From the IMG/VR virus record IMGVR_UViG_3300025121_000011, positions 124,001-188,000 of that record: a stretch of DNA of 64,000 nucleotides. One strand, given 5' to 3'. The DNA is from a virus. The translations under genes and the position numbers were made by a program. Positions within the stretch are counted from its first letter, which is position 1. Each line of letters begins with the position of its first letter. This document shows positions 1 to 64,000 of this stretch, piece by piece. The notes beneath the pieces are model-generated. The model was not told where the DNA came from, did not search any database, and saw nothing but the letters and a program-made list of their open reading frames with translations.

Positions 1-13
1 TAATCATAATGAC

Positions 14-637
14 ATGTCTAATGTTAGTGCTCCAGAGTTTTCCAGTGGAGTAAAACTTGGCACAAGATCTGAGGCTAATCAATATATTGGCGGATTTATT
101 GAATCTAGTGATTATATTAAGGGAGATTCATTTGAATATAATGCATCCAAAGATGCTTATAAATATATTCATGTGGATCAATTATCTGAGATAGCAATGG
201 GTATTCCGATTCCGGGAATGAGTTTTACAGTTATAAATAATGGCACAAGATTTGTAAAAGTCATCCGAGATAATAATAGTATAACAGATTACTGTATTAT
301 TCGTCTTCCAGATCTCATGGCTGGTCAGACCATGACACAGATTGAAGTTAGTTTTTATACTTCTGGCGCATCTTTTAGTTCTTATGATTATGAGATATAT
401 TCTGAGGATTTAAATTTAACACGAACTCTTGAAAGTTCAGGAACTGGTACTGTCGGATTACATGGTGGAGCAGCAACATTGGGTTTTTCTAGAGCATCTG
501 GATTAAGTATTAGTGGAGCAAATAATAAGTTCTTTTATGTAAAATTTTTACGTACTAGTGTAGTGGATGAGCAATATATTGTAGATATAAGATATAAAGT
601 AACTATTAGTGATGTCCAATCTATTGGAGGATTTTAA
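14..637 (+). CDS. Small beta-rich virion protein, unassigned
   Basis: A 207-residue protein that I do not recognise by family. It is rich in Ser, Thr, Gly and Tyr, with alternating hydrophobic/polar stretches typical of beta-sandwich virion proteins, and has no signal peptide, membrane segment or catalytic motif. It starts 13 bases into the window, so its Shine-Dalgarno cannot be fully judged; stop codons just upstream in the window suggest ATG at 14 is close to the real start. The next gene begins 3 nt after its stop, and the end of this gene supplies that gene's Shine-Dalgarno (GGAGG, 626-630). Placement before a fibre-like protein suggests a tail-fibre accessory or decoration protein. That role is inference. 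Confidence 0.6.
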   Translation: MSNVSAPEFSSGVKLGTRSEANQYIGGFIESSDYIKGDSFEYNASKDAYKYIHVDQLSEIAMGIPIPGMSFTVINNGTRFVKVIRDNNSITDYCIIRLPDLMAGQTMTQIEVSFYTSGASFSSYDYEIYSEDLNLTRTLESSGTGTVGLHGGAATLGFSRASGLSISGANNKFFYVKFLRTSVVDEQYIVDIRYKVTISDVQSIGGF

Positions 638-639
638 TA

Positions 640-3600
640 ATGTCTAAATCGAATTATCCTAGCTCTTTGGATACATCTAGGGAAATCCCACCAGTACGTG
701 ATAATATTACTGAGATTGGTTCTGAGATAATTAACAGTTTACGCTCTGCAATTTTTAATATCGAGCAGACTCTTGGAATCAACCCTCAAGGATCAAGTGG
801 GAATACTGTTGCTTCTAGAATTAATTCATCCATTGATGAGAGCGGAAATATTCGCAAAGATGCTTTAACTTTAGCAAACGTACTATCGGGACCTATTGTT
901 GACACTGACGTTTCAAATGTAGCTGCAATTTCTGAAGCAAAACTTAGATTAACCTTTCCTACACAAGTTTTGCAAGATGAAATTTCTATTTTATCTAGTG
1001 AGATTATGACTTTTGCAGATCAAATAGAGGCTTTGAATGCTGTATTTTCAGCACATATATATCCTGGTTCAATTAATCGACATTTAGCTTCTGCTATTAC
1101 TGTAGAAGAAGCCGTTGTATCAGCTAGCGCCACAGCTTTCACTGGTTTAGCTGGAGAAAGTTTGCAGGCTTCATTAGAGTCATTAATAAATGGACATATT
1201 AATTTCGATGGAACTGTATCATCAACTAACACATCACATCGTGCAGACCAGTTATTCTTTGATAAGTCTAATGTTTCAGATGTAGTTTTTCAAGATTCAG
1301 TACAAGGCGCAGTAGAAGATCTTGCAAATTTAGAGGGAGTCGGACTTAGAAATCACGCCTTAAATCTATCTTCTAATGGAAGAATTAGAACAGGCTCCAT
1401 AACTGATGGATATGAAGCTTTAGGATTGGGAGATGTGGTTGTTGCTTCGGCCTCAGTCAGCTTTGTTAGGGAAGGATCCAGAACAAGATTTTCTTTTAAT
1501 TCTGCACAAACACCTCTTAATCTTGTTGAGGTTTTTGATATTCTTAATTTAAGCAATTCTGATACAGATGCTGATAACAAAGGTTATCAAATCGTAGAGA
1601 TAATAACATCTGGTGTGACTATTACTGCTGTAATAGTCTTGGGAACCCCATTGGGAGACTCAACCTCAGGACTATCTGCATCTATTTCAAAAAATCCATA
1701 TGTTGTTTATAATGCAAACGGATTAAATTGTACAGTTCGCCCAAGGGCTGATTATAGTAATACACCAGATGTTGTAATTGCAAACCCGAATTCTGCAACA
1801 ATTATTTCTAATGGAATTATGCCATCTAAAATTACAGTTAATGAGAATGCTTTTGGTTTAGCTATTGATGGTAAAACTGTCGTTCAAATTAGCACATATG
1901 ATAATAATGTTAGTGAACAAACCTTGTCTTCCGTTGTTAATAAAATTAATGAACAATCAGTTGAACAAAATCTAAATTTTTTAGCTTATAAGCTTAAGCA
2001 GGGAGATTGCTATGAATTAGCTTTAACTCATATTTTACCAAATGTGTCAAGTGATATTATCAATAGAACACTAAAAGTATCTGCCGGATCAACTAATGAT
2101 GGCACAACAGAATTAGGTTTGATTGACTCCTTAGATTTAACAATAGAAGGAAACACTGGAAATGGTTATTTGATCAATGGACTATTATTAGATTCTTTTG
2201 GACAAATAATTACTCTTACTAGTGATGATATAGAAATAATTTCCGGAACAAATACCCTAAGTTTATTTTCAGGAACATTTATAGCTTTAGGTGTTAGAGT
2301 TGGAGATTTAGTAGTAATTACTGGTTCAGATTCATCAACAGATGATGGCACATATAGAATATCAAATATTTCTTCTGGAATAATTACTCTTGATTCAGTC
2401 ACATTGTCATTAGCAGGGGATCTTGGTGCATCCGGTTCTATATATATAATCAGAGCGACAGCAGCAATAGATGAGATGAATTTTACAGAGTCCGTATCTA
2501 GTCAAGGTTCAATTATGTTTGATATCTTTATCACTGAAGATTCAGATATTCATTATCATAAAAGACTAGAAATAGATGGTGCAATCTATAATAATGGTTT
2601 TGCAGCAATTATAACAGATGTATCACGAGGATTTTTGCTATCCTCAACTTCCGCGACCGTTACAGTAAATACAAGTGGAATGGCATATTTAACAGATCCA
2701 TCTCTACAATCTGGTCAACCCATTTATGTTGGACAAACTGGACAATACAAGCTGTTGGCAAGTGACGGCCTATCTTTTGTTTCCATTGCAGTTTATAGTT
2801 CTGGTATTCCTACTGTGCAACAGGTTGTAGATTTATATGGATTTGATGAAGTATCTAGTAACAATTATAGAGTTTGTAGAGGCACTTTTTCTACTTCTTT
2901 AGGAAGAGTTCTCGGAGAATACAACGGAATAGGTGTACCATCAGTTCTTGATAAGAGGCAAAGTGGGACCGTTGATGATACGATCATTAGTGAAAATGTA
3001 TTGGAGAGATACATAGAGGGTCCGAGAAATGAATTAAGAGCCAGCGGTGTTGTTCGTGGTTTGGAGGTTACTAATCTTTTATTAATTGATAGTGGTGAAG
3101 TAGATAGTTTTGGATCTGCAATTTATTATCATGAGGTAGATATAAGTGCGGGCATTATTTATATTAGTGGAATTAGATATGAAATAGCTGGATACAGTTC
3201 TTTTAGATTTAATACTTCTGATGATTTTTATATTGGCATCAATACATCTGGATGCGTGGTGTATGGCGAACAGATAACAAATCCAGATGGATATACTGAT
3301 GGCTATACAGATCAAATCTCTTCTTTAGCTGATCAAGATATCATTCATTTAGCTTTCATAGATGCCACTACCACAACCATTACTGATCTAAGATATTTTA
3401 TTGATCGTTTAGATCTCAAATCTGGGAAAATTGTTGTATCTAAAACACAAAATTTTGGACACTTTACAGAAGTCGCTCCAGCAATTGAATATGCAAAACG
3501 ATTTACAGAGCTACATCCAGGACAGGGTACTCCGATTGTTTATATAGATCAGGGAGATTTTTCAATTTCCTCAACTATCATAATAGACTGTGATATTAAA

Positions 3601-4251
3601 ATTTGTGGAGCTGGACCAGATACTGTACTAACTAAGTCTGGAGCTTTTGCCTTTGGAACCACTCCAAACAGTGGTAATATAGATTTTGGAGATGCATTAT
3701 TCTTAGTTGGAGCAGATACCAAAACAGGTTCAAATAGAATTATTAATGGTGTCACCTTTGAAGACTTCACATATCATACATCTGATGATATCTCTGCTGT
3801 CGGTTGCGTAATTTCTATTACACAACCTCTTGTGAAATTATCGGAACCAGCAAGTAATAAGGCTACATTTAGAGTTCAGAATGTTAATTTCATAGGAAGC
3901 GATAATATCGCCTATGGTACGGGCATAGACGCAGATCTTGTAGGAGAATATGCTATTGCCGTAGGACAAGCTGATGAGATTACTTTTATTCCAGAGAGTA
4001 GTATAATCATTGGGGGGCTGGTCATGGGCAACCTGATTGTTACAGGATGCCGATTCCACAAGATGGGTGTAGAGTACGGCGGGATAACATTTCCAGATTC
4101 TGTTAGCTTTACAATTCAAAACGTAATTGTATGCAATAATATTGCCACAGATATGTCTCCAGTAGTAGCAAGTGTAGGATTTGATATTATTGAAACTATG
4201 TATATAGTAACTTTATCAAATGTTATTGAAGCAAATAATGCCAGAACATAA
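640..4251 (+). CDS. Large tail fibre/spike-like protein with C-terminal beta-helix
   Basis: A 1203-residue virion protein. The N-terminus (about 1-65) has the pattern seen at the start of many phage tail proteins: a short Pro-rich leader, then an amphipathic segment and a 'TLGINPQGSSG' type motif. The middle (about 230-800) is repetitive Ser/Thr/Gly/Asn-rich beta structure. The C-terminal part (about 930-1190) resembles a right-handed beta-helix of the pectate-lyase type, with short strands and turns around 'CGAGPDT' and 'ITNGV/VTGCRF'-like rungs. The peptide NPDGYTDGYTD lies at 882-891. GGAGG at 626-630 supports this start. Likely a baseplate-attached fibre or tailspike; a glycan-cleaving activity cannot be shown because no catalytic residues are identifiable. 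Confidence 0.65.
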   Translation: MSKSNYPSSLDTSREIPPVRDNITEIGSEIINSLRSAIFNIEQTLGINPQGSSGNTVASRINSSIDESGNIRKDALTLANVLSGPIVDTDVSNVAAISEAKLRLTFPTQVLQDEISILSSEIMTFADQIEALNAVFSAHIYPGSINRHLASAITVEEAVVSASATAFTGLAGESLQASLESLINGHINFDGTVSSTNTSHRADQLFFDKSNVSDVVFQDSVQGAVEDLANLEGVGLRNHALNLSSNGRIRTGSITDGYEALGLGDVVVASASVSFVREGSRTRFSFNSAQTPLNLVEVFDILNLSNSDTDADNKGYQIVEIITSGVTITAVIVLGTPLGDSTSGLSASISKNPYVVYNANGLNCTVRPRADYSNTPDVVIANPNSATIISNGIMPSKITVNENAFGLAIDGKTVVQISTYDNNVSEQTLSSVVNKINEQSVEQNLNFLAYKLKQGDCYELALTHILPNVSSDIINRTLKVSAGSTNDGTTELGLIDSLDLTIEGNTGNGYLINGLLLDSFGQIITLTSDDIEIISGTNTLSLFSGTFIALGVRVGDLVVITGSDSSTDDGTYRISNISSGIITLDSVTLSLAGDLGASGSIYIIRATAAIDEMNFTESVSSQGSIMFDIFITEDSDIHYHKRLEIDGAIYNNGFAAIITDVSRGFLLSSTSATVTVNTSGMAYLTDPSLQSGQPIYVGQTGQYKLLASDGLSFVSIAVYSSGIPTVQQVVDLYGFDEVSSNNYRVCRGTFSTSLGRVLGEYNGIGVPSVLDKRQSGTVDDTIISENVLERYIEGPRNELRASGVVRGLEVTNLLLIDSGEVDSFGSAIYYHEVDISAGIIYISGIRYEIAGYSSFRFNTSDDFYIGINTSGCVVYGEQITNPDGYTDGYTDQISSLADQDIIHLAFIDATTTTITDLRYFIDRLDLKSGKIVVSKTQNFGHFTEVAPAIEYAKRFTELHPGQGTPIVYIDQGDFSISSTIIIDCDIKICGAGPDTVLTKSGAFAFGTTPNSGNIDFGDALFLVGADTKTGSNRIINGVTFEDFTYHTSDDISAVGCVISITQPLVKLSEPASNKATFRVQNVNFIGSDNIAYGTGIDADLVGEYAIAVGQADEITFIPESSIIIGGLVMGNLIVTGCRFHKMGVEYGGITFPDSVSFTIQNVIVCNNIATDMSPVVASVGFDIIETMYIVTLSNVIEANNART

Positions 4252-4259
4252 GGATTAAT

Positions 4260-4769
4260 ATGCCAGAAGAAAAAGTAAAATCCGCAATAGATGAAATCTA
4301 TTCTATATCTGAAAGATTAGAATCTATGGAAAAATATTTAGTCATAATAGATAATAATATTAAATTATTAAACAATAAAGTTTCTAAATTATCTAAATCT
4401 ATAAAATCTGATGAAGCCGCTGTTTCTGCTGTTGCACCAAAATTACCAAAGATAGATGTCCCTAAGATTGTATCAAATGATATCATTCCTGCTCGCAGTA
4501 AAGATTTGATAATAGGTGATATTAAATTATTTGGATATATTTTTAGTAAAAATAATTCTCCGATTAAAGGTGTAAATGTAACTATATATAATGAGATTGG
4601 AGAAGTTATTAAAGAAAAAATCACAAATGAAGATGGTCATTGGTCTGTTCGGCTACCTTCTGGTAAATATGGTGTTGAATATAATCACACATTTGGAAGT
4701 AGAAAATTTAAACCAATAAATAGAGTTATTGAATTAATAAATGGAATAAAAGAATTTGAGGTGACCTGA
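4260..4769 (+). CDS. Coiled-coil protein with CnaB/carboxypeptidase-regulatory-like domain
   Basis: A 169-residue protein. Residues about 5-50 form a heptad-like helix (ISERLESMEKYLVIIDNN, then LLNNKVSKLSKSIKSDE), so it is probably an oligomeric coiled coil. After an Ala/Pro/Lys-rich linker, residues about 85-169 match the carboxypeptidase-regulatory/CnaB beta-sandwich pattern: GYIFSKNNSPIKGVNVTIYN followed by TNEDGHWSVRLPSGKYGVEY. Such domains are common decoration or stalk modules of virion proteins. Shine-Dalgarno AAGGA at 4250-4254. The stop overlaps the next start by one base (TGATG), so translation is probably coupled. Likely a fibre-attachment or whisker-like structural protein; its exact place is unknown. 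Confidence 0.6.
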   Translation: MPEEKVKSAIDEIYSISERLESMEKYLVIIDNNIKLLNNKVSKLSKSIKSDEAAVSAVAPKLPKIDVPKIVSNDIIPARSKDLIIGDIKLFGYIFSKNNSPIKGVNVTIYNEIGEVIKEKITNEDGHWSVRLPSGKYGVEYNHTFGSRKFKPINRVIELINGIKEFEVT

Positions 4770-5107
4770 TGTTAGCTGTAAAGATATATCAAAATAAAGA
4801 AGAACGAAAGGAATCTTTTAATAAAACGGTAAATAATATTACAAGTTATATATGTAATAAATTAGTCCTAGATGATGTAAAGGTTTTATCTGATGATTAT
4901 GGTGTTGAAATTGTTTCTGGACATGATCATCCATCAGTTGATGATAATATTGTTGTAGAATTAGTGATTAGAAAAACAATAGTTATTAATAAAGAGGATA
5001 TTGATAACAGGAGTTCTTTAGATAGATTTATTTCTGGTATAAAACATTTTTGTGATCAAGCAAAGATAATAGAGAAAGATCCTTATCTTCCTTTACATAT
5101 GAGATAG
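4769..5107 (+). CDS. Small unassigned protein in the neck/tail gene block
   Basis: A 112-residue mixed alpha/beta protein with no recognisable motif, signal peptide or membrane segment. It overlaps the previous stop by one base and has GAGGTGAC just upstream (4758-4765), so it is clearly part of the same transcript. Position between a coiled-coil structural protein and a likely tail-terminator protein suggests a neck or tail-completion role. This rests on location only. Confidence 0.5.
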   Translation: MLAVKIYQNKEERKESFNKTVNNITSYICNKLVLDDVKVLSDDYGVEIVSGHDHPSVDDNIVVELVIRKTIVINKEDIDNRSSLDRFISGIKHFCDQAKIIEKDPYLPLHMR

Positions 5108-5133
5108 GATTATAAAAATATATATTAATCATC

Positions 5134-5148
5134 AATATAAGTGGGAGG
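5134..5148 (+). promoter_or_regulatory. AATATAAG element plus strong Shine-Dalgarno in the 50-nt gap
   Basis: The gap 5108-5157 holds AATATAAG (5134-5141) followed by GGAGG (5144-5148), 9 nt before the ATG at 5158. The same octamer recurs at 5976-5983 in the next gap. It could be a phage-specific late promoter -10 element, but in AT-rich DNA two copies of an octamer are weak evidence. Confidence 0.2.
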
Positions 5149-5157
5149 AGTTTAATA

Positions 5158-5970
5158 ATGTCTATTGATAATCAAGCTACTCCAGGTACAGCTTTTAATG
5201 GTGATCATCGAGTTTATTCTAATTTATTTGAAGATAATTCTATTATACAACAAGTCTGTATTATGCAACCGAAGAATCTATTAATAGATGTTTTGCGGAA
5301 ACATTTTGCTAATGATTCAATCTTTACATATAGAATGGATGAATATGGTTTTCCAAAAACCAGAGATTTGACTGGTATAGAAGTTGATTCAGAGGAAACT
5401 ACTCAAATTTTAATTAGTGATATTTTTAGATATGAAGTTAAATTTTATCCCGCTATTGTTATAAAAAATAATGGCGGCAAATATAAACCAATTTCCTTCA
5501 ATCAAAATGCTACAATTAAATATAGAAAAGATAGAGAGGAAAGTATTACTGGGTTTATTACTGATACTCTTGTCCCATCTCATAGGGTTTATGCTGGAGC
5601 ATGGGATATGAATTTTGATGTAACAATATATTCAGAAAGTCAATCTGAATTAGAAGAATTGGTTGATATGGTGGCGATGATTTTGCAATATGTTGTTTGG
5701 AATGAATTAAGAGCCAATGGTTTGTTTATTAATAATTTATCTATTAGTGGTGAAAATGCTGAACCATATGCTAATGACTATGTATACAATCAGACAATTA
5801 GTCTTTCAACATATTCAGAATGGAGGGTTGAAATCCCAATAGATAATACAATAGAAAAATTACTTTTCTATTTCGATTCTGTTCGAACTCCGATTCCTGG
5901 AATGACAACAAAAGCAGATGCTTTAGTACTTAAATATGATGATATTTTGGAACTAGCCGAGATATCTTAA
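5158..5970 (+). CDS. Putative tail terminator/neck protein
   Basis: A 270-residue protein. The central region resembles tail-completion/terminator proteins: a beta-strand pair 'RVYAGAWDMNFDVTIYSES' directly followed by a helix 'SELEELVDMVAMILQYVVW'. In terminator proteins a strand (a wild-type-like 'G.w.l.v.v.i' pattern) precedes a helix annotated for ring assembly. The gene lies immediately upstream of the sheath, where contractile phages often place their neck/terminator genes. GGAGG 9 nt upstream of ATG supports the start. Role is inferred from this weak pattern plus position; an adaptor or other neck protein is equally possible. Confidence 0.4.
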   Translation: MSIDNQATPGTAFNGDHRVYSNLFEDNSIIQQVCIMQPKNLLIDVLRKHFANDSIFTYRMDEYGFPKTRDLTGIEVDSEETTQILISDIFRYEVKFYPAIVIKNNGGKYKPISFNQNATIKYRKDREESITGFITDTLVPSHRVYAGAWDMNFDVTIYSESQSELEELVDMVAMILQYVVWNELRANGLFINNLSISGENAEPYANDYVYNQTISLSTYSEWRVEIPIDNTIEKLLFYFDSVRTPIPGMTTKADALVLKYDDILELAEIS

Positions 5971-5975
5971 CTACT

Positions 5976-5983
5976 AATATAAG
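5976..5983 (+). promoter_or_regulatory. Second AATATAAG element
   Basis: Same octamer as at 5134-5141, here 40 nt before the small gene at 6016 and upstream of the sheath. Candidate late-promoter element of unknown type; low confidence because the region is AT-rich. Confidence 0.2.
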
Positions 5984-6015
5984 AGTGTGAAATGAGTTTG
6001 AGGAGCTATTGAACT

Positions 6016-6147
6016 ATGTTTAAATCAATTATTAATCAAAAAATTGAACAATTATTGGTTCAAAAAAGATTTGGTAGTAATAAACATGCGGAGTTTTATA
6101 ATTCCGATATAAAAGATTTTAGAATTATAAAAGGCTTAGGAGTTTAA
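6016..6147 (+). CDS. 43-residue leader-like ORF before the sheath gene
   Basis: A short ORF (ATG 6016, stop TAA 6145-6147) encoding a 43-residue, basic, partly amphipathic peptide beginning MFKSIINQKIEQLLVQKRFG. It has its own Shine-Dalgarno (AGGAG, 6001-6005) at 10-nt spacing. Its final codons contain the sheath gene's Shine-Dalgarno (TAGGAG), and the sheath ATG follows one base after its stop, so translation of the two is probably coupled. No family recognised. It may be a small structural protein or a translational coupler for the sheath. Confidence 0.5.
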   Translation: MFKSIINQKIEQLLVQKRFGSNKHAEFYNSDIKDFRIIKGLGV

Positions 6148-6148
6148 T

Positions 6149-9100
6149 ATGGCTAACATACCAGGTATAAGTTCATACGTTCAACCAGGAGTTTTTGCGA
6201 GAGATAGAGTAATTTCTCAAGGTGTTTCTCTTCCTGGAGGTACCAGAATTGTTTGTGTTGTTGGGGAAGGACTTAAAGAACGCACATTAATAGCTTCTGC
6301 TGCTGGAAGCGGTCTTGATGGTGATGATAGTTGTAGCCCGACAGATGATGCTGCTGGACGCTTTTTTAATATTGGAGCAACTTCCTTAGTAAGTGGTAGA
6401 ACAGAAGTTTATGTTAATGAAAATCTATTGTATGGTACTGAAGATGTTATTGATACAAGTAGTTTTGATGGTACTTTTGATTATAGAATAGATCTTGATA
6501 CAGGATGTTTGGAGCTTCAAGGTGCAAGCATTGGAGATCAAGATGGTAAAAAATACTCCGCTAGTTCTTTAAACATTGGAACAGGTATAATTATAGATGA
6601 TACATGTGGTACATTTGATCTTATATCCATTTTAGATACTGGCGCTCCAGCGGAACGTTGGACGGTTAGGTGTGCGGGGGTTATTAGAGATTCCAATGGA
6701 GATCCGGTTCCTGGTCGTGCAATATTTTCATTAAGTGGTGCAGTTTCTGGACAACTAAGAGATGCAGCTAATCAGCCTATACTTTTCCACAGTGCATATG
6801 TCACTGGATCAGCAGGAGCTGTATCCGGAAATGATGATGTTTGTACTGACGGCTTTGTGGTTGCCACAAGTGATGCATTTGGAGTGGGTAGTCCTGTAGA
6901 TAAAAGTGGTGATTCAACTATTTTAACTACTGATCAGTTTAGTTTTTCTGGAGATTTGGTTTCACAAGGGCAAGTTGTAGCTGGCGATTACTTATGTGTA
7001 GATGGTTATACAGGCATTGAAATTGAATCTTTTGCATATAGCTCTGGTACAGGTAAAACTACCTTAACTTTGGTTACAGATAGTTTGGATACTACTGCGG
7101 ATAATCAAACTTGGGAAATTAGAGCTACAAATCTATTTATAGATGATTATACCGTTGCACACGGAGCAACCACCGGAACCCCAGTTGTAGCAGGTAATTT
7201 TGCAAGTGGAGATGTTGGAAAAGTTCTTATGATTTGCAGTGGAGATAGTACAGGTGTATATAGCATCACCGCAGTTACCTCTTCTAGACGAATTCGAGTT
7301 CAAGATCTCGACGATTCTACAGCGGCATTCCCATCTGGCTTAACAGAGGGCTTGGTAGATGGTATAGCCGAATCAGGACTTACATGGCATTTGCTGGAAA
7401 CCAATGGTATTCTGCTTTTTGGCATTCAAGAGGGCGCGGTTCCTTTTGAGGTTGGAGATAAATTTTTTATTGATGTTAACTCCAGAGTTTTGGTACGCGG
7501 CGATGAGCTTAAAGTTCGATATATAGATTCTGTTGATATAGAAGATCCAGAGTTTTTCGTTTCTGCTCCATCTTTATATGCAAAACATGGTACTCCAAGT
7601 TTAACTAATACATTATCCTTGGGCGCTCAATTAGCTTTTGAGAATGGCGCCCCAGGTGTTTTAGCTTTACAAGCTAAGCCTTCAATTTCTAGACGAACCT
7701 CTGTTACTCTCTTAGAAGAAGTAGATAGTAATGGTAATGGAGGTTTTACGGCTTGTGGTGGGAATGAAGCAGACTGTGAAGTAGATGATTTATTGTTTGT
7801 TATTCCTATTCCAACTACGGGCTTGAAATCGGGTAGACCTGACGGTGATACACAGGTAAATATTTTTGTCATAAGAGATTCGGAAGAAACTCAGCTCTTC
7901 CCAAATAAAATTGCTTTTTATAATTCACAATATGAAAATTCTACAGGACAAACCAATTTTATTTCCAGTACTGATACTGCATTCTCTTATACTATAATTA
8001 ATACAAGTTATAAGATTACCGGTCAGGGTTTCAATGGAGAAATAGCATCTGCAACAGGTACTTTTGTTACCTCAGAGGTTGATTTTGATGCCGCAGATGT
8101 TGGAAGGATTATTGTTATTCAAAGTGTAGAAAACTCTTCTGGTACTGTATATACCACGGTAGATGATGTTAGTACACAGCTTTTTGGCTCTACAAGTCCT
8201 GGTGCAGAATTAATTATTACTGCCATTACAGATGATAGTACAGTTACTGTTGTTGCTAATGATGGTTCTTCTACAGTTATAACTGGTGATGGTTTTGATA
8301 TCCAGTTCTTCATTAAAGATGAATCTGATACAACCAATGTTAGAGCCGCTCTGCTTTTCCACAAGGATTTGGTAGATAGCGGAACTTTACAAACAGGCGA
8401 TGGAATTCGAATTTCGTATATAGACCAAAATGATGCAGATTTTTTTGATACAAATTGGTTTGACGCATTTGAAGCTTTAGAGTCTGTGGAATGTCAGATT
8501 GTTGTGCCTTTGCCATTACAAAATAGAACTGGTATCTTTAGAGCTGCCGTAACACATGTCGAAAATATGAGCACAATTGCGATTCAAAAAGAGCGATTTG
8601 CTTTCTTTGGCGCACAACAGGGTGTGACCGCTGCTGCATTAATTGGAACAGAAGATATAGCAGTAGAAGATATTGGTATTCTAGAAGGTATACAAGGTGA
8701 CGATCCAGAAGAAGTATTGAATAGTAATATAGAAGATTTGGTAGATTATCAGTTAAGCCATAATTATACAGGAAATCGTTCCATGTACTTCTGGCCAGAT
8801 CGAATTGTTAGAAACATCAATGGAACTAATGTATATATTGATGGATTTTATCTTGCTGCTTGCGCTGCTGGTTGGTTCTCTGGACATCAAAATGTTGCAT
8901 TGCCATTAACTAATAAAGTTTTACAAGGATTTTCTATCCTACGAGATAAGCAGTTAAAGAAAACTCTCCTGAACTCTTTAGGAAGCGAGGGTGTTACAGT
9001 TCTGCAACCTGTGACTGGTGGTGGCCGAGTATTGGCTGGTAGAACCACGAGTCAAAGTGGATTCGTAGAAGATGAAGAAATCTCTGTTATGTTCATCCGA

Positions 9101-9367
9101 GATACCGTTAAACAGTCTTTAAGAGCTGGAATGCAACCATTTATCGGAACTGTAGAAGACGTTAATACACATGCTATTTTAACTTCTAGAGTAGTAACTA
9201 TAATGTCCGGACTTATTTCACAGGGATTAGTTACAGACTTTAGAAATATTAAAGTAGAAAGAGATAAGGTTGATCCTAGACAATGGAATGCTTTCGTTCG
9301 ATTTTCTCCATCATATCCTATTAACTATGCATTTGTTGATATCGAAGTAGGCGTGACGGCATTTTAA
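6149..9367 (+). CDS. Contractile tail sheath protein
   Basis: A 1072-residue sheath subunit, the polymer that contracts around the tube to drive DNA injection. The N-terminus (GISSYVQPGVFARDR, then 'GGTRIVCVVGEG') is typical of phage sheaths ('...PGVY..E'). The C-terminal quarter (about 860-1072) is the conserved sheath core: 'NGTNVYIDGFYLAACAAGW', 'LQGFSILRDKQLKKTLLNS', GGGRVLAGRTT, and the terminal arm 'VERDKVDPRQWNAFVRFSP...FVDIEVG'. Typical sheaths are about 400-700 residues (T4 gp18 is 659), so residues about 100-600 probably hold extra surface domains. Start lies one base after the stop of the preceding short ORF. Confidence 0.93.
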   Translation: MANIPGISSYVQPGVFARDRVISQGVSLPGGTRIVCVVGEGLKERTLIASAAGSGLDGDDSCSPTDDAAGRFFNIGATSLVSGRTEVYVNENLLYGTEDVIDTSSFDGTFDYRIDLDTGCLELQGASIGDQDGKKYSASSLNIGTGIIIDDTCGTFDLISILDTGAPAERWTVRCAGVIRDSNGDPVPGRAIFSLSGAVSGQLRDAANQPILFHSAYVTGSAGAVSGNDDVCTDGFVVATSDAFGVGSPVDKSGDSTILTTDQFSFSGDLVSQGQVVAGDYLCVDGYTGIEIESFAYSSGTGKTTLTLVTDSLDTTADNQTWEIRATNLFIDDYTVAHGATTGTPVVAGNFASGDVGKVLMICSGDSTGVYSITAVTSSRRIRVQDLDDSTAAFPSGLTEGLVDGIAESGLTWHLLETNGILLFGIQEGAVPFEVGDKFFIDVNSRVLVRGDELKVRYIDSVDIEDPEFFVSAPSLYAKHGTPSLTNTLSLGAQLAFENGAPGVLALQAKPSISRRTSVTLLEEVDSNGNGGFTACGGNEADCEVDDLLFVIPIPTTGLKSGRPDGDTQVNIFVIRDSEETQLFPNKIAFYNSQYENSTGQTNFISSTDTAFSYTIINTSYKITGQGFNGEIASATGTFVTSEVDFDAADVGRIIVIQSVENSSGTVYTTVDDVSTQLFGSTSPGAELIITAITDDSTVTVVANDGSSTVITGDGFDIQFFIKDESDTTNVRAALLFHKDLVDSGTLQTGDGIRISYIDQNDADFFDTNWFDAFEALESVECQIVVPLPLQNRTGIFRAAVTHVENMSTIAIQKERFAFFGAQQGVTAAALIGTEDIAVEDIGILEGIQGDDPEEVLNSNIEDLVDYQLSHNYTGNRSMYFWPDRIVRNINGTNVYIDGFYLAACAAGWFSGHQNVALPLTNKVLQGFSILRDKQLKKTLLNSLGSEGVTVLQPVTGGGRVLAGRTTSQSGFVEDEEISVMFIRDTVKQSLRAGMQPFIGTVEDVNTHAILTSRVVTIMSGLISQGLVTDFRNIKVERDKVDPRQWNAFVRFSPSYPINYAFVDIEVGVTAF

Positions 9368-9538
9368 TTTAAACTTTAATAGTGATTAATACTTGATAAT
9401 TATCTGATATGTAAAAGCATTTTAAAGTTAAATACTAAAAATCTATTTGGTATATCTTATTGTTAATTCCTGTTTCTATTTATATTGAGTTTATATATGA
9501 ATACCTCATGTTATTAGACAACATGATTGGAGGGTTAA
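9368..9538 (+). promoter_or_regulatory. 171-nt leader of the tail-tube gene with dyad elements
   Basis: One of the longest gaps in the structural region. It contains a 10-bp perfect palindrome GATAATTATC (9395-9404), an inverted repeat AACTTTAA/TTAAAGTT (9372-9379 and 9422-9429), and a 6-bp hairpin CATGTT-N7-AACATG (9507-9512/9520-9525) just 3 nt before the Shine-Dalgarno GGAGGG (9529-9534). With a terminator right after the tube gene, this leader probably holds a promoter for separate, high-level tube expression, and the hairpin may protect the message or tune translation. Function is inferred. Confidence 0.4.
9460..9486 (+). promoter_or_regulatory. Candidate promoter upstream of tail tube
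   Basis: TTGTTA (9460-9465), a 15-nt spacer, then TATATT (9481-9486). The same layout, TTGTTAAT-N13-TATAWTT, recurs at 10203-10230 before the chaperone genes. The spacer is shorter than the usual 17 nt for sigma70. No other gap I inspected contains it. Confidence 0.3.
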
Positions 9539-10147
9539 ATGCCTGCATATCCCAAAACCGGATCTATACTAGATAGTACCACCCGTACATCACTCTCAAC
9601 TCAAATAATTATTCTTGTAAATAATGAGCCTGTAGGGGCAATACAGAAATTTTCTGAGAGTCAAAGTCGAAACAATAAGAGAATTTCTGAAATTGGTACA
9701 GATGGCACTATTGAGTTGGTGCCTAATGCACCAACGGATATTTCTTTATCAGTTACTCGAATTGCATTTGATGGTTTAACTGTTACAGAAGCTTTTTCTA
9801 GAGGCTTTAGAAATGTACAGGCTCAACGTATTCCTTTTGATATTATAGTGATAGATCAATTTACAGGAACGGGAGATGATGCGGTTATCACTACTTATCA
9901 TAATTGTTGGTTTAAAAGTATTAGACGAAGTTATCAATCTGATGATTATATTATTTCAGAAGATTGCGATGTTGATGTAGAATATATATCTACTATCCGC
10001 GGAGGCGATGCTATAGCCTTAAGCCAGGGTGCTGGTGGTGGACGTCAATTAGCGGGCACTCAATTTGATAAGGTTGAAGGTTGGGCGGACTCTGGAGTGA
10101 GAAGAGGTGCATTAGATTATCCAGGATTAATTTCAGCTTCTTGGTAA
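9539..10147 (+). CDS. Tail tube protein
   Basis: A 202-residue protein that matches myovirus tail-tube subunits in length, position (directly after sheath) and pattern. N-terminal beta region 'STQIIILVNNEPVGAIQKFS' followed by 'SRNNKRISEIGTDGTIELVP', then 'SVTRIAFDGLTVTEAFSRGF'. This N-terminal strand/loop arrangement with 'I.EIG.dg.ie.vP' recurs in T4-like tube and related structural proteins. The product polymerises into the inner tube for DNA passage. It has a long leader, strong Shine-Dalgarno (GGAGGG) and its own terminator, consistent with the high copy number needed for a tube subunit. Confidence 0.88.
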   Translation: MPAYPKTGSILDSTTRTSLSTQIIILVNNEPVGAIQKFSESQSRNNKRISEIGTDGTIELVPNAPTDISLSVTRIAFDGLTVTEAFSRGFRNVQAQRIPFDIIVIDQFTGTGDDAVITTYHNCWFKSIRRSYQSDDYIISEDCDVDVEYISTIRGGDAIALSQGAGGGRQLAGTQFDKVEGWADSGVRRGALDYPGLISASW

Positions 10148-10162
10148 GATATAATCTTTGTG

Positions 10163-10192
10163 AAAAATCCCTGCTTTTTAGCAGGGATTTTT
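10163..10192 (+). terminator. Rho-independent terminator after tail tube
   Basis: Perfect 13-bp stem (10163-10175 with 10180-10192), GC core TCCCTGCT/AGCAGGGA, TTTT loop, right arm ending in a run of T. The A-run on the left arm means it could also terminate leftward transcription. It isolates the tube transcript from the chaperone/tape-measure operon. Confidence 0.9.
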
Positions 10193-10202
10193 GTACTCGC
10201 TT

Positions 10203-10229
10203 TTGTTAATAAAGTACGTACAATATAAT
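10203..10229 (+). promoter_or_regulatory. Candidate promoter for the chaperone/tape-measure operon
   Basis: TTGTTA (10203-10208), 15-nt spacer containing the palindrome GTACGTAC (10214-10221), then a perfect TATAAT (10224-10229), about 29 nt before the ATG at 10258. It follows directly after the terminator, where a new promoter is expected. Confidence 0.4.
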
Positions 10230-10257
10230 TGCGTTAATATTATAATTAGGAGATGTT

Positions 10258-10827
10258 ATGCCGAAAGATAATTCTGTTAGTATGTCACACAATCAAATTG
10301 GTTCAGATAGAAATAGACGGCTTAAGTCTTTGCCAGTCAAAGAAAACATAGAAAAAGCTCAACCTATGCTTGCTGAGGCAAAAGATATTTTTGCAAAATT
10401 AGACGGTAAAGTAGCGGAAGCTCAGATTAAAGATTTAGAAGAAAGTGGACCAAGATTGGCAAATTTTCAAGATTTAGTTTTCTTAGAAAAAATGGAAAAG
10501 ACTATTGAAATTGCTGGATGGATTTTCCAAATGCATACATTAACAGCTAAAGAGCAAAGAGATCTTTTATCTCATATCATGAGCTTACCAGCAGATAAGC
10601 GACTAATATTTGCTAAACCATATACAATCTGGATGTCATTAGATACTATTAATGACACACCAATTGAGGTGGCGGCCTCTTCTGCGGGTTATGAAGATGA
10701 TTTTGATTTTATTTGTAGTTGGCAAGATCCCTTGATTGAGAGACTATTTAGCGAATATGAAAAATTATTTAATTCATCTAAGTCTGTATTTCAAGCTGAT
10801 ACAGTGGAGAATGATCTAAAAAAATAA
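10258..10827 (+). CDS. Tail assembly chaperone, short form (G-like)
   Basis: A 189-residue soluble protein with helical character in the second half (KMEKTIEIAGWIFQMHTLTA, then KEQRDLLSHIM). Location is diagnostic: two overlapping frames between tube and tape measure, as in lambda G/GT and most long-tailed phages. Its last codons form A AAA AAA just before TAA (10825-10827), and a -1 slip there reads straight into the next ORF. The short form would bind and keep the tape measure soluble during tail assembly. Assignment comes mainly from position and the frameshift signal rather than sequence family. Confidence 0.75.
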   Translation: MPKDNSVSMSHNQIGSDRNRRLKSLPVKENIEKAQPMLAEAKDIFAKLDGKVAEAQIKDLEESGPRLANFQDLVFLEKMEKTIEIAGWIFQMHTLTAKEQRDLLSHIMSLPADKRLIFAKPYTIWMSLDTINDTPIEVAASSAGYEDDFDFICSWQDPLIERLFSEYEKLFNSSKSVFQADTVENDLKK

Positions 10828-10851
10828 TGAAGGAGCCCGGCCACAGGCTCC
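10818..10851 (+). other. Programmed -1 ribosomal frameshift signal
   Basis: Slippery heptamer A AAA AAA (10818-10824) in the correct zero-frame phase, one codon before the stop. A 7-nt spacer (10825-10831) follows, then a 6-bp all-but-one GC stem GGAGCC (10832-10837)/GGCTCC (10846-10851) with an 8-nt loop. The -1 frame has a stop at 10812-10814 and is open from 10815 on, so slippage can only productively happen here. After the slip the next codons are ATA, then the ATG at 10827. The hairpin stands out as a GC-rich island in AT-rich DNA. Confidence 0.85.
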
Positions 10852-11282
10852 GGTGGAAGCTATGCAAGGCTCTTGGAAAGTCAGTGGATGATACAGAATT
10901 TGCTCAGATATCTCGTGAGCAATGGTTCTGGTATAGTGCTATGATTATTCAAGATGAACAAGAAGATTATGAACATCAACGTAATCTTCTTGAATATTTA
11001 GCTTCGTTCTGGAATTCATCTGCTGTTAAGAAGATTCAGGATGCCAGATCTTCCTCTGAGGTTCATAATTTCGCTTCAGATGAAGAATTTGAACAACAGA
11101 TTTTGGGTGGAGACTATCGAGACAATAAATTCATTAAAGCTATACAGTCTATAAACGATATGAAAGATACTAATAGCTCAAGTAAAGGTGATGATGATGA
11201 TGATGATTCAATGAGGAATCTCATTATGAAAGGTAAGATTAAGCTTCCAACTGATCTTGCCACTTTAATTGATGAGGTATAA
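10827..11282 (+). CDS. Tail assembly chaperone frameshift extension (T-like)
   Basis: A 151-residue frame expected to be made as the C-terminal part of a 341-residue fusion (189 residues of the upstream ORF, one Ile from ATA, then this frame). It opens with 'GHRLRWKLCKALGKSVDD', followed by 'ISREQWFWYSAMI', which resembles the T-extension signature of other phages ('R...LA.alG.tv.el...s..E...w'). A run of six Asp residues follows at about 123-128. No good Shine-Dalgarno sits before ATG 10827 (closest GGAG ends 18 nt upstream), so independent initiation is unlikely. The long form would recruit the tape measure to the tail initiator. Confidence 0.75.
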   Translation: MKEPGHRLRWKLCKALGKSVDDTEFAQISREQWFWYSAMIIQDEQEDYEHQRNLLEYLASFWNSSAVKKIQDARSSSEVHNFASDEEFEQQILGGDYRDNKFIKAIQSINDMKDTNSSSKGDDDDDDSMRNLIMKGKIKLPTDLATLIDEV

Positions 11283-11284
11283 TA

Positions 11285-13117
11285 ATGCCAATTAGTGATG
11301 TCACGAAAGCATTTGATGGTGCTGGCGAATCTGTAGCAACATTACACTCTGGAATAGATGGTCTTAATAAAGCTGTTTTAGAGGGTGGAAATGCTATGAC
11401 TGCTTTAGCTAGTAGTATTGGAAGCCTTGGTACTAGCGGGCAGCAATTGACTGGCTCCTTAGCTTCTTTAACGGATGTTATTCCAGGTCTTAAGTTGGTT
11501 GGTGGTGCATTTAATATCATCGGTTCATCAATTTTAGCGGTATCGTCTATTGCTAAAAATTTCATAAAGGTTATTGATGAGGCTGCGGGAGTAATGGATG
11601 GACTTACAGGAATCAGCAGAGGATTATCTTTGCAATTATTTGAGGTTGCAGCAGGATTTGGCGGTGGATATGATGCGGCATATGAATATAAAAATATGTT
11701 ACTTGGTATGGCAACAGACTTGGCAGATTATGAATTTGGATTCATTAATCTATCTGAATCAAAACAAATGTTTGAATCTGCTAGACAAGCAAAATTAAGT
11801 TTAGAAGACCTTACGACTACTATCATTACCTCAGATACCACAATGGTAGGTTATGCCGCTGGAATATTACAGGCTAGCTCTATGGGACTAAAATTAGCAG
11901 AATATTCTAATCTTCTTGGTGATGCAATTTATGGACAAGGATTAAATACTAAAGAAGCCATGATACAATTATCTACTTTCAGAAATGTAGCAGGCGATAC
12001 TGGTGTTTCTTTAGATGATGTAACAAGCACTTTGCAGGGTTTGTCGCGTAGTTTTAGAACAATGGGGGTTGAAGCGGATTTTGGTGAGCCAATTTTAAGA
12101 GGATTTGCAGCATCATTAGATGATATTGGATTAGGCGCAGAAAATGCTAAGGCTTTGACCGAAAATCTTAGTAAATCTATTGCAAATATCGCTTTTAACC
12201 CTGCCTTAGCTTACGTTACTTCTCAATTTGGCAATCTCGGTTATGGTAAAGGAGGCTCAGCATTAAGCGCCTCTTATGAAATTCAGGCGAAGCTTATTGA
12301 GGCAGAAAAAACTGGTGACCAAGCCGCAGTAGGAGCGGAGTTAGCTGGGGCCATGAGAGATGTTCTCACCAAGTTAGGTGGGGGAAGTATAGTAACGGTT
12401 CAGCAAGCTGCCGCAGATGCATCTTTGGCTCCAACAGCATATAAACAACAGCAGATTTTAGAAGGTATGTATGGTTTAGATTCCCAATCAAGTGCTAGAA
12501 CATTAGAGATGTTGGCCAATCTTGAAAATGCTACTAAGTCTGGAGACAAAGATTTAGAAGCGCAGTTGGCAAAGGATTTTGCAGACGGAAAAAATGTTCG
12601 AAACAGTACTCGTGGTTTTCAAGAGGCTATATCCTCTAAGGTTTCTGCTTTAGGCGCCCAAGCTATTTTACAGACATCTGCTTTACAACAAATTGGTATA
12701 CATCTTGGACTTAGAGGAATAGATAAAGAGTTCAAAGAAAAAAGTGAAGATATCGCTGGGTTAAATATATTTGAGGAAATGGTTGGAAAAATTCAGTCTT
12801 CTGAGGGAAAGGCTGCACCAACCGCTGAAGCACTTGCTGGTGGAGCAAATATGTCTTATAAAGATCTTGCTAGTATGGCCGGCAAAGTTGTAGCGGAGGG
12901 AGGAGATCCAGCTAAAATGCAGGCACAGCTTTACACAGCAATTACAGGTAAAGAGCCGCCTGCTACCGAAGATAAGGGTGGAGTTGGAGAAAATTCAATG
13001 ATTATTTTGAGTAATACTTTATCTGTTTTAAACAATACTTTAAATAGTTTTGGAACCAATATAAGTGTTAAATTAGATAGTTTAACCCAAATGCTTAAGG
13101 CACAAAATCCATTTTAA
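11285..13117 (+). CDS. Tail tape measure protein
   Basis: A 610-residue protein directly after the frameshifted chaperones. It is Ala/Gly/Ser/Leu-rich and mostly helical, with a hydrophobic segment at about 64-95 (IPGLKLVGGAFNIIGSSIL) of the kind tape measures use for membrane passage. At about 0.15 nm per residue it would set a tail of roughly 90 nm, modest for a phage with such large baseplate genes. It starts 3 nt after the chaperone stop. No lysozyme or peptidase motif is visible. Confidence rests on gene order, size and composition. Confidence 0.75.
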   Translation: MPISDVTKAFDGAGESVATLHSGIDGLNKAVLEGGNAMTALASSIGSLGTSGQQLTGSLASLTDVIPGLKLVGGAFNIIGSSILAVSSIAKNFIKVIDEAAGVMDGLTGISRGLSLQLFEVAAGFGGGYDAAYEYKNMLLGMATDLADYEFGFINLSESKQMFESARQAKLSLEDLTTTIITSDTTMVGYAAGILQASSMGLKLAEYSNLLGDAIYGQGLNTKEAMIQLSTFRNVAGDTGVSLDDVTSTLQGLSRSFRTMGVEADFGEPILRGFAASLDDIGLGAENAKALTENLSKSIANIAFNPALAYVTSQFGNLGYGKGGSALSASYEIQAKLIEAEKTGDQAAVGAELAGAMRDVLTKLGGGSIVTVQQAAADASLAPTAYKQQQILEGMYGLDSQSSARTLEMLANLENATKSGDKDLEAQLAKDFADGKNVRNSTRGFQEAISSKVSALGAQAILQTSALQQIGIHLGLRGIDKEFKEKSEDIAGLNIFEEMVGKIQSSEGKAAPTAEALAGGANMSYKDLASMAGKVVAEGGDPAKMQAQLYTAITGKEPPATEDKGGVGENSMIILSNTLSVLNNTLNSFGTNISVKLDSLTQMLKAQNPF

Positions 13118-13127
13118 AGGAGTTTTT

Positions 13128-14027
13128 ATGGCTAGACAAGTTATGTGGTTTTTATTGCCACAAGATCTGGAGGCTCTAATCTCTAAAACTGGAGAACATA
13201 GAGATCATCTTCCAATTTATATCAATCCTCAAAGTTTTGATATTAAAGAAACTAAGCTAATTAATCATACGTTATCTAAAGGTGGTTATATTGTCCAGTA
13301 TTGGGGCGAAGAATTGCCAATCATTACTGTAGGAGGAACTACTGGTTCCGGTGGTATTGAGGCTATAAACATATTGCGTGATATTTATCGTCACGAACAG
13401 TTAACAATGAACCGAATTTTAATACAGAGAGCTAATGATTTTGCCTCTAACTCTTCTAATACTTTGGAAAATTCAAATAGCGCTAACTCTACATCTGGAG
13501 TAACCGCCACTATAGATGCCTTGTTTAGTGGTGCGGCAACAAGTATTATAGAAGGTACAAGATCTGTGGTCGAAGAGATAACTCAGGCTTTTTTAGGCAT
13601 TTCTGATGATACCTCTAAGAAAACTACTTTACTTCCATCATTAGGTGCATTTGCTGTTTCTATTGATATATTTTTTCAAGGAGTTAAATATAGGGGATTT
13701 TTTAAAGATTTTTCAGTACAAGAAAAAGCAGAAAGTCCTGGATTGTTTGACTATAATTTTACATTTATGGTAACAAGAAGAACTGGTCGCAGAAATAACT
13801 TTATGCCTTGGCATAGAAACCCATTATATTCAGATGGCACTCCAAGATCTGCTTCAGTTCCAACTAATGGCGCAGCAACTAATGAATTATCTATTCCAAC
13901 CGAAGCAGATTATGGAAATACTCAGGAACAAATGATTGGTGGCCGATTAAAATCTTCTTTTAACCAAACTAAAGAAGGATTAGCTGATATTAATCAAGTG
14001 CCAATAAATAGGCGGAGTAAGTTTTAA
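13128..14027 (+). CDS. Baseplate/tube-end structural protein, unassigned subtype
   Basis: A 299-residue protein. The N-terminal part 'LPIYINPQSFDIKETKLINH' followed by 'SKGGYIVQYWGEELPIITVG' is a recurrent pattern in phage and contractile-injection baseplate proteins located between tape measure and hub. The segment 'FAVSIDIFFQGVKYRGFFKD' followed by 'SPGLFDYNFTFMV' resembles the strand pair of tube-fold or LysM-adjacent baseplate proteins (T4 gp53/gp54 or Afp7 type). A Ser/Asn-rich linker lies at about 105-127. AAGGAG 5 nt upstream of ATG supports the start, and its TAA overlaps the next ATG by one base. The exact counterpart cannot be decided from sequence alone. Confidence 0.5.
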   Translation: MARQVMWFLLPQDLEALISKTGEHRDHLPIYINPQSFDIKETKLINHTLSKGGYIVQYWGEELPIITVGGTTGSGGIEAINILRDIYRHEQLTMNRILIQRANDFASNSSNTLENSNSANSTSGVTATIDALFSGAATSIIEGTRSVVEEITQAFLGISDDTSKKTTLLPSLGAFAVSIDIFFQGVKYRGFFKDFSVQEKAESPGLFDYNFTFMVTRRTGRRNNFMPWHRNPLYSDGTPRSASVPTNGAATNELSIPTEADYGNTQEQMIGGRLKSSFNQTKEGLADINQVPINRRSKF

Positions 14028-17000
14028 TGTCTTATAATTATATTGTTAAAAAAAGTATTTCCAATATCTTATCAAATGCTTTATCTGGAAATTATCCATT
14101 ATTTATTGGTGGAAATACTGAGAGTAATTTATTTGGAGATGGTATTGCTATAAATTTGGGACAAAATAAGTTGGAATCTCATATTCCGAATACAAGAAAT
14201 ATAGTCACTATATCTCCGGAAGCATCTATTTTAATAAAGAAAAAAGCTTTTTCTACTTTCAAGGCCAATAATGATCTTAAGTTTATGGATAAAACAGAAA
14301 AAATGCTGTTAAGAGCAACCAAAACATTATTTGCTTATAAGTGTGCTCAAATTAGAACATATGAAGCTTTAACTAAATTTGAGGATTTTTTCAAACAGAC
14401 ACATCAAATTAATCTTGGTTTGTTTATAGATTTATTAAATAATGCAAAATTCTTAGAAGCAAATACCTCTCCAACAGATCTTAGTGCGCAGAATGGCATA
14501 GGGAAAATCACTGGCGCAATTAATAATACACTTTTAGCGTTAGGATTTGATGATGTAGCTTATGATGCATACAAGGAAGACATCTTAAAAATAGTTAAAC
14601 GAAATGCATTTGCCTCAGATATAAAACTTACAACCTGGATTGTAGATCCTGAAAGCCTAGAGAACTATAACACCGGTCCAGGTACAGGTGTAATTGATTT
14701 GTGTATGTTTACCAATTTTAATACGATGTGTACGTTAGAAACATCCCCAAGTCCTGCATCTTTTACTTTAGAAGACCCATATCGTATCATGTCTGTTTCG
14801 GAAGATGACATTGAAGTTGCTATTGATGAAGCGGTTAATGGTACAATAGGATTATTAAATGCTTTGACTTCTGGAGATCCTAATAGTCCCGCATTAGATG
14901 TTTCTAGTATTGTTTCTGCTGGACTTGAAAAATTGGGTTTAGGTTCTTTAGACGGTAGTTTGGATATGGGATATATTCGTAATAGACTTAGAGTTTTCTA
15001 TCTTGGAAAATCTATTGTTAACGCTGGAGATGAGGTTCATTTTTATATTCGGGGAAATAAAACAGTTGAACATTTTAATTCCGAAGAATCTAGTTTTGAT
15101 GAAGATTATTTGCAAATTGACGAAAATGTTTTAGAAGCCGAAAGAATACTATATACTAATCAAAGAATTGATTTAGAAACTTATAAAAAACTTAGAAAAA
15201 ATTCTGATAATGCATTATCTATGACTCATGTTTATGGTGGTTTTATTACAGATGTAGAAGAAAGTTTTTCTAATGGTAAGTGGATTTTAAATGCTCGTTG
15301 TATTGATAATATGGGTTGGTTGCAGTGGGCTAGACTTAACGTAGAGCCTGCCATTGATGATCCTCAGGGTGTATTAGAAGATCCCTTGACTCCATATGAA
15401 ATTAAAACAGATGAGTCTGGTAGAGTTTTATCTGTTAGTGGACCACAATTATTAGATGAAAATAAATATCTATTGCAAAGTGGATTATTGAAATATGATT
15501 CTGGTATTTTAAATGGACAGGTAGCATCCGAGACAAACCTTTTACAGGGCCAATACAATGATGGCGGCTCTTTGCATGGCTCTAAGATTATGCAGCATCC
15601 AAGTGGATTTGTTTACAGATGGAAAGATGGTGTAATTACTGCTACGGCAAATCTTTCTGTTAATGATCCTCTTGATGAAGATGTTGTTTCAGCTAGACGC
15701 CATCGTCAATTTTATGGTTGGCCCGTCACTTCCTCTGATAGTAGTGCGCTGGGTGTTTTTAATAACTTAGATATCGCTAATATTTTAAGTATTTTAGTGG
15801 TGGGTCAACCATATAATGTGGAATCTTTTATTGAGCAAGCATATTTGGCAAATGGTTTGACCCAAACTTCTGCTAGCTCTCTTGACCCTACAAATGCCGT
15901 GACATCTATTCTTGAAGTTGCAAGAAAACAGAATAGATTGTTAGGAAACTTTAGACCATATCGAATGATTACATTAAGTAGTCAATCATTGGAAGAAGGA
16001 ACAAGCTCCTTTATAATGCGTGATAAAGCAAATAAAAGCATTGAAGCCTTAAGAGAACGAAAGATAAAATTGGCCAAAATCTTGAGAGATGTGACTACCA
16101 GAGAGGTGGTTACGGGCGGAAGCACCGGGTTACTAGCCAGAACAATTCAGTCAGAAATTGATACTATCAATACTAGCATTAATAATTTAGTCAAACCATT
16201 CAAAGATATTTCACTAGATTCTGCTGATGCATTAATTGATAATTTTAATCTTTTTGGAAATAATAGAACATTATCTTTATCTGGAAATTTTGATGCTGAT
16301 CATCAAGTTACTAGAGCCCTTACGATGGTTGGAGCGCGAAGACGTATTGAAGATGCTCGACTTAATAGAGATATGAACTTATTTATTGTTTCAGATCAAT
16401 ATGATGAAAATACAGATATTAGACCTTTTCTTCTAAAGTTCAGAGACTCTGGATATAAAGTTTTTAAAGGTGTTTATACTAGCGTTTATGAAAAAGCTGA
16501 AGCCGCGGCAGGTTTTATGAATATGGAATTTTTCTGTAATACAGAGGGAAATCTGGAGTTTAGACCTCCACAATGGAATAAAACACCTCGTTCTGTTTTA
16601 GAAAAATTAATGCAGATAGAAAAGGAAGGAGTAGTTCCAGGATTTTTAAGAGATTTGTTTGATAGAAGAACAACCTCTCTTAGGCGTGAAATTCACGGTT
16701 TAAATATAAAAATTGCATTAATATCTTTATTGATGGGTAAGTATCCAGATAAAACTTTAATTCCAAATATGATTGTCTCTGGACCCAATGCTTTAGCCTT
16801 TTTTGGTATATCTGTTGATACAATAGATGGGCAAGCAGAGTTGGGAGTATCTCAGCCTTTTAAGGCCAGTGCCTCTATTGGAGATATTCAAAATCTAGAC
16901 GATCAACTACTTGGTAATGGTTTATCTGTTAGTTTCTCTATGGGAGAAGAGGGAGACCTGCTTACTGGAAATACATCTACTATATTAGGAACTTTTGACC

Positions 17001-18778
17001 CGGTATTTCAAGAAACAGGTTCTTCTGTTTTTGATAATGTAGTTAGCACAATCGGAAACCCAGGTGGAGCAGATGCCAAAGCTATTGCAAATGCAGAAAA
17101 TCTCAATGTTGTGCGTAATAGCTTCCGAAAAATCTCAGGAGGAGGAGATCCGATGGCGGGACTAATCCCCAATGCTTCTTTTACAGATAGTGATTTTGTC
17201 TTTACCAAAGGAGAAGAGACTAAAGCTATAAGCAAATTAAATACATATCTTGGGCAACTTAAATCTGCTATTTCCGAGAGAGATAAGTTGGTAGAACTCT
17301 TAGTTCGTAATGAAGAAAAACAGAAGGAATTAGAAGAAATAGAATCCTTATTGGCTGGTGACAATAAGGATGATGGTGATAACTTTTTAACTATTGGCGG
17401 AGTAGATTTAGAAGAGACTTTTACTAAAGCTCAAAATGTTGTAAATACGGCGAAAGATATTCTAACCGGAGATTCTACAAAGGGAAGTCTATTTGATCAT
17501 TTAATTGAAGATGATACGAAAAACTTAAAGGGGCCCGGTTCAGGTCGAAGGTTTATAGTAGAAGATTATGATATTATTAGTTGCAGTTTTACCGAAACTC
17601 CTCCAGAATTCACAAGAATAGACGTTGTTGGGAATGCCCCGTTTCAAGAGGAACTTCAAGCCAAATTTGAAGAAAGATATTTTTGGGCAGGTGGAACTGA
17701 TTTTGACCTTTGGAGACAGTACGGATATAAACATATTAAAAGAGATTTACCATTTGCAAGTAATGCTGAATTACAATGCAGACCTTATGCATATTTAGAG
17801 CTTCAATTACAACGAACAAAAGTTAACCAAGGAAACTTAACAATTACTGGTAATGAATATTATGAACCTGGAGATGTAATTTATGTTAAAAGTAAGGGAT
17901 TATTGTATTATGTAACTTCTGTTGGACATGGTTTAGATTATGGTAGTCAAAAATTTACAACACAATTAACTCTTAATAATGGACATCCTCCGGGGGTTTA
18001 TTTACCAAGTCCATTAGATATTATCGGTCAACAATTAACCAAAGATCCTTTTTCAAATCAAGCAATTGTATATAGAAATTCTAATGGAGATGATAGTTAT
18101 CGTGAATTACGTCCTGATTGCGCTATATTATTTCCAAATAATACAGAAATTACTTCAGAAAATATAAATGTTCTATTGGACCACAAAGATAACATGGTTC
18201 GATTTGCTAATATGATGATTGAATTAAATACTCTTGTTTATGGAAATAAAAAAGTTTTATTAAGAGGTTTTATTCAATTTTCTGACGACATTCATCGTCA
18301 AGAGGTTGAAGCAAATATGCAGACTATTAAAGAATTATTAATCAACCCACAGATGATTACGCAATACGATAGCTCGGCCATGGGAGATGATCTTTTGGAT
18401 TCTATTTCACAGGCCGCCAGCGGTCTTATAGGAATTGATGCAGGGTCTACTAAGGGACTGACTCCCCTCATTTTACCAAATGGATTACAAGTCTCTCCAG
18501 TGCCTATGGAATCTATTATAGGCCAGATAGTTATTATGAATGGAGATGGTCAATCAGAAATAACCTGTATGAATAAAGAATTATTATCTTCCGCAGAAGC
18601 TGGAATTTTTCCTTTAGGAGGACCAAAACAAAAAACTTGGTTAGATTTTAGAGATGATTTAACTAAATTATATAAAATTATTGAAATTGGTATTATTGAT
18701 ATCAATAGAAGCTTAGATGATATTCGCGATGAATCATTTGTAAAATTAGATGCCAGCGGAGATCTGGGTATTTTTTAA
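14027..18778 (+). CDS. Giant baseplate hub protein (gp27/gpD-like core)
   Basis: A 1583-residue protein. Residues about 334-440 contain hub-like beta segments ('DEVHFYIRGNKTVEHF' and 'GGFITDVEESFSNGKWILNA'), matching the way hub proteins describe coordinate-frame barrels. Residues about 1061-1118 form a charged coiled coil (ISERDKLVELLVRNEEKQKE). Residues about 1178-1335 look like the second hub barrel: 'NEYYEPGDVIYVKSKGLLYY' then 'VTSVGHGLDYGSQKFTTQLT', the strand/turn pattern of late-control gene D proteins. The next gene encodes an OB-fold spike, the expected partner. Hubs are usually 350-600 residues, so this one carries large insertions. Confidence 0.65.
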   Translation: MSYNYIVKKSISNILSNALSGNYPLFIGGNTESNLFGDGIAINLGQNKLESHIPNTRNIVTISPEASILIKKKAFSTFKANNDLKFMDKTEKMLLRATKTLFAYKCAQIRTYEALTKFEDFFKQTHQINLGLFIDLLNNAKFLEANTSPTDLSAQNGIGKITGAINNTLLALGFDDVAYDAYKEDILKIVKRNAFASDIKLTTWIVDPESLENYNTGPGTGVIDLCMFTNFNTMCTLETSPSPASFTLEDPYRIMSVSEDDIEVAIDEAVNGTIGLLNALTSGDPNSPALDVSSIVSAGLEKLGLGSLDGSLDMGYIRNRLRVFYLGKSIVNAGDEVHFYIRGNKTVEHFNSEESSFDEDYLQIDENVLEAERILYTNQRIDLETYKKLRKNSDNALSMTHVYGGFITDVEESFSNGKWILNARCIDNMGWLQWARLNVEPAIDDPQGVLEDPLTPYEIKTDESGRVLSVSGPQLLDENKYLLQSGLLKYDSGILNGQVASETNLLQGQYNDGGSLHGSKIMQHPSGFVYRWKDGVITATANLSVNDPLDEDVVSARRHRQFYGWPVTSSDSSALGVFNNLDIANILSILVVGQPYNVESFIEQAYLANGLTQTSASSLDPTNAVTSILEVARKQNRLLGNFRPYRMITLSSQSLEEGTSSFIMRDKANKSIEALRERKIKLAKILRDVTTREVVTGGSTGLLARTIQSEIDTINTSINNLVKPFKDISLDSADALIDNFNLFGNNRTLSLSGNFDADHQVTRALTMVGARRRIEDARLNRDMNLFIVSDQYDENTDIRPFLLKFRDSGYKVFKGVYTSVYEKAEAAAGFMNMEFFCNTEGNLEFRPPQWNKTPRSVLEKLMQIEKEGVVPGFLRDLFDRRTTSLRREIHGLNIKIALISLLMGKYPDKTLIPNMIVSGPNALAFFGISVDTIDGQAELGVSQPFKASASIGDIQNLDDQLLGNGLSVSFSMGEEGDLLTGNTSTILGTFDPVFQETGSSVFDNVVSTIGNPGGADAKAIANAENLNVVRNSFRKISGGGDPMAGLIPNASFTDSDFVFTKGEETKAISKLNTYLGQLKSAISERDKLVELLVRNEEKQKELEEIESLLAGDNKDDGDNFLTIGGVDLEETFTKAQNVVNTAKDILTGDSTKGSLFDHLIEDDTKNLKGPGSGRRFIVEDYDIISCSFTETPPEFTRIDVVGNAPFQEELQAKFEERYFWAGGTDFDLWRQYGYKHIKRDLPFASNAELQCRPYAYLELQLQRTKVNQGNLTITGNEYYEPGDVIYVKSKGLLYYVTSVGHGLDYGSQKFTTQLTLNNGHPPGVYLPSPLDIIGQQLTKDPFSNQAIVYRNSNGDDSYRELRPDCAILFPNNTEITSENINVLLDHKDNMVRFANMMIELNTLVYGNKKVLLRGFIQFSDDIHRQEVEANMQTIKELLINPQMITQYDSSAMGDDLLDSISQAASGLIGIDAGSTKGLTPLILPNGLQVSPVPMESIIGQIVIMNGDGQSEITCMNKELLSSAEAGIFPLGGPKQKTWLDFRDDLTKLYKIIEIGIIDINRSLDDIRDESFVKLDASGDLGIF

Positions 18779-18786
18779 GGTGAAAT

Positions 18787-21108
18787 ATGAAACTATATAC
18801 AGAATTTCCAGAGTTTATTTATGAAGCACTAATTACTTCGGTAGATTTTAAAAAAGGAATATGTTCTCTTAGTCCTTTATCTCCCGGATTAGACAACCAA
18901 ATTGAAAATGTTCCATTACCACATCATTTAGGAATTGGAAATTCAGGTATATTTCATGGACTTGAAGTTGGCTCTAGAGTTATCGCTGCAAATACTAAGG
19001 GCAGTGGAAGAGAATTTTCTGTTATATTAAGCACTTTGCCAAAAGAAGCTTTATATAAAAATGCCTTTAGATCTGGAAGGAAACCTGATAATACTCCGGC
19101 TGGCACGCTTCCATATCCAGAGCTGGAAGAAGGAAGAATGGTGTTTCGTGGAGGAGAGGGAAATGCTTTATGGTTAATGGAGGATGGAGATATAGACTTA
19201 TCTACTGCTGCTGGTAGTGGATTATTTTATAAAAAAGATAGACTTAAATTTGCACAATATTCAGTAGCTGAGATGCAAATTTATTATTCAAATGCTGGAA
19301 AGCATATTTCAGGAGGAATCAAAAGAACTTCACCAACTCAAATGAGTTTAAGGCCACCGCTAGATGTTGGAGAAACACCCATTGAGTCTGATTTAGAATT
19401 TCATACTCGTTCTGTAGAAATTGGATTCTTCAGTGGTACCAAAGTATACAACAGAAAGACAGGTTTAAAAACTCGAAATCCGCTACTTGCTGAAAAAAGA
19501 TCTATAGTAAATGAATTTTCTGTTGATTCTAAGTTTGCAGGATTTGATAATGAATTATTACGTGGTTCAAGTCTTTCAGGAGTATATGCTAAAGTTAATT
19601 TAAATGGTAGATATAAAGACCCGGGAAACACATTAGATTTGGGACCTGGGCAACTACTTGAAACCATTAGTGGAAATGTTGTATCTATTACTGGAAAAAT
19701 TTTAGATATTAACTATAATCCACTTTCTTATGGAAGACCTCAGAACCGGGCTCCTCTAGCTTTAAGCGCAGAGACTATTGAAATTTCTAAAAAGATAAGT
19801 CGAAGAGGAATAGGTCATCACTTTCAGCTATCTACAGCTAGTGTTAGTACAGAGAAAAATAATTCTACAAATAACTTTGTATTTGATATAGATAAAGAGG
19901 GTTCTTTAAAAATAAATATTCCACGGTCTTCAGATACTGGCAATATATTTTATTCATCTATGGCTGATTTTTCAACTGGTACTCCAACGGTTTCATATAC
20001 AAATGAAAGTAGTAAAGAATTTGTTCCGGTTGTCTTAAGAAATGAATTTGGTGATGTTTTGCTGCCAAAGGCAGATTGGGAAAAGTGGCCATATCGAGAA
20101 ACTGGCATTAGGTTTTCTAACACAGATACAGATCCATATTTCCCATCCGGAACCGAAAGCGCAAGTGTAAGAAATCCAATTAGAATTAATCAAACAAAAT
20201 ATCATAATATGTATGCTACTGCCGAAAGATTACTGGCTTCTATGATTGATAAAATTAACATACCAGAATCCTTTGTTGATGAAAATGGTTTAGCAACAGG
20301 CTTGGCGGCATTAAAATCTTATGAAGTATTATATCCTGAAGAGTATTATACAGAAGATGAAAGTAATATAGATCCAGATTTATTTCCAAGATACATGTCT
20401 GTGGCAATAATTCAGCCACAATCTCCAGCTATATATACCGGAGGAGATACCGTTGTTGGTGGAATGTTATTTAACAAAGATGTCAGTATGTGTTCTAATT
20501 CTTTTAAATTACAAAAAGATGGAAATGGATTTTCTGTTTCTACAGTAGATAGTCAAGGAAATCCTCTTCGTGCGGCAGGGGGCGTTAGTGCTCATCTTAA
20601 TATAGAGGGAGCTATTTATACTTCTATAGGTGCTGATAATATAGACAAAAAGAGTGTAATGGTAGATACTCAAGGAAGTATTGTTTCATGGTTTGGAAAA
20701 GATAAACACGGTAGAAGTATTATAACCCAAACTGATGGAGATGTGCTAATTAACGTAGGTGGGTCATATGAGGGAGCTGGCAGTAGCCGTCCCGTGATGA
20801 ACACTGGTCGACTTGAACTTAGGGTGAATGTAACTGATAAGAAATTCTTAACTACAGATTTTAATACAGAAGAGGGAGATATTACCGAAGATAATGCCAA
20901 TCCCGGCGCATCATCAGATATTATAATTTCTCTAAGTGAAAATGGTATAGTAATTGCTGGTATGAAGCCTGGAATACCAATGGTTATTAGAAATCATGAT
21001 AAGATTTTAATCGAAAGTGCCAGTGAAGAGATTATTTTAAAAGGCACAGATGTACGTTTTATAGATGCATCTGGTAGAACCAAAACTATAAAATCAGAAG
21101 GTAGATAA
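18787..21108 (+). CDS. Central tail spike with OB-fold domain (gp5/gpV-like)
   Basis: A 773-residue protein. The N-terminus (about 8-95) has an OB-fold pattern: 'YEALITSVDFKKGICSLSPL', 'NVPLPHHLGIGNSGIFHGLE', then 'VGSRVIAANTKGSG', as in gp5/gpV spikes that plug the hub. The C-terminus (about 690-773) has short regular strands ('NGIVIAGMKPGIPMVIRNHD' then 'KILIESASEEIILKGTDVRF') like the tapering beta-helix of such spikes. No lysozyme or peptidase motif is evident in between. AAGGTGA upstream (18777-18783) supports the start. The order hub then spike matches other contractile tails. Confidence 0.7.
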   Translation: MKLYTEFPEFIYEALITSVDFKKGICSLSPLSPGLDNQIENVPLPHHLGIGNSGIFHGLEVGSRVIAANTKGSGREFSVILSTLPKEALYKNAFRSGRKPDNTPAGTLPYPELEEGRMVFRGGEGNALWLMEDGDIDLSTAAGSGLFYKKDRLKFAQYSVAEMQIYYSNAGKHISGGIKRTSPTQMSLRPPLDVGETPIESDLEFHTRSVEIGFFSGTKVYNRKTGLKTRNPLLAEKRSIVNEFSVDSKFAGFDNELLRGSSLSGVYAKVNLNGRYKDPGNTLDLGPGQLLETISGNVVSITGKILDINYNPLSYGRPQNRAPLALSAETIEISKKISRRGIGHHFQLSTASVSTEKNNSTNNFVFDIDKEGSLKINIPRSSDTGNIFYSSMADFSTGTPTVSYTNESSKEFVPVVLRNEFGDVLLPKADWEKWPYRETGIRFSNTDTDPYFPSGTESASVRNPIRINQTKYHNMYATAERLLASMIDKINIPESFVDENGLATGLAALKSYEVLYPEEYYTEDESNIDPDLFPRYMSVAIIQPQSPAIYTGGDTVVGGMLFNKDVSMCSNSFKLQKDGNGFSVSTVDSQGNPLRAAGGVSAHLNIEGAIYTSIGADNIDKKSVMVDTQGSIVSWFGKDKHGRSIITQTDGDVLINVGGSYEGAGSSRPVMNTGRLELRVNVTDKKFLTTDFNTEEGDITEDNANPGASSDIIISLSENGIVIAGMKPGIPMVIRNHDKILIESASEEIILKGTDVRFIDASGRTKTIKSEGR

Positions 21109-21110
21109 GT

Positions 21111-24100
21111 ATGTCCAAAATTTTAGCCTCAGCTCTTCCAATTAAACAATTAGAAGAGTGTGGAGAAATAATAAAAATAAACTGTGATGAAGAAGATTCT
21201 CCAAATACTGCACCAAGCGGTTATGAAGTAGTTTTCCCAATAGGTGCTGGCCAAAAATTACCATTATCTGGTGGAGCCATAGTAACATTAGATTTCGGTT
21301 CTATTAAAACAGATATAAATTCAGAAGCACAAACACTGTTAATTAAAGAAGTAGGAATATTATCTGCTTCATCTTTCTCAGCCAATATAGATGGATTGGT
21401 TCAAGCCAGGATAATCGTTAATACAATCATTTATGAAGTTGGAAAACATGCTGCATTAGATAATTCTCCACAAATTTTTATTTCTACTTTATCTGGAGAT
21501 GACAGCAATTTAAATCCAGATAGCTCTAGTGCGGATGTAACAAAGATTTGTGAGTTAAGATATATTCCTGTTGAAATTTTAATAGCAATTGGAAATGCAT
21601 TTTCCTCTTTGGAAGATGCTGGGAATTTTGGAACTTTAGAATCTCCATTATATGGAGCCTCTGGATTGACTTTTAAAGATTTCACAGGAATTTCCGCTTC
21701 TCTTCCGAATTTAACAATTGCAGCAATGATTGACCTACTGCCATTTTATAATATTGAAGAACAAGAGATTGTCAAAAGAAGAGGCAAATCTCCCACTGGT
21801 GGCTATTATACTGTTGTTGGAGATATTGCATATCTTAAGATTCCAGACCTTTCAGGCCGAGATTCTGCGGGATTTGATCCAGATTTGTATAATGAAGATG
21901 AGCAACGAAATTTATATTTTGAAATTTTAAGCGATTCTGTATTAAGTAGAATAACAATTACAGATATAGCACCTCCACCATATGCAATTGTATCAAATTA
22001 TGAAGATGAATTTCCTACTTCTGGAACTTTTATTATAGAAGTAGAATCCGAATCAGAAATTGAACAAGCATACTTATCTTTAATAGTTAACGATATAACT
22101 GTTCCCAAAGTAAAGGGTATGCATGTTTATGGAAATGGCATTGAGTTGGTCACAATTCCAATGCTTACAAAACCTATTTCTTCTTCTTTGGGAGCCTCAA
22201 ATCCAACCTGGAGTTATGAAAACTATATTGGTGATGCACCATCTGTTTCTTTATCAAAGTATTTTAATATCGAATTAACAACTTTACAGTCAGTAGCTTT
22301 AGCTGGTGAGTATGGAAAGTTATCTACTGATAATGATAATATAAGCTTATCATCAGTTCTGGGAGAGCAAAATCGTCCTGAGATTTTATTAGGAGATCGG
22401 TCTCAAATACATTCGATTAAACAAAATGATAAAAAGTATTACAATCCTAAAATGACCATGGCCAGAGACCTGTTGGCCCAAACTAGACCTAGGTTGTACG
22501 AATCCGAAAACATTCCGGTCTCTTGGGTTGCTGGAAGCGTTTCCGGTGGTAATGGAACACAGTCTATAAGTTTTAAAGCTGCTGATTTAAACTCTATTAT
22601 TCAAAGAGGAGAAACTACTGAATTTGCATTATATATTACTAGTGGAAATCAAATCACTAGAGTGCCTGGACCAAACATATCTCTTCGACAAGAAGTACCC
22701 TCTATTACAAGTATAAATCCAAATGGATTTGCCGGTAGTGATCCAATTGAGGAAAGTCGGGTTATTTCTATTTCTGGTGAAAGCTTAAGTAATGTATATC
22801 AAGTTGTATTCAGCTCAGAAGACAGTGGCATTATTCTTAGTTTTAATATCTCATCATATAGTGATGGAGTTCTTACTTCAGTAGATTCAGAAGTTGGCGT
22901 TCTTCTTGGAACAACTGCCTTTTCTATTATAAACATTCCAGATACTATTCTAAATGTATATGTAGAAACTTCTGGTGGAATGATTAGTAATTCTCTGCCA
23001 ATTTATATTAGAAGCACAGATAGTACTATTGTAGTACCACCAGAGCCTCGTGATCAAAGAATAGACTTTGTTTCAGAAGAATTTACTTCCGCATCTTTTT
23101 CTAATAATCCTTCTGGCATTCCATTATTAAGTGATGGACAAAGTGCTGAAATTAAAATCCGTTCTAAGTCTAAAGTATTTTCTGGAAAATATCCAGTATA
23201 TGCGTATTTAGCTTTACCAAATAGTACAGAATGTCAAGAAATCATGAATGAGTTTGATTTAAATATTAGAACTTTTTCTTCTGAATCTATATTGGTAGCA
23301 GCGGGCATAGAATTTCAATTATCAAAAAATAAATTAGATAATTTTTATAGTAATAGTAAAAAAACAGCTACTATTAAATTTCCAGGATCAGATTATTATG
23401 GTTATAACTTTTCACGTTTAGCTGGCCAAAAAACTGCATATTTATTGTTTACAAATGATAGTTTAACAAATTTAACTGGTGATGGCGATTCGTTTGCTTT
23501 AACATCAAATAGTTATAGTTTATTAACTTTGGGTCAAGACAGTACTAGTGATCCAAATGATCCACCAGCATTTGTAAATCCCGGATATATTACTGGTGTA
23601 GTGGCAGAAGTTGGAAATGATCTTATCTATTCTCTCACAAATACTCTACAAGAAGATTTAGATATTAAAACCATTTTTGATGGCAGTTCTATTAGGGTTG
23701 GTGATATTAGCGTATATCAGGCGATTCCTAAGTTGGCACTTATTTTTTCTGGAACTGATATGCCTAGAATGCGCAAAAGACATGATTTCTATCTTGGTGG
23801 TGAAAAATTAAGTAAAATAAAATTAGCTCAACCATTATCAATTAGAGATAATGGAAAAGAAGTTTTGGCTGTATTTAAAAATATAAATAGTAAAAATGAA
23901 GGGGCTTTAAGCCTTGGTGTTGAAGTAAATGATAAACGATTTAATGTAAAATATAATTCTAGCTCTGTTTATGCCTCTTCTACCAGTTGTGTTAAAACTG
24001 GAGCGTTTGGTTTTAATGTAAAAGATAGAAGTATAGCTACTTCCAAATCCATTGTTAATGATGGATCTCCACAAGCAGATATTTCGTTATTAGATAGTTA

Positions 24101-27100
24101 TATTGTAAATAGTTCAACTATTATTGCACCATTAGATTCTTTAATGCAACCATTAGGTGATGGTATCATTACTCAAGATCCAAGTAGCATAACATATTTT
24201 TTACCATATAATCCTATATCTATAGCATCTCAACAGGGTGACATTACTTTAAAAATCTATACTCCTGGAGATTTAACTGAATCAGATACAAAAATTATAG
24301 CTGGCGCAACAAAGGATGATATTTCTATTTTAAATAGACAATATTTAGAAATTCCCAACGGATCTATATATCGCTCTGGACAATATTTAGCTGACTCTCT
24401 TGCTACAAGTGAAATAACCAAAGCATTATTGTTTAATAGAGTCCGTATTGATGAATCAGCGTCTATAAAGTTTAATGTACCAGAAATTATAGGAATGGGT
24501 TTAACACAGGAGGATTTATCTAAAGAGGTCCCAGTTTTTGTACCTGTGCGTTCTGGTGTGAATATTTATGTTAGAGTTAAAAATGTGAAGAAGAATTTTT
24601 CTATAAAAGTAGGCGATGTAGTTTTAAAAACAGTTAGTCCAATTAGAGTTTCAAACCAAATTGCTACTTTTGACGCACAATTTATTGTACCTCCAGCTTT
24701 AGCAGGAACCATATCAATAGATGATTGTATAATCATTTGTGCATCTGGAACAAATTCCGATAGAATGAAAGCAAAGAAAATGTTTGGCTCTGGTTTTGTA
24801 GAATCCATAGAAGATAGAATGAATGCCTTGTTGCTTGGTTTAGCTGGAAAAGTACCTGATATAGATGATCTTAAGGAGCTTCTTAAGAATTCGCCTCTTA
24901 GGTTTTTACAAATAAATCTAGATGTATCTTTGGTTCCTACAGAATTGATAAATAATTTTTGTAACTTATCATTCCAGTTGCTGGCTGATTTAAAGTTAGC
25001 ATTAAATGGATTTCAGGTCTTAATGATTCCTATTCAAGTTATTTTTTGTATTATTGATGTGTTATGTTCTTTGCTGAATCCAGTTAAGACAGCTAAAGCT
25101 ATGATTCGATTATTTGAATGCTTATACGATCTAGTATTATTACTTCCACAAATTTCTATTCCCGTAATGTTTCTGCAACTTATTCTGCATCTTCTTGAAC
25201 TTTTAAAGTGCGTGATTGATAAAATTTTAGGTGTTATTGTCGCTATCAATGAGATTGTAGCAGCAATACAAAAAGCTATTATTGCTAAAAGTTGGGCTTC
25301 ATTAAGAGCTTTAGAAGAAGTTTTATCTGAATATTTATTTACATTAAATGTTGATTTAGATATCTTAGCACCAGTCATCGCTATTTTATCTATTTTTCTA
25401 CAATTATTACAATTAGTATTCAGATTTCCTTGTGAAGTAACACCAAATGATGGCTCTGGTGATTGTCTCATTGATGGAACTATGCTTGCCGGATTGGTAC
25501 AGGGTGTTGTGGCACCAGATGAGGCTATTTTATCTGCAAATCTAATTCCAGTTGCACAAGTTTATACCGAAGATTCTATAGAAACAGCGGTTTCTAATGG
25601 GGGTTCAACGCCTATATATCCTGTCGCAGGAGATGTTATTGCAGTTAATTCTGGTCCAGAGGAAACATATTATGATGATATGAAAGTTGATGAAGAAACA
25701 TTGAGATCAACTAACAATAGAGATTTTAATATAAGCATGGGAGTATCAACAACTAAATCTAAAAAGGGTTTTAAAAATCCTGCTGGTGTAGAATTTGAAT
25801 TCAAAAGTAGATACGCAAATACTTTCTTTGTTAAGAATAAAATCTTTGGACCAGATCAATCGGGCGACTCTCCGCTATTATTAATCGAAGAAGATGGTTC
25901 TAATGAACTAAAAATTGCATCTGGATATGGAAACTTTGTTAGTCCAATTGATATAGAGACTTTTATTACAATTAAAGATGATAAAGGAACCGTCAAATCT
26001 CTTGAGCAAAAAATATTAGTACCCATTTATGAAGTTGATGAAGAAACAGCAGAAGTAACTCAAGCAGGAACCGAAACTGTTACCAGAACATTCGATAGAA
26101 TTCCGAAGATGGCCATTTTAGATGATGAATTTAATCTTTATTTTATAGAAGAAAATGGTATTATTTTTGAAAATAATAATGAAATATCCTCGATTAAAGC
26201 TAGGATGGTTAATGGTGTTTCGGCACCAAAACATAAGTTTTCAAAAGAAGAACAAGATGTCGATATTAATCTTGATGGTACTATAGATGAAGATGACGCC
26301 TCTGCTAATGTATATGATTTTCCACAAATTTATTTTGTTGATATGCGTTCTATACTAAGTGATATAAACGCTTTCTGTGATAATGCATCTATGAATAGCT
26401 TTATTTTGGATGAAGATAATACTGCGGAAATTACTCAAATTATAGAAGAAAGTAAAACATGCTTAGATGAATTTATGGCAATTGTTAAGGGTTTTGGTAC
26501 ATCTATTCGTAATAGTATGAATGAGGGTAAGGTTCCGGACTTAATTGATGTTCCGGCTTTTCAAACAGCAGTAGCATCTTTAATTGCTTGCCTAGGAAAA
26601 AATACAGATGATATTTGCATTTATGTTGTTAATTCTTTAAATACATCTTTCAAGGTATTCGAAGATCAAGATTTGACTCCATCTGAAAAGTATATAGTTC
26701 CTGTATTAAGTTCTGAAATTTTAGACTCTATTGGTTATGCGGAAAATCCTCCTGCAATCACTGGAGCCACAGAGTATGCTGATGGAGATGGGGATAATGC
26801 CATTATTAATTCTGGAGGTAAAGCAACTATTATTGTGGTACCGCGAGATGCAATGGATGTTGAAATTGGCGGAGACTTATCCGATAAAATTTCCTTGGAG
26901 ATTGTTTCAGATCAAACTGGTACTGCGGAAATTATTGTAGAAAATAATATTATCTTTACCAAAAGTGGAAGTAATTATATAGCATATGTCACTGCAACTG
27001 GTGAAGGAGAGGTTAAGCTTAGGGCAAAGGTATGTAATCGAACCATACAAGCTTTAACATATTTTGCAGAGTCTGATTTACCAAATGCTAGTGATTCTAA

Positions 27101-27287
27101 TGTAGATTGTATAAAAGATGTTAGCCAAACTAGTGTTGCAGTTAATGTATCTGGTTTAATAAAAGTTGATAGAATCATATCTGTATTCTTTATAAACAGA
27201 AATAACATCAGGTTATCTGAATCTGAAAATGCTGGAACTTTTGCACAATCTACTCCTCAGACCTTTGGAACTAAACTGGAGAACTAA
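21111..27287 (+). CDS. 2058-residue baseplate/tail protein with IPT/TIG-like domain and hydrophobic helical region
   Basis: A very large virion protein. Residues about 529-640 match an IPT/TIG immunoglobulin-like fold ('PSITSINPNGFAGSDPIEES' then 'RVISISGESLSNVYQVVFSS'). Residues about 1282-1443 are strikingly hydrophobic and helical, with repeated Leu/Ile/Val stretches such as 'VLMIPIQVIFCIIDVLCSLL' and 'AILSIFLQLLQLVFRF'. A single canonical EF-hand-type loop (D1718, N1720, D1722, G1723, D1729) lies further on. The last 150 residues look like another Ig-like sandwich. It sits between spike and wedge genes. I know no exact homologue; a role as a membrane-contacting baseplate component is inference. 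Confidence 0.55.
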   Translation: MSKILASALPIKQLEECGEIIKINCDEEDSPNTAPSGYEVVFPIGAGQKLPLSGGAIVTLDFGSIKTDINSEAQTLLIKEVGILSASSFSANIDGLVQARIIVNTIIYEVGKHAALDNSPQIFISTLSGDDSNLNPDSSSADVTKICELRYIPVEILIAIGNAFSSLEDAGNFGTLESPLYGASGLTFKDFTGISASLPNLTIAAMIDLLPFYNIEEQEIVKRRGKSPTGGYYTVVGDIAYLKIPDLSGRDSAGFDPDLYNEDEQRNLYFEILSDSVLSRITITDIAPPPYAIVSNYEDEFPTSGTFIIEVESESEIEQAYLSLIVNDITVPKVKGMHVYGNGIELVTIPMLTKPISSSLGASNPTWSYENYIGDAPSVSLSKYFNIELTTLQSVALAGEYGKLSTDNDNISLSSVLGEQNRPEILLGDRSQIHSIKQNDKKYYNPKMTMARDLLAQTRPRLYESENIPVSWVAGSVSGGNGTQSISFKAADLNSIIQRGETTEFALYITSGNQITRVPGPNISLRQEVPSITSINPNGFAGSDPIEESRVISISGESLSNVYQVVFSSEDSGIILSFNISSYSDGVLTSVDSEVGVLLGTTAFSIINIPDTILNVYVETSGGMISNSLPIYIRSTDSTIVVPPEPRDQRIDFVSEEFTSASFSNNPSGIPLLSDGQSAEIKIRSKSKVFSGKYPVYAYLALPNSTECQEIMNEFDLNIRTFSSESILVAAGIEFQLSKNKLDNFYSNSKKTATIKFPGSDYYGYNFSRLAGQKTAYLLFTNDSLTNLTGDGDSFALTSNSYSLLTLGQDSTSDPNDPPAFVNPGYITGVVAEVGNDLIYSLTNTLQEDLDIKTIFDGSSIRVGDISVYQAIPKLALIFSGTDMPRMRKRHDFYLGGEKLSKIKLAQPLSIRDNGKEVLAVFKNINSKNEGALSLGVEVNDKRFNVKYNSSSVYASSTSCVKTGAFGFNVKDRSIATSKSIVNDGSPQADISLLDSYIVNSSTIIAPLDSLMQPLGDGIITQDPSSITYFLPYNPISIASQQGDITLKIYTPGDLTESDTKIIAGATKDDISILNRQYLEIPNGSIYRSGQYLADSLATSEITKALLFNRVRIDESASIKFNVPEIIGMGLTQEDLSKEVPVFVPVRSGVNIYVRVKNVKKNFSIKVGDVVLKTVSPIRVSNQIATFDAQFIVPPALAGTISIDDCIIICASGTNSDRMKAKKMFGSGFVESIEDRMNALLLGLAGKVPDIDDLKELLKNSPLRFLQINLDVSLVPTELINNFCNLSFQLLADLKLALNGFQVLMIPIQVIFCIIDVLCSLLNPVKTAKAMIRLFECLYDLVLLLPQISIPVMFLQLILHLLELLKCVIDKILGVIVAINEIVAAIQKAIIAKSWASLRALEEVLSEYLFTLNVDLDILAPVIAILSIFLQLLQLVFRFPCEVTPNDGSGDCLIDGTMLAGLVQGVVAPDEAILSANLIPVAQVYTEDSIETAVSNGGSTPIYPVAGDVIAVNSGPEETYYDDMKVDEETLRSTNNRDFNISMGVSTTKSKKGFKNPAGVEFEFKSRYANTFFVKNKIFGPDQSGDSPLLLIEEDGSNELKIASGYGNFVSPIDIETFITIKDDKGTVKSLEQKILVPIYEVDEETAEVTQAGTETVTRTFDRIPKMAILDDEFNLYFIEENGIIFENNNEISSIKARMVNGVSAPKHKFSKEEQDVDINLDGTIDEDDASANVYDFPQIYFVDMRSILSDINAFCDNASMNSFILDEDNTAEITQIIEESKTCLDEFMAIVKGFGTSIRNSMNEGKVPDLIDVPAFQTAVASLIACLGKNTDDICIYVVNSLNTSFKVFEDQDLTPSEKYIVPVLSSEILDSIGYAENPPAITGATEYADGDGDNAIINSGGKATIIVVPRDAMDVEIGGDLSDKISLEIVSDQTGTAEIIVENNIIFTKSGSNYIAYVTATGEGEVKLRAKVCNRTIQALTYFAESDLPNASDSNVDCIKDVSQTSVAVNVSGLIKVDRIISVFFINRNNIRLSESENAGTFAQSTPQTFGTKLEN

Positions 27288-29047
27288 TGGCAGATATTAT
27301 TACAGCAGGTGATAGTAGATTAAATGGTGCTATTAAAAAGGCAACAAGTACTCTTAATAATGCATTTGGAAATGGGGAGGATTTATCTGGACAAGAGTCC
27401 TATAGATTTTTACGAGCAGAGGAGTTGGCGTTTGCTTATGCAAAAGACGCATTAGATGGTCCAACTTTATCTAAAGATTTTCTGGAAATTGCACAATCAA
27501 TAAAAAAAATGCGTTCTAGTTATCTTCCGATTGATTTCTTTAAAACTCCAGATGGAACTTTTGACGCTTCATTAGCAGATGAAATTGGAGAACAAGAATC
27601 ATATGAAAATACCTTTATGCGAATGTTGGGTATGCCATCTACAGCCAATAGTCGCTTAGCTTCTGCTGAAGATTTAATATATATTAGTAATGATGGAAAG
27701 GTTCATATTAATGCCTCTGCTTATGAAATAGAAAAAGAAGTTTTAGATCAGAGAAATAAAGAAAGGCAAAATAGAGGGGTAATTATTAATAATTCTATTT
27801 ATAACATTAATAATTTAACCCCAGAATTTTTAAATACCATTAAACAAGCAGAAGAATCTTTTGATACTGGTGCCGTAGTGGCTGGAGATTTAACTACATC
27901 TGCTGAAGATGAAAATACAATCGCTTCTGAAGCAAGAATTACCAATATAGATAATGACTTATTTAAATTCTCTTATTTATTACTTCCAGCAATTCAAGAT
28001 GAACGTGTTTCTAGCTGTATTAATGAATCAGATAAAATAATTGCAAGCCCATTTTCTCCAGTTGGTGGACGAGTAGTAAATGGAAATAAGGTTCGACCTA
28101 CCTTATTGGAGAGTGTGATTAGAATTCGCTTAGATAGATTATCTGGAACAGATACTTTTTATAATTCTCCAAATGATGATTCTTCTGGGGAGTTATCTAT
28201 TACTTTATCAACTGGTACAGAAGAAATTCCAGTTAATACAAATTCCTATGGAATTTTGGAGTCATTAATAATTTTAAGATTAAGAGCTGCAATCAGTGGT
28301 TTAGCTCAAAGATTGAGTGAAGATATCGATGATGCTATAGAAATATTTGAAAGTATAAGAATAGTACCAGATGATGAATCCTACACTGATAAATCATCTG
28401 GTAGTAAAATAGAACAAGATGATCGAGCTAATAATGGAAGAGATGCAAAGCCAAACGGTGATAATTCTGATGTGGAAGCAGATACATATAAGCAAATTTT
28501 AGAGGATCAGCTTTTGTTGGAAGATGCTATCATGTCTTTATTAGGTGATAATAGTGGAGTTCTTGATTTGCAAATTCAAACCCAACGTAATTCTTCAATG
28601 CATGAAGCTCATTTAATGAGTGGATTGATTGGGATTATCAATCTACCTAGACGCAGGATTCAAAAAGAAATTAATGATCGAAAAGAAAAAAGAAATCAAA
28701 AAGCTGATGGAGCTGGAGGATTTAAAACTACCAATATTAATACAATTATGGGTGTAGCAAATGGTGTTGGAATTGTAGATGTAGCTGTTTTCTCTTTAGC
28801 ATTATTTTCTATGTCTGAAGAAGGTTTAGTTGGATTACTATCTACACAAGATTATGAGAATTTATTATCTAATGATTATTCTTCATTACCAATTTCATCC
28901 ATTTTAAAAAGCGATATGGTGGATTCTGTTAATGAATATTCAAGTCTAGTAATAGCGGGATATAAATTATTTCAAAAAGAATTAAAATCTCATGATCAAG
29001 AATCTTTAACTGGGATTGCTTTATCATATGCCAATAATATTGTATAA
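27287..29047 (+). CDS. Unassigned baseplate-region protein
   Basis: A 586-residue, largely helical and acidic protein with no family I can name. It begins 'MADIITAGDSRLNGAIKKAT' and has a long charged middle (about 380-480) and a basic helix around 'RRRIQKEINDRKEKRNQK' (about 456-473), followed by a hydrophobic stretch (about 488-508). Its ATG overlaps the previous TAA by one base. It lies between a giant baseplate protein and gp25, so a structural or assembly role in the baseplate is likely. It could also be a scaffold. Annotation limited to position and composition. Confidence 0.5.
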   Translation: MADIITAGDSRLNGAIKKATSTLNNAFGNGEDLSGQESYRFLRAEELAFAYAKDALDGPTLSKDFLEIAQSIKKMRSSYLPIDFFKTPDGTFDASLADEIGEQESYENTFMRMLGMPSTANSRLASAEDLIYISNDGKVHINASAYEIEKEVLDQRNKERQNRGVIINNSIYNINNLTPEFLNTIKQAEESFDTGAVVAGDLTTSAEDENTIASEARITNIDNDLFKFSYLLLPAIQDERVSSCINESDKIIASPFSPVGGRVVNGNKVRPTLLESVIRIRLDRLSGTDTFYNSPNDDSSGELSITLSTGTEEIPVNTNSYGILESLIILRLRAAISGLAQRLSEDIDDAIEIFESIRIVPDDESYTDKSSGSKIEQDDRANNGRDAKPNGDNSDVEADTYKQILEDQLLLEDAIMSLLGDNSGVLDLQIQTQRNSSMHEAHLMSGLIGIINLPRRRIQKEINDRKEKRNQKADGAGGFKTTNINTIMGVANGVGIVDVAVFSLALFSMSEEGLVGLLSTQDYENLLSNDYSSLPISSILKSDMVDSVNEYSSLVIAGYKLFQKELKSHDQESLTGIALSYANNIV

Positions 29048-29146
29048 TGTTGTGATCATTAAATGTCCTATTTTCAACTGAAATAATCTTTCTATTATTT
29101 TCATAAGATATTTACGAGAAACGATATACTATGGAGATAAGCATTT

Positions 29147-29578
29147 ATGTCATTTGATCTTAAAATAGTTAGAGGTGATATTTCTATTAAGAGTGATGGT
29201 AGTATAGATTTGGTTACTGGAAATAGTAAATTAAAACAAGATATTATTAAAATTATGCTTACATCTTTAGGAGAGAATAAATATCATCCAACCTATGGAA
29301 GTGAAACCGGCTCATTAAAAATTGGATCGGTTTTAGATACTGAAATGATGGAATTAGATTTGTCTTCTTCCGCTGAAGAGGCTGTAAGAAAGATAATGTC
29401 TTTGCAACGAGTTCAAGCTAAAAAGCAATTTTTATCCCCATCAGAAGTAATATTAGAATTAGTTGGAGCTTCTGTAGAAAGAGATGCAGTAGATCCAAGA
29501 ATGTATAATATCTTTATTTCTGTTTTAACAGAAAAACTAGATAACATTACTGAAAATGTAACAGTTAGAATATCCTAG
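29147..29578 (+). CDS. Baseplate wedge protein, gp25/GPW-like
   Basis: A 143-residue protein matching the GPW/gp25 family: early 'DGSIDLVTGNSKLKQDIIKI', then 'MLTSLGENKYHPTYGSETGS', the family's core strand-helix 'iL.T..GE....P.yG', followed by a helix 'SSSAEEAVRKIMSLQRVQA'. In T4 gp25 joins the wedge to the sheath initiator. GGAGA lies upstream of ATG. It is followed immediately by a J-like gene, the conserved gp25-gpJ (T4 gp25-gp6) order. The 99-nt gap before it shows no clear promoter. Confidence 0.85.
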   Translation: MSFDLKIVRGDISIKSDGSIDLVTGNSKLKQDIIKIMLTSLGENKYHPTYGSETGSLKIGSVLDTEMMELDLSSSAEEAVRKIMSLQRVQAKKQFLSPSEVILELVGASVERDAVDPRMYNIFISVLTEKLDNITENVTVRIS

Positions 29579-29586
29579 GAGAAGCC

Positions 29587-32500
29587 GTGGCTTTATTTAG
29601 ATCATATAGTGAAATTGTAACTTCGATGACCAATAGGCTTCGACTTACTCAACCCAATTTAGATACTAAACCAGGCACTGTGGCTTGTGATTTATTTATT
29701 GATATTCAAGCGGAACAGATTGAAAGTTTGCATAAATCATTAATGTTAGTAACGGAAAAACAATCTCCAGATAAAGCCGTTGGAAGAGATTTAGATAGGT
29801 GGGCTCTTAATTTTGGAATCATAAGAAAATCAGGAACACCGGCATCTGGGTTGGTCGTTTTTACGGTAGATGATTTAACTGTAGATATACCAATTCCTGC
29901 CGGTACAATAGTAAGTTCTAGAAATGGTATGAGTTTTAAAACCATCGGAAGCTATTTAATGTCTTCAACAGAGAAAAATAAACATGCCGCAACGGCAAAT
30001 AGGTTAAAAAAAAGCCTTAATTTAGCAGGTATAAATGATAGTTATGCGGTTGAAGTTTCTGTTGAAGCATCCAGAGCTGGAAGCTCTGGAAATATTTCAA
30101 CTTTTCAAATCATTAGCTCTAATCTTAACAGCTCAGCCAAAGTAACCAATATTGGTTCGTTTAATAGAGGATCTAATACTGAAAGTGATAATGCTTTTAA
30201 AAGTCGCATCTTTGCTGTCTTTAGTGGAGCTAATACAGGTACTGCTGCTGGATATCGAAATGCTGCATTAGGTATTAGTGGCGTATTAGATGTTTTAATT
30301 GTAGAACCTGGTAATACGTTAATGGAGCGAGATGGTACCGAAACCATTGAAATCAATGATGGAAGCTATAGAATTTTAAATTCTGGCACAGGTGGAAAAG
30401 TAGATTTATATGTTCTTGGTTCTAAATTAGAAGAAGTAGTAGAGTCTTTTGTTTTTACTGACTTTTCTGGTACTGGTGATGTTACTGATGAAAGAAACGA
30501 TATCATTCCTGGGTTACAAGGTTTAGATGAAACACTTACATCTGAAGAACGAAGAGTGCTTGCTTTTAAGACTGGAGCGGTGCCATTACAGCCGATTGAC
30601 TCCATCATATCTGTTATTGGTAGTTCATCCGGTATTCTTGCTGAAGCATCTTTAGATACAAATAAAAATGTAACAGGTAATTATAAATTAGAAAAAGATA
30701 CGAATATTGAAACTGGTGGCAGTCCATTTGGGTTTGATAAAGTTGTATTTGTTTCAAATACTAAAGATGTTATTGGTGAAACAATTATTAAAACTGATAC
30801 TAATAGTATCGATGCACTCAGATTTACTGAAATAAATGACTTGGATAATATTTATGAAGATATTCAGGTTTCTAGTGAAAACTCTACAATTTCCTCTGCA
30901 AATAGAGGTATTGTTTATTTATCTCATAAACCAATTACAAATGTAACCAGTGTGGTTAACACTACTACTGGTGAAGTGTATACTATTAAATCATCAAATA
31001 TTGATCAAACTACCGGATTAAATACTACGGGAGAGATTGAAATTACTGGCAAAACTCTTCCAACTAGTGCTGACGTTTTAAGCATAGATTATATCTGGAG
31101 ACTATTTTTTGATCGATATATTGATTATAATGGTGAAATCAGTCCATCTATTTTTATAGACGAAGATGTGGCAGACTCTATTGACTGGGGTGTTGCAAAT
31201 GGAATTACTAGAGAAGAAGCTACAGTAAGTAAAACTGATGATGGATTAGAATATCAAGTTACAACAGATTATAATATTTCCAGAGTATTATCTGTTTTTA
31301 CCGCAATACCAACTACTGCTATAGCTAGTATGATTCAAATATCAGATAGTTTAAGCGTATTGGGTTTGATTTTAGCTTCTAGTGAAGATAGCGTAGTTAA
31401 TGTTGTTTCTATTACAGATAGCGCGGGATTAGAAGTTTATAAAACTAAAAATAACGATGGAAGTTTTAGTGGACGAGAAATATACTTCTCATCTGATAGT
31501 CCAGCATTAAGTGGTTCTACATACAATGTGTTGTATAATAAAGTTGAACTTTATAGTATTGAAAATTCAGATGGTTCCTTTGCTGATAAAATTATTATTA
31601 TGCCTTCGGCAGATATCTTAGAAGGTGCAGAAGTTTTAACAACAGTGAATGACTTATATTTAACAGATGATGTTATTTATGTTGATTATGTGGCAGATAT
31701 ATCTACGCTTTTACCATCTAAATCCTTATCAGATTTGCCCGCTTCAGGTTTGGCCGGTTCTAATGCTATTGTAGATGGCACTTTTTCTATAATTGAAGAT
31801 AGCTCTCAACCTATATTTTATACTTTTGATTCTACCAATAATCCTAGCACTATTTCTAGATTTGGCCCAAGTCGATTGGCAGTAGATATTTCTGGTTCCA
31901 CTACTAGTGGGAAAATTAAACTCGCCGGTACCACTCTATCTAGAACTGAGTTTACAGTATATGCAGGAGTATCAGTTAGTGGATTAACTATTAATTTAAA
32001 TTCTGAGTTAAAAACATTTTTTAAAGTTACTTCTTTACCTTCTAGTCTTGGAATCGCTAGATTAGATAAAATAGAAGTAGTAGATACTGGTGAAGTATAT
32101 GATCTATCTGGTTATTTTATTAAAACATCTTCATATGATTTTCATTCTGCATCCAAAAATACTTCTTTGACTAATTATCAAGTTACGCTTCCTTCTACTC
32201 AAAATAATTCAAGCATCTCATTATCAAGTGGACAGCAATTAAAGATTTCATTATTACTATTTAATACCGCAGATTTTGAAGAGTTATTTTTTAGTGAGGA
32301 CGGCACAATATATACAAATAAAGTATTTGGCAGAGTAGATAAAATCTCTGTATCATCTGGATTTAGAAGTTCAGTTGGTACTTTGGTAGGTTCTATTTCT
32401 ATAGCAATGAAAAATCAACCAGAAAATAGCAATACATATTTAGTAGATTATGATTTTAAATCACCTAAAGAAGGTGAAAGAATAACGATTAGATATAATT

Positions 32501-32901
32501 TAAACAAATTAATAACTAGCGTAACTTCAGGTTTAGAAGAAGTTCGCTCTATAACTGCTGATGTATTGGTTAAAGAAGCTTTTGAATTGTTAGTCGATGT
32601 AAGTGGAGAGATTTTGGTAAATAAAGATGCAGAAAAAAGTTCCTCTACTATCAAAGAAAATGTGGAGAATGCAGTAGTAAACTTATTAAACGCCTCTGTA
32701 CTTGGTGGCACAGTTGATTATTCAGATATTATTTCAATTGCTACATCTATAAATGGAGTAGATTCTATCAATGTTTCTTTATTTAATGAAAAGGACTCTA
32801 CTGGTCGTCGTTCTTACATTAAAGCTTTAGATAATCAAACTATCACAGCAAATAATGTATCTTTTAAAGTAGTATCAAGACAAGATTTTAGGATTACATA
32901 A
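29587..32901 (+). CDS. Baseplate J-like wedge protein with large insertion
   Basis: A 1104-residue protein. N-terminal ~300 residues fit the baseplate J family: 'YSEIVTSMTNRLRLTQPNLD', 'TKPGTVACDLFIDIQAEQIE', 'GRDLDRWALNFGIIRKSGTP', 'ASGLVVFT', 'IPIPAGTIVSSRNGMSFKTI'. The C-terminal ~110 residues give the J-type ending ('VKEAFELLVDVSG', 'GTVDYSDIISIATSINGVDS'). About 600-700 residues of beta-rich sequence are inserted between these. J proteins usually have 300-400 residues, so the inserts are probably surface-exposed decorations. Start is GTG (29587) with TAGGAG at 29576-29581. In T4 the counterpart (gp6) forms the wedge ring with gp25. Confidence 0.8.
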   Translation: MALFRSYSEIVTSMTNRLRLTQPNLDTKPGTVACDLFIDIQAEQIESLHKSLMLVTEKQSPDKAVGRDLDRWALNFGIIRKSGTPASGLVVFTVDDLTVDIPIPAGTIVSSRNGMSFKTIGSYLMSSTEKNKHAATANRLKKSLNLAGINDSYAVEVSVEASRAGSSGNISTFQIISSNLNSSAKVTNIGSFNRGSNTESDNAFKSRIFAVFSGANTGTAAGYRNAALGISGVLDVLIVEPGNTLMERDGTETIEINDGSYRILNSGTGGKVDLYVLGSKLEEVVESFVFTDFSGTGDVTDERNDIIPGLQGLDETLTSEERRVLAFKTGAVPLQPIDSIISVIGSSSGILAEASLDTNKNVTGNYKLEKDTNIETGGSPFGFDKVVFVSNTKDVIGETIIKTDTNSIDALRFTEINDLDNIYEDIQVSSENSTISSANRGIVYLSHKPITNVTSVVNTTTGEVYTIKSSNIDQTTGLNTTGEIEITGKTLPTSADVLSIDYIWRLFFDRYIDYNGEISPSIFIDEDVADSIDWGVANGITREEATVSKTDDGLEYQVTTDYNISRVLSVFTAIPTTAIASMIQISDSLSVLGLILASSEDSVVNVVSITDSAGLEVYKTKNNDGSFSGREIYFSSDSPALSGSTYNVLYNKVELYSIENSDGSFADKIIIMPSADILEGAEVLTTVNDLYLTDDVIYVDYVADISTLLPSKSLSDLPASGLAGSNAIVDGTFSIIEDSSQPIFYTFDSTNNPSTISRFGPSRLAVDISGSTTSGKIKLAGTTLSRTEFTVYAGVSVSGLTINLNSELKTFFKVTSLPSSLGIARLDKIEVVDTGEVYDLSGYFIKTSSYDFHSASKNTSLTNYQVTLPSTQNNSSISLSSGQQLKISLLLFNTADFEELFFSEDGTIYTNKVFGRVDKISVSSGFRSSVGTLVGSISIAMKNQPENSNTYLVDYDFKSPKEGERITIRYNLNKLITSVTSGLEEVRSITADVLVKEAFELLVDVSGEILVNKDAEKSSSTIKENVENAVVNLLNASVLGGTVDYSDIISIATSINGVDSINVSLFNEKDSTGRRSYIKALDNQTITANNVSFKVVSRQDFRIT

Positions 32902-35900
32902 TGGCTTTAAGACCTACTGCATTTTCAATTCCATCAACCACTCAACTTAAAATTACTTTTAGTGATAACTTATCTGAACAGTTATCAAAAGAGAATTTTG
33001 AAGTTGAATCATTAAATGCAGCAATTAGTAATTTAATTATTATAAGTATTGAAATTACTAAGAATATAGTTCTTTTGACTACCAGACCTCATGTATCTGG
33101 TAACTATTATCTTTTAAAACTATTAGATACTACGGATGTAATTTTCTCTTCTGAAAAGGGTTCTAGATTATTAGATAGTCCTATATCTCGTGAGTTATTT
33201 TTTGTCGGAATTGATACAGTTAATCCCATCAGAGATAGAATGTTACAAAACATTCCCAGTTTATTTGATGTTGATAATACTACTTTGAGAAACATTATTT
33301 CAGCTCAAGCAGATGAAATGCTTCGGGCTCAAGTTGCGATTGGCCGAAATCTAAGTAATAATTATATTAGCATACCCGTTGAAGATGAAATTCGCGTTCG
33401 TGGACCTGGAGCAACAGATAGACTTGCCAATGAAAATGCATATGAAATCACAAGAGTATCTGATAATCTATCTACATCATTATCTAAATACGATAAATTA
33501 GAATATACTAGTGACAATTCTTACACGCTGTTACAGTCCATACCATTTTTCCCAATTTCTTTACAGCAAGTTTTGGTTGAGGATGAAGAAATATCATCTA
33601 ACTCTGTTGGTAATGATTTTAACGGATTTCTATTAAGTCTATCCAAATCAAATGTGATTCGAGTTTTATCTATTACTCATATTAGAAATGGTGAAACAGA
33701 AGATTGTAATGGAAACTTAGGTACAGATTATGATTTAAATATTTATAAATATTCATTGACTAATAATAAATATGACCAACTTAATGCATACTCTTTTGCT
33801 CAATTATATAGCAATCAAGTTCTTTTGTCTGAATTTAGTAATATTTCACGTCCATCTTCCTTAGATACGATTAAAATAACTTATCTATATAAAAATTTAG
33901 GAAGAGCAATAATAGAGAATTCTGTTAGTGTTTCAAAAATAATTTCCAAGATTAATGAATCTGTCCCATCCAATGCGGTGAAATTTTTCTTAGATCACGC
34001 TCCAATAGTAGATAGTGATAATGAAATCTATAGCTCCAAGGGTGGAGTAATATTTCATATTAATGAAAACTCTATAGATACACCAAATGAATTTGCTGTA
34101 GAACTTTTATTTGGTACCTCCAGGATGCCAAAATATATTGGAGAATATACTATAAATTATGAAACTGGTGAAGTTTTTGTAATTGGAACAAAAATCGGGG
34201 AAGGTACTGGATATAATAATTATGTAATGGATTATAATTATAGAAAAGAATTTACACAAGATGTTGACTTTTCTATTAGCGATCAAGATGTTGTTGCCCA
34301 TCCTAATCGAAATCTGATTGGAGCAGAAGCTGAAATAACATTTAGTTATGATAAAGTCTATGCATCTGGGTCTGATTATGCTCCTTTGTCTCATATAGAA
34401 GTTATTAATGAACAGGTCAAAAATAAACTTTCTGGTTCATTTAGCATAACAACCCAACATGCTCCAATTACAGATATTTTTAGAATATATAATCAAACTA
34501 CTGGAGAGGTATATAATCCCTTATATCATTCAGATACAGAAGTGTTTTTTTCAGGAAATAAATCTCCAGAAATTGTAGAAATAAATTCAGAAAATGCTAA
34601 ATTTAATCGTATTACAAATGAAGAGTTATCAGTAATTGGCAAATTAATTTCTCCGGCTTTTAATATCAGAATTACTTCAAATCCTTCTACAAATTTTATT
34701 GCATTTGAACCAGGAATCCCAGCTGAATTAATATCAATTAATTCAGATAATTATTTTGTTAGGACGACTAGTTCTGTAGAGGGAATAATAAGTACAGAAG
34801 ATATACAAATTAGATTTTTTGGAACGCCTGATGTTAATAATTTAATTAATTCTTTTGCCATAAGTCTTACCGCTACATTACCATCTGTAAATTCTGAAGC
34901 TATCATTGGTATTAGCACATATCAGATTTATTTAGATAATGAAGGTATAATTAATAAAAATTTAGATTCTATAGGAAATCTGGTTAATACCTCTCTTTCT
35001 TTTTCGGATGCCACTTTGTTTTTAGTAGAAAAGTATTTTACTCCAATTAATTCTGTTTCTGGAATTGATGACACTTCAGATGGAGGAATTAGTAAAGCAC
35101 TTACATCTTTAAAGACTACAGATTTTTACTCTAACTTATCTAGATTACGTAAGGTTGGGGACTATACTGTTGATTATGAAAATGGAATAATATACTTAGC
35201 TGTAGATAAAGATCAGGATATCTATTTAGGATCAGCGTCTTATTATTGTTATAATATCAAAGCACATAATGGAAATGTTTATTATGCTTCGGGTGCTGTT
35301 AAGAAAGTAAACAGTCCGGATTCTATAGAAGAAGCTAGTTTAATTTATAACGATTTACATAATGATGATGAATTTATTAAAATTCTCGATCTAGAGTCTT
35401 CTATTTCTATATGGGATGGTGTAACTGAAGCTGGTGATTTAAATGGTAATTTTCAAATTACATTAGAAGTTCTTTCGGATTACAGTGTTGTTGTTCCATA
35501 TGATATATTAACCATTTTATCTATTAATCAAGTTATTGATTTAACTGGTATTAACCTAGATGATAGTGATATCAACAATAGGATAGCAGAATCTACTCGC
35601 TCAAGTTTATTAACAACTATTTCTAATGGTGGTAAAAATTTATATGATCCAATTCGAATGAGTTTTTCAAAAAATGTTATTGATTTGAAAACATCTAAAG
35701 AACGCAGAGTTTATGCTGATAATACTGGTGATTTTACAGTTACGATTTACGATAACGCTGTGGATTCAATTTATAAAGTAACAAATGTTACCACAGAAAT
35801 TGATCTTTTTGATCATAAGTTAAATATTATTAAACTATCTGATGTTGAAATTTTAAATACAATTCAAAGTAGTCCTACGACAGGTACTGTGTATATATCA

Positions 35901-38900
35901 ATAAGTGATATCAGCAAAATCGACACTAATTCAGATTTCTTATTAGATGCATCTGGTAACAGATTTTCTATTTTAGCAATAGACTCTATTCTCTCTACGT
36001 TAACCGTTGAGAGTCCCGCTATTAACAATATTACAGCGATGCTCCCAGACTTAGATGTATCTGGTGATTATACAACTATAGTTGTAAAACCAACTATAAC
36101 TATCACTGATTCTTATTTAAAAATAGTTATACCATCAGATGCTCCAATATCTTCTGGTACCTTATTTAGAATAACATATTTAACTAATCTAATTCCAAGT
36201 GTTGGAACTGCTTTAGCAATTGATTATAGATATGGAACAATTTATATAGACTATACTTATATTAAAGATTATCTAACAGTATCTTATGAATATGGTGATA
36301 ATACCTTAGACTGGAGTATTAACGATTCAATTTCCGAAGGTGATGTATATTATGTTTCTTATAACTATGGTGCGGGTAGAGAGGCTTTGCAAGCCAATTT
36401 TGGAAGTTTAACAAATATTCCATTCTTTGAGAATTTTCCTTTATCTGTTGATCGAGAACTTTATAGAAGTGCTATTTCTGGCATTTTACAAACTTTCCCA
36501 AAAGGGCCTACAATTCCGGCTTTTAAAAGTTTGGTAAAATCCTTCACAGATATGAATCCAAATATTGATGAATTAACTTTTGGCAGGTGGATTTTAGGTA
36601 GAGATTACCTACATGTAACTAAACCAGAATTTACGGGATCTTTAGAGTTTAGAGATGGTAGGTTTGATGATGGATTATTATTCCAACCAGACACTACAGT
36701 GAATATACCTACAATATCTAGCTTATCATTACAAGAAGGAACTCTTGAGGGATGGGTCCGTCCTTCTTGGTCTGGCATTGATAATGATGCAGATATTACT
36801 TTTGAAATAGATAACATTGGAGACCAAAAATACTTTATAGATGCTAAAGATAAGTATAAAGATAATGATTGGAAAATAATTAATATAAATAATATAGGCG
36901 GATTAGATGAAACAGGGCTAGGTTCTAGATTGTTTAATTATAATTCAGATGCAAGCGCTGCCAATGGAATATCAATAGGCCCATTTTTATTATCTAAAGA
37001 GATATCACATTATAATGTAGCAACAGATTCGACACAAAAGATAAGAATTAAAGCCACACAAGCATCTGTTAGAATTTTAGATGATATAACTCCTATCACA
37101 TTGGCTCCGGTGTATTCTGTCGCAACCTTTGGTATGCTAGATGGAATTAAATATATAGGAGCAGAACTTACTTTAAAAGAAGTCTTTACAAATATTTCAT
37201 TTGCTACAGGATCTTATATTGCATCAATAGATGATTTACCAGATTATGACAGGATGCATTATCTACGCTCCTGTTCTTGTTCGGTTACGAATAATATTTC
37301 TAAATTAGAAGGATTTAACTCAACATTATTAAAAATTGACCTAAATACTAGTATTAATTTATCTACATCATTAAATCAATTTGCTATAGTAAATAACTCA
37401 ATTTCTACTTTTGTGGTGATAGATAGCGTTGGAAACTGTTGGCAAGTTAAGGCTCTAGAAGATCCTTCTGGTCAGCTTTATATGAGCACTTTGATGCCAA
37501 CTGTTTTGAAGACTATATATCTTGAAAGGTTTCCTCTAAATAGACAACACGTTAGTCAAGATGGTGTAGATGCTATAAACGCTTTGGAGCCTTCCGGTAC
37601 TTTTAACCTGTATATTAAATCCGTAACAGCCTCAGCTTATAATATTGTTAATTCAATAAGTGCTTTTAACTATTTACAATTTTTTGCAATTGATTGGAGT
37701 AATTATATAGATATTACTATAATCAAGTCTTTATCCGAAAATCTAGTTTCAATCCAAGTTGGTAAACAAACTCAATCTTTGTTTTATAGTGATTTAGCTT
37801 CAACAACTGATGTATCTCTTTTTGGTTCTACACATTATCCTAATGGTGCAATTTTTGGATGTGCTCAATCAGATGTTTATACACAAGTCCAATCATATAA
37901 AAATAGAATTACTGTACATAATAGATATAGTTTAAGCGACATTCACATTGGACATGACGGATATAATCCAATTAGTATGCCATTTACTATTAATCGAGAA
38001 GATTCACCTAATTATGCAATTGGATTGCCTCCAACAATCGATACAGAGGATGGAATCTTTATCGGATATGATGAATTATGCAAATCACCTTTATCAGATC
38101 AGACTGGGCAATGGGTATTTCGAACCAGATCTACCAGAGGCATAAGCATTCCAGAGAGCGTAACTTTTATTGGAAATACTTATACCAGTAATTATACTGT
38201 TTATGAAATAGATCATATATTCTCTGGTGTTATTACTACTGATGGTGCTTTTTCCTCTGTGGTTAGAGCCTCTAGAGATGATATTGGTGGATGCTTAAAT
38301 AGTCCAGAATGTAGTGCATCTTTTAGATATTGTGGCGGAGAATTGCTAGAAGCTTCGGGTTGGGTTAATTTAGAAGAAACAGGCTCAACTCTAATAAATA
38401 CCATTCTGACTGGCGCTGGTACCTTCTATGAACCATGGAGTAAAATCGGAAACTTTAGTACCACAGAGAGCGATGGCATTTATAGAATGATTTCCGGCTC
38501 AGAAGATGAATGTCGAGATGAAGTAGGCAATTATTTATTTACTAAATTACCATGTGGCAATAATATAGAATATATCACTTCTGTAAGAGTTATAGATATT
38601 GATCTTGGTGTTATAACTTATGGAGTTGGTGAATTTTTTGGAGCAGTTTCCGGTAATTTAGTAGGCATAACTCCACTACATATTTCTTTTTCTTATGCAG
38701 ATATTAAAATTACATTAGCGCTTACCAATAGTCTAGAACCTTTAATAGTCTTATATGATAACTATGACAATAATATCATAAACTATGTCTCATTTAATTG
38801 GAATGACAATCTATATCATGAATATAAGATTATTATTTTAGAATCTACTCAAATATTAAGATTATATGTCGATAATCTTCTTTTATCACAAATATCATTA

Positions 38901-41900
38901 GCTGAATTTATAACTCCCATTATCAATACAGAATCTTATTTAGCCATTCATGTTTTAGACGGAGGGGTGGTTTCTGTAGATGATTTTATATCTAATGGAT
39001 TAAGTAATACTATTGATGTTGATTTAATTGAATACACTGGATCAAGTTATAATGGAAATATTCAATTAGAAGATACTGATATCTTTATACATACTGAATC
39101 TAAAATAGAATTTGAATTTCATATAGATCAATTAGATGGCTATGATGCATACGACGCATATGATGCTTATGACGGATATATTACTCCTGTAGTTGGAATT
39201 GATGAAATATTGGTTTCTGCTGATCGAGCCAAATATTTTATAGATTCGGCTTTGGATGATAATTTTGGGCGAATATCTGTTTTCAATGATGGAAAAGGAT
39301 TTCTAAATTTTAGAATATATGACGAATCCTTATCATTAGGAAAAGAAGTTGGTATGTATAATTTAGCTACCAATATTAAAGATTGGATTGCTGGAGAATC
39401 ACATCATATCGCAATAAGTTGGAAACTCAACTCTATTGATGATAAAGATGAAATGCATTTATTTATTGATGGTATAGAATCACCAAATATTTATAAGTTT
39501 GGTGGAGTTATTCCTCTAAAAGTTAATGCAAAGTTTTCTGATGTTAGCCAAGAATCTTTACATAGTTTTTTAACACATGATGTTGATTTTTGCAATACTT
39601 ATACAAATGGAATTATAAACGCCGGTTCTGCAAGTTTTTCATCTGTAGATTTAATCTTTACCGATGAAATGATTGGCCGAAGCATTCTATTTACTGGTGG
39701 AACAAATATTTCTAGTTTATTAAATAAAGAATATATTATAAAAAGTGTTACAAGTGGTGTTGTTACCTTTGGTAGGGGAAGCGGTTTAGAGACAATTATT
39801 TTTTCTGCATCTGCTTCGGATATAGAATTCAAATTTCCACCTACCGCTGGTATTAATTCTTCAATACTTACAGATCTTAGAAACTCTAAGTTTACTATTT
39901 ATCGAACATTATCAGATGGTTCAATCCAGGAGCTAGGCGGAATATTATATGAGGTCAACGGCGGTATAATAGATATTATTAGTGGTTCTAATATCGAAGA
40001 TCCAAAGTATCGAGCCAATCTTTCTACAAGATTAATAGAATTTATTGGCCTCAATTCTAATTGTGATACAATTGCTACTGTATTAATGAGTGATGTTGAT
40101 ATTCATATAGAAACTATGGGATTAAATCTTCAAAGATATAGAGATGTTGTAGACTTGTCCGCATCTTCTTATATAACGGATGATTCTCCATACGATGGAA
40201 CCAGTATTTTAAAACTTTATAATATTGAACCATTATCCCTATCTGATGTAGAGATAAGAAGAATAATTCTAGATAGAATGGTAATAGATATTGGAGATAT
40301 TCAATCAAGAGTAGATGGAAATTATTTAGCATCCTTTAGTATAACTTTAGATACTACTAGCAATAAGGTGTCTTCTGCGGCTGGACGCATAAATAAACAG
40401 AATTTAGGTAGAGTTGTTAAATTGTGGTTTGAATCTGATAACGTAGTATTTTGCGAAACAGATGGTTATGATGGTTATGCGATGGAAAACGCAATTACTA
40501 TTTATGGAATTACGACTGATGGTACAGATGAAGAAACTTTCAGTATTTATAAAAATGGTTATTTTAGTGGTACAAAATTTTTTACTACCATATCTAAAAT
40601 AGATGGCGCAATGATAATCGCAGATCCCAATTATTTTGAATTGGGGGTAGTTTCTATAAAAGAAGATGATTTAATTACAGTTTCTAATAATAATGGTGAT
40701 TATGCCGAAATTATAAGTTATCAAAATGGTACACTTACATTAAGTACCGCAGGATCAAATAATAGTTTTCCATTTGAATTACACAAAGGAAGATATGAGG
40801 TTGAATATCCATCTTATTTACATATATCAGTTCCAGATTTAGGTAAAAAACTTTATATTGGTTCTAATTATAATGGAGAAAAAAGTTGGAATGGTGTAAT
40901 AGATGAGTTTAGAATTATTTCAGAGATGTCTAATGACACTAGAACTTATGAAAGTGAAACGTCAGGTACACGCAGTATTACTAGAGACTATCATAGTAGT
41001 AATGCTTTTTGCACAGATTCTCAAACTTTAGCCTTAATTCATTTTGACAATCCAATAGATAAACAAAACCGTCGTCTAAGAAATAAAGAATTTTTAGATG
41101 AATATAACAATATTAAATTTAAACTCTCAGTTGCACAAAGAGAAGAGTTGTTAGCTTTAATTAGTGATAGTGCTAATTTTATATCTGCTATGATCAAAAT
41201 GGGATTTAACCAGGACCAAGCAGAATCCACATATTATGAAACTTTATATGCAGAAAATGGTCCTATTATAAATGAGGCTGAATATTATAACAATTTTAAT
41301 GAAACACAGATTAGTTATGAAAGTGTAAATGATACTTTTGGAAAGTCTGGTTATTTTAGATCTGATTCTGGATTGTTATATAATAATGATCTTGGATATT
41401 TTAGAGCACAAGAGGGAACAATTGAGTTTTGGACTAGTCCGGTCTTAGATACAAAAGTAGATACAGAGCGCAGATATTATGTTGATATTGCAGATATTAA
41501 ACGCGAACGTATTATGTCTAAATCTTCAAATATAATCGAACTTAATAATGCAGCAAGTGAAATACTTAGTGTAAAATTATTAACATCTGCTGCAAGATTC
41601 GAAAGTTATTATACAGACTCTGAATTAGATACAATTTTATTTGATGAAGTTTCCAGAAATAAAATAAGTGGATTATTATCTGGTGGATCTAGTGTTGATA
41701 AGGATTTTATGACGGGCGGGAAGTTATCTGCCAATGGGTTAACCATCACTCTCGCGCAAGCTTTACCAGGAGTCAATATTGATATGATTGTTACTTATAT
41801 TCCAATAGATTCTTCTGGGGATAGAGTATCAGTTTTTAAAGATGAATATAGTCAAATTGTTTTTAGCATCACTGCTGATGGAGTTGATAATGTTGTTACA

Positions 41901-42536
41901 TCGGATGTCAATTGGAAGAAAAATACTTGGCATCGGATAATGTGTGTTTATAAAACTAATACAAAATCTGCTGATACTATGAAAATTTTTGTAGATGGAC
42001 AAGAAGGAGATGTAATTAGATATGGTACTGGAATGGTCTATGGTACTGGATATATATATGGACAATTTATTCAAGATACAGGACAGGCTGCTTCTAAGGA
42101 TTATAGAATTAACTTAGGAACTGAATTTAGAGTAATCTCTATTGGTTCAGATATTTATGGAGATCATAGCGCTAGATCTAGAATTGATAACTTACGTTTT
42201 AGTAATATTATGAGAAATACAACTAGAGACTCATTGGGTCATTTCATAGATACTAATTATTCAAGTAATACTGATACCATTTATCCAGTAATAGAAGATG
42301 ATGCAACAACATTTATTTTAGATTTTGATGCAGATGGTGAAATAGTTGATAAATTTGCTACTGTTATTGACCCTAAATATGGTATATTTGATTTTAATAT
42401 AGATGTTATAGACAATTTTAATAAAGTAATTGGTATAAATGACGGTGAAATAGAGGATCTAATCACAGAATTGGTTAATAGGTTAAAACCTGCACATTCT
42501 AATGCTCTTGTAAAGTTTACTAAGAGTAAGTGCTAG
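32901..42536 (+). CDS. 3211-residue tail protein with LamG-like domains
   Basis: A giant virion protein located where P2 gpI-type genes lie, after J. The N-terminal 'RMLQNIPSLFDVDNTTLRNI' followed by a helix and the C-terminal 'LITELVNRLKPAHSNALVKF' resemble the ends of tail protein I-like sequences. In between are many beta domains. Three regions look like LamG/concanavalin-A sandwiches: about 1246-1300 ('GTLEGWVRPSW'), about 2157-2677 ('HHIAISWKLN', 'MHLFIDG', 'WNGVIDEFRIIS'), and about 2839-3105 ('GTIEFWTSPV', 'TWHRIMCVYK', 'MKIFVDGQ', 'SRIDNLRFSN'). DGY/DAY repeats at 2079-2093 and 2521-2526. Start overlaps the previous TAA. Probably a baseplate-attached receptor-binding or fibre protein that binds glycans. 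Confidence 0.6.
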   Translation: MALRPTAFSIPSTTQLKITFSDNLSEQLSKENFEVESLNAAISNLIIISIEITKNIVLLTTRPHVSGNYYLLKLLDTTDVIFSSEKGSRLLDSPISRELFFVGIDTVNPIRDRMLQNIPSLFDVDNTTLRNIISAQADEMLRAQVAIGRNLSNNYISIPVEDEIRVRGPGATDRLANENAYEITRVSDNLSTSLSKYDKLEYTSDNSYTLLQSIPFFPISLQQVLVEDEEISSNSVGNDFNGFLLSLSKSNVIRVLSITHIRNGETEDCNGNLGTDYDLNIYKYSLTNNKYDQLNAYSFAQLYSNQVLLSEFSNISRPSSLDTIKITYLYKNLGRAIIENSVSVSKIISKINESVPSNAVKFFLDHAPIVDSDNEIYSSKGGVIFHINENSIDTPNEFAVELLFGTSRMPKYIGEYTINYETGEVFVIGTKIGEGTGYNNYVMDYNYRKEFTQDVDFSISDQDVVAHPNRNLIGAEAEITFSYDKVYASGSDYAPLSHIEVINEQVKNKLSGSFSITTQHAPITDIFRIYNQTTGEVYNPLYHSDTEVFFSGNKSPEIVEINSENAKFNRITNEELSVIGKLISPAFNIRITSNPSTNFIAFEPGIPAELISINSDNYFVRTTSSVEGIISTEDIQIRFFGTPDVNNLINSFAISLTATLPSVNSEAIIGISTYQIYLDNEGIINKNLDSIGNLVNTSLSFSDATLFLVEKYFTPINSVSGIDDTSDGGISKALTSLKTTDFYSNLSRLRKVGDYTVDYENGIIYLAVDKDQDIYLGSASYYCYNIKAHNGNVYYASGAVKKVNSPDSIEEASLIYNDLHNDDEFIKILDLESSISIWDGVTEAGDLNGNFQITLEVLSDYSVVVPYDILTILSINQVIDLTGINLDDSDINNRIAESTRSSLLTTISNGGKNLYDPIRMSFSKNVIDLKTSKERRVYADNTGDFTVTIYDNAVDSIYKVTNVTTEIDLFDHKLNIIKLSDVEILNTIQSSPTTGTVYISISDISKIDTNSDFLLDASGNRFSILAIDSILSTLTVESPAINNITAMLPDLDVSGDYTTIVVKPTITITDSYLKIVIPSDAPISSGTLFRITYLTNLIPSVGTALAIDYRYGTIYIDYTYIKDYLTVSYEYGDNTLDWSINDSISEGDVYYVSYNYGAGREALQANFGSLTNIPFFENFPLSVDRELYRSAISGILQTFPKGPTIPAFKSLVKSFTDMNPNIDELTFGRWILGRDYLHVTKPEFTGSLEFRDGRFDDGLLFQPDTTVNIPTISSLSLQEGTLEGWVRPSWSGIDNDADITFEIDNIGDQKYFIDAKDKYKDNDWKIININNIGGLDETGLGSRLFNYNSDASAANGISIGPFLLSKEISHYNVATDSTQKIRIKATQASVRILDDITPITLAPVYSVATFGMLDGIKYIGAELTLKEVFTNISFATGSYIASIDDLPDYDRMHYLRSCSCSVTNNISKLEGFNSTLLKIDLNTSINLSTSLNQFAIVNNSISTFVVIDSVGNCWQVKALEDPSGQLYMSTLMPTVLKTIYLERFPLNRQHVSQDGVDAINALEPSGTFNLYIKSVTASAYNIVNSISAFNYLQFFAIDWSNYIDITIIKSLSENLVSIQVGKQTQSLFYSDLASTTDVSLFGSTHYPNGAIFGCAQSDVYTQVQSYKNRITVHNRYSLSDIHIGHDGYNPISMPFTINREDSPNYAIGLPPTIDTEDGIFIGYDELCKSPLSDQTGQWVFRTRSTRGISIPESVTFIGNTYTSNYTVYEIDHIFSGVITTDGAFSSVVRASRDDIGGCLNSPECSASFRYCGGELLEASGWVNLEETGSTLINTILTGAGTFYEPWSKIGNFSTTESDGIYRMISGSEDECRDEVGNYLFTKLPCGNNIEYITSVRVIDIDLGVITYGVGEFFGAVSGNLVGITPLHISFSYADIKITLALTNSLEPLIVLYDNYDNNIINYVSFNWNDNLYHEYKIIILESTQILRLYVDNLLLSQISLAEFITPIINTESYLAIHVLDGGVVSVDDFISNGLSNTIDVDLIEYTGSSYNGNIQLEDTDIFIHTESKIEFEFHIDQLDGYDAYDAYDAYDGYITPVVGIDEILVSADRAKYFIDSALDDNFGRISVFNDGKGFLNFRIYDESLSLGKEVGMYNLATNIKDWIAGESHHIAISWKLNSIDDKDEMHLFIDGIESPNIYKFGGVIPLKVNAKFSDVSQESLHSFLTHDVDFCNTYTNGIINAGSASFSSVDLIFTDEMIGRSILFTGGTNISSLLNKEYIIKSVTSGVVTFGRGSGLETIIFSASASDIEFKFPPTAGINSSILTDLRNSKFTIYRTLSDGSIQELGGILYEVNGGIIDIISGSNIEDPKYRANLSTRLIEFIGLNSNCDTIATVLMSDVDIHIETMGLNLQRYRDVVDLSASSYITDDSPYDGTSILKLYNIEPLSLSDVEIRRIILDRMVIDIGDIQSRVDGNYLASFSITLDTTSNKVSSAAGRINKQNLGRVVKLWFESDNVVFCETDGYDGYAMENAITIYGITTDGTDEETFSIYKNGYFSGTKFFTTISKIDGAMIIADPNYFELGVVSIKEDDLITVSNNNGDYAEIISYQNGTLTLSTAGSNNSFPFELHKGRYEVEYPSYLHISVPDLGKKLYIGSNYNGEKSWNGVIDEFRIISEMSNDTRTYESETSGTRSITRDYHSSNAFCTDSQTLALIHFDNPIDKQNRRLRNKEFLDEYNNIKFKLSVAQREELLALISDSANFISAMIKMGFNQDQAESTYYETLYAENGPIINEAEYYNNFNETQISYESVNDTFGKSGYFRSDSGLLYNNDLGYFRAQEGTIEFWTSPVLDTKVDTERRYYVDIADIKRERIMSKSSNIIELNNAASEILSVKLLTSAARFESYYTDSELDTILFDEVSRNKISGLLSGGSSVDKDFMTGGKLSANGLTITLAQALPGVNIDMIVTYIPIDSSGDRVSVFKDEYSQIVFSITADGVDNVVTSDVNWKKNTWHRIMCVYKTNTKSADTMKIFVDGQEGDVIRYGTGMVYGTGYIYGQFIQDTGQAASKDYRINLGTEFRVISIGSDIYGDHSARSRIDNLRFSNIMRNTTRDSLGHFIDTNYSSNTDTIYPVIEDDATTFILDFDADGEIVDKFATVIDPKYGIFDFNIDVIDNFNKVIGINDGEIEDLITELVNRLKPAHSNALVKFTKSKC
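39135..39179 (+). repeat. DGY/DAY tripeptide repeat
   Basis: Five in-frame triplets D-G/A-Y in tandem (residues 2079-2093 of the 3211-residue protein). The codons differ between copies, e.g. GAT GCA TAC, GAC GCA TAT, GAT GCT TAT, GAC GGA TAT. Shorter versions occur at 3286-3312, 40461-40478 and 45626-45649 in this and other virion proteins. Confidence 0.85.
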
Positions 42537-42598
42537 CCAGCCTCTATTAATTATCCTACTTTTTATTAGGAATTGGATAACTATTTAGGAGTAAACTA

Positions 42599-45500
42599 AT
42601 GGCTAGCAAAGACCGACAAATCCCAGCACGAATAAATTTCTATGATGGGCAAAAGGTTACCGAATCAGATATGGATACAGAACAGATCCACAAAACATCT
42701 GTTATATCTAATATGATTTTGGATTTTCATGGAAGTGGGGTTGTTGATGATAATCCATTTGAAGATACGATTCTTTTTGATACAAGGTTTCCTGGAACAC
42801 ATGTTATAGACTCTTCTGATGAAAACGCATCTAAAGAGGATATTGAAAACGGAAGTTATGATGGTAAGGCTATATATTTGGATAGACAACCCACTGATAC
42901 AATTCGTGGAAATAGACTTGTTTTAGAATTGGTTGACTCATCTGTATTGGGCCGCAAAACAGCGAAAGTTCTTATTATAGGTAGAGCATTTGATGGAGTT
43001 AATGAAGTTGGTGAATTAGTTGTAGAATTAATTGAATTTAAAAATAATGAAGAAAAATTAACGAGTTATTATTATCGTCAAATAATCGCCATATTGTTTA
43101 ATAATTTTTCGGGAGGAGTTGGGAAAACTGAAACTGAAACTTCTGCTATAAGCGAAGATTTAATTACAGATACAGGTGGATATTTAACGGTTAAAGAAGC
43201 AGAACCTCTTAAGGTTTATTCTAATCCATACATGTCATATCAAATTGAATCACCAAATATTGGATTACGAAATTTTATAACATCTGATATTAATAATTCT
43301 ATTTCTGATGAAATCACAGAAGCTTTAGGTTCTGCCATCAGCATTACCGATATGTATATCGAATTAGATGGACAAGGATCTATTTCTTTCTCTGCCAATG
43401 CAGACTCAACAATAAGCTATGGACAAAAGTTCTTATCATACTCTAATAATATTCAAAGAATAGATTTGCTTTTAGCAGTAATAGAAGATACTTCCGTACC
43501 AGCAGAACAAAAATTTGATTGGTCTGGTGATTTAGTAATTTCTATTCACGAATTATCATCAGAACCAAAGTGTTCTACTGACGCCATTCCTGATGATCTA
43601 ATTAATTTTGATCCAGAATTATCTCCAATAGTAGAGATGTCTTTTAGTCAAGCTGACTTTGAGGGTTTGGGATTTGTATTAAATGATACATCACAGTTAA
43701 TAAGCTTTAATTTTGCCGGAACATTAATAGCAGATCCGCAGATTTCACCATCTGTACAAACAAATAAGTATTATGCATTTTTAATAAGTCGACGAGGAGA
43801 TAACAGAACCGGAACTATTCTTTTAGAAAAGGGTTTTGATAAGGTTACTAAAAAAAATCTAGATGGTGTTCCTTTAACGACTATAGAGGAGTTTTCTAAA
43901 CAACAAAGCAAATTCACAGAATTCGATCCCAATACACAAAGATATATAGATGATTCTAGTAGCTCATTATGGTACATTGTTCATTCTGATGATGTTGAAG
44001 TTGTAAACGGAACAGCTTATTCTGATGATGGATTTGCAATTACATTAGAGAAAACAGAAGATTTTATTGGGAATTCAGAAATTTCTAAATTTGAAAGACA
44101 TATTTCTTTGGCAAATATTTCTTCTGATGCCAAAAATTATGTTGTTCTATCGCATAGTGAAAAATTTACTACACCCAGGGCTCATCCTAGGACTGGAAAT
44201 AGAACTTTTACCAGAATAGAAGATACCGGACTAATTTCTATAGTAGATGCCACAGGTTTAACAGATCTGTTAGAGAACAGTACTCCGCTATTGCTTGCTA
44301 AAGTGATAGATCAAAATGTAAGAGATGCTCAAAGCATTACTGGTGAAGCAGATAAACCAGGCATTATTTTACCAGACCGAGTAATAATAATTGATCCATC
44401 TACAGAGTTATCTACTTCTAATTTGATTGGTAGAATTTTTATCCCAGATACCAATTGTCAATGTACAGCTAGATATAGAATTGGTAAAGTAGAATGTAAT
44501 ATCATTAAAACTGGAGACCTTAATGATGATGGAGACATTACTAATGCTGATTTATCTTTGTTATTAAATATTGTTGGAAATACAATCAACTCTGAAGCAA
44601 CAGAACGCAAGATTTTAAGTGGAGAGTTAGATTTACAAGATTTCCTATTATCAGATCTCGATTCTAACGATACAGTTGACGGATTTGATATAGAGCTTAT
44701 GGAAGATGCCATTGATGGATATATCAACTTTACCACAGCAGAAGAAATTAAGTTTTTAACGCTTAGATTAGAAAATATTCTAGAGGATAGTGATTCTCCT
44801 ATCATCTTTACCGATATATTGGGAAGTGGTATAACTACTGCTAATTCTAGTACCTTATTATTCGAAGCATCTTCGGAACAAAAAGCACTTATTATTAGGT
44901 CTGGTGACACAGTTGAGATTGAGCAATCTTCATTAGATGCTGGTGTTTATACCATAGCAACAAAGAGTATTGCTTCCGATAATCTAACTGTTACCGTTAC
45001 CGTACTGGATAGTACTGGTACAGCTCCAATATTTATTGGAGATCTTGGATTTAATGTAACAATTGTAAGTGGTACAGAAGTAAATACATATGTAGATAAT
45101 AACTCATTAGTTAATGTCCCATTTACATCTACTAGTTATTCTATTGATTTTGTTGAATATCCATACGATGAAGTTTTCTTAAATATTTGTGATTTAAGAA
45201 GATTCGTAGGTGTTAGTTTTATTGAGCAAGCAACAAATACTTGTATTTGTGAAGAAACGGATTGTTTAAGTACGCCAAGCTGCGAACCAATATATAAAAA
45301 TCAAACTTTTATTCCTGGTGATTTATATGTAACGGGAGATATACTTTCTGATACAAATACTCCATATCATGGAGATTTCGAATTTGCTAAAATTCAGATT
45401 CCTTTACCTCCAGGCAGCATCACTGATTGTGCTATAAATTTATATACAAATTTTATTAAAGCTGATGATCTTAGTAGTTGCAAAACAGCCTCTGGCTATC

Positions 45501-47146
45501 CAGCTATGAAATATTCTGATGGTACTTATGTTGGTTGTGATGATAATGGAGCTGATACAGACTTAACTAAAGGTCGAGTTAAAATTTCACAAGCTATAGG
45601 TAGCCTGTATGTAGATTCTTTAATTGATGGTTATGCAACAGATGGCTATGCTGATGCTACGGCTTCATCATCTTCAGAAGAATTAGTAACCGAAAACTTT
45701 ATAGATCATAGTTATACATCTTTCTCAACCTGGATTGAAGATCCTTTTAATAATGTTATAATTACTACATTATCTCATCCATCTGGAACAAATCAACCTG
45801 CTACTTTTCAGTTAACTACAGCACTAGATGCTAGTTTGAGATTTGGAAGATTAAACACACCAGCAGTAGCTGATGATTTTGAAGATGATTTCGTTGTAGA
45901 TTGGACAGCATCCAGAACAACTTGGCCCAGCGCAAGCTTAACTTCTGGTGTAATATCTTCATTTATGACACTAACCGTTGATAACGTAGATGGTTCTAGT
46001 GCGGAATACAAATTAGGTTGGATGGCTCAAGTATCTGGTACCGTTCTTTTCTTTTCCGGAACAACAACCAACAGTTTAAGTGTTGTTACATCTTCATTCT
46101 CTCATCAAGTTTCTGCACCAGATAGCTTAGGGGATGATGTTTTGTTTAGATTCCGCAGAATTAATGATGTTATTACCGCACATTATTTAGTTCCAGGTGC
46201 AATATCAGAGCTAGAAACCCCATTTGGTCAATATGTTAGAATTGGTACTAATCCAACCATTCAAGCAGGAAGTGGGCCGGCGTCTATTAGCTTTGAAATA
46301 AATCAAAATAGCTTACCAAATGTTGGGCTTGCCTTCTTTACATCATTAAGTGAAGTAGTAATTAAGTCTTCATATTTATCTAATGATAGTCCCACCAGTG
46401 TAACTATTGGAAGAGATGCACTAACATCTATTATAGATCGTGTAGCATATACTTTTCCTATTAACTTAACTAGTAGAACAAATATAGTTTCTGCTAATCT
46501 AATTCTAACTTCTGCTTCAAACGCTACAATTACAGATACATTTAATGTGATTCCACTAGATATTTTAAATGCAGATAATTTAGGTAAATATTATGATTAT
46601 CCATTATCTCAAAACAACTCACTAATAGCGTCCTTTGCACCTGGTACAATAGTAAGCGGCGGGTCAATCACCATCGATGTAACTAATGCGGTCATTTCTA
46701 TGATGGCAGAAGCCGGACATTTACCTGGTTTTATAAAAGGATTTGTAATTGAACCAGATTTAACCGCAGATTCTGAATTTTTAATCAATACTGCTGCAAC
46801 ACTTGAAATTGGATATGAAGATATTACAACGGGTGTTATTTTCAAGGTTGGCATATCTATAGATCCCACTACTGGAATAGCAACCTTTAATACTAGAAAC
46901 ATTCTATATGATGCCATTCTAGAAGAATCCAGAACCGTTATCAACTTCGGCGTTTATTTAAAGAAAGCCGGATTTATCAATAATGATTTATATATTTCTA
47001 TTGCAGATATAAAAAGAATCGGTCTCGGTACATGTGCAGATGAAAGTGTACTAGCAGATGATGATGAATGTTGGTTTATCGCGGGATCTACTGCAACTGG
47101 GACATTTGTAGGCGGAAGCTTCCCCTGCCAATACCACCTGCCATAA
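42599..47146 (+). CDS. 1515-residue tail protein with dockerin-like EF-hand pair
   Basis: The start ('PARINFYDGQKVTESDMDTE') is a pattern seen in phage virion proteins. Residues 639-697 hold two 12-residue calcium-type loops: D640/N642/D644/D646/D651 ('GDLNDDGDITNADLSLLL') and D686/D688/N690/D697 ('DLDSNDTVDGFDIELM'), each followed by a helix, as in type I dockerins. A Cys-rich stretch ('CICEETDCLSTPSC', about 880) follows. Residues about 1080-1270 look like a jelly-roll, and about 1280-1410 like a DNRLRE-type sandwich ('GSITIDVTNAVISMMAEAGH'). Likely a fibre or baseplate surface protein with calcium-stabilised domains. Shine-Dalgarno TAGGAG upstream. Confidence 0.6.
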   Translation: MASKDRQIPARINFYDGQKVTESDMDTEQIHKTSVISNMILDFHGSGVVDDNPFEDTILFDTRFPGTHVIDSSDENASKEDIENGSYDGKAIYLDRQPTDTIRGNRLVLELVDSSVLGRKTAKVLIIGRAFDGVNEVGELVVELIEFKNNEEKLTSYYYRQIIAILFNNFSGGVGKTETETSAISEDLITDTGGYLTVKEAEPLKVYSNPYMSYQIESPNIGLRNFITSDINNSISDEITEALGSAISITDMYIELDGQGSISFSANADSTISYGQKFLSYSNNIQRIDLLLAVIEDTSVPAEQKFDWSGDLVISIHELSSEPKCSTDAIPDDLINFDPELSPIVEMSFSQADFEGLGFVLNDTSQLISFNFAGTLIADPQISPSVQTNKYYAFLISRRGDNRTGTILLEKGFDKVTKKNLDGVPLTTIEEFSKQQSKFTEFDPNTQRYIDDSSSSLWYIVHSDDVEVVNGTAYSDDGFAITLEKTEDFIGNSEISKFERHISLANISSDAKNYVVLSHSEKFTTPRAHPRTGNRTFTRIEDTGLISIVDATGLTDLLENSTPLLLAKVIDQNVRDAQSITGEADKPGIILPDRVIIIDPSTELSTSNLIGRIFIPDTNCQCTARYRIGKVECNIIKTGDLNDDGDITNADLSLLLNIVGNTINSEATERKILSGELDLQDFLLSDLDSNDTVDGFDIELMEDAIDGYINFTTAEEIKFLTLRLENILEDSDSPIIFTDILGSGITTANSSTLLFEASSEQKALIIRSGDTVEIEQSSLDAGVYTIATKSIASDNLTVTVTVLDSTGTAPIFIGDLGFNVTIVSGTEVNTYVDNNSLVNVPFTSTSYSIDFVEYPYDEVFLNICDLRRFVGVSFIEQATNTCICEETDCLSTPSCEPIYKNQTFIPGDLYVTGDILSDTNTPYHGDFEFAKIQIPLPPGSITDCAINLYTNFIKADDLSSCKTASGYPAMKYSDGTYVGCDDNGADTDLTKGRVKISQAIGSLYVDSLIDGYATDGYADATASSSSEELVTENFIDHSYTSFSTWIEDPFNNVIITTLSHPSGTNQPATFQLTTALDASLRFGRLNTPAVADDFEDDFVVDWTASRTTWPSASLTSGVISSFMTLTVDNVDGSSAEYKLGWMAQVSGTVLFFSGTTTNSLSVVTSSFSHQVSAPDSLGDDVLFRFRRINDVITAHYLVPGAISELETPFGQYVRIGTNPTIQAGSGPASISFEINQNSLPNVGLAFFTSLSEVVIKSSYLSNDSPTSVTIGRDALTSIIDRVAYTFPINLTSRTNIVSANLILTSASNATITDTFNVIPLDILNADNLGKYYDYPLSQNNSLIASFAPGTIVSGGSITIDVTNAVISMMAEAGHLPGFIKGFVIEPDLTADSEFLINTAATLEIGYEDITTGVIFKVGISIDPTTGIATFNTRNILYDAILEESRTVINFGVYLKKAGFINNDLYISIADIKRIGLGTCADESVLADDDECWFIAGSTATGTFVGGSFPCQYHLP

Positions 47147-47191
47147 AAAGCATTATTTAAATAAAATAATAATAATAACTATAGGATTAAA

Positions 47192-47416
47192 GTGCCAATA
47201 CCAATAACATGCATGATTACTTGGGCATGCGATAGCCCTGGGTGTAGTAATAAAGTTGATCTTTACACCAATATATCTGATAACTACCTTCCAGCAAGGA
47301 TGCCCTCTGGCTGGACTATAATGCTTAATGACATAGACCTTAATAAATCTAAAGTTATTTGTGATAAACATTTAATTAAAATTAGAGATGTAGTAAGAGA
47401 AGATATAAGGAGATGA
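47192..47416 (+). CDS. Small Cys-rich, zinc-ribbon-like protein
   Basis: A 74-residue protein with a GTG start and AGGA at about 5-nt spacing; an in-frame ATG at 47213 would shorten it by 7 residues but lacks a Shine-Dalgarno. Cys13-x4-Cys18 near the N-terminus and Cys57-x2-His60 near the C-terminus, with 'LPARMPSGWTIM' between, resemble small zinc-knuckle proteins of phages. It is the last gene of the structural block, immediately before a hairpin and the glycan operon. Function unknown; a regulator or accessory protein is possible. Confidence 0.55.
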   Translation: MPIPITCMITWACDSPGCSNKVDLYTNISDNYLPARMPSGWTIMLNDIDLNKSKVICDKHLIKIRDVVREDIRR

Positions 47417-47451
47417 TTAAAGTTTCTTTTTCATCAAGTAAGAAACTTTAA
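47417..47451 (+). terminator. AT-rich hairpin at the end of the tail module
   Basis: Perfect 12-bp inverted repeat TTAAAGTTTCTT (47417-47428)/AAGAAACTTTAA (47440-47451) with an 11-nt loop starting right after a stop codon (47414-47416). There is no T-tract after it on the + strand, so it may act as an imperfect terminator, a transcript-end protector or an RNase site rather than a strict rho-independent terminator. Confidence 0.45.
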
Positions 47452-47483
47452 GAATAAAATAGATCGCGCCATACATAATATAG

Positions 47484-47526
47484 TATATTCTATTTCGTAT
47501 ACAGTATACACTTCTGTTAGAATATA
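47484..47526 (+). promoter_or_regulatory. Nested dyad upstream of the glycan operon
   Basis: Outer inverted repeat TATATTCTA (47484-47492)/TAGAATATA (47518-47526) flanks an inner palindrome GTATAC-A-GTATAC (47497-47509). The rest of the gap (47527-47573) is AT-rich with TATATT at 47532-47537 and the Shine-Dalgarno GAGGAG at 47563-47568. The symmetry suggests a protein-binding operator or the promoter region for the operon starting at 47574. A clear -35 element is not seen. Confidence 0.35.
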
Positions 47527-47573
47527 TATATTATATTCAGCCTGGTATGCAAAAGATCTAAAGAGGAGTATCG

Positions 47574-48680
47574 GTGTCAAATATATTAAAAATCAGAAGC
47601 AGAGGCATAATGGGAACCCATCACAGTTGGGCTGTAGTGATGAGATCTCTATTTGCAGTGTGGATTTCTCAGGGACATGATAGTTATATCACAACCACAA
47701 ATTCATATGATGGATTTCCTGAGGAATGGCGTAAGTTTTGTGATCGCGAATATCATCGTCCGGATTTAGATATTTGTTACACTTTGCCTAGAAATTTTAA
47801 TGCGAGATTCATGAAGAAGTCGCGTAATAAAATGGCAATTTATAATTATGAAACAAGTTTACTACCAAAGGAGTGGGTGAAGGATGTTTCTCATATTGAT
47901 TTTTTGTTGCCATCTAGTGAATTTTCAAAATGGGTATTTACTAATAGTGGAATTAGTTCTGATAAATGTGTTGTGATTCCGCATGGAATAAATCAAAGAG
48001 ATTTTTTAGATAAATCTACCATTACATTAGGCAATAATAAAACTTTTAGATTTTTAAATATTTCGATTCCTCATTATAGGAAGAATATAAATGTTTTATT
48101 AGAAGCATATTACGCTGCTTTTGATGCATCGGATGATGTGTGTTTGGTTTTAAAAACAGATTTAAATCCGCCAAAGGATCGAAAAAGATTTTTATTTGAA
48201 GCGGATATAGCAGAACAAATACAGCATATCCAAGTGTATTATAATAAAATTGGTAAGAGTTTGCCTCAAGTGGAGATAGTACAGCAAAGTTTGCCAAGTA
48301 TGATTCCTCTTTATAATTCATGTAATTGTCTTGTTAGCGCATCTTCTTCTGAGGGATTTGGATTACCATTATTAGAAGGTCTTGCTGCACATATGTTGGT
48401 TGTTTCTCCGCGTTGCACAGGACAATTAGATTTTTTAAATGATCAAAATTCTATATTATATAATGTAAAAGAAGTGATAGCTCCTCCACATTATCAATAT
48501 TGGAGGCCAACAGATGGTGCTACAACCTTTATGCCGCATAAAGATGATTTAGCCGAGGCTATGTTAAGTGCTTATAATAATTATCAAGTGCTACAAGAAT
48601 CATTTGAAGCTGGTCGACAAGAGGTTCTTAAACAATTTACATGGGAAAGTGCCGCTAATAAGATTTTGGAATTATTATGA
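47574..48680 (+). CDS. Glycosyltransferase, GT4-like (GT-B)
   Basis: A 368-residue GT-B enzyme that would transfer a sugar from a nucleotide donor. The C-terminal half carries the donor-site E-x7-E motif at E260/E268 ('SSEGFGLPLLEG'), preceded by 'SCNCLVSASS'. 'ISIPHYRKNINVLLEAY' in the middle matches the typical second-domain start. No N-terminal membrane segment. Start is GTG with GAGGAG 5 nt upstream. It is the first gene of the operon after a dyad-rich gap; its stop overlaps the next start (ATGA), implying translational coupling. Acceptor and donor sugars cannot be predicted. Confidence 0.82.
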   Translation: MSNILKIRSRGIMGTHHSWAVVMRSLFAVWISQGHDSYITTTNSYDGFPEEWRKFCDREYHRPDLDICYTLPRNFNARFMKKSRNKMAIYNYETSLLPKEWVKDVSHIDFLLPSSEFSKWVFTNSGISSDKCVVIPHGINQRDFLDKSTITLGNNKTFRFLNISIPHYRKNINVLLEAYYAAFDASDDVCLVLKTDLNPPKDRKRFLFEADIAEQIQHIQVYYNKIGKSLPQVEIVQQSLPSMIPLYNSCNCLVSASSSEGFGLPLLEGLAAHMLVVSPRCTGQLDFLNDQNSILYNVKEVIAPPHYQYWRPTDGATTFMPHKDDLAEAMLSAYNNYQVLQESFEAGRQEVLKQFTWESAANKILELL

Positions 48681-50212
48681 TTATATTTGATTCTTTAAAA
48701 CATAAAAATTGGAATGGTAGGGGTTTAACTAAAAGTGGCGACAATTTAGTAATAGTAAAGTCAGCAAATTTAAAACATAAAGTTAATCTCACCATGGGAA
48801 CGTATACTCTTAAGATTATAGCCAAGAAACGTAGTGGCAATGGTGTTATTAATTTTTCTATTCAAAATACAGATAAGGTTTGTTATTTAAATAAAAACAT
48901 AACTCTCTCGAATTCTACTTGGACTGAATATGTATTTCATTTTGAATGTACGCAAGATGTTTTATCAGAGTTAATTATATCTAGAAGCAGCAATGTTTAT
49001 GGGTCAATAGAAATTGGAAGACTTTTAGTTCAAAAACAGGTTATTAATAATACTTCAATAGAAAAAAAGATAATAGTTCCTATTTATACTCATGAAGTAA
49101 AAGAAGGAATATATTCGAGTTATCTAATGAAAAATTCAAAGCAAAAGATTGGAATCATAATTCCATATAGCATATATGGTGGGGGAGAGATATATTTACA
49201 AGAGATATTGAATCATGTTGATGAGCATCAAGTCAATATAACTATGATATATTCCAAACCTAATCCAATTAAGTTTAAGCTTCCTGATGCGATTCAACAT
49301 CGTGATGCAAAGGTTCCAGAACATCTTGTTGGAGTTTTAAAATCTGAAAGATTTGATTATATAGTTTTTTATAATAGTTTATCTATTTATAATATTTTAT
49401 CTCAGCTTAAAGAGAGCGGAGAAATAAATTCTAAGATTATTGAAATCTATCATAGTGATTTTTTATGGCCAGATGCCGTGGCCAAAATAAGAACTCGAAA
49501 AGGAGTGGATGAATTCATTTCTGTTTCGTCAAGTCTCGGAAAAGATATAATCGGGATTAAAGATGCAAATAAACACGTCATACCTGTAAGTATAGATATT
49601 GAACGATTTATTCCACGTAATAAAATACAGATAAGGCAACAGCTCGGGATAACCACATCTGGTAGAATCTTTGGAACGGTGGCTAGATTGTCTCCAGAAA
49701 AGAATTTAACTTATATTTTAGAATTGGCTAAAATTCTTCGTGATGATTTATTCTTAATAATAGGGGATGGCCCGCAAAAATCTTTCCTTGAACTTAATAA
49801 GCCGAACAACGTAATTTTAATGGGATTTCAAAACAAGATAGAATATTATTATAACGCTTTAGATGCTTTTATATTGCCCTCTATTATTGAGGGTACTCCA
49901 ATTTCTATTTTAGAAGCTATGTCCTCTGGAATACCAGTATATGCATCCAAGGTTGGAGCAATACCAGATATATTGCAGCATTCATATAGTGGATGGTTTT
50001 TATCTATGAATCTTAAAAAAGATTGCCAGCTCATTGAGCAATCTTGGATCGATGCAGATATCGTTGAGCACGCCAGAGAATATATCCGGGAAAATCATTT
50101 GATTAAGGATAACGTAGATATGTTTTACAATTTGCTATTAAATAGAAATAACTTTTACAGTATGTCTTCTGATTCAATAGGTAGACTGAAATTCTCAGGA
50201 GAGTTCATCTAA
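48677..50212 (+). CDS. Glycosyltransferase with N-terminal beta-sandwich domain
   Basis: A 511-residue two-part protein. Residues 1 to about 125 look like a CBM-type beta-sandwich ('MGTYTLKIIAKKRSG', 'STWTEYVFHFEC'), possibly binding a glycan or guiding substrate. From about 153 a GT4-like GT-B enzyme follows: 'KIGIIIPYSIYGGGEIYLQE', 'FISVSSSLGKDI', 'GTVARLSPEKN', 'LIIGDGPQ', and the E-x7-E motif E405/E413 ('EGTPISILEAMSSGIPV'). The fold is complete, so the extra domain is an N-terminal fusion. ATGA overlap with the previous gene; TAATG overlap with the next. Confidence 0.82.
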   Translation: MIIFDSLKHKNWNGRGLTKSGDNLVIVKSANLKHKVNLTMGTYTLKIIAKKRSGNGVINFSIQNTDKVCYLNKNITLSNSTWTEYVFHFECTQDVLSELIISRSSNVYGSIEIGRLLVQKQVINNTSIEKKIIVPIYTHEVKEGIYSSYLMKNSKQKIGIIIPYSIYGGGEIYLQEILNHVDEHQVNITMIYSKPNPIKFKLPDAIQHRDAKVPEHLVGVLKSERFDYIVFYNSLSIYNILSQLKESGEINSKIIEIYHSDFLWPDAVAKIRTRKGVDEFISVSSSLGKDIIGIKDANKHVIPVSIDIERFIPRNKIQIRQQLGITTSGRIFGTVARLSPEKNLTYILELAKILRDDLFLIIGDGPQKSFLELNKPNNVILMGFQNKIEYYYNALDAFILPSIIEGTPISILEAMSSGIPVYASKVGAIPDILQHSYSGWFLSMNLKKDCQLIEQSWIDADIVEHAREYIRENHLIKDNVDMFYNLLLNRNNFYSMSSDSIGRLKFSGEFI

Positions 50213-51327
50213 TGAATTCTGTTAGAATGTTTGGACCGTTGGGTTCTGCATCTGGATATGCCAATGCAGTAAGAAATTTTGCATTGGCATTTTCTAAGTC
50301 TGAAATACCGACCAAATTTCACTTTGGGCAAAAAGCCGAAGCAGAATATTCTTTATTTATGGAGAGTCTTAAGCGTTACTCAGGAGATACAAATATAGAT
50401 TTTTATTTACATGGTCCACCTTGGAGTACACATCGTAGTAGGGCATATAAAATTGGTTATTTTTATTGGGAGGCGGATCGTCTGCCGTTGAGTTGGGAAA
50501 GAATGATAAGTCAAGTAAATGAATTATGGGTACCTTGTCAATTAGTTGAACAAGCATGTAGAAAGGCTAAATTTAAAGGTCCCATTAAACTAATTCCAAC
50601 GCCTTCGGATCCGTGGGAAACAAATCAAAGATTAATTATTCCATCAGATGTGTCAAATCAATATATTGTTTCAGATGATGTATTTAAATTTTATTCTATT
50701 TTTCAATGGCATGAGCGTAAAGGATACAAGGAATTACTACAAGCTTATTATAAAACTTTTAATGAAGATGATAATGTAATTTTGATATTAAAGGTGAATC
50801 CACTTAATATTAGGGGCTATACCAGAGATAAAATTAAAGTTGATATTATGGAAATAAAAAGAAGACTTAATCAAAAATACTTTCCAAGAGTCTATTTATC
50901 TAGAGATATTTTAAATGTATCACACATTCAGGCTTTACATAATACAGCTGATTGTTATGTTTCGGCTCATCATGGAGAGGGATGGGGAGTGCCAATACAT
51001 GATGCTATGTTAGCTGAGAATCATTTGATTGTACCAAAATTTGGAGGAGTGACAGATTACTTGGATGAAAATAGTGCTAATTTAGTAGATTTTAAAATAG
51101 GCCCAGTTAGTGGAATGGAGTGGTCCAATCTTTATGGTTCTTATCAAAATTGGGCTTATCCTGGTGTCAATTCTTTGTCCCAGAAAATGCGAGAAGTTTT
51201 TGATAATCCACTACATTATTATCCGAAAACTATCAAGGCAAAAGAAATTGCAGAAACAATGACCACAAGTGCTGTTGCAAGATTGATTAATAAAGAATTA
51301 ATTATACCTAGGAAGAGTAATGCTTAA
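50212..51327 (+). CDS. Glycosyltransferase, GT-B, with E-x7-D variant motif
   Basis: A 371-residue GT4-like protein. It opens 'MFGPLGSASGYANAVRNFAL', the Gly-rich first loop of the GT-B acceptor domain. The donor-site motif is 'EGWGVPIHD' (E256 to D264): the second Glu of the usual E-x7-E is Asp. 'FQWHERKGYKELLQAYY' starts the second domain. It has the same layout as the first gene of the operon. TAATG and 8-nt overlaps with its neighbours. The Asp is a conservative change, so activity is likely retained. Confidence 0.78.
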   Translation: MNSVRMFGPLGSASGYANAVRNFALAFSKSEIPTKFHFGQKAEAEYSLFMESLKRYSGDTNIDFYLHGPPWSTHRSRAYKIGYFYWEADRLPLSWERMISQVNELWVPCQLVEQACRKAKFKGPIKLIPTPSDPWETNQRLIIPSDVSNQYIVSDDVFKFYSIFQWHERKGYKELLQAYYKTFNEDDNVILILKVNPLNIRGYTRDKIKVDIMEIKRRLNQKYFPRVYLSRDILNVSHIQALHNTADCYVSAHHGEGWGVPIHDAMLAENHLIVPKFGGVTDYLDENSANLVDFKIGPVSGMEWSNLYGSYQNWAYPGVNSLSQKMREVFDNPLHYYPKTIKAKEIAETMTTSAVARLINKELIIPRKSNA

Positions 51328-52240
51328 AATTTTAGATTATTATTGTCATCAAGGGCATCAGAGGGAATTCTTTCGCACAGGCCATGAGTTTTATCTAACT
51401 GGCCTAGATTCGCTTAAGCCAAATTGGAATACTGCCCATAGGCCGCTAGGCTCTAATGTAATTTTAATTGACGAGAGAGCCGCTCATGGGCTAAAATTTG
51501 ATATAGTGATTGTTCGCTCTCCGCTTAATCCCAAAAGATATTCTCGTTTTATAGAGAAGGGAGCTATTCCAGTTGCCGTCAGTCAAAATACAACTCCATT
51601 TGCGGTAGATTCTAAAGTTAGACATATAGTATGGAACTCTTCGGTTGCTATGAACAATAGTTCCGGATTTTATCCAAAGAATATTAAGCATCATTACATA
51701 GTACATGGATTTGATCCCAATGAATTCCGTCCGATAGATGGCATAATAAAAAATGGAAGAGTGTTATCCGTCTCTAATGTATTTAAAAAGCGAGATCATT
51801 TTTTAGATTACAAAAAATTTGATCTTGTTAATCAAGAGCTTGGAAATATCTGTGATGTACTAGGACATGGGAATAATGATATTAATTCGTCGATTGGAGA
51901 GGCGTCTAGTTTTAATGAATTAATACGTTATCATAATCTGTATAATGTTTATTTTAATACAACAATTCGGTCTGCAATGCCAAGAAGTCGAGCAGAAGCA
52001 ATTATGAGTGGCATACCAACTTGTACAACTTGTAATTATGATATTGGAAAATATTTTACTCATAATAAAGATATAGTGTATGCGAATACTAAAGATGAAA
52101 TGATTAGAGAAATTAAAAAGCTTTTGGCAAATCCAGAGTTAGCACATAAAATAGGGGTAATGGGTAGAGAAACCTCTATCAAGCACTTCCATATTGATGA
52201 CTATCTGTTAAAATGGAATAATGTCTTTACAGGATTATAA
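51320..52240 (+). CDS. Glycosyltransferase-like protein, degenerate donor motif
   Basis: A 306-residue GT-B-like protein, shorter than its neighbours. The C-terminal 'SAMPRSRAEAIMSGIPTCTT' aligns with the GT4 donor motif, but the first Glu is Ser (S218) while the second (E226) remains. 'HYIVHGFDPNEFRPID' is the usual inter-domain link, and 'NGRVLSVSNVFKKRDH' the second-domain start. It overlaps both neighbours (8 nt and 1 nt). It may use a different donor mode, be a less active paralogue, or serve as a partner subunit. Confidence 0.7.
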   Translation: MLKILDYYCHQGHQREFFRTGHEFYLTGLDSLKPNWNTAHRPLGSNVILIDERAAHGLKFDIVIVRSPLNPKRYSRFIEKGAIPVAVSQNTTPFAVDSKVRHIVWNSSVAMNNSSGFYPKNIKHHYIVHGFDPNEFRPIDGIIKNGRVLSVSNVFKKRDHFLDYKKFDLVNQELGNICDVLGHGNNDINSSIGEASSFNELIRYHNLYNVYFNTTIRSAMPRSRAEAIMSGIPTCTTCNYDIGKYFTHNKDIVYANTKDEMIREIKKLLANPELAHKIGVMGRETSIKHFHIDDYLLKWNNVFTGL

Positions 52241-53745
52241 TGAAAGTTTTATTAGTGGTGGATAGCTATAATTGGGCTCTCTATAATAGGGCCATTAGTC
52301 TACAGTATTATATTAAGGATCATGATTTTTTAATTAAAAGTTTTAAAGATGTAGATAATATAGACTTTAATAAGTTTGATATTGTATATATTCTTAATTG
52401 GCCTATACATGGCTATATCCCTAATAAAATTAATAAAAAACAGAGACGAAGATATAGACTTATAACTTCCGTTTCAAGTCATATCAATAGGCCACATGCT
52501 TCAAGATTAAATGGAATTTTTAAATATTACGATGCTATTAGTTGCTCTAATATCTCTCTGTATGAAGAATTCAAGCCTCATTATAATAATGTATTCTATA
52601 CCCCATTTGGAGTTGACACTATTACCTTTACACCAAAAACAAATCCATCTGATTATAAAAACATAGTTGGTTGGGTTGGAAATAAAAATAGAGCAGTAAA
52701 GCGATTTTCCGAAATTAAAGAGGCTGTAACATCTATTCCAAATATTGAATTTAAATATGTAGATGAATCTTATGGCTATAGCAGAGCTAAAATGGCAGAT
52801 TATTATAATTCTATCGGCTGTTTGGTTTGCTTTAGTGAGTCAGAGGGAACCCCAAATCCCATTTTAGAAGCAGCGGCATGTGGTCGTCCGATTATCTCTA
52901 CTTTGGTTGGAAATGTATCGAAACTTCTGGAATCTACAAAAGGAATATATATAGTAAACACTAAAGAGGAAATTATCGAGACAATTGGTAATATTAGAAA
53001 TTATGATATGCATGCTGTTGGAATGGAAAATAGAAATGCTATCAGTCATGATTGGTCTTGGGGCCGACAATATTTAAACTTTATTCAATTTTTAGGAGTG
53101 AAACATACGGCTATGGCAGACATAAATAAAATTATTTGGTTTTGGAATGTGAATGATGCAGAGACAGCAAAATATAATAGAGTAACCTCATCTAAAAGTG
53201 AAGCAGTATGGGGAGAGAAGTCCATTTCCTCTATTATTGAAACAGATATTATTTCTCATGTTGGAGATTTAAAGGGTAAAAAAGTTCTGGATTTTGGATG
53301 CGGAGTTGGCAGAATATTAAAATATACAGCTAAGTATTCAGATAATTGTCACGGAGTAGATATTGCTCCGAATATGTTAAAGTTTGCTAAAGAGTATATT
53401 GATAATCCAAATGTTGTTTTACGTCAATCTAATGGAAAGCAGCTTCCATACTCAGAAGGAGAATTTGATGTAATTTATTCATTTCATGTTCTACAGCATA
53501 TTCCTACCAGAGAAATGCTGGTTGATACTTTAAAAGAGATAAAGAGGGTTCTTCGCAAAAATGGAAAAGCAGTATTACATTTCACTCACAAAGTTAGTGA
53601 ATTTGATAGAGACGCTGGCCAATTTGCAGGATACAGGCCGACACCTGAAAACGCCGAGAAGTTAATTAAGGAGGCTGGATTTACATTAATTAAAACAAAT
53701 ATTAAAGCAGATAAGCATTTTTTATTGTATTTAACTAAGGCGTAA
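52240..53745 (+). CDS. Fusion of GT4-like glycosyltransferase and SAM methyltransferase
   Basis: A 501-residue bifunctional protein. The N-terminal ~290 residues are GT-B: 'VLLVVDSYNWALYNRAISLQ', 'FYTPFGVDTITFTPK', 'GWVGNKNRAVKRF', and E202/E210 ('SEGTPNPILEAAACGRPI'). The C-terminal ~200 are a class I methyltransferase with motif I at about 349-358 ('KVLDFGCGVGRILKY'), acidic strand 2 'CHGVDIAPNMLKFA', and 'FDVIYSFHVLQHI'. Probably adds a sugar and methylates it or the growing chain, a known capping logic. The GT half is a paralogue of the next gene. Starts by TAATG overlap. Confidence 0.85.
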   Translation: MKVLLVVDSYNWALYNRAISLQYYIKDHDFLIKSFKDVDNIDFNKFDIVYILNWPIHGYIPNKINKKQRRRYRLITSVSSHINRPHASRLNGIFKYYDAISCSNISLYEEFKPHYNNVFYTPFGVDTITFTPKTNPSDYKNIVGWVGNKNRAVKRFSEIKEAVTSIPNIEFKYVDESYGYSRAKMADYYNSIGCLVCFSESEGTPNPILEAAACGRPIISTLVGNVSKLLESTKGIYIVNTKEEIIETIGNIRNYDMHAVGMENRNAISHDWSWGRQYLNFIQFLGVKHTAMADINKIIWFWNVNDAETAKYNRVTSSKSEAVWGEKSISSIIETDIISHVGDLKGKKVLDFGCGVGRILKYTAKYSDNCHGVDIAPNMLKFAKEYIDNPNVVLRQSNGKQLPYSEGEFDVIYSFHVLQHIPTREMLVDTLKEIKRVLRKNGKAVLHFTHKVSEFDRDAGQFAGYRPTPENAEKLIKEAGFTLIKTNIKADKHFLLYLTKA

Positions 53746-53749
53746 TCTA

Positions 53750-54625
53750 ATGATTAAGGGAAATATTCTATGCGTAATTGATGTCTATAATTGGGCCATG
53801 CATAATAGATTTCTAGCTCTAAAAAAATATCTTGGAAATGAATATAGTTTTGATGTGATTTTAGCTTCTGATCTTCAAAGAGATCATTTTAAGCTTTATA
53901 ACATAGTTTATTGTCTTAATTGGGTATTGCATAAAAATATTGCGAATCTTTTGCCATCTCCAGATAAAAGAACATTTAAGCTTGTTACGACCGTATGTAG
54001 TCATAGAACTAGAAATAATCCAGCGGAATTAGCCGAGGTTTTCAAACATTATGATAAAATTAGCGCATCCAGTGCATTCTTATTTAAAGAGTTAAAGCCT
54101 CTATATAATTCTAAAATGATTTATACCCCATTTGGAGTTGATAATACAGTTTTTAAAAAAGATACACCTAATGATCTTTATTCAAATAAATTTGGATTTG
54201 TTGGAAAAACAAATCGTCCGTTAAAAAGATTTTCAGAAGTTAATGAGGCTGTTAATGGATCTGGAGCTATATTAAAGGTTGTTAATCATAAGAGTAATTT
54301 CGATAGACAACAGATGGTTAAGTTTTATAATTCAATAGGTACGGTAATCTGCTTTAGCGAAACAGAAGGTACTCCAAATCCAGCTTTAGAAGCTGCGGCT
54401 TGTTCTAGAGCAATAATATCCACACCGGTAGGTAATATTCCAGAATTGTTTGGCGATAAATATCCGTTATCTATGGTAACTTCCAAGGCAGAAATGGAAA
54501 AACAAATCTCACTGTTAATGGCTGATAAAAAGCTGCTTAATGACTGTGGATCTTATCTGGAGGAAAGAATTCGAAAGGACTGGAATTGGTCTAAAATGTC
54601 TGAAAATTTTATGGAGTTATTTTGA
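53750..54625 (+). CDS. Glycosyltransferase, paralogue of the preceding GT domain
   Basis: A 291-residue GT4-like protein. It is clearly homologous to the N-terminal half of the previous fusion: shared 'YNWA', 'YTPFGVD', 'LKRFSEV.EAV', and 'SETEGTPNPALEAAACSRAI' with E206/E214. It lacks the methyltransferase extension. Tandem gene duplication followed by fusion (or loss) of the methyltransferase is the simplest explanation. Four-base overlap with the next gene, which uses a TTG start. Confidence 0.8.
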   Translation: MIKGNILCVIDVYNWAMHNRFLALKKYLGNEYSFDVILASDLQRDHFKLYNIVYCLNWVLHKNIANLLPSPDKRTFKLVTTVCSHRTRNNPAELAEVFKHYDKISASSAFLFKELKPLYNSKMIYTPFGVDNTVFKKDTPNDLYSNKFGFVGKTNRPLKRFSEVNEAVNGSGAILKVVNHKSNFDRQQMVKFYNSIGTVICFSETEGTPNPALEAAACSRAIISTPVGNIPELFGDKYPLSMVTSKAEMEKQISLLMADKKLLNDCGSYLEERIRKDWNWSKMSENFMELF

Positions 54626-55731
54626 AAATCGGCATATTAAGAAGTCCCCTTGGAATAGGCGGTGCAGAGCTAAGCCTATTAGATATGGCTATCAATCTTA
54701 AAATGATAGGTCATGATGTTTGGATGCATTATGACATTGGAGATACGCCATCCATGAAAGATTTTAATAAACATGGAAGCCTACAATTTCGATATGGAGC
54801 AGATACAAATTTTATTTTCGAAAACAAACAAATTACAGATGAAATGTGGGCTATTGAACAGTTAAAGACTACAGATGTAGTAATTATGATTCACAGACAT
54901 CTTTATTCTGAAGACTTGGTAAATGCTATTAATCTGGTTTCAAAAAAACTAGTATATGCCCCTGGAAAAAATAGTCATCATGTCTTTGGAAAATATCAGG
55001 ATAATAAAGGGTTCGGACATCTTATTCAGAATATAGATAAGATTATGTTTAATTCTAATTATACATTAAACATTCACTTAAATACCGGATATTCGCTTCA
55101 TTATCAGAAACTCTTAACACACGTACATCCACCAATTTATTTAGATTATTATACTAAGCGGTATGAGAATATTGATCAAAGGGCCTCCAGACAAAAATTA
55201 TGTTTCAAAGAAGGATATTTTCATATTGGTATAGTTGGAAGGCTTATTCCATCTAAAGAACCATTGGAAGTTGTTAAATTAGCAAATCAATTTTCAAAGT
55301 ATAATATCCCGTTTAAGATTCACTTTATAGGGGATGGCCTTCTAGGTGGCCAGACACGTCAAAAAGTTAAAAATGAAAATTTGGAAGAGTATATAAAATT
55401 CTGGGGCATGCTAAATGATCCATTAGAGCATATCAGTTGTTTAGATGTTGTTCTGCATTTATGTAAGCACGAAAGTTTATCTAGAGCTATAAGAGAATCT
55501 ATGTTAATGGGCAAACCTATTGTCGCATTCAATGGGGCTGGAAATTTAGAATTGCTAAGGCATCCAGAACAAAGAAAGTTACTTTTTTCAAAAAATCAAG
55601 ATGTACCTGAAATATTAAAATATTTGGCAGAAAATGGGCTGACGCGAGATGAACTAGGAAAGCTATCTATAGAGCAAATAGTAATAATGGAGCGAAATGC
55701 AATTAAGAATCTGGAGAATCTAATCAAATGA
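54622..55731 (+). CDS. Glycosyltransferase, GT4-like, TTG start
   Basis: A 369-residue GT-B enzyme starting at TTG 54622 in a TTGA overlap, with GGAG (54613-54616) 5 nt upstream. N-terminus 'MKIGILRSPLGIGGAELSLL' has the GGAE acceptor-side loop common in GT4. Second domain from 'HIGIVGRLIPSKEPLEVVKL', 'IHFIGDGLLGGQTR', and the E-x7-E motif 'ESLSRAIRESMLMGKPIV' (E284/E292). Complete by length. Donor and acceptor unknown. Confidence 0.8.
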   Translation: MKIGILRSPLGIGGAELSLLDMAINLKMIGHDVWMHYDIGDTPSMKDFNKHGSLQFRYGADTNFIFENKQITDEMWAIEQLKTTDVVIMIHRHLYSEDLVNAINLVSKKLVYAPGKNSHHVFGKYQDNKGFGHLIQNIDKIMFNSNYTLNIHLNTGYSLHYQKLLTHVHPPIYLDYYTKRYENIDQRASRQKLCFKEGYFHIGIVGRLIPSKEPLEVVKLANQFSKYNIPFKIHFIGDGLLGGQTRQKVKNENLEEYIKFWGMLNDPLEHISCLDVVLHLCKHESLSRAIRESMLMGKPIVAFNGAGNLELLRHPEQRKLLFSKNQDVPEILKYLAENGLTRDELGKLSIEQIVIMERNAIKNLENLIK

Positions 55732-56630
55732 AAAAAGTACTGTTACTGCCAGATACTAGAGGTTGGGCATATGATGTGATTGCCAAAAATATTGCTCCTT
55801 ATTTTACAAGATATCAGCCTACAATAAAATACGTTGGAGATATTTTGAATAAAAAAGATACGGTAGATTATAACAATTATGATGTAGTTATGGGTTTTTT
55901 TTGGTATGACATGTTATCATTAGGTCCTAAAATTTATAAAAACTATAATCCAAAAAAGACATGTGTTGGAATACACGGTCATAATAGTTGGATTAAGCGA
56001 AAAATTAAACAAGAAGATGCCGTTAAGATGGTTGCTATATATCCAGGAATAGGGTGTATTTCTCAAAAATTAATAAATATTTTTAAACACGCTAATCCAA
56101 TTTTTACTCCAAGTGGATATGCTTCTAATTTTTTATTTAAAGATTTAGTTAAAAGTGAAAAAATGATTTTTATGTGGGTAGGTGATCCTAAAGTTACACA
56201 CCACGGAGATATAAAGGGTTATAATGATATCATAAGGCCGGTATTTGACTCAAGACGGGATGCGGAGCTTGTTATTGCTACAAAAGAAAGTAAAATTCCA
56301 TATGATAAAATGCATGAATTTTATTACCAAGGAAATGTATATATTTGTATGAGTCAGACAGAGGGTAGCCCTCTGCCAATTATAGAAGCTATGGCTTGTG
56401 GTCGCCCAGTAATATCAACTAATGTTGGTATTGCTCCAGAATTAATCAATAGCAAAAATGGGTATTTAATCGGAAGAAGTAAAGAAGAATTAAATAGAGC
56501 TATAAATAATGTGATTGCTAATGCTAATAATTTACCAATTATGGGTCGAGAAGCCAGATCATCTGTGGAAGAGAGAACATGGGAATATTCGGCTCTTAGT
56601 TATGAAAAATTATTTGATAGGGTCATGTGA
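55728..56630 (+). CDS. Glycosyltransferase, third member of the short GT4-like subgroup
   Basis: A 300-residue GT-B protein related to the two genes at 52240 and 53750: 'PDTRGWAYDVIAKNIA' at the start, 'IFTPSGYASNFLFK' in the middle, and 'SQTEGSPLPIIEAMACGRPV' with E212/E220. ATGA overlap with the previous gene. Eighth and last of the consecutive transferases, and it overlaps the sulfatase-superfamily gene by GTGA if the GTG start is used. Confidence 0.8.
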   Translation: MKKVLLLPDTRGWAYDVIAKNIAPYFTRYQPTIKYVGDILNKKDTVDYNNYDVVMGFFWYDMLSLGPKIYKNYNPKKTCVGIHGHNSWIKRKIKQEDAVKMVAIYPGIGCISQKLINIFKHANPIFTPSGYASNFLFKDLVKSEKMIFMWVGDPKVTHHGDIKGYNDIIRPVFDSRRDAELVIATKESKIPYDKMHEFYYQGNVYICMSQTEGSPLPIIEAMACGRPVISTNVGIAPELINSKNGYLIGRSKEELNRAINNVIANANNLPIMGREARSSVEERTWEYSALSYEKLFDRVM

Positions 56631-57955
56631 ATATGAGTAAGAAAAGAAGCATTATTTATATAGCAACGGATCGTACTTGGGCTGGAACTCTAAATCTATA
56701 TGGTGGATATAACATTTATCCAAACCTAGAGGAAATGGCTAAATATGGAACTCTATATCAGAATGCTATAGCTACAGCCGGTTCCACATTAATGTGTCAT
56801 AGTTCAGAATGGACTGGTAAATATACCTGGGATTTACACCCAGGCATTCCAATGCTGAAGCGTGGATATAACACAGTTATGCCTACGCAGGATTCTGTTT
56901 TTTATCAAATGGAAAATAGAGGATACGAAACTCATCTTGTGATGGTTAAAAAAAATCCAAAGAAGTGCTTTGACACATATTCTCAGGTTAAAAATCTTTG
57001 GACAAATGATACTAAAATTCATTTGATTAATGATTGGGATGTTAGTGGAAATACAACTAATAGATTAACGCAAATCAAGGAAGCATTATCTTGTGTTAAT
57101 CAATCTCAACAAAAAAACAAACCAGCCTTTGTTTGGGTTAAATGTCATGGTCTTAACGAATTCAATAAGAGAATGGAATATTTGAAATATAATGGACAGC
57201 AGAGGATTACACTGGATGATCTATATAATGCAGAGATTGATGAAAGTATTGGAATAATCTTAAAAGAAATTGGATTTCCGAAAAATGACGAAATTGAAAT
57301 AATTTTCGCATCAGATCATGGATCTTTTCATGGACAAGGTGGCAAGTATTTTTATGGATATTGCTTAGATCAGGAAATTATACATGTTCCATTAATCAGT
57401 TCTATTGGTGGAGGCAAATTAGTTACTAAGGCATTTAGTATGCGAAATGTCAAGAACATGCTTATTGATAGAAGTTTTATTCCAGATGAGAAATATATTT
57501 TCTCAGAAACATTATATCCTGGGCAAGTTTCCGATAAGCCTAATAATGGAATTAGCTCTATGTCAAAGATAATGGTTAGAAGAGATAAGTATAAGTACAT
57601 CTATGCTAGATATGGACAAGATGGAAATTCAGATAAACCGGAAGAGATGATGTATGATTTAGAATATGATCCACACGAGAAAATAAATTTAATTCCAGTT
57701 TTAAAAGGTGAAAAGTTTCGTGATATTACTCGTGGTGATTTATCTGGTAAAAATATGACTACCGTCTTTACTAGATTGCATACAAATATTGAAACAATAA
57801 AAGATCCGAATATATCCCCTCGGTATCTAAAAGATAGATTTCGCTCAGGCTCCTATGTTGGCTGGACAGAAGTTTATGATATTTGGAGCGAGCTTCAAGC
57901 ACAAGCTCGCGCAATCTGGTCGCAGACAGGAAGAGAAAAGCATTTTAAAGTATAG
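56627..57955 (+). CDS. Sulfatase/alkaline-phosphatase superfamily hydrolase or transferase
   Basis: A 442-residue enzyme. N-terminal 'SIIYIATDRTWAGTLNLYGG' (metal Asp D15) and 'YPNLEEMAKYGTLYQNAIAT' fit the family start. The nucleophile region is 'STLMCHSSEWTGKYTWDLHP' (C57, T63-G64), which lacks the canonical C-x-P-x-R. 'IIFASDHGSFHGQGGKYFYG' (D230, H231) and 'QEIIHVPLI' are the second metal site. It could remove sulfate, or move a phosphoryl group as phosphoglycerol or phosphoethanolamine transferases do, although no membrane helices are present. Start GTG gives GTGA overlap as elsewhere here; ATG at 56633 is the alternative. Confidence 0.75.
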   Translation: MNMSKKRSIIYIATDRTWAGTLNLYGGYNIYPNLEEMAKYGTLYQNAIATAGSTLMCHSSEWTGKYTWDLHPGIPMLKRGYNTVMPTQDSVFYQMENRGYETHLVMVKKNPKKCFDTYSQVKNLWTNDTKIHLINDWDVSGNTTNRLTQIKEALSCVNQSQQKNKPAFVWVKCHGLNEFNKRMEYLKYNGQQRITLDDLYNAEIDESIGIILKEIGFPKNDEIEIIFASDHGSFHGQGGKYFYGYCLDQEIIHVPLISSIGGGKLVTKAFSMRNVKNMLIDRSFIPDEKYIFSETLYPGQVSDKPNNGISSMSKIMVRRDKYKYIYARYGQDGNSDKPEEMMYDLEYDPHEKINLIPVLKGEKFRDITRGDLSGKNMTTVFTRLHTNIETIKDPNISPRYLKDRFRSGSYVGWTEVYDIWSELQAQARAIWSQTGREKHFKV

Positions 57956-57963
57956 GAATGTAA

Positions 57964-58740
57964 ATGAATAACAAAGTAACCTTTATATTTATATTTACTA
58001 CCGGAAGAACAGGCACAGCAATGCTTGCCCAAATTTTCGGTTTAGAAAAATATAATAAGCAAAAATTGTATTTTACTGATAGCAATCGTAATGTTGTGGC
58101 ACACGAATGCTGGGATGATATTCCAGTTGATTTAATTAAGAATACAAAGTTTGGTTCCACAGAATATATTAAAATTTGTGATAATTATCTTGTTAAAAAG
58201 CATAAGGAAATTCTTTCAAAATCTAAATCTATACAGAATATTTTTATTACCGATCATAAGTTGGGCCGTTATTTTTCTGATTATTTAGTTAGCAATATCA
58301 AGTTTGATTATAAAATTATATTGTTACGCCGAAACAAAGAAGATGTCGTTGCCTCATTTTTAGAGAAAATGGCAAAAGTAAAAAATAGATCAACCAAGAG
58401 TCAATATGTTTATTTTCAGAAAAGACTCTGGAAAAATTCCTTTTATTCTCCATTTGATATGTCTGCGCTTTATCCGGTTGATCCAATAGATTGGGCTATT
58501 CGAGATGAAGAAGAGCGTATAAACTGGTACTTTGATGAGGTTAAAAGACAATGGAATAGGTTGTCTAATATTATACCAATAGATAAGAGACTGGAAGTTA
58601 AATTTGAAAACATTATAGGTGGCAGCGAAAGAGATTTAAATGGAGAAATAATTCAAAATAGTGAATTATATAAAATAAGCAAATTTATTAATTTGCCATA
58701 TAAAAAAGCTTTTTTAGATAGAAAGGTAAACGCCAGATAA
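57964..58740 (+). CDS. PAPS-dependent sulfotransferase-like protein
   Basis: A 258-residue P-loop protein. 'FIFTTGRTGTAMLAQIF' (T12-T18) matches the 5'-phosphosulfate-binding loop of sulfotransferases, and 'YKIILLRRNKEDVVASFLEK' (about 116-135) the 3'-phosphate-binding segment. The C-terminal 'LEVKFENIIG' resembles the 'v.YEdL' motif near the end of the family. It would sulfate a glycan or small hydroxyl acceptor, using host PAPS. It directly follows a sulfatase-superfamily gene. TAGGA upstream of the ATG. Confidence 0.78.
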   Translation: MNNKVTFIFIFTTGRTGTAMLAQIFGLEKYNKQKLYFTDSNRNVVAHECWDDIPVDLIKNTKFGSTEYIKICDNYLVKKHKEILSKSKSIQNIFITDHKLGRYFSDYLVSNIKFDYKIILLRRNKEDVVASFLEKMAKVKNRSTKSQYVYFQKRLWKNSFYSPFDMSALYPVDPIDWAIRDEEERINWYFDEVKRQWNRLSNIIPIDKRLEVKFENIIGGSERDLNGEIIQNSELYKISKFINLPYKKAFLDRKVNAR

Positions 58741-58750
58741 AGGGGCCGTT

Positions 58751-59848
58751 ATGAAAATTGTTATCTTAGCTGCGGGGAAGGGTGCTCGCTTTAAAAGAGA
58801 CGTTCCAAAGTGTCTTTCAATGTTAGGACAAGAAACTGTTGTTTCTCGGCAAATTAACCAAATCATTAAGTTTATTCCTAATAGTGAAATTATAGTTGTT
58901 ACCGGATTTAAAAATGATTTGGTAAAGAATTATATTATTGGATTAGATTCAAGCATTAAGATTGTTTGCAATAATAAATTTGAAAAAGACCAGAATATTT
59001 ATTCTGTTTTAATAGGTATTAAAGATCTTAACGAAGGTGTTTTAATTTTAGAAGGTGATTGTGTTTTTTCAGATTTTGCTTTTCAGGAAATATCGAAAGC
59101 AATTGATAATAATTCATCGAATGCGTTATTTTTTTTAGGACAACAGGGTGATCAAAGTATGGCGAATGGAGTTGTAAAATTTAATAATAGGAATCAATTT
59201 AGTGATTTCTTAATAGGCTTAAAAAACACTTCTATTGCTGGTTACCACAGTATGATAGGCGTGACTTGGATTCCGGTTGATATGATATCAGAATATCGAG
59301 AGAATTTAGAATCCGAAATAGTCATATCTATGAAGGAATATTACTTTAAACCACTATTAAATCCACCATTATCTTTTAATGTTTTGTGTGCAGTAATAAA
59401 GGGTGATACTTGTACGTTTAATACTCAAGATGAATTTAAGTTAGCTAAAAAAATTTCAAGTAATAATATTGATATAGTTTTATATCCGGTAAGTAAATTA
59501 ATACATATAGAGGAATATAATTCAGAAAGAGTACAGTGGCTCTTAGATAAAATTCTTCTTGAGAAGACATGGACACGGCCTCTTTGTATTAGTTCAGAAG
59601 GTTTAGTAATGGATGGACAACACAGAATGGAGGTTGCGAAGAGGATGGGGCTTAATTTTGTGCCGGTTTTAATATTTGATTATAGTCAAGTTCCGATTTT
59701 TTCATTACGAGATAAAATATCCTTTACCTATCATGATGTAATAGAAAGAGCATTGGCTGGAAATATTTATCCATACAAAACGGTAAAGCACATATTTAAT
59801 GAAGATCTTTTAAATTGTAATTATACATTAGAGAGTTTATATGATTAA
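58751..59848 (+). CDS. Nucleotidyltransferase fused to ParB/Srx (SerK/SbnI-like) domain
   Basis: A 365-residue fusion. Residues 1 to about 225 are a sugar-phosphate/choline-phosphate type nucleotidyltransferase: 'IVILAAGKGARFKRDVPKCL' (NTP-binding loop) and 'LILEGDCVFSD'. Residues about 245-365 resemble the ParB/Srx fold of free serine kinases SerK and SbnI: 'LIHIEEYNSERVQWLL', 'LVMDGQHRMEVAKRMGLNFV' (D-G-Q-H-R at about 288-292, where the family has DGHHR), and 'GNIYPYKTVKHIF' (family 'G.L.PpKtTRH'). One polypeptide could phosphorylate an alcohol and activate it as a nucleotide conjugate. Good Shine-Dalgarno (AAGGGG); 8-nt overlap with the DUF711 gene. Confidence 0.75.
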   Translation: MKIVILAAGKGARFKRDVPKCLSMLGQETVVSRQINQIIKFIPNSEIIVVTGFKNDLVKNYIIGLDSSIKIVCNNKFEKDQNIYSVLIGIKDLNEGVLILEGDCVFSDFAFQEISKAIDNNSSNALFFLGQQGDQSMANGVVKFNNRNQFSDFLIGLKNTSIAGYHSMIGVTWIPVDMISEYRENLESEIVISMKEYYFKPLLNPPLSFNVLCAVIKGDTCTFNTQDEFKLAKKISSNNIDIVLYPVSKLIHIEEYNSERVQWLLDKILLEKTWTRPLCISSEGLVMDGQHRMEVAKRMGLNFVPVLIFDYSQVPIFSLRDKISFTYHDVIERALAGNIYPYKTVKHIFNEDLLNCNYTLESLYD

Positions 59849-61061
59849 CGTTCGAACCATAACCCTTCAAAGTAAACCTTCTGAAGCAACATTAACTACT
59901 TGTATAAACCAGTTAGAATTATTTAAAAATTTGATTGAAAAATTTGATAAAATATATTTACAAGCAAGAACCAGCAGGGTTGTGATTGAAACGGTGGACT
60001 CCGCAGAGTCATATAAGCAATCCCTCTTACTGATAGAAGCATGTAAGTTTCATAATTTTTGGGGAATTTGCGTTCCAATTAATTTATACCAAGACCCTAA
60101 TAATATTAAATACGCTTATGATTTATTAGAAGAAGAATCTGTTTTTATTAATCTTATCTCTACGGAAGATGATTCTATGAGTTTATATGGAGTCAAATCT
60201 GCTGCCAAATTTATTTTTGATGCATCAAGACAAGATCCCATGCATAATTTTAGAATAGGGGCGTCTTCCGTAAAACAAAACAAAACACCATTCTTTCCGT
60301 TTTCTACAGCGGTAAATAATGGAGAATTTACCGTTGGGCTAGAGCTTATAGATTTTTTTCTTAATGTTATAGAGACTTATGATAGACAACCATTATCAGA
60401 GATTAGAAAGAAATTATGCGAATCTCTATCATCTGAATTAGATGACTTAGAAAAGATATGTGAACAATTAAGCAAAGAGTTTGGGCTATCTTTTGGAGGA
60501 GTTGACTTATCTATAGCTCCATATCCGTATCCATTAGAGGATCAAAGTGTAGTAACCTTGATAGAAAAAATTGGGAATATGGGGCGCTCTCGCGGTGAAC
60601 CTATATTTGAATTTGGATCAAATGGAACATATTTTATTAATGCCTTTCTTACTAATATTTTGAAACAGACTGCCTTAGCTCACGGAAGTGTTGGATTTAA
60701 TGGTGTAATGTATTCTCTACTGGAAGATACTTATCTTGGGCTGAGATATGAGGAAGAGGCTTTTGATGTTAATTTATTAAAATTTTTATCAACATCTTGT
60801 GGTTGCGGTGTAGACATGATGCCATTGGATGGAGATACAGATATTAATACTATAGCTTCCATAATTATGGATAATTTTACGGTATCATCTTTGTTACAGA
60901 AACCACTAGGAATTAGACTTCTACCGATTCCCGATTCTAGAATTGGAGATCGAACAAAATTTCATCATCTTTTTTTTACCAATACAAAAATTCGGAGTAT
61001 AGGGTCTGGGGTTACTTTTCAGAATCTGCCAACACAGGATTCTATTTATAAGATTAAATAA
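59841..61061 (+). CDS. DUF711/UPF0210 (PFL-like) family protein
   Basis: A 406-residue protein that shows the family's ordered motifs: 'INVRTITLQ' at the start, 'PFFPFSTAV' (about 150-158), 'GGVDLSIAPYPYP' (about 219-231), 'FEFGSNGTYF' (about 255), 'GSVGFNGVMYSLLED' (about 283), 'SCGCGVDMMPLDGDT' (about 320-333), and 'KPLGIRLLPIPDSRIGDRTK' (about 353-372). The family shares its fold with pyruvate formate-lyase-type barrels but its biochemical role is not established. It is fully retained here and coupled to the kinase/nucleotidyltransferase fusion, so it probably acts in the same step of the glycan pathway. Confidence 0.85.
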   Translation: MINVRTITLQSKPSEATLTTCINQLELFKNLIEKFDKIYLQARTSRVVIETVDSAESYKQSLLLIEACKFHNFWGICVPINLYQDPNNIKYAYDLLEEESVFINLISTEDDSMSLYGVKSAAKFIFDASRQDPMHNFRIGASSVKQNKTPFFPFSTAVNNGEFTVGLELIDFFLNVIETYDRQPLSEIRKKLCESLSSELDDLEKICEQLSKEFGLSFGGVDLSIAPYPYPLEDQSVVTLIEKIGNMGRSRGEPIFEFGSNGTYFINAFLTNILKQTALAHGSVGFNGVMYSLLEDTYLGLRYEEEAFDVNLLKFLSTSCGCGVDMMPLDGDTDINTIASIIMDNFTVSSLLQKPLGIRLLPIPDSRIGDRTKFHHLFFTNTKIRSIGSGVTFQNLPTQDSIYKIK

Positions 61062-61074
61062 AGAAGAGGAATGC

Positions 61075-61782
61075 ATGAATCAAGACGATATTAAAGAGAT
61101 TTTCAATAAGCGTTCTAATAAGTTAAAAGATCATGATCCGTGGAGATATGGAGAGAGTCTATCATTAAAGACGGATCTTATCGAGATAGAATGGATTAGA
61201 AATAACTGTAAGTATAAGAAAGCCTTATTAGATATTGGTTGTGGAACAGGGCGGCATGTTATTGAATTATCAGGAGATTTTGATGAGATTTTGGCCGCAG
61301 ATTTTGCTCAAGGAAATATAAATGTTTTAAATACAAAAATAGCTGAGATGAATATCTGCAATATACAAACCGTAGTTTCTTCAGCTCAGGACATCACTTT
61401 GCAAGCCGAAAGAAGAAAATTTGACATCATTATCGGAATAGGGCTTGTCCAATATTTAAATAATGATGAGTTTTTTAGTTTCTTCGAAGATTGTCACAGT
61501 CTTTTAAATAATCATGGCAGACTTTTGTTAAAAATTCCAATGTCAGAGACAGAAACATTTTCTTTTGATGGATATTCTGAATTACTAGAAAGTGAATATT
61601 TCTCTTTTTATAGAAATATAAATGATATTTTCAAAGGATTCTATAAATGGTTTAGCTTATATAAACTCGAAAGGGTTTTTACATTGGAAAATTTGGGTAA
61701 AGAATTATGGATAATAGAAAATCACGATAACTCTAAGCAGATATGGTTTTTGCTGGTCAAAAAAGAAACGGAGGAATTATGA
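61075..61782 (+). CDS. Class I SAM-dependent methyltransferase
   Basis: A 235-residue enzyme with motif I 'ALLDIGCGTGRHVIEL' (D53, G55-G59), strand-2 acid 'ILAADFAQGNINVL', and 'FDIIIGIGLVQYL'. Probably methylates a sugar or substituent of the glycan. GAAGAGGA precedes ATG 61075. Its stop overlaps by ATGA the start of a truncated dehydrogenase. Its last ~42 residues ('FSLYKLERVFTLENLG', 'SKQIWFLLVKK') have a degraded copy 250 nt downstream (see 61867-62010), evidence for an ancient duplication. Confidence 0.82.
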   Translation: MNQDDIKEIFNKRSNKLKDHDPWRYGESLSLKTDLIEIEWIRNNCKYKKALLDIGCGTGRHVIELSGDFDEILAADFAQGNINVLNTKIAEMNICNIQTVVSSAQDITLQAERRKFDIIIGIGLVQYLNNDEFFSFFEDCHSLLNNHGRLLLKIPMSETETFSFDGYSELLESEYFSFYRNINDIFKGFYKWFSLYKLERVFTLENLGKELWIIENHDNSKQIWFLLVKKETEEL

Positions 61783-61877
61783 ATGCGATAGGCTTGGTTG
61801 GAAAAGGTTTTGTAGGCGGCGCTTTATTCGATAGCTTTACTAAACGCAAACAAGAGGTAATAGTATATGATAAATGA
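61779..61877 (+). pseudogene. Truncated nucleotide-sugar dehydrogenase N-terminus
   Basis: A 32-codon remnant: 'MNAIGLVGKGFVGGALFDSF' and ending VIVYDK before TGA. It aligns from the first codon with the intact gene at 62022 ('MKIGLIGIGFVGGAIRDFF', ending LLLYDK at the same place), including the Rossmann G-x-G-x-x-G. It keeps its Shine-Dalgarno (CGGAGG) and an ATGA overlap with the methyltransferase stop, so it once was a translated gene. The catalytic part is gone, so it cannot be an active enzyme. Confidence 0.85.
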
Positions 61878-62010
61878 TTTATCAAAAGAATATTTTGACT
61901 TAATAAAAATAGGAAGAACTTTTACAAGACATAATTTAGGCACTTTAATCAATGAGATTGAAAGACGTGAAGATACAAAGCAAAATTGGTTTTTATTCGA
62001 AAAGAAATAA
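61867..62010 (+). pseudogene. C-terminal remnant of a second methyltransferase
   Basis: A 47-codon frame (ATG 61867 to TAA 62008-62010) whose last 40 residues match the C-terminus of the methyltransferase at 61075 at 18 of 40 positions without gaps: 'DLIKIGRTFTRHNLG' with 'SLYKLERVFTLENLG', and 'TKQNWFLFEKK' with 'SKQIWFLLVKK'. It lacks the SAM-binding region. Placed directly before the intact dehydrogenase, just as the intact methyltransferase precedes the truncated dehydrogenase. It overlaps the stub by 11 nt, so the deletion junction lies near 61867-61885. Confidence 0.8.
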
Positions 62011-62021
62011 CGGAGTATAAG

Positions 62022-62807
62022 ATGAAAATAGGATTAATTGGTATTGGATTTGTTGGTGGAGCTATTAGGGATTTTTTTATTAAAACAGATGAGACGCTTT
62101 TATTATATGACAAATATAATGATAATTATAATGATAAAGAATCCATATTGGAAGCGGATATGATTTTTATATGCGTTCCAACTCCACATATGGAAAATAA
62201 TGGATATGATATTTCTGCTATAGAAGATTCGTTGTCTTTTCTAGATTCTCATAAATATAACGGACTAGTAATAATTAAAAGCACTGTTCTTCCTGGAACA
62301 ATAGATTCGTTTTCGAAAAAATTTAAATTGAAAATTATACATAATCCGGAATTTCTAACCGCAAGAACGGCGTCTAAAGATTTTGAAAATCAAAAGGTAA
62401 TTATTATCGGGGCGAAAGATTCAGATATAATATGCGAATTAGTAGAGTTATATACAAAACATTTTCCGGATTCTATTATTAATATTGTTAAACCGTCTGA
62501 ATCAGAATCAATAAAGATTATGGCGAACAGCTTTTACTCTACGAAAATTCAAATTCTAAATGAATTCTATGGCTTATGTCAGGCTCTTGGTATAGACTAT
62601 GAAGTTGTTAAAAATAATATAGTAGGTCTTGGCTGGGTAAATAATATGCACACCTCTGTGCCTGGCCATGATGGAAAACTAAGTTATGGCGGAGCATGCT
62701 TTATAAAAGATACTCGTGCTCTTTTAGACCAAATGAAGAAAGCACATGTTAATCATCAGGTTTTAGAAGGAGTTGTTAATGAGAGAAATATCATGCGAGA
62801 TGATTAA
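62022..62807 (+). CDS. Short nucleotide-sugar dehydrogenase (UDP-glucose-dehydrogenase-like)
   Basis: A 261-residue NAD-dependent enzyme. N-terminal Rossmann motif 'IGLIGIGFVGG' (G6-G11), then 'MIFICVPTPH', 'IIKSTVLPGTIDSF', 'IIHNPEFLTARTASKDF', 'SESIKIMANSFYSTKIQILN', and the active-site 'GGACFIKD' with C226, K229, D230. The usual C-terminal ~130-residue UDP-binding domain is absent. Start chosen at 62022: CGGAG (62011-62015) at 6 nt and alignment with the truncated copy; an upstream in-frame TTG (61986) lies inside the remnant and is unlikely. It would oxidise a nucleotide sugar to a uronic acid. Confidence 0.82.
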   Translation: MKIGLIGIGFVGGAIRDFFIKTDETLLLYDKYNDNYNDKESILEADMIFICVPTPHMENNGYDISAIEDSLSFLDSHKYNGLVIIKSTVLPGTIDSFSKKFKLKIIHNPEFLTARTASKDFENQKVIIIGAKDSDIICELVELYTKHFPDSIINIVKPSESESIKIMANSFYSTKIQILNEFYGLCQALGIDYEVVKNNIVGLGWVNNMHTSVPGHDGKLSYGGACFIKDTRALLDQMKKAHVNHQVLEGVVNERNIMRDD

Positions 62808-62825
62808 TAATTTAGGATTTTTATC

Positions 62826-63770
62826 ATGAGTATTAATCGAGTTAAAGAAGGGTTTTATTATACAGATGGAAATATAACCGGAAAGGCACATAAAAGTTGG
62901 TATCGTGGAAAGACATGTAATTTTAATCCAAATATTAAAAATATTTTAGAAGTAGATAGTGTAGATAAATATATTTTAGCTGGATGGTTACCAGATGCCC
63001 CATTTATTGATAAAACAACTGTAATAACAACATTTGGCAGTTGTTTTGCTTTGTATATATCTGAATACCTTGATAAAAAAGGCTATAACGCTTCTCTTAA
63101 GGATGGAAATAATCTAATTGATTTTAAAGCAGGGGTAAATAATACATTTGCGATTAGACAACTGATAGAGTGGGTGTACAATGGGAAAAGCTTTGCAGAG
63201 GAAACATGGCATAGAGATGATAAAAGTATAATTGAAAAGAGTGAATCTCTTAGAAGTAAAACCTTAGAAAGATTTTTAAAAACTGATGTTTTTATAATTA
63301 CATTAGGTCTTAGCGAAATTTGGTATAATAAAGAGACTAATGATGTCTTTTGGAGGGCAATACCAGAAGATCAATTCGACCATAATAAGCACGGATTTAG
63401 AGTCTCTACCTTTCAGGAAAATAAAGATAATATTCGTTATATTTACAACACTATTATATCATTTAATAAGAATGCTAAAGTAATTTTTACAATATCTCCT
63501 GTTCCATTGGTTGCAACATTTCGCCCAGTGTCATGTCTATCTGCAAATTCAGTCTCAAAAGCTATTCTAAGAGCGGCAATAGATGAGTTTTATCGAGAGG
63601 AAAATGGAGATAATATTGACAATATATTTTATTGGCCTTCTTATGAGATTGTAGAAAAGATATTTAATTATAAATTTAATGGTGGGGCTTATGACTTCGA
63701 CTATCGACATATTAAAAAAGAATGTGTAACAGAGATTATGAGATTATTTGGTCAGTATTATACGATTTAA
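62826..63770 (+). CDS. GSCFA-domain protein, SGNH-hydrolase-like
   Basis: A 314-residue protein matching the GSCFA family: 'VITTFGSCFALYISEYL' (about 66-82, containing the catalytic-type Ser of GSCFA), 'FIITLGLSEIWYNKETNDV' (about 156-175), 'VIFTISPVPLVATFRP' (about 220-235), and 'YWPSYEIVEKIF' near the end. These proteins are related to SGNH esterases and occur in surface-glycan operons, where de-acylation or acyl transfer on sugars is suspected. No signal peptide, so it would act in the cytoplasm of the infected cell. Follows the dehydrogenase by 18 nt. Confidence 0.78.
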   Translation: MSINRVKEGFYYTDGNITGKAHKSWYRGKTCNFNPNIKNILEVDSVDKYILAGWLPDAPFIDKTTVITTFGSCFALYISEYLDKKGYNASLKDGNNLIDFKAGVNNTFAIRQLIEWVYNGKSFAEETWHRDDKSIIEKSESLRSKTLERFLKTDVFIITLGLSEIWYNKETNDVFWRAIPEDQFDHNKHGFRVSTFQENKDNIRYIYNTIISFNKNAKVIFTISPVPLVATFRPVSCLSANSVSKAILRAAIDEFYREENGDNIDNIFYWPSYEIVEKIFNYKFNGGAYDFDYRHIKKECVTEIMRLFGQYYTI

Positions 63771-63826
63771 CATAAATCTTTTGTAATGATTTGATATTAA
63801 TCATTTAAAATATTAAGAAAATTGCA

Positions 63827-63855
63827 TTGATGGAATAACATTTACACGGTAAATT
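63827..63855 (+). promoter_or_regulatory. Weak sigma70-like promoter candidate
   Basis: In the 132-nt gap before the last gene: TTGATG (63827-63832), 17-nt spacer, TAAATT (63850-63855), each 4 of 6 with consensus. AAAGGA (63891-63896) is the Shine-Dalgarno. No terminator-like hairpin was found after 63770. Confidence 0.2.
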
Positions 63856-63902
63856 ATATATTGCGCTGCCGATTCTGGCAATAGAATTACAAAGGATACT
63901 AT

Positions 63903-64000
63903 ATGAATGCATTGGTAACTGGTGGGGCAGGCTTTATTGGAAGTCATTTGGTTGATGCGTTAGTAGCGGATCAACATTTTGATAAAATACTTGTGATAGA
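63903..64000 (+). CDS. NAD-dependent epimerase/dehydratase, N-terminus (partial)
   Basis: The first 32 codons before the window ends: 'MNALVTGGAGFIGSHLVDAL' is the extended-SDR Rossmann motif (TGGAGFIGS) of nucleotide-sugar epimerases and dehydratases. Shine-Dalgarno AAAGGA upstream. It extends the sugar-nucleotide part of the operon; the specific reaction (epimerase, 4,6-dehydratase or decarboxylase) is not decidable from this fragment. Confidence 0.8.
   Translation, partial: MNALVTGGAGFIGSHLVDALVADQHFDKILVI

Follow-up and report, generated by a model that had tools for sequence, protein, structure and literature searches.

Pathways that decorate glycans with small phosphorylated groups share a common logic, in which a kinase or phosphonate source is combined with a cytidylyltransferase and a glycan transferase (PMC6697681). 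The Lic pathway, which adds phosphocholine, uses the choline kinase LicA, the CTP:phospho-alcohol cytidylyltransferase LicC, and the transferase LicD. In the Pnt pathway for aminoethylphosphonate, a LicC-like nucleotidyltransferase, often encoded as a gene fusion, activates a small amino-phospho compound (PMC6697681). SerK is reported to phosphorylate serine in its free form, with no activity on threonine or homoserine (PMC5120207). Lundin et al. (PMC4390871) assign DUF711 (UPF0210) proteins to the ten-stranded barrel superfamily, together with ribonucleotide reductases (RNR) and pyruvate formate-lyase (PFL).

We analyzed a 64,000-nucleotide stretch of DNA (the window), corresponding to positions 124001-188000 of a 335,169-base virus record, and examined a gene cassette in this giant phage that brings these families together. 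As in the Lic pathway, the predicted order of events is kinase, CTP:phospho-alcohol cytidylyltransferase, and glycan transfer. However, the putative kinase has the ParB/SerK fold instead of being a choline kinase, the cassette adds a DUF711 protein and a methyltransferase, and no LicD was recognized near the phage version. With the Pnt pathway the cassette shares the LicC-like enzyme and the tendency to gene fusion, but the fusion partner is a SerK-like domain and neither Ppm mutase nor AEP transaminase was recognized. The preliminary description of this locus had invoked the Campylobacter O-methyl phosphoramidate route. The kinase and cytidylyltransferase logic it drew on is retained and, with the methyltransferase, provides an analogy only; Lic and Pnt are closer. 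The Campylobacter kinase and hydrolase belong to families unrelated to those of the cassette.

A cassette within a phage glycan block

The right-hand part of the window is a plus-strand block of glycan genes that runs on past the window end, and the cassette sits amid these sugar-building genes. Upstream are glycosyltransferase-type open reading frames (ORFs; 47574-56630), three of which were identified as GT4-type using Pfam and the rest judged by eye. These are followed on the same strand by a 442-amino acid alkaline-phosphatase/sulfatase-superfamily protein (56627-57955; PF00884, E 4e-14) and a 258-amino acid sulfotransferase-like protein (57964-58740; PF00685, E 4e-5). The sulfotransferase-like gene occurs only in the window and lies outside the conserved core.

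The core, also on the plus strand, begins with a 365-amino acid fusion ORF (58751-59848), consisting of a LicC/PntC-type nucleotidyltransferase domain (residues 1-240; 58751-59470) and a predicted minimal SerK/SbnI-like kinase domain (residues 241-365; 59471-59848). As the preliminary description stated, this fusion to a ParB/Srx-type domain overlaps a DUF711 ORF (59841-61061) by 8 nt and a methyltransferase follows. The latter, a 235-amino acid SAM-dependent enzyme (61075-61782; PF13649, E 1.4e-13), begins 13 nt past the DUF711 ORF. Next on this strand is a nucleotide-sugar dehydrogenase-like gene (61986-62807; NCBIfam TIGR03026, E 1.4e-39); by eye, a similar gene lies 3′ of the cassette in two related phages, L040 and L041. 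A GSCFA-family protein (62826-63770; E 1e-40) ends the block in the window.

Domains of the fusion and DUF711 proteins

Pfam NTP_transf_3 (PF12804) covers residues 4-125 of the fusion protein (E 1.9e-10). The top PDB matches of a profile of the nucleotidyltransferase family were LicC (1jyk, E 2e-22), followed by PntC (6pd1, E 8.5e-19). An AlphaFold model of the fusion (mean pLDDT 89) superimposed on LicC with a TM score of 0.83-0.84 (normalized to LicC), and the structures matched by this model, among those listed, were all nucleotidyltransferases or the PntC fusion. Judged by profile and model, the domain is of the cytidylyltransferase type, as had been proposed, with LicC and PntC as its nearest solved relatives. 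Conserved residues include K20, E101-G-D103, N74-x5-D80-x-N82, and N224. Although K20 (the lysine of the LAAGxGxR...PK motif) and D103 are kept, the LicC metal ligand D218 is replaced in every cassette nucleotidyltransferase by asparagine, which we take to be a GlmU-like state. For this reason CTP is not proven as the nucleotide.

NCBIfam SerK (ADP-dependent serine kinase) matches fusion residues 234-312 (E 5.3e-8), far under the equivalog cut-off; cassette domains, which are shorter than the full two-domain SerK, score about 25-42 bits against a cut-off of 380. SerK was nonetheless the best NCBIfam match for all seven further cassette copies, while the Pfam ParB model gave no match to the fusion at E 0.1. 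Using a profile of nine homologous domains, we obtained the PDB entry 5x0b, "Free serine kinase" (E 4.5e-12), as the best match, followed by SbnI (2e-7), with the best true ParB at 3e-4. The match to the Thermococcus kodakarensis free serine kinase covered its N-terminal ParB fold and, as a second stretch, a C-terminal KTTRH segment, so that the phage domain, at about 125 residues, looks like a SerK that lacks its inserted domain of about 90 residues. A role as a DNA-partitioning ParB was rejected, since true ParB proteins score well under SerK and the other ParB domains are absent.

The motif set that had been reported for the free serine kinases is present. SerK E30, which is probed by the deposited variants 5x0j and 5x0e, aligns with an invariant glutamate of the cassette domains (E254 in the window). 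The other window motifs are D288-G-Q-H-R292, in which DGHHR has become DGQHR as in most family members, and Y340-P-Y-K-T-V-K-H347, which contains KTxxH (K343-H347). Model pLDDT was at least 85 across every 10-residue block of the domain, and nine glycan-cassette kinase domains form one clade in a tree (support 98/96).

As a control, we examined relatives of this domain outside the cassette. Most of the close standalone relatives examined adjoin cysteine-synthase-like genes, and other neighbors encode opine/ornithine-cyclodeaminase-type dehydrogenases, Y4yA decarboxylases, or IucA/IucC; genes of some unannotated loci were judged by eye. This is the setting in which O-phosphoserine is provided by SbnI, among siderophore genes that use it. 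L026, L032, L035, and L038 are exceptions, where SerK-like relatives lie in other contexts. The gene context of its relatives thus supports serine phosphorylation as the predicted activity of the cassette domain. In one relative (L033:1589-2962), the SerK-like domain opens a 457-amino acid protein encoded beside an ornithine-cyclodeaminase-like gene; by eye, the remainder of this protein may be an SbnA-like enzyme.

The 406-amino acid product of the next ORF is a full-length DUF711 protein, as originally reported (PF05167, E 1.1e-44; 153 bits against a cut-off of 25). Its model (pLDDT 78.5, pTM 0.81) best matched the solved structure 2HA9 (SP0239; TM 0.74, E 1.5e-16), and ribonucleotide reductases came next, weakly. 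The cassette and canonical proteins share invariant residues, including the first cysteine of a motif that reads CGCG(V/I/L)DM in all eight cassette members (C320-G-C322-G-V-D-M in the window) and CSVG(L/I)DM in six of six canonical ones. Cassette members also carry NFR and PFFP motifs. In a tree, the two groups split with 100/100 support and the cassette copies form one clade. Whereas an ACT-domain gene precedes the canonical DUF711 gene at L042, L050, and L051, no such partner was recognized in the cassettes. Two ordinary DUF711 genes (L050:1008-3879 and L051:1238-4176) lie near cysteine synthase-family or phosphoglycerate mutase-family genes together with HAD hydrolase genes, a weak hint, from gene neighborhoods, that the DUF711 family as a whole may touch serine metabolism.

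Neighborhoods in bacteria, archaea, and phages

Further loci came from one scan of bacterial and archaeal genomes and several scans of viral contigs, which yielded L002, L007-L010, and later L040 and L041; L027 came from a search of sampled phyla. A single-sequence DUF711 scan of viral contigs gave no match, and L040 and L041 were found by an alignment-based scan. Of the eight intact loci, three are viral (this phage and two more contigs), and the others come from an archaeal metagenome-assembled genome (MAG), Agrobacterium (L008), two Desulfobacterota, and a Polyangiaceae MAG. Several are metagenomic: L007, which is assigned to the archaea, L009, and L010 are MAGs.

The order nucleotidyltransferase, SerK-like domain, DUF711 is kept in all eight intact loci, with the genes touching or overlapping. 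The preliminary description had proposed that the fusion is coupled to DUF711 in a glycan setting and had named lack of co-occurrence in other genomes as evidence against this; the families occur together at every intact locus. A single fused gene encodes the nucleotidyltransferase and kinase in the window, L002, and the archaeal L007; the other loci have separate genes. A methyltransferase gene lies 3′ of DUF711 in seven of the eight loci, and in L010 it is nearby on the opposite strand. All four bacterial cassettes contain a second LicC-like nucleotidyltransferase gene between the kinase and DUF711 genes (L008:9135-9806, L009:4413-5093, L010:9121-9792, and L027:8179-8844 on the minus strand), which is absent from the phage and archaeal versions. 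L008 and L009 additionally encode an Asp/Glu racemase. Neither the methyltransferase nor the racemase families yielded a clue to the substrate. In the ninth locus, L002, the cassette breaks off behind the fusion gene: at L002:1079-3778 the nucleotidyltransferase/SerK gene reads in frame into a portal-like protein, with loss of the KTxxH tail, which could reflect natural recombination or an assembly chimera.

The cassette is rare, since extensive sampling of Desulfobacterota, Myxococcota, and Thermoplasmatota yielded only one further example, L027. Among 298 genomes of the order to which Agrobacterium belongs, the cassette DUF711 profile (E ≤ 1e-30) detected only the cassette genome, which is consistent with horizontal arrival of the gene set in Agrobacterium. 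We found no description of the cassette in the open-licence papers searched. In this respect the original statement that no described phage pathway of this kind is known holds. The cassette is not confined to phages, since bacteria and an archaeal MAG carry the genes. A 2025 survey of ParB-fold proteins, built on Pfam PF02195, reports many fusions; searching the main text by keyword turned up none to a nucleotidyltransferase. As PF02195 failed to match four of the five cassette domains scanned (window, L008, L009, and L027) and matched only that of L041, the survey could easily have missed this family. The core idea of the preliminary description appears, from these comparisons, to be right, and it is strengthened by conservation of the genes well outside this phage.

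A candidate route and its alternatives

The bacterial cassettes adjoin genes for LicD (L027, E 6e-17) or CDP-glycerol-type glycerophosphotransferases (Glyphos_transf; L010, E 1.3e-45; L009, E 2e-14; the match in L008 is weak, E 0.04). In L002, L007 (3′ end only), L040, and L041, a sulfatase-superfamily homologue lies directly upstream of the cassette, and in the window the corresponding gene lies one gene further upstream. In the window protein (56627-57955), threonine occupies the nucleophile position in an alignment with 5g2v and the CxPSR sulfatase signature is absent. A true sulfatase is therefore unlikely, and phosphoryl transfer would fit these residues better than sulfate hydrolysis. 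This protein is a candidate phosphotransferase or phosphodiesterase of the phage version; its neighborhood is the basis for guessing that it acts as the transferase in phages.

We lean toward the view that these genes make up the core of a mobile route by which surface or virion glycans receive a serine-derived phosphodiester group. From the relationships above, we infer the steps, substrates, nucleotide, and acceptor as follows. The SerK-like domain would phosphorylate free L-serine, or a closely similar compound, yielding O-phosphoserine, which the fused LicC/PntC-type domain would join to CTP to form a CDP-linked amino acid. CTP, suggested by the LicD and Glyphos_transf neighbors in bacteria, is a weak link of this scheme, because of the asparagine at the LicC D218 position. 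The DUF711 protein and methyltransferase would modify the small group either ahead of its activation or afterwards, with DUF711 altering the serine skeleton through C320 and C322 in an RNR/PFL-type barrel. Transfer of the phospho-group to a sugar would be performed by LicD or the CDP-glycerol-type enzyme in bacteria and probably by the threonine-nucleophile protein in phages. A bolder version, which we put forward only tentatively, is that DUF711, as a member of the RNR/PFL barrel superfamily, catalyzes a new kind of reaction, with phosphoserine or a CDP-activated amino acid as its substrate, within a separate glycan-decoration pathway that moves among bacteria, archaea, and large phages. The second nucleotidyltransferase of the bacterial loci and the racemase of two loci count against a plain serine route, which needs neither.

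Other readings of the cassette differ in which part they question. The ParB-fold domain might be a nucleotide-binding regulator or scaffold for a nucleotidyltransferase whose substrate is an ordinary sugar phosphate or polyol phosphate from another source. Many ParB-fold proteins bind CTP or ATP without kinase activity, one SerK-like protein bound CTP, and the change to DGQHR would fit such a role; but a mere CTP sensor would not be expected to conserve the catalytic glutamate and the SerK-specific KTxxH tail, and sister genes are located where O-phosphoserine must be supplied, making this reading rather improbable. Alternatively, O-phosphoserine or a derived amino acid could serve another use, such as an amide on a uronic acid, with a separate substrate for the nucleotidyltransferase. 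In favor of this are the nucleotide-sugar dehydrogenase in the window, an Asn_synthase-like gene downstream, and the SerK relatives in siderophore operons that consume O-phosphoserine. We consider it unlikely, as three loci have the nucleotidyltransferase fused to the kinase, the others have the two genes side by side, and no SbnA/SbnB-like gene was seen in the cassettes.

We give equally little weight to a phosphoramidate-like scheme, in which an amino acid carrier is phosphorylated and converted to a CDP-amino acid, from which DUF711 or another enzyme frees a small CDP-linked fragment for methylation and transfer. The combination of kinase, cytidylyltransferase, and methyltransferase recalls Campylobacter MeOPN synthesis, and one tblastn match was to a phage gene with the annotation CTP:phosphoglutamine cytidylyltransferase. 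However, that match (33% identity over 110 residues) covers the common nucleotidyltransferase core, and no homologues of the Campylobacter glutamine kinase or glutamyl-CDP-amidate hydrolase were recognized among the cassette neighbors. Finally, phage glycan clusters shuffle genes freely, and the genes could be chance neighbors within a gene-rich sugar cluster; we rejected this as exceedingly improbable, since eight intact loci from several phyla, an archaea-assigned MAG, and phages have the same neighbors.

If the serine-derived phosphodiester pathway exists, DUF711, an RNR/PFL relative with a solved structure, would gain a substrate context and a first testable role, ParB-fold kinases would extend to glycan chemistry, and glycans of bacteria and archaea, as well as those made by phages, would be predicted to bear a new amino acid phosphodiester substituent. 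Tests outside the phage are possible with the bacterial copies, one of which is from an Agrobacterium isolate.

Downstream of the window, the record encodes a sugar epimerase, a CTP_transf_like protein, and a GDP-mannose dehydratase. The Asn_synthase-like gene (L005:5304-6080; PF00733, E 1e-5) is part of the same phage glycan block. The GDP-mannose 4,6-dehydratase gene (L005:1723-3867; record positions ~189723-191867) contains an in-frame insert of about 400 residues with a LAGLIDADG-like domain, which is probably an intein.
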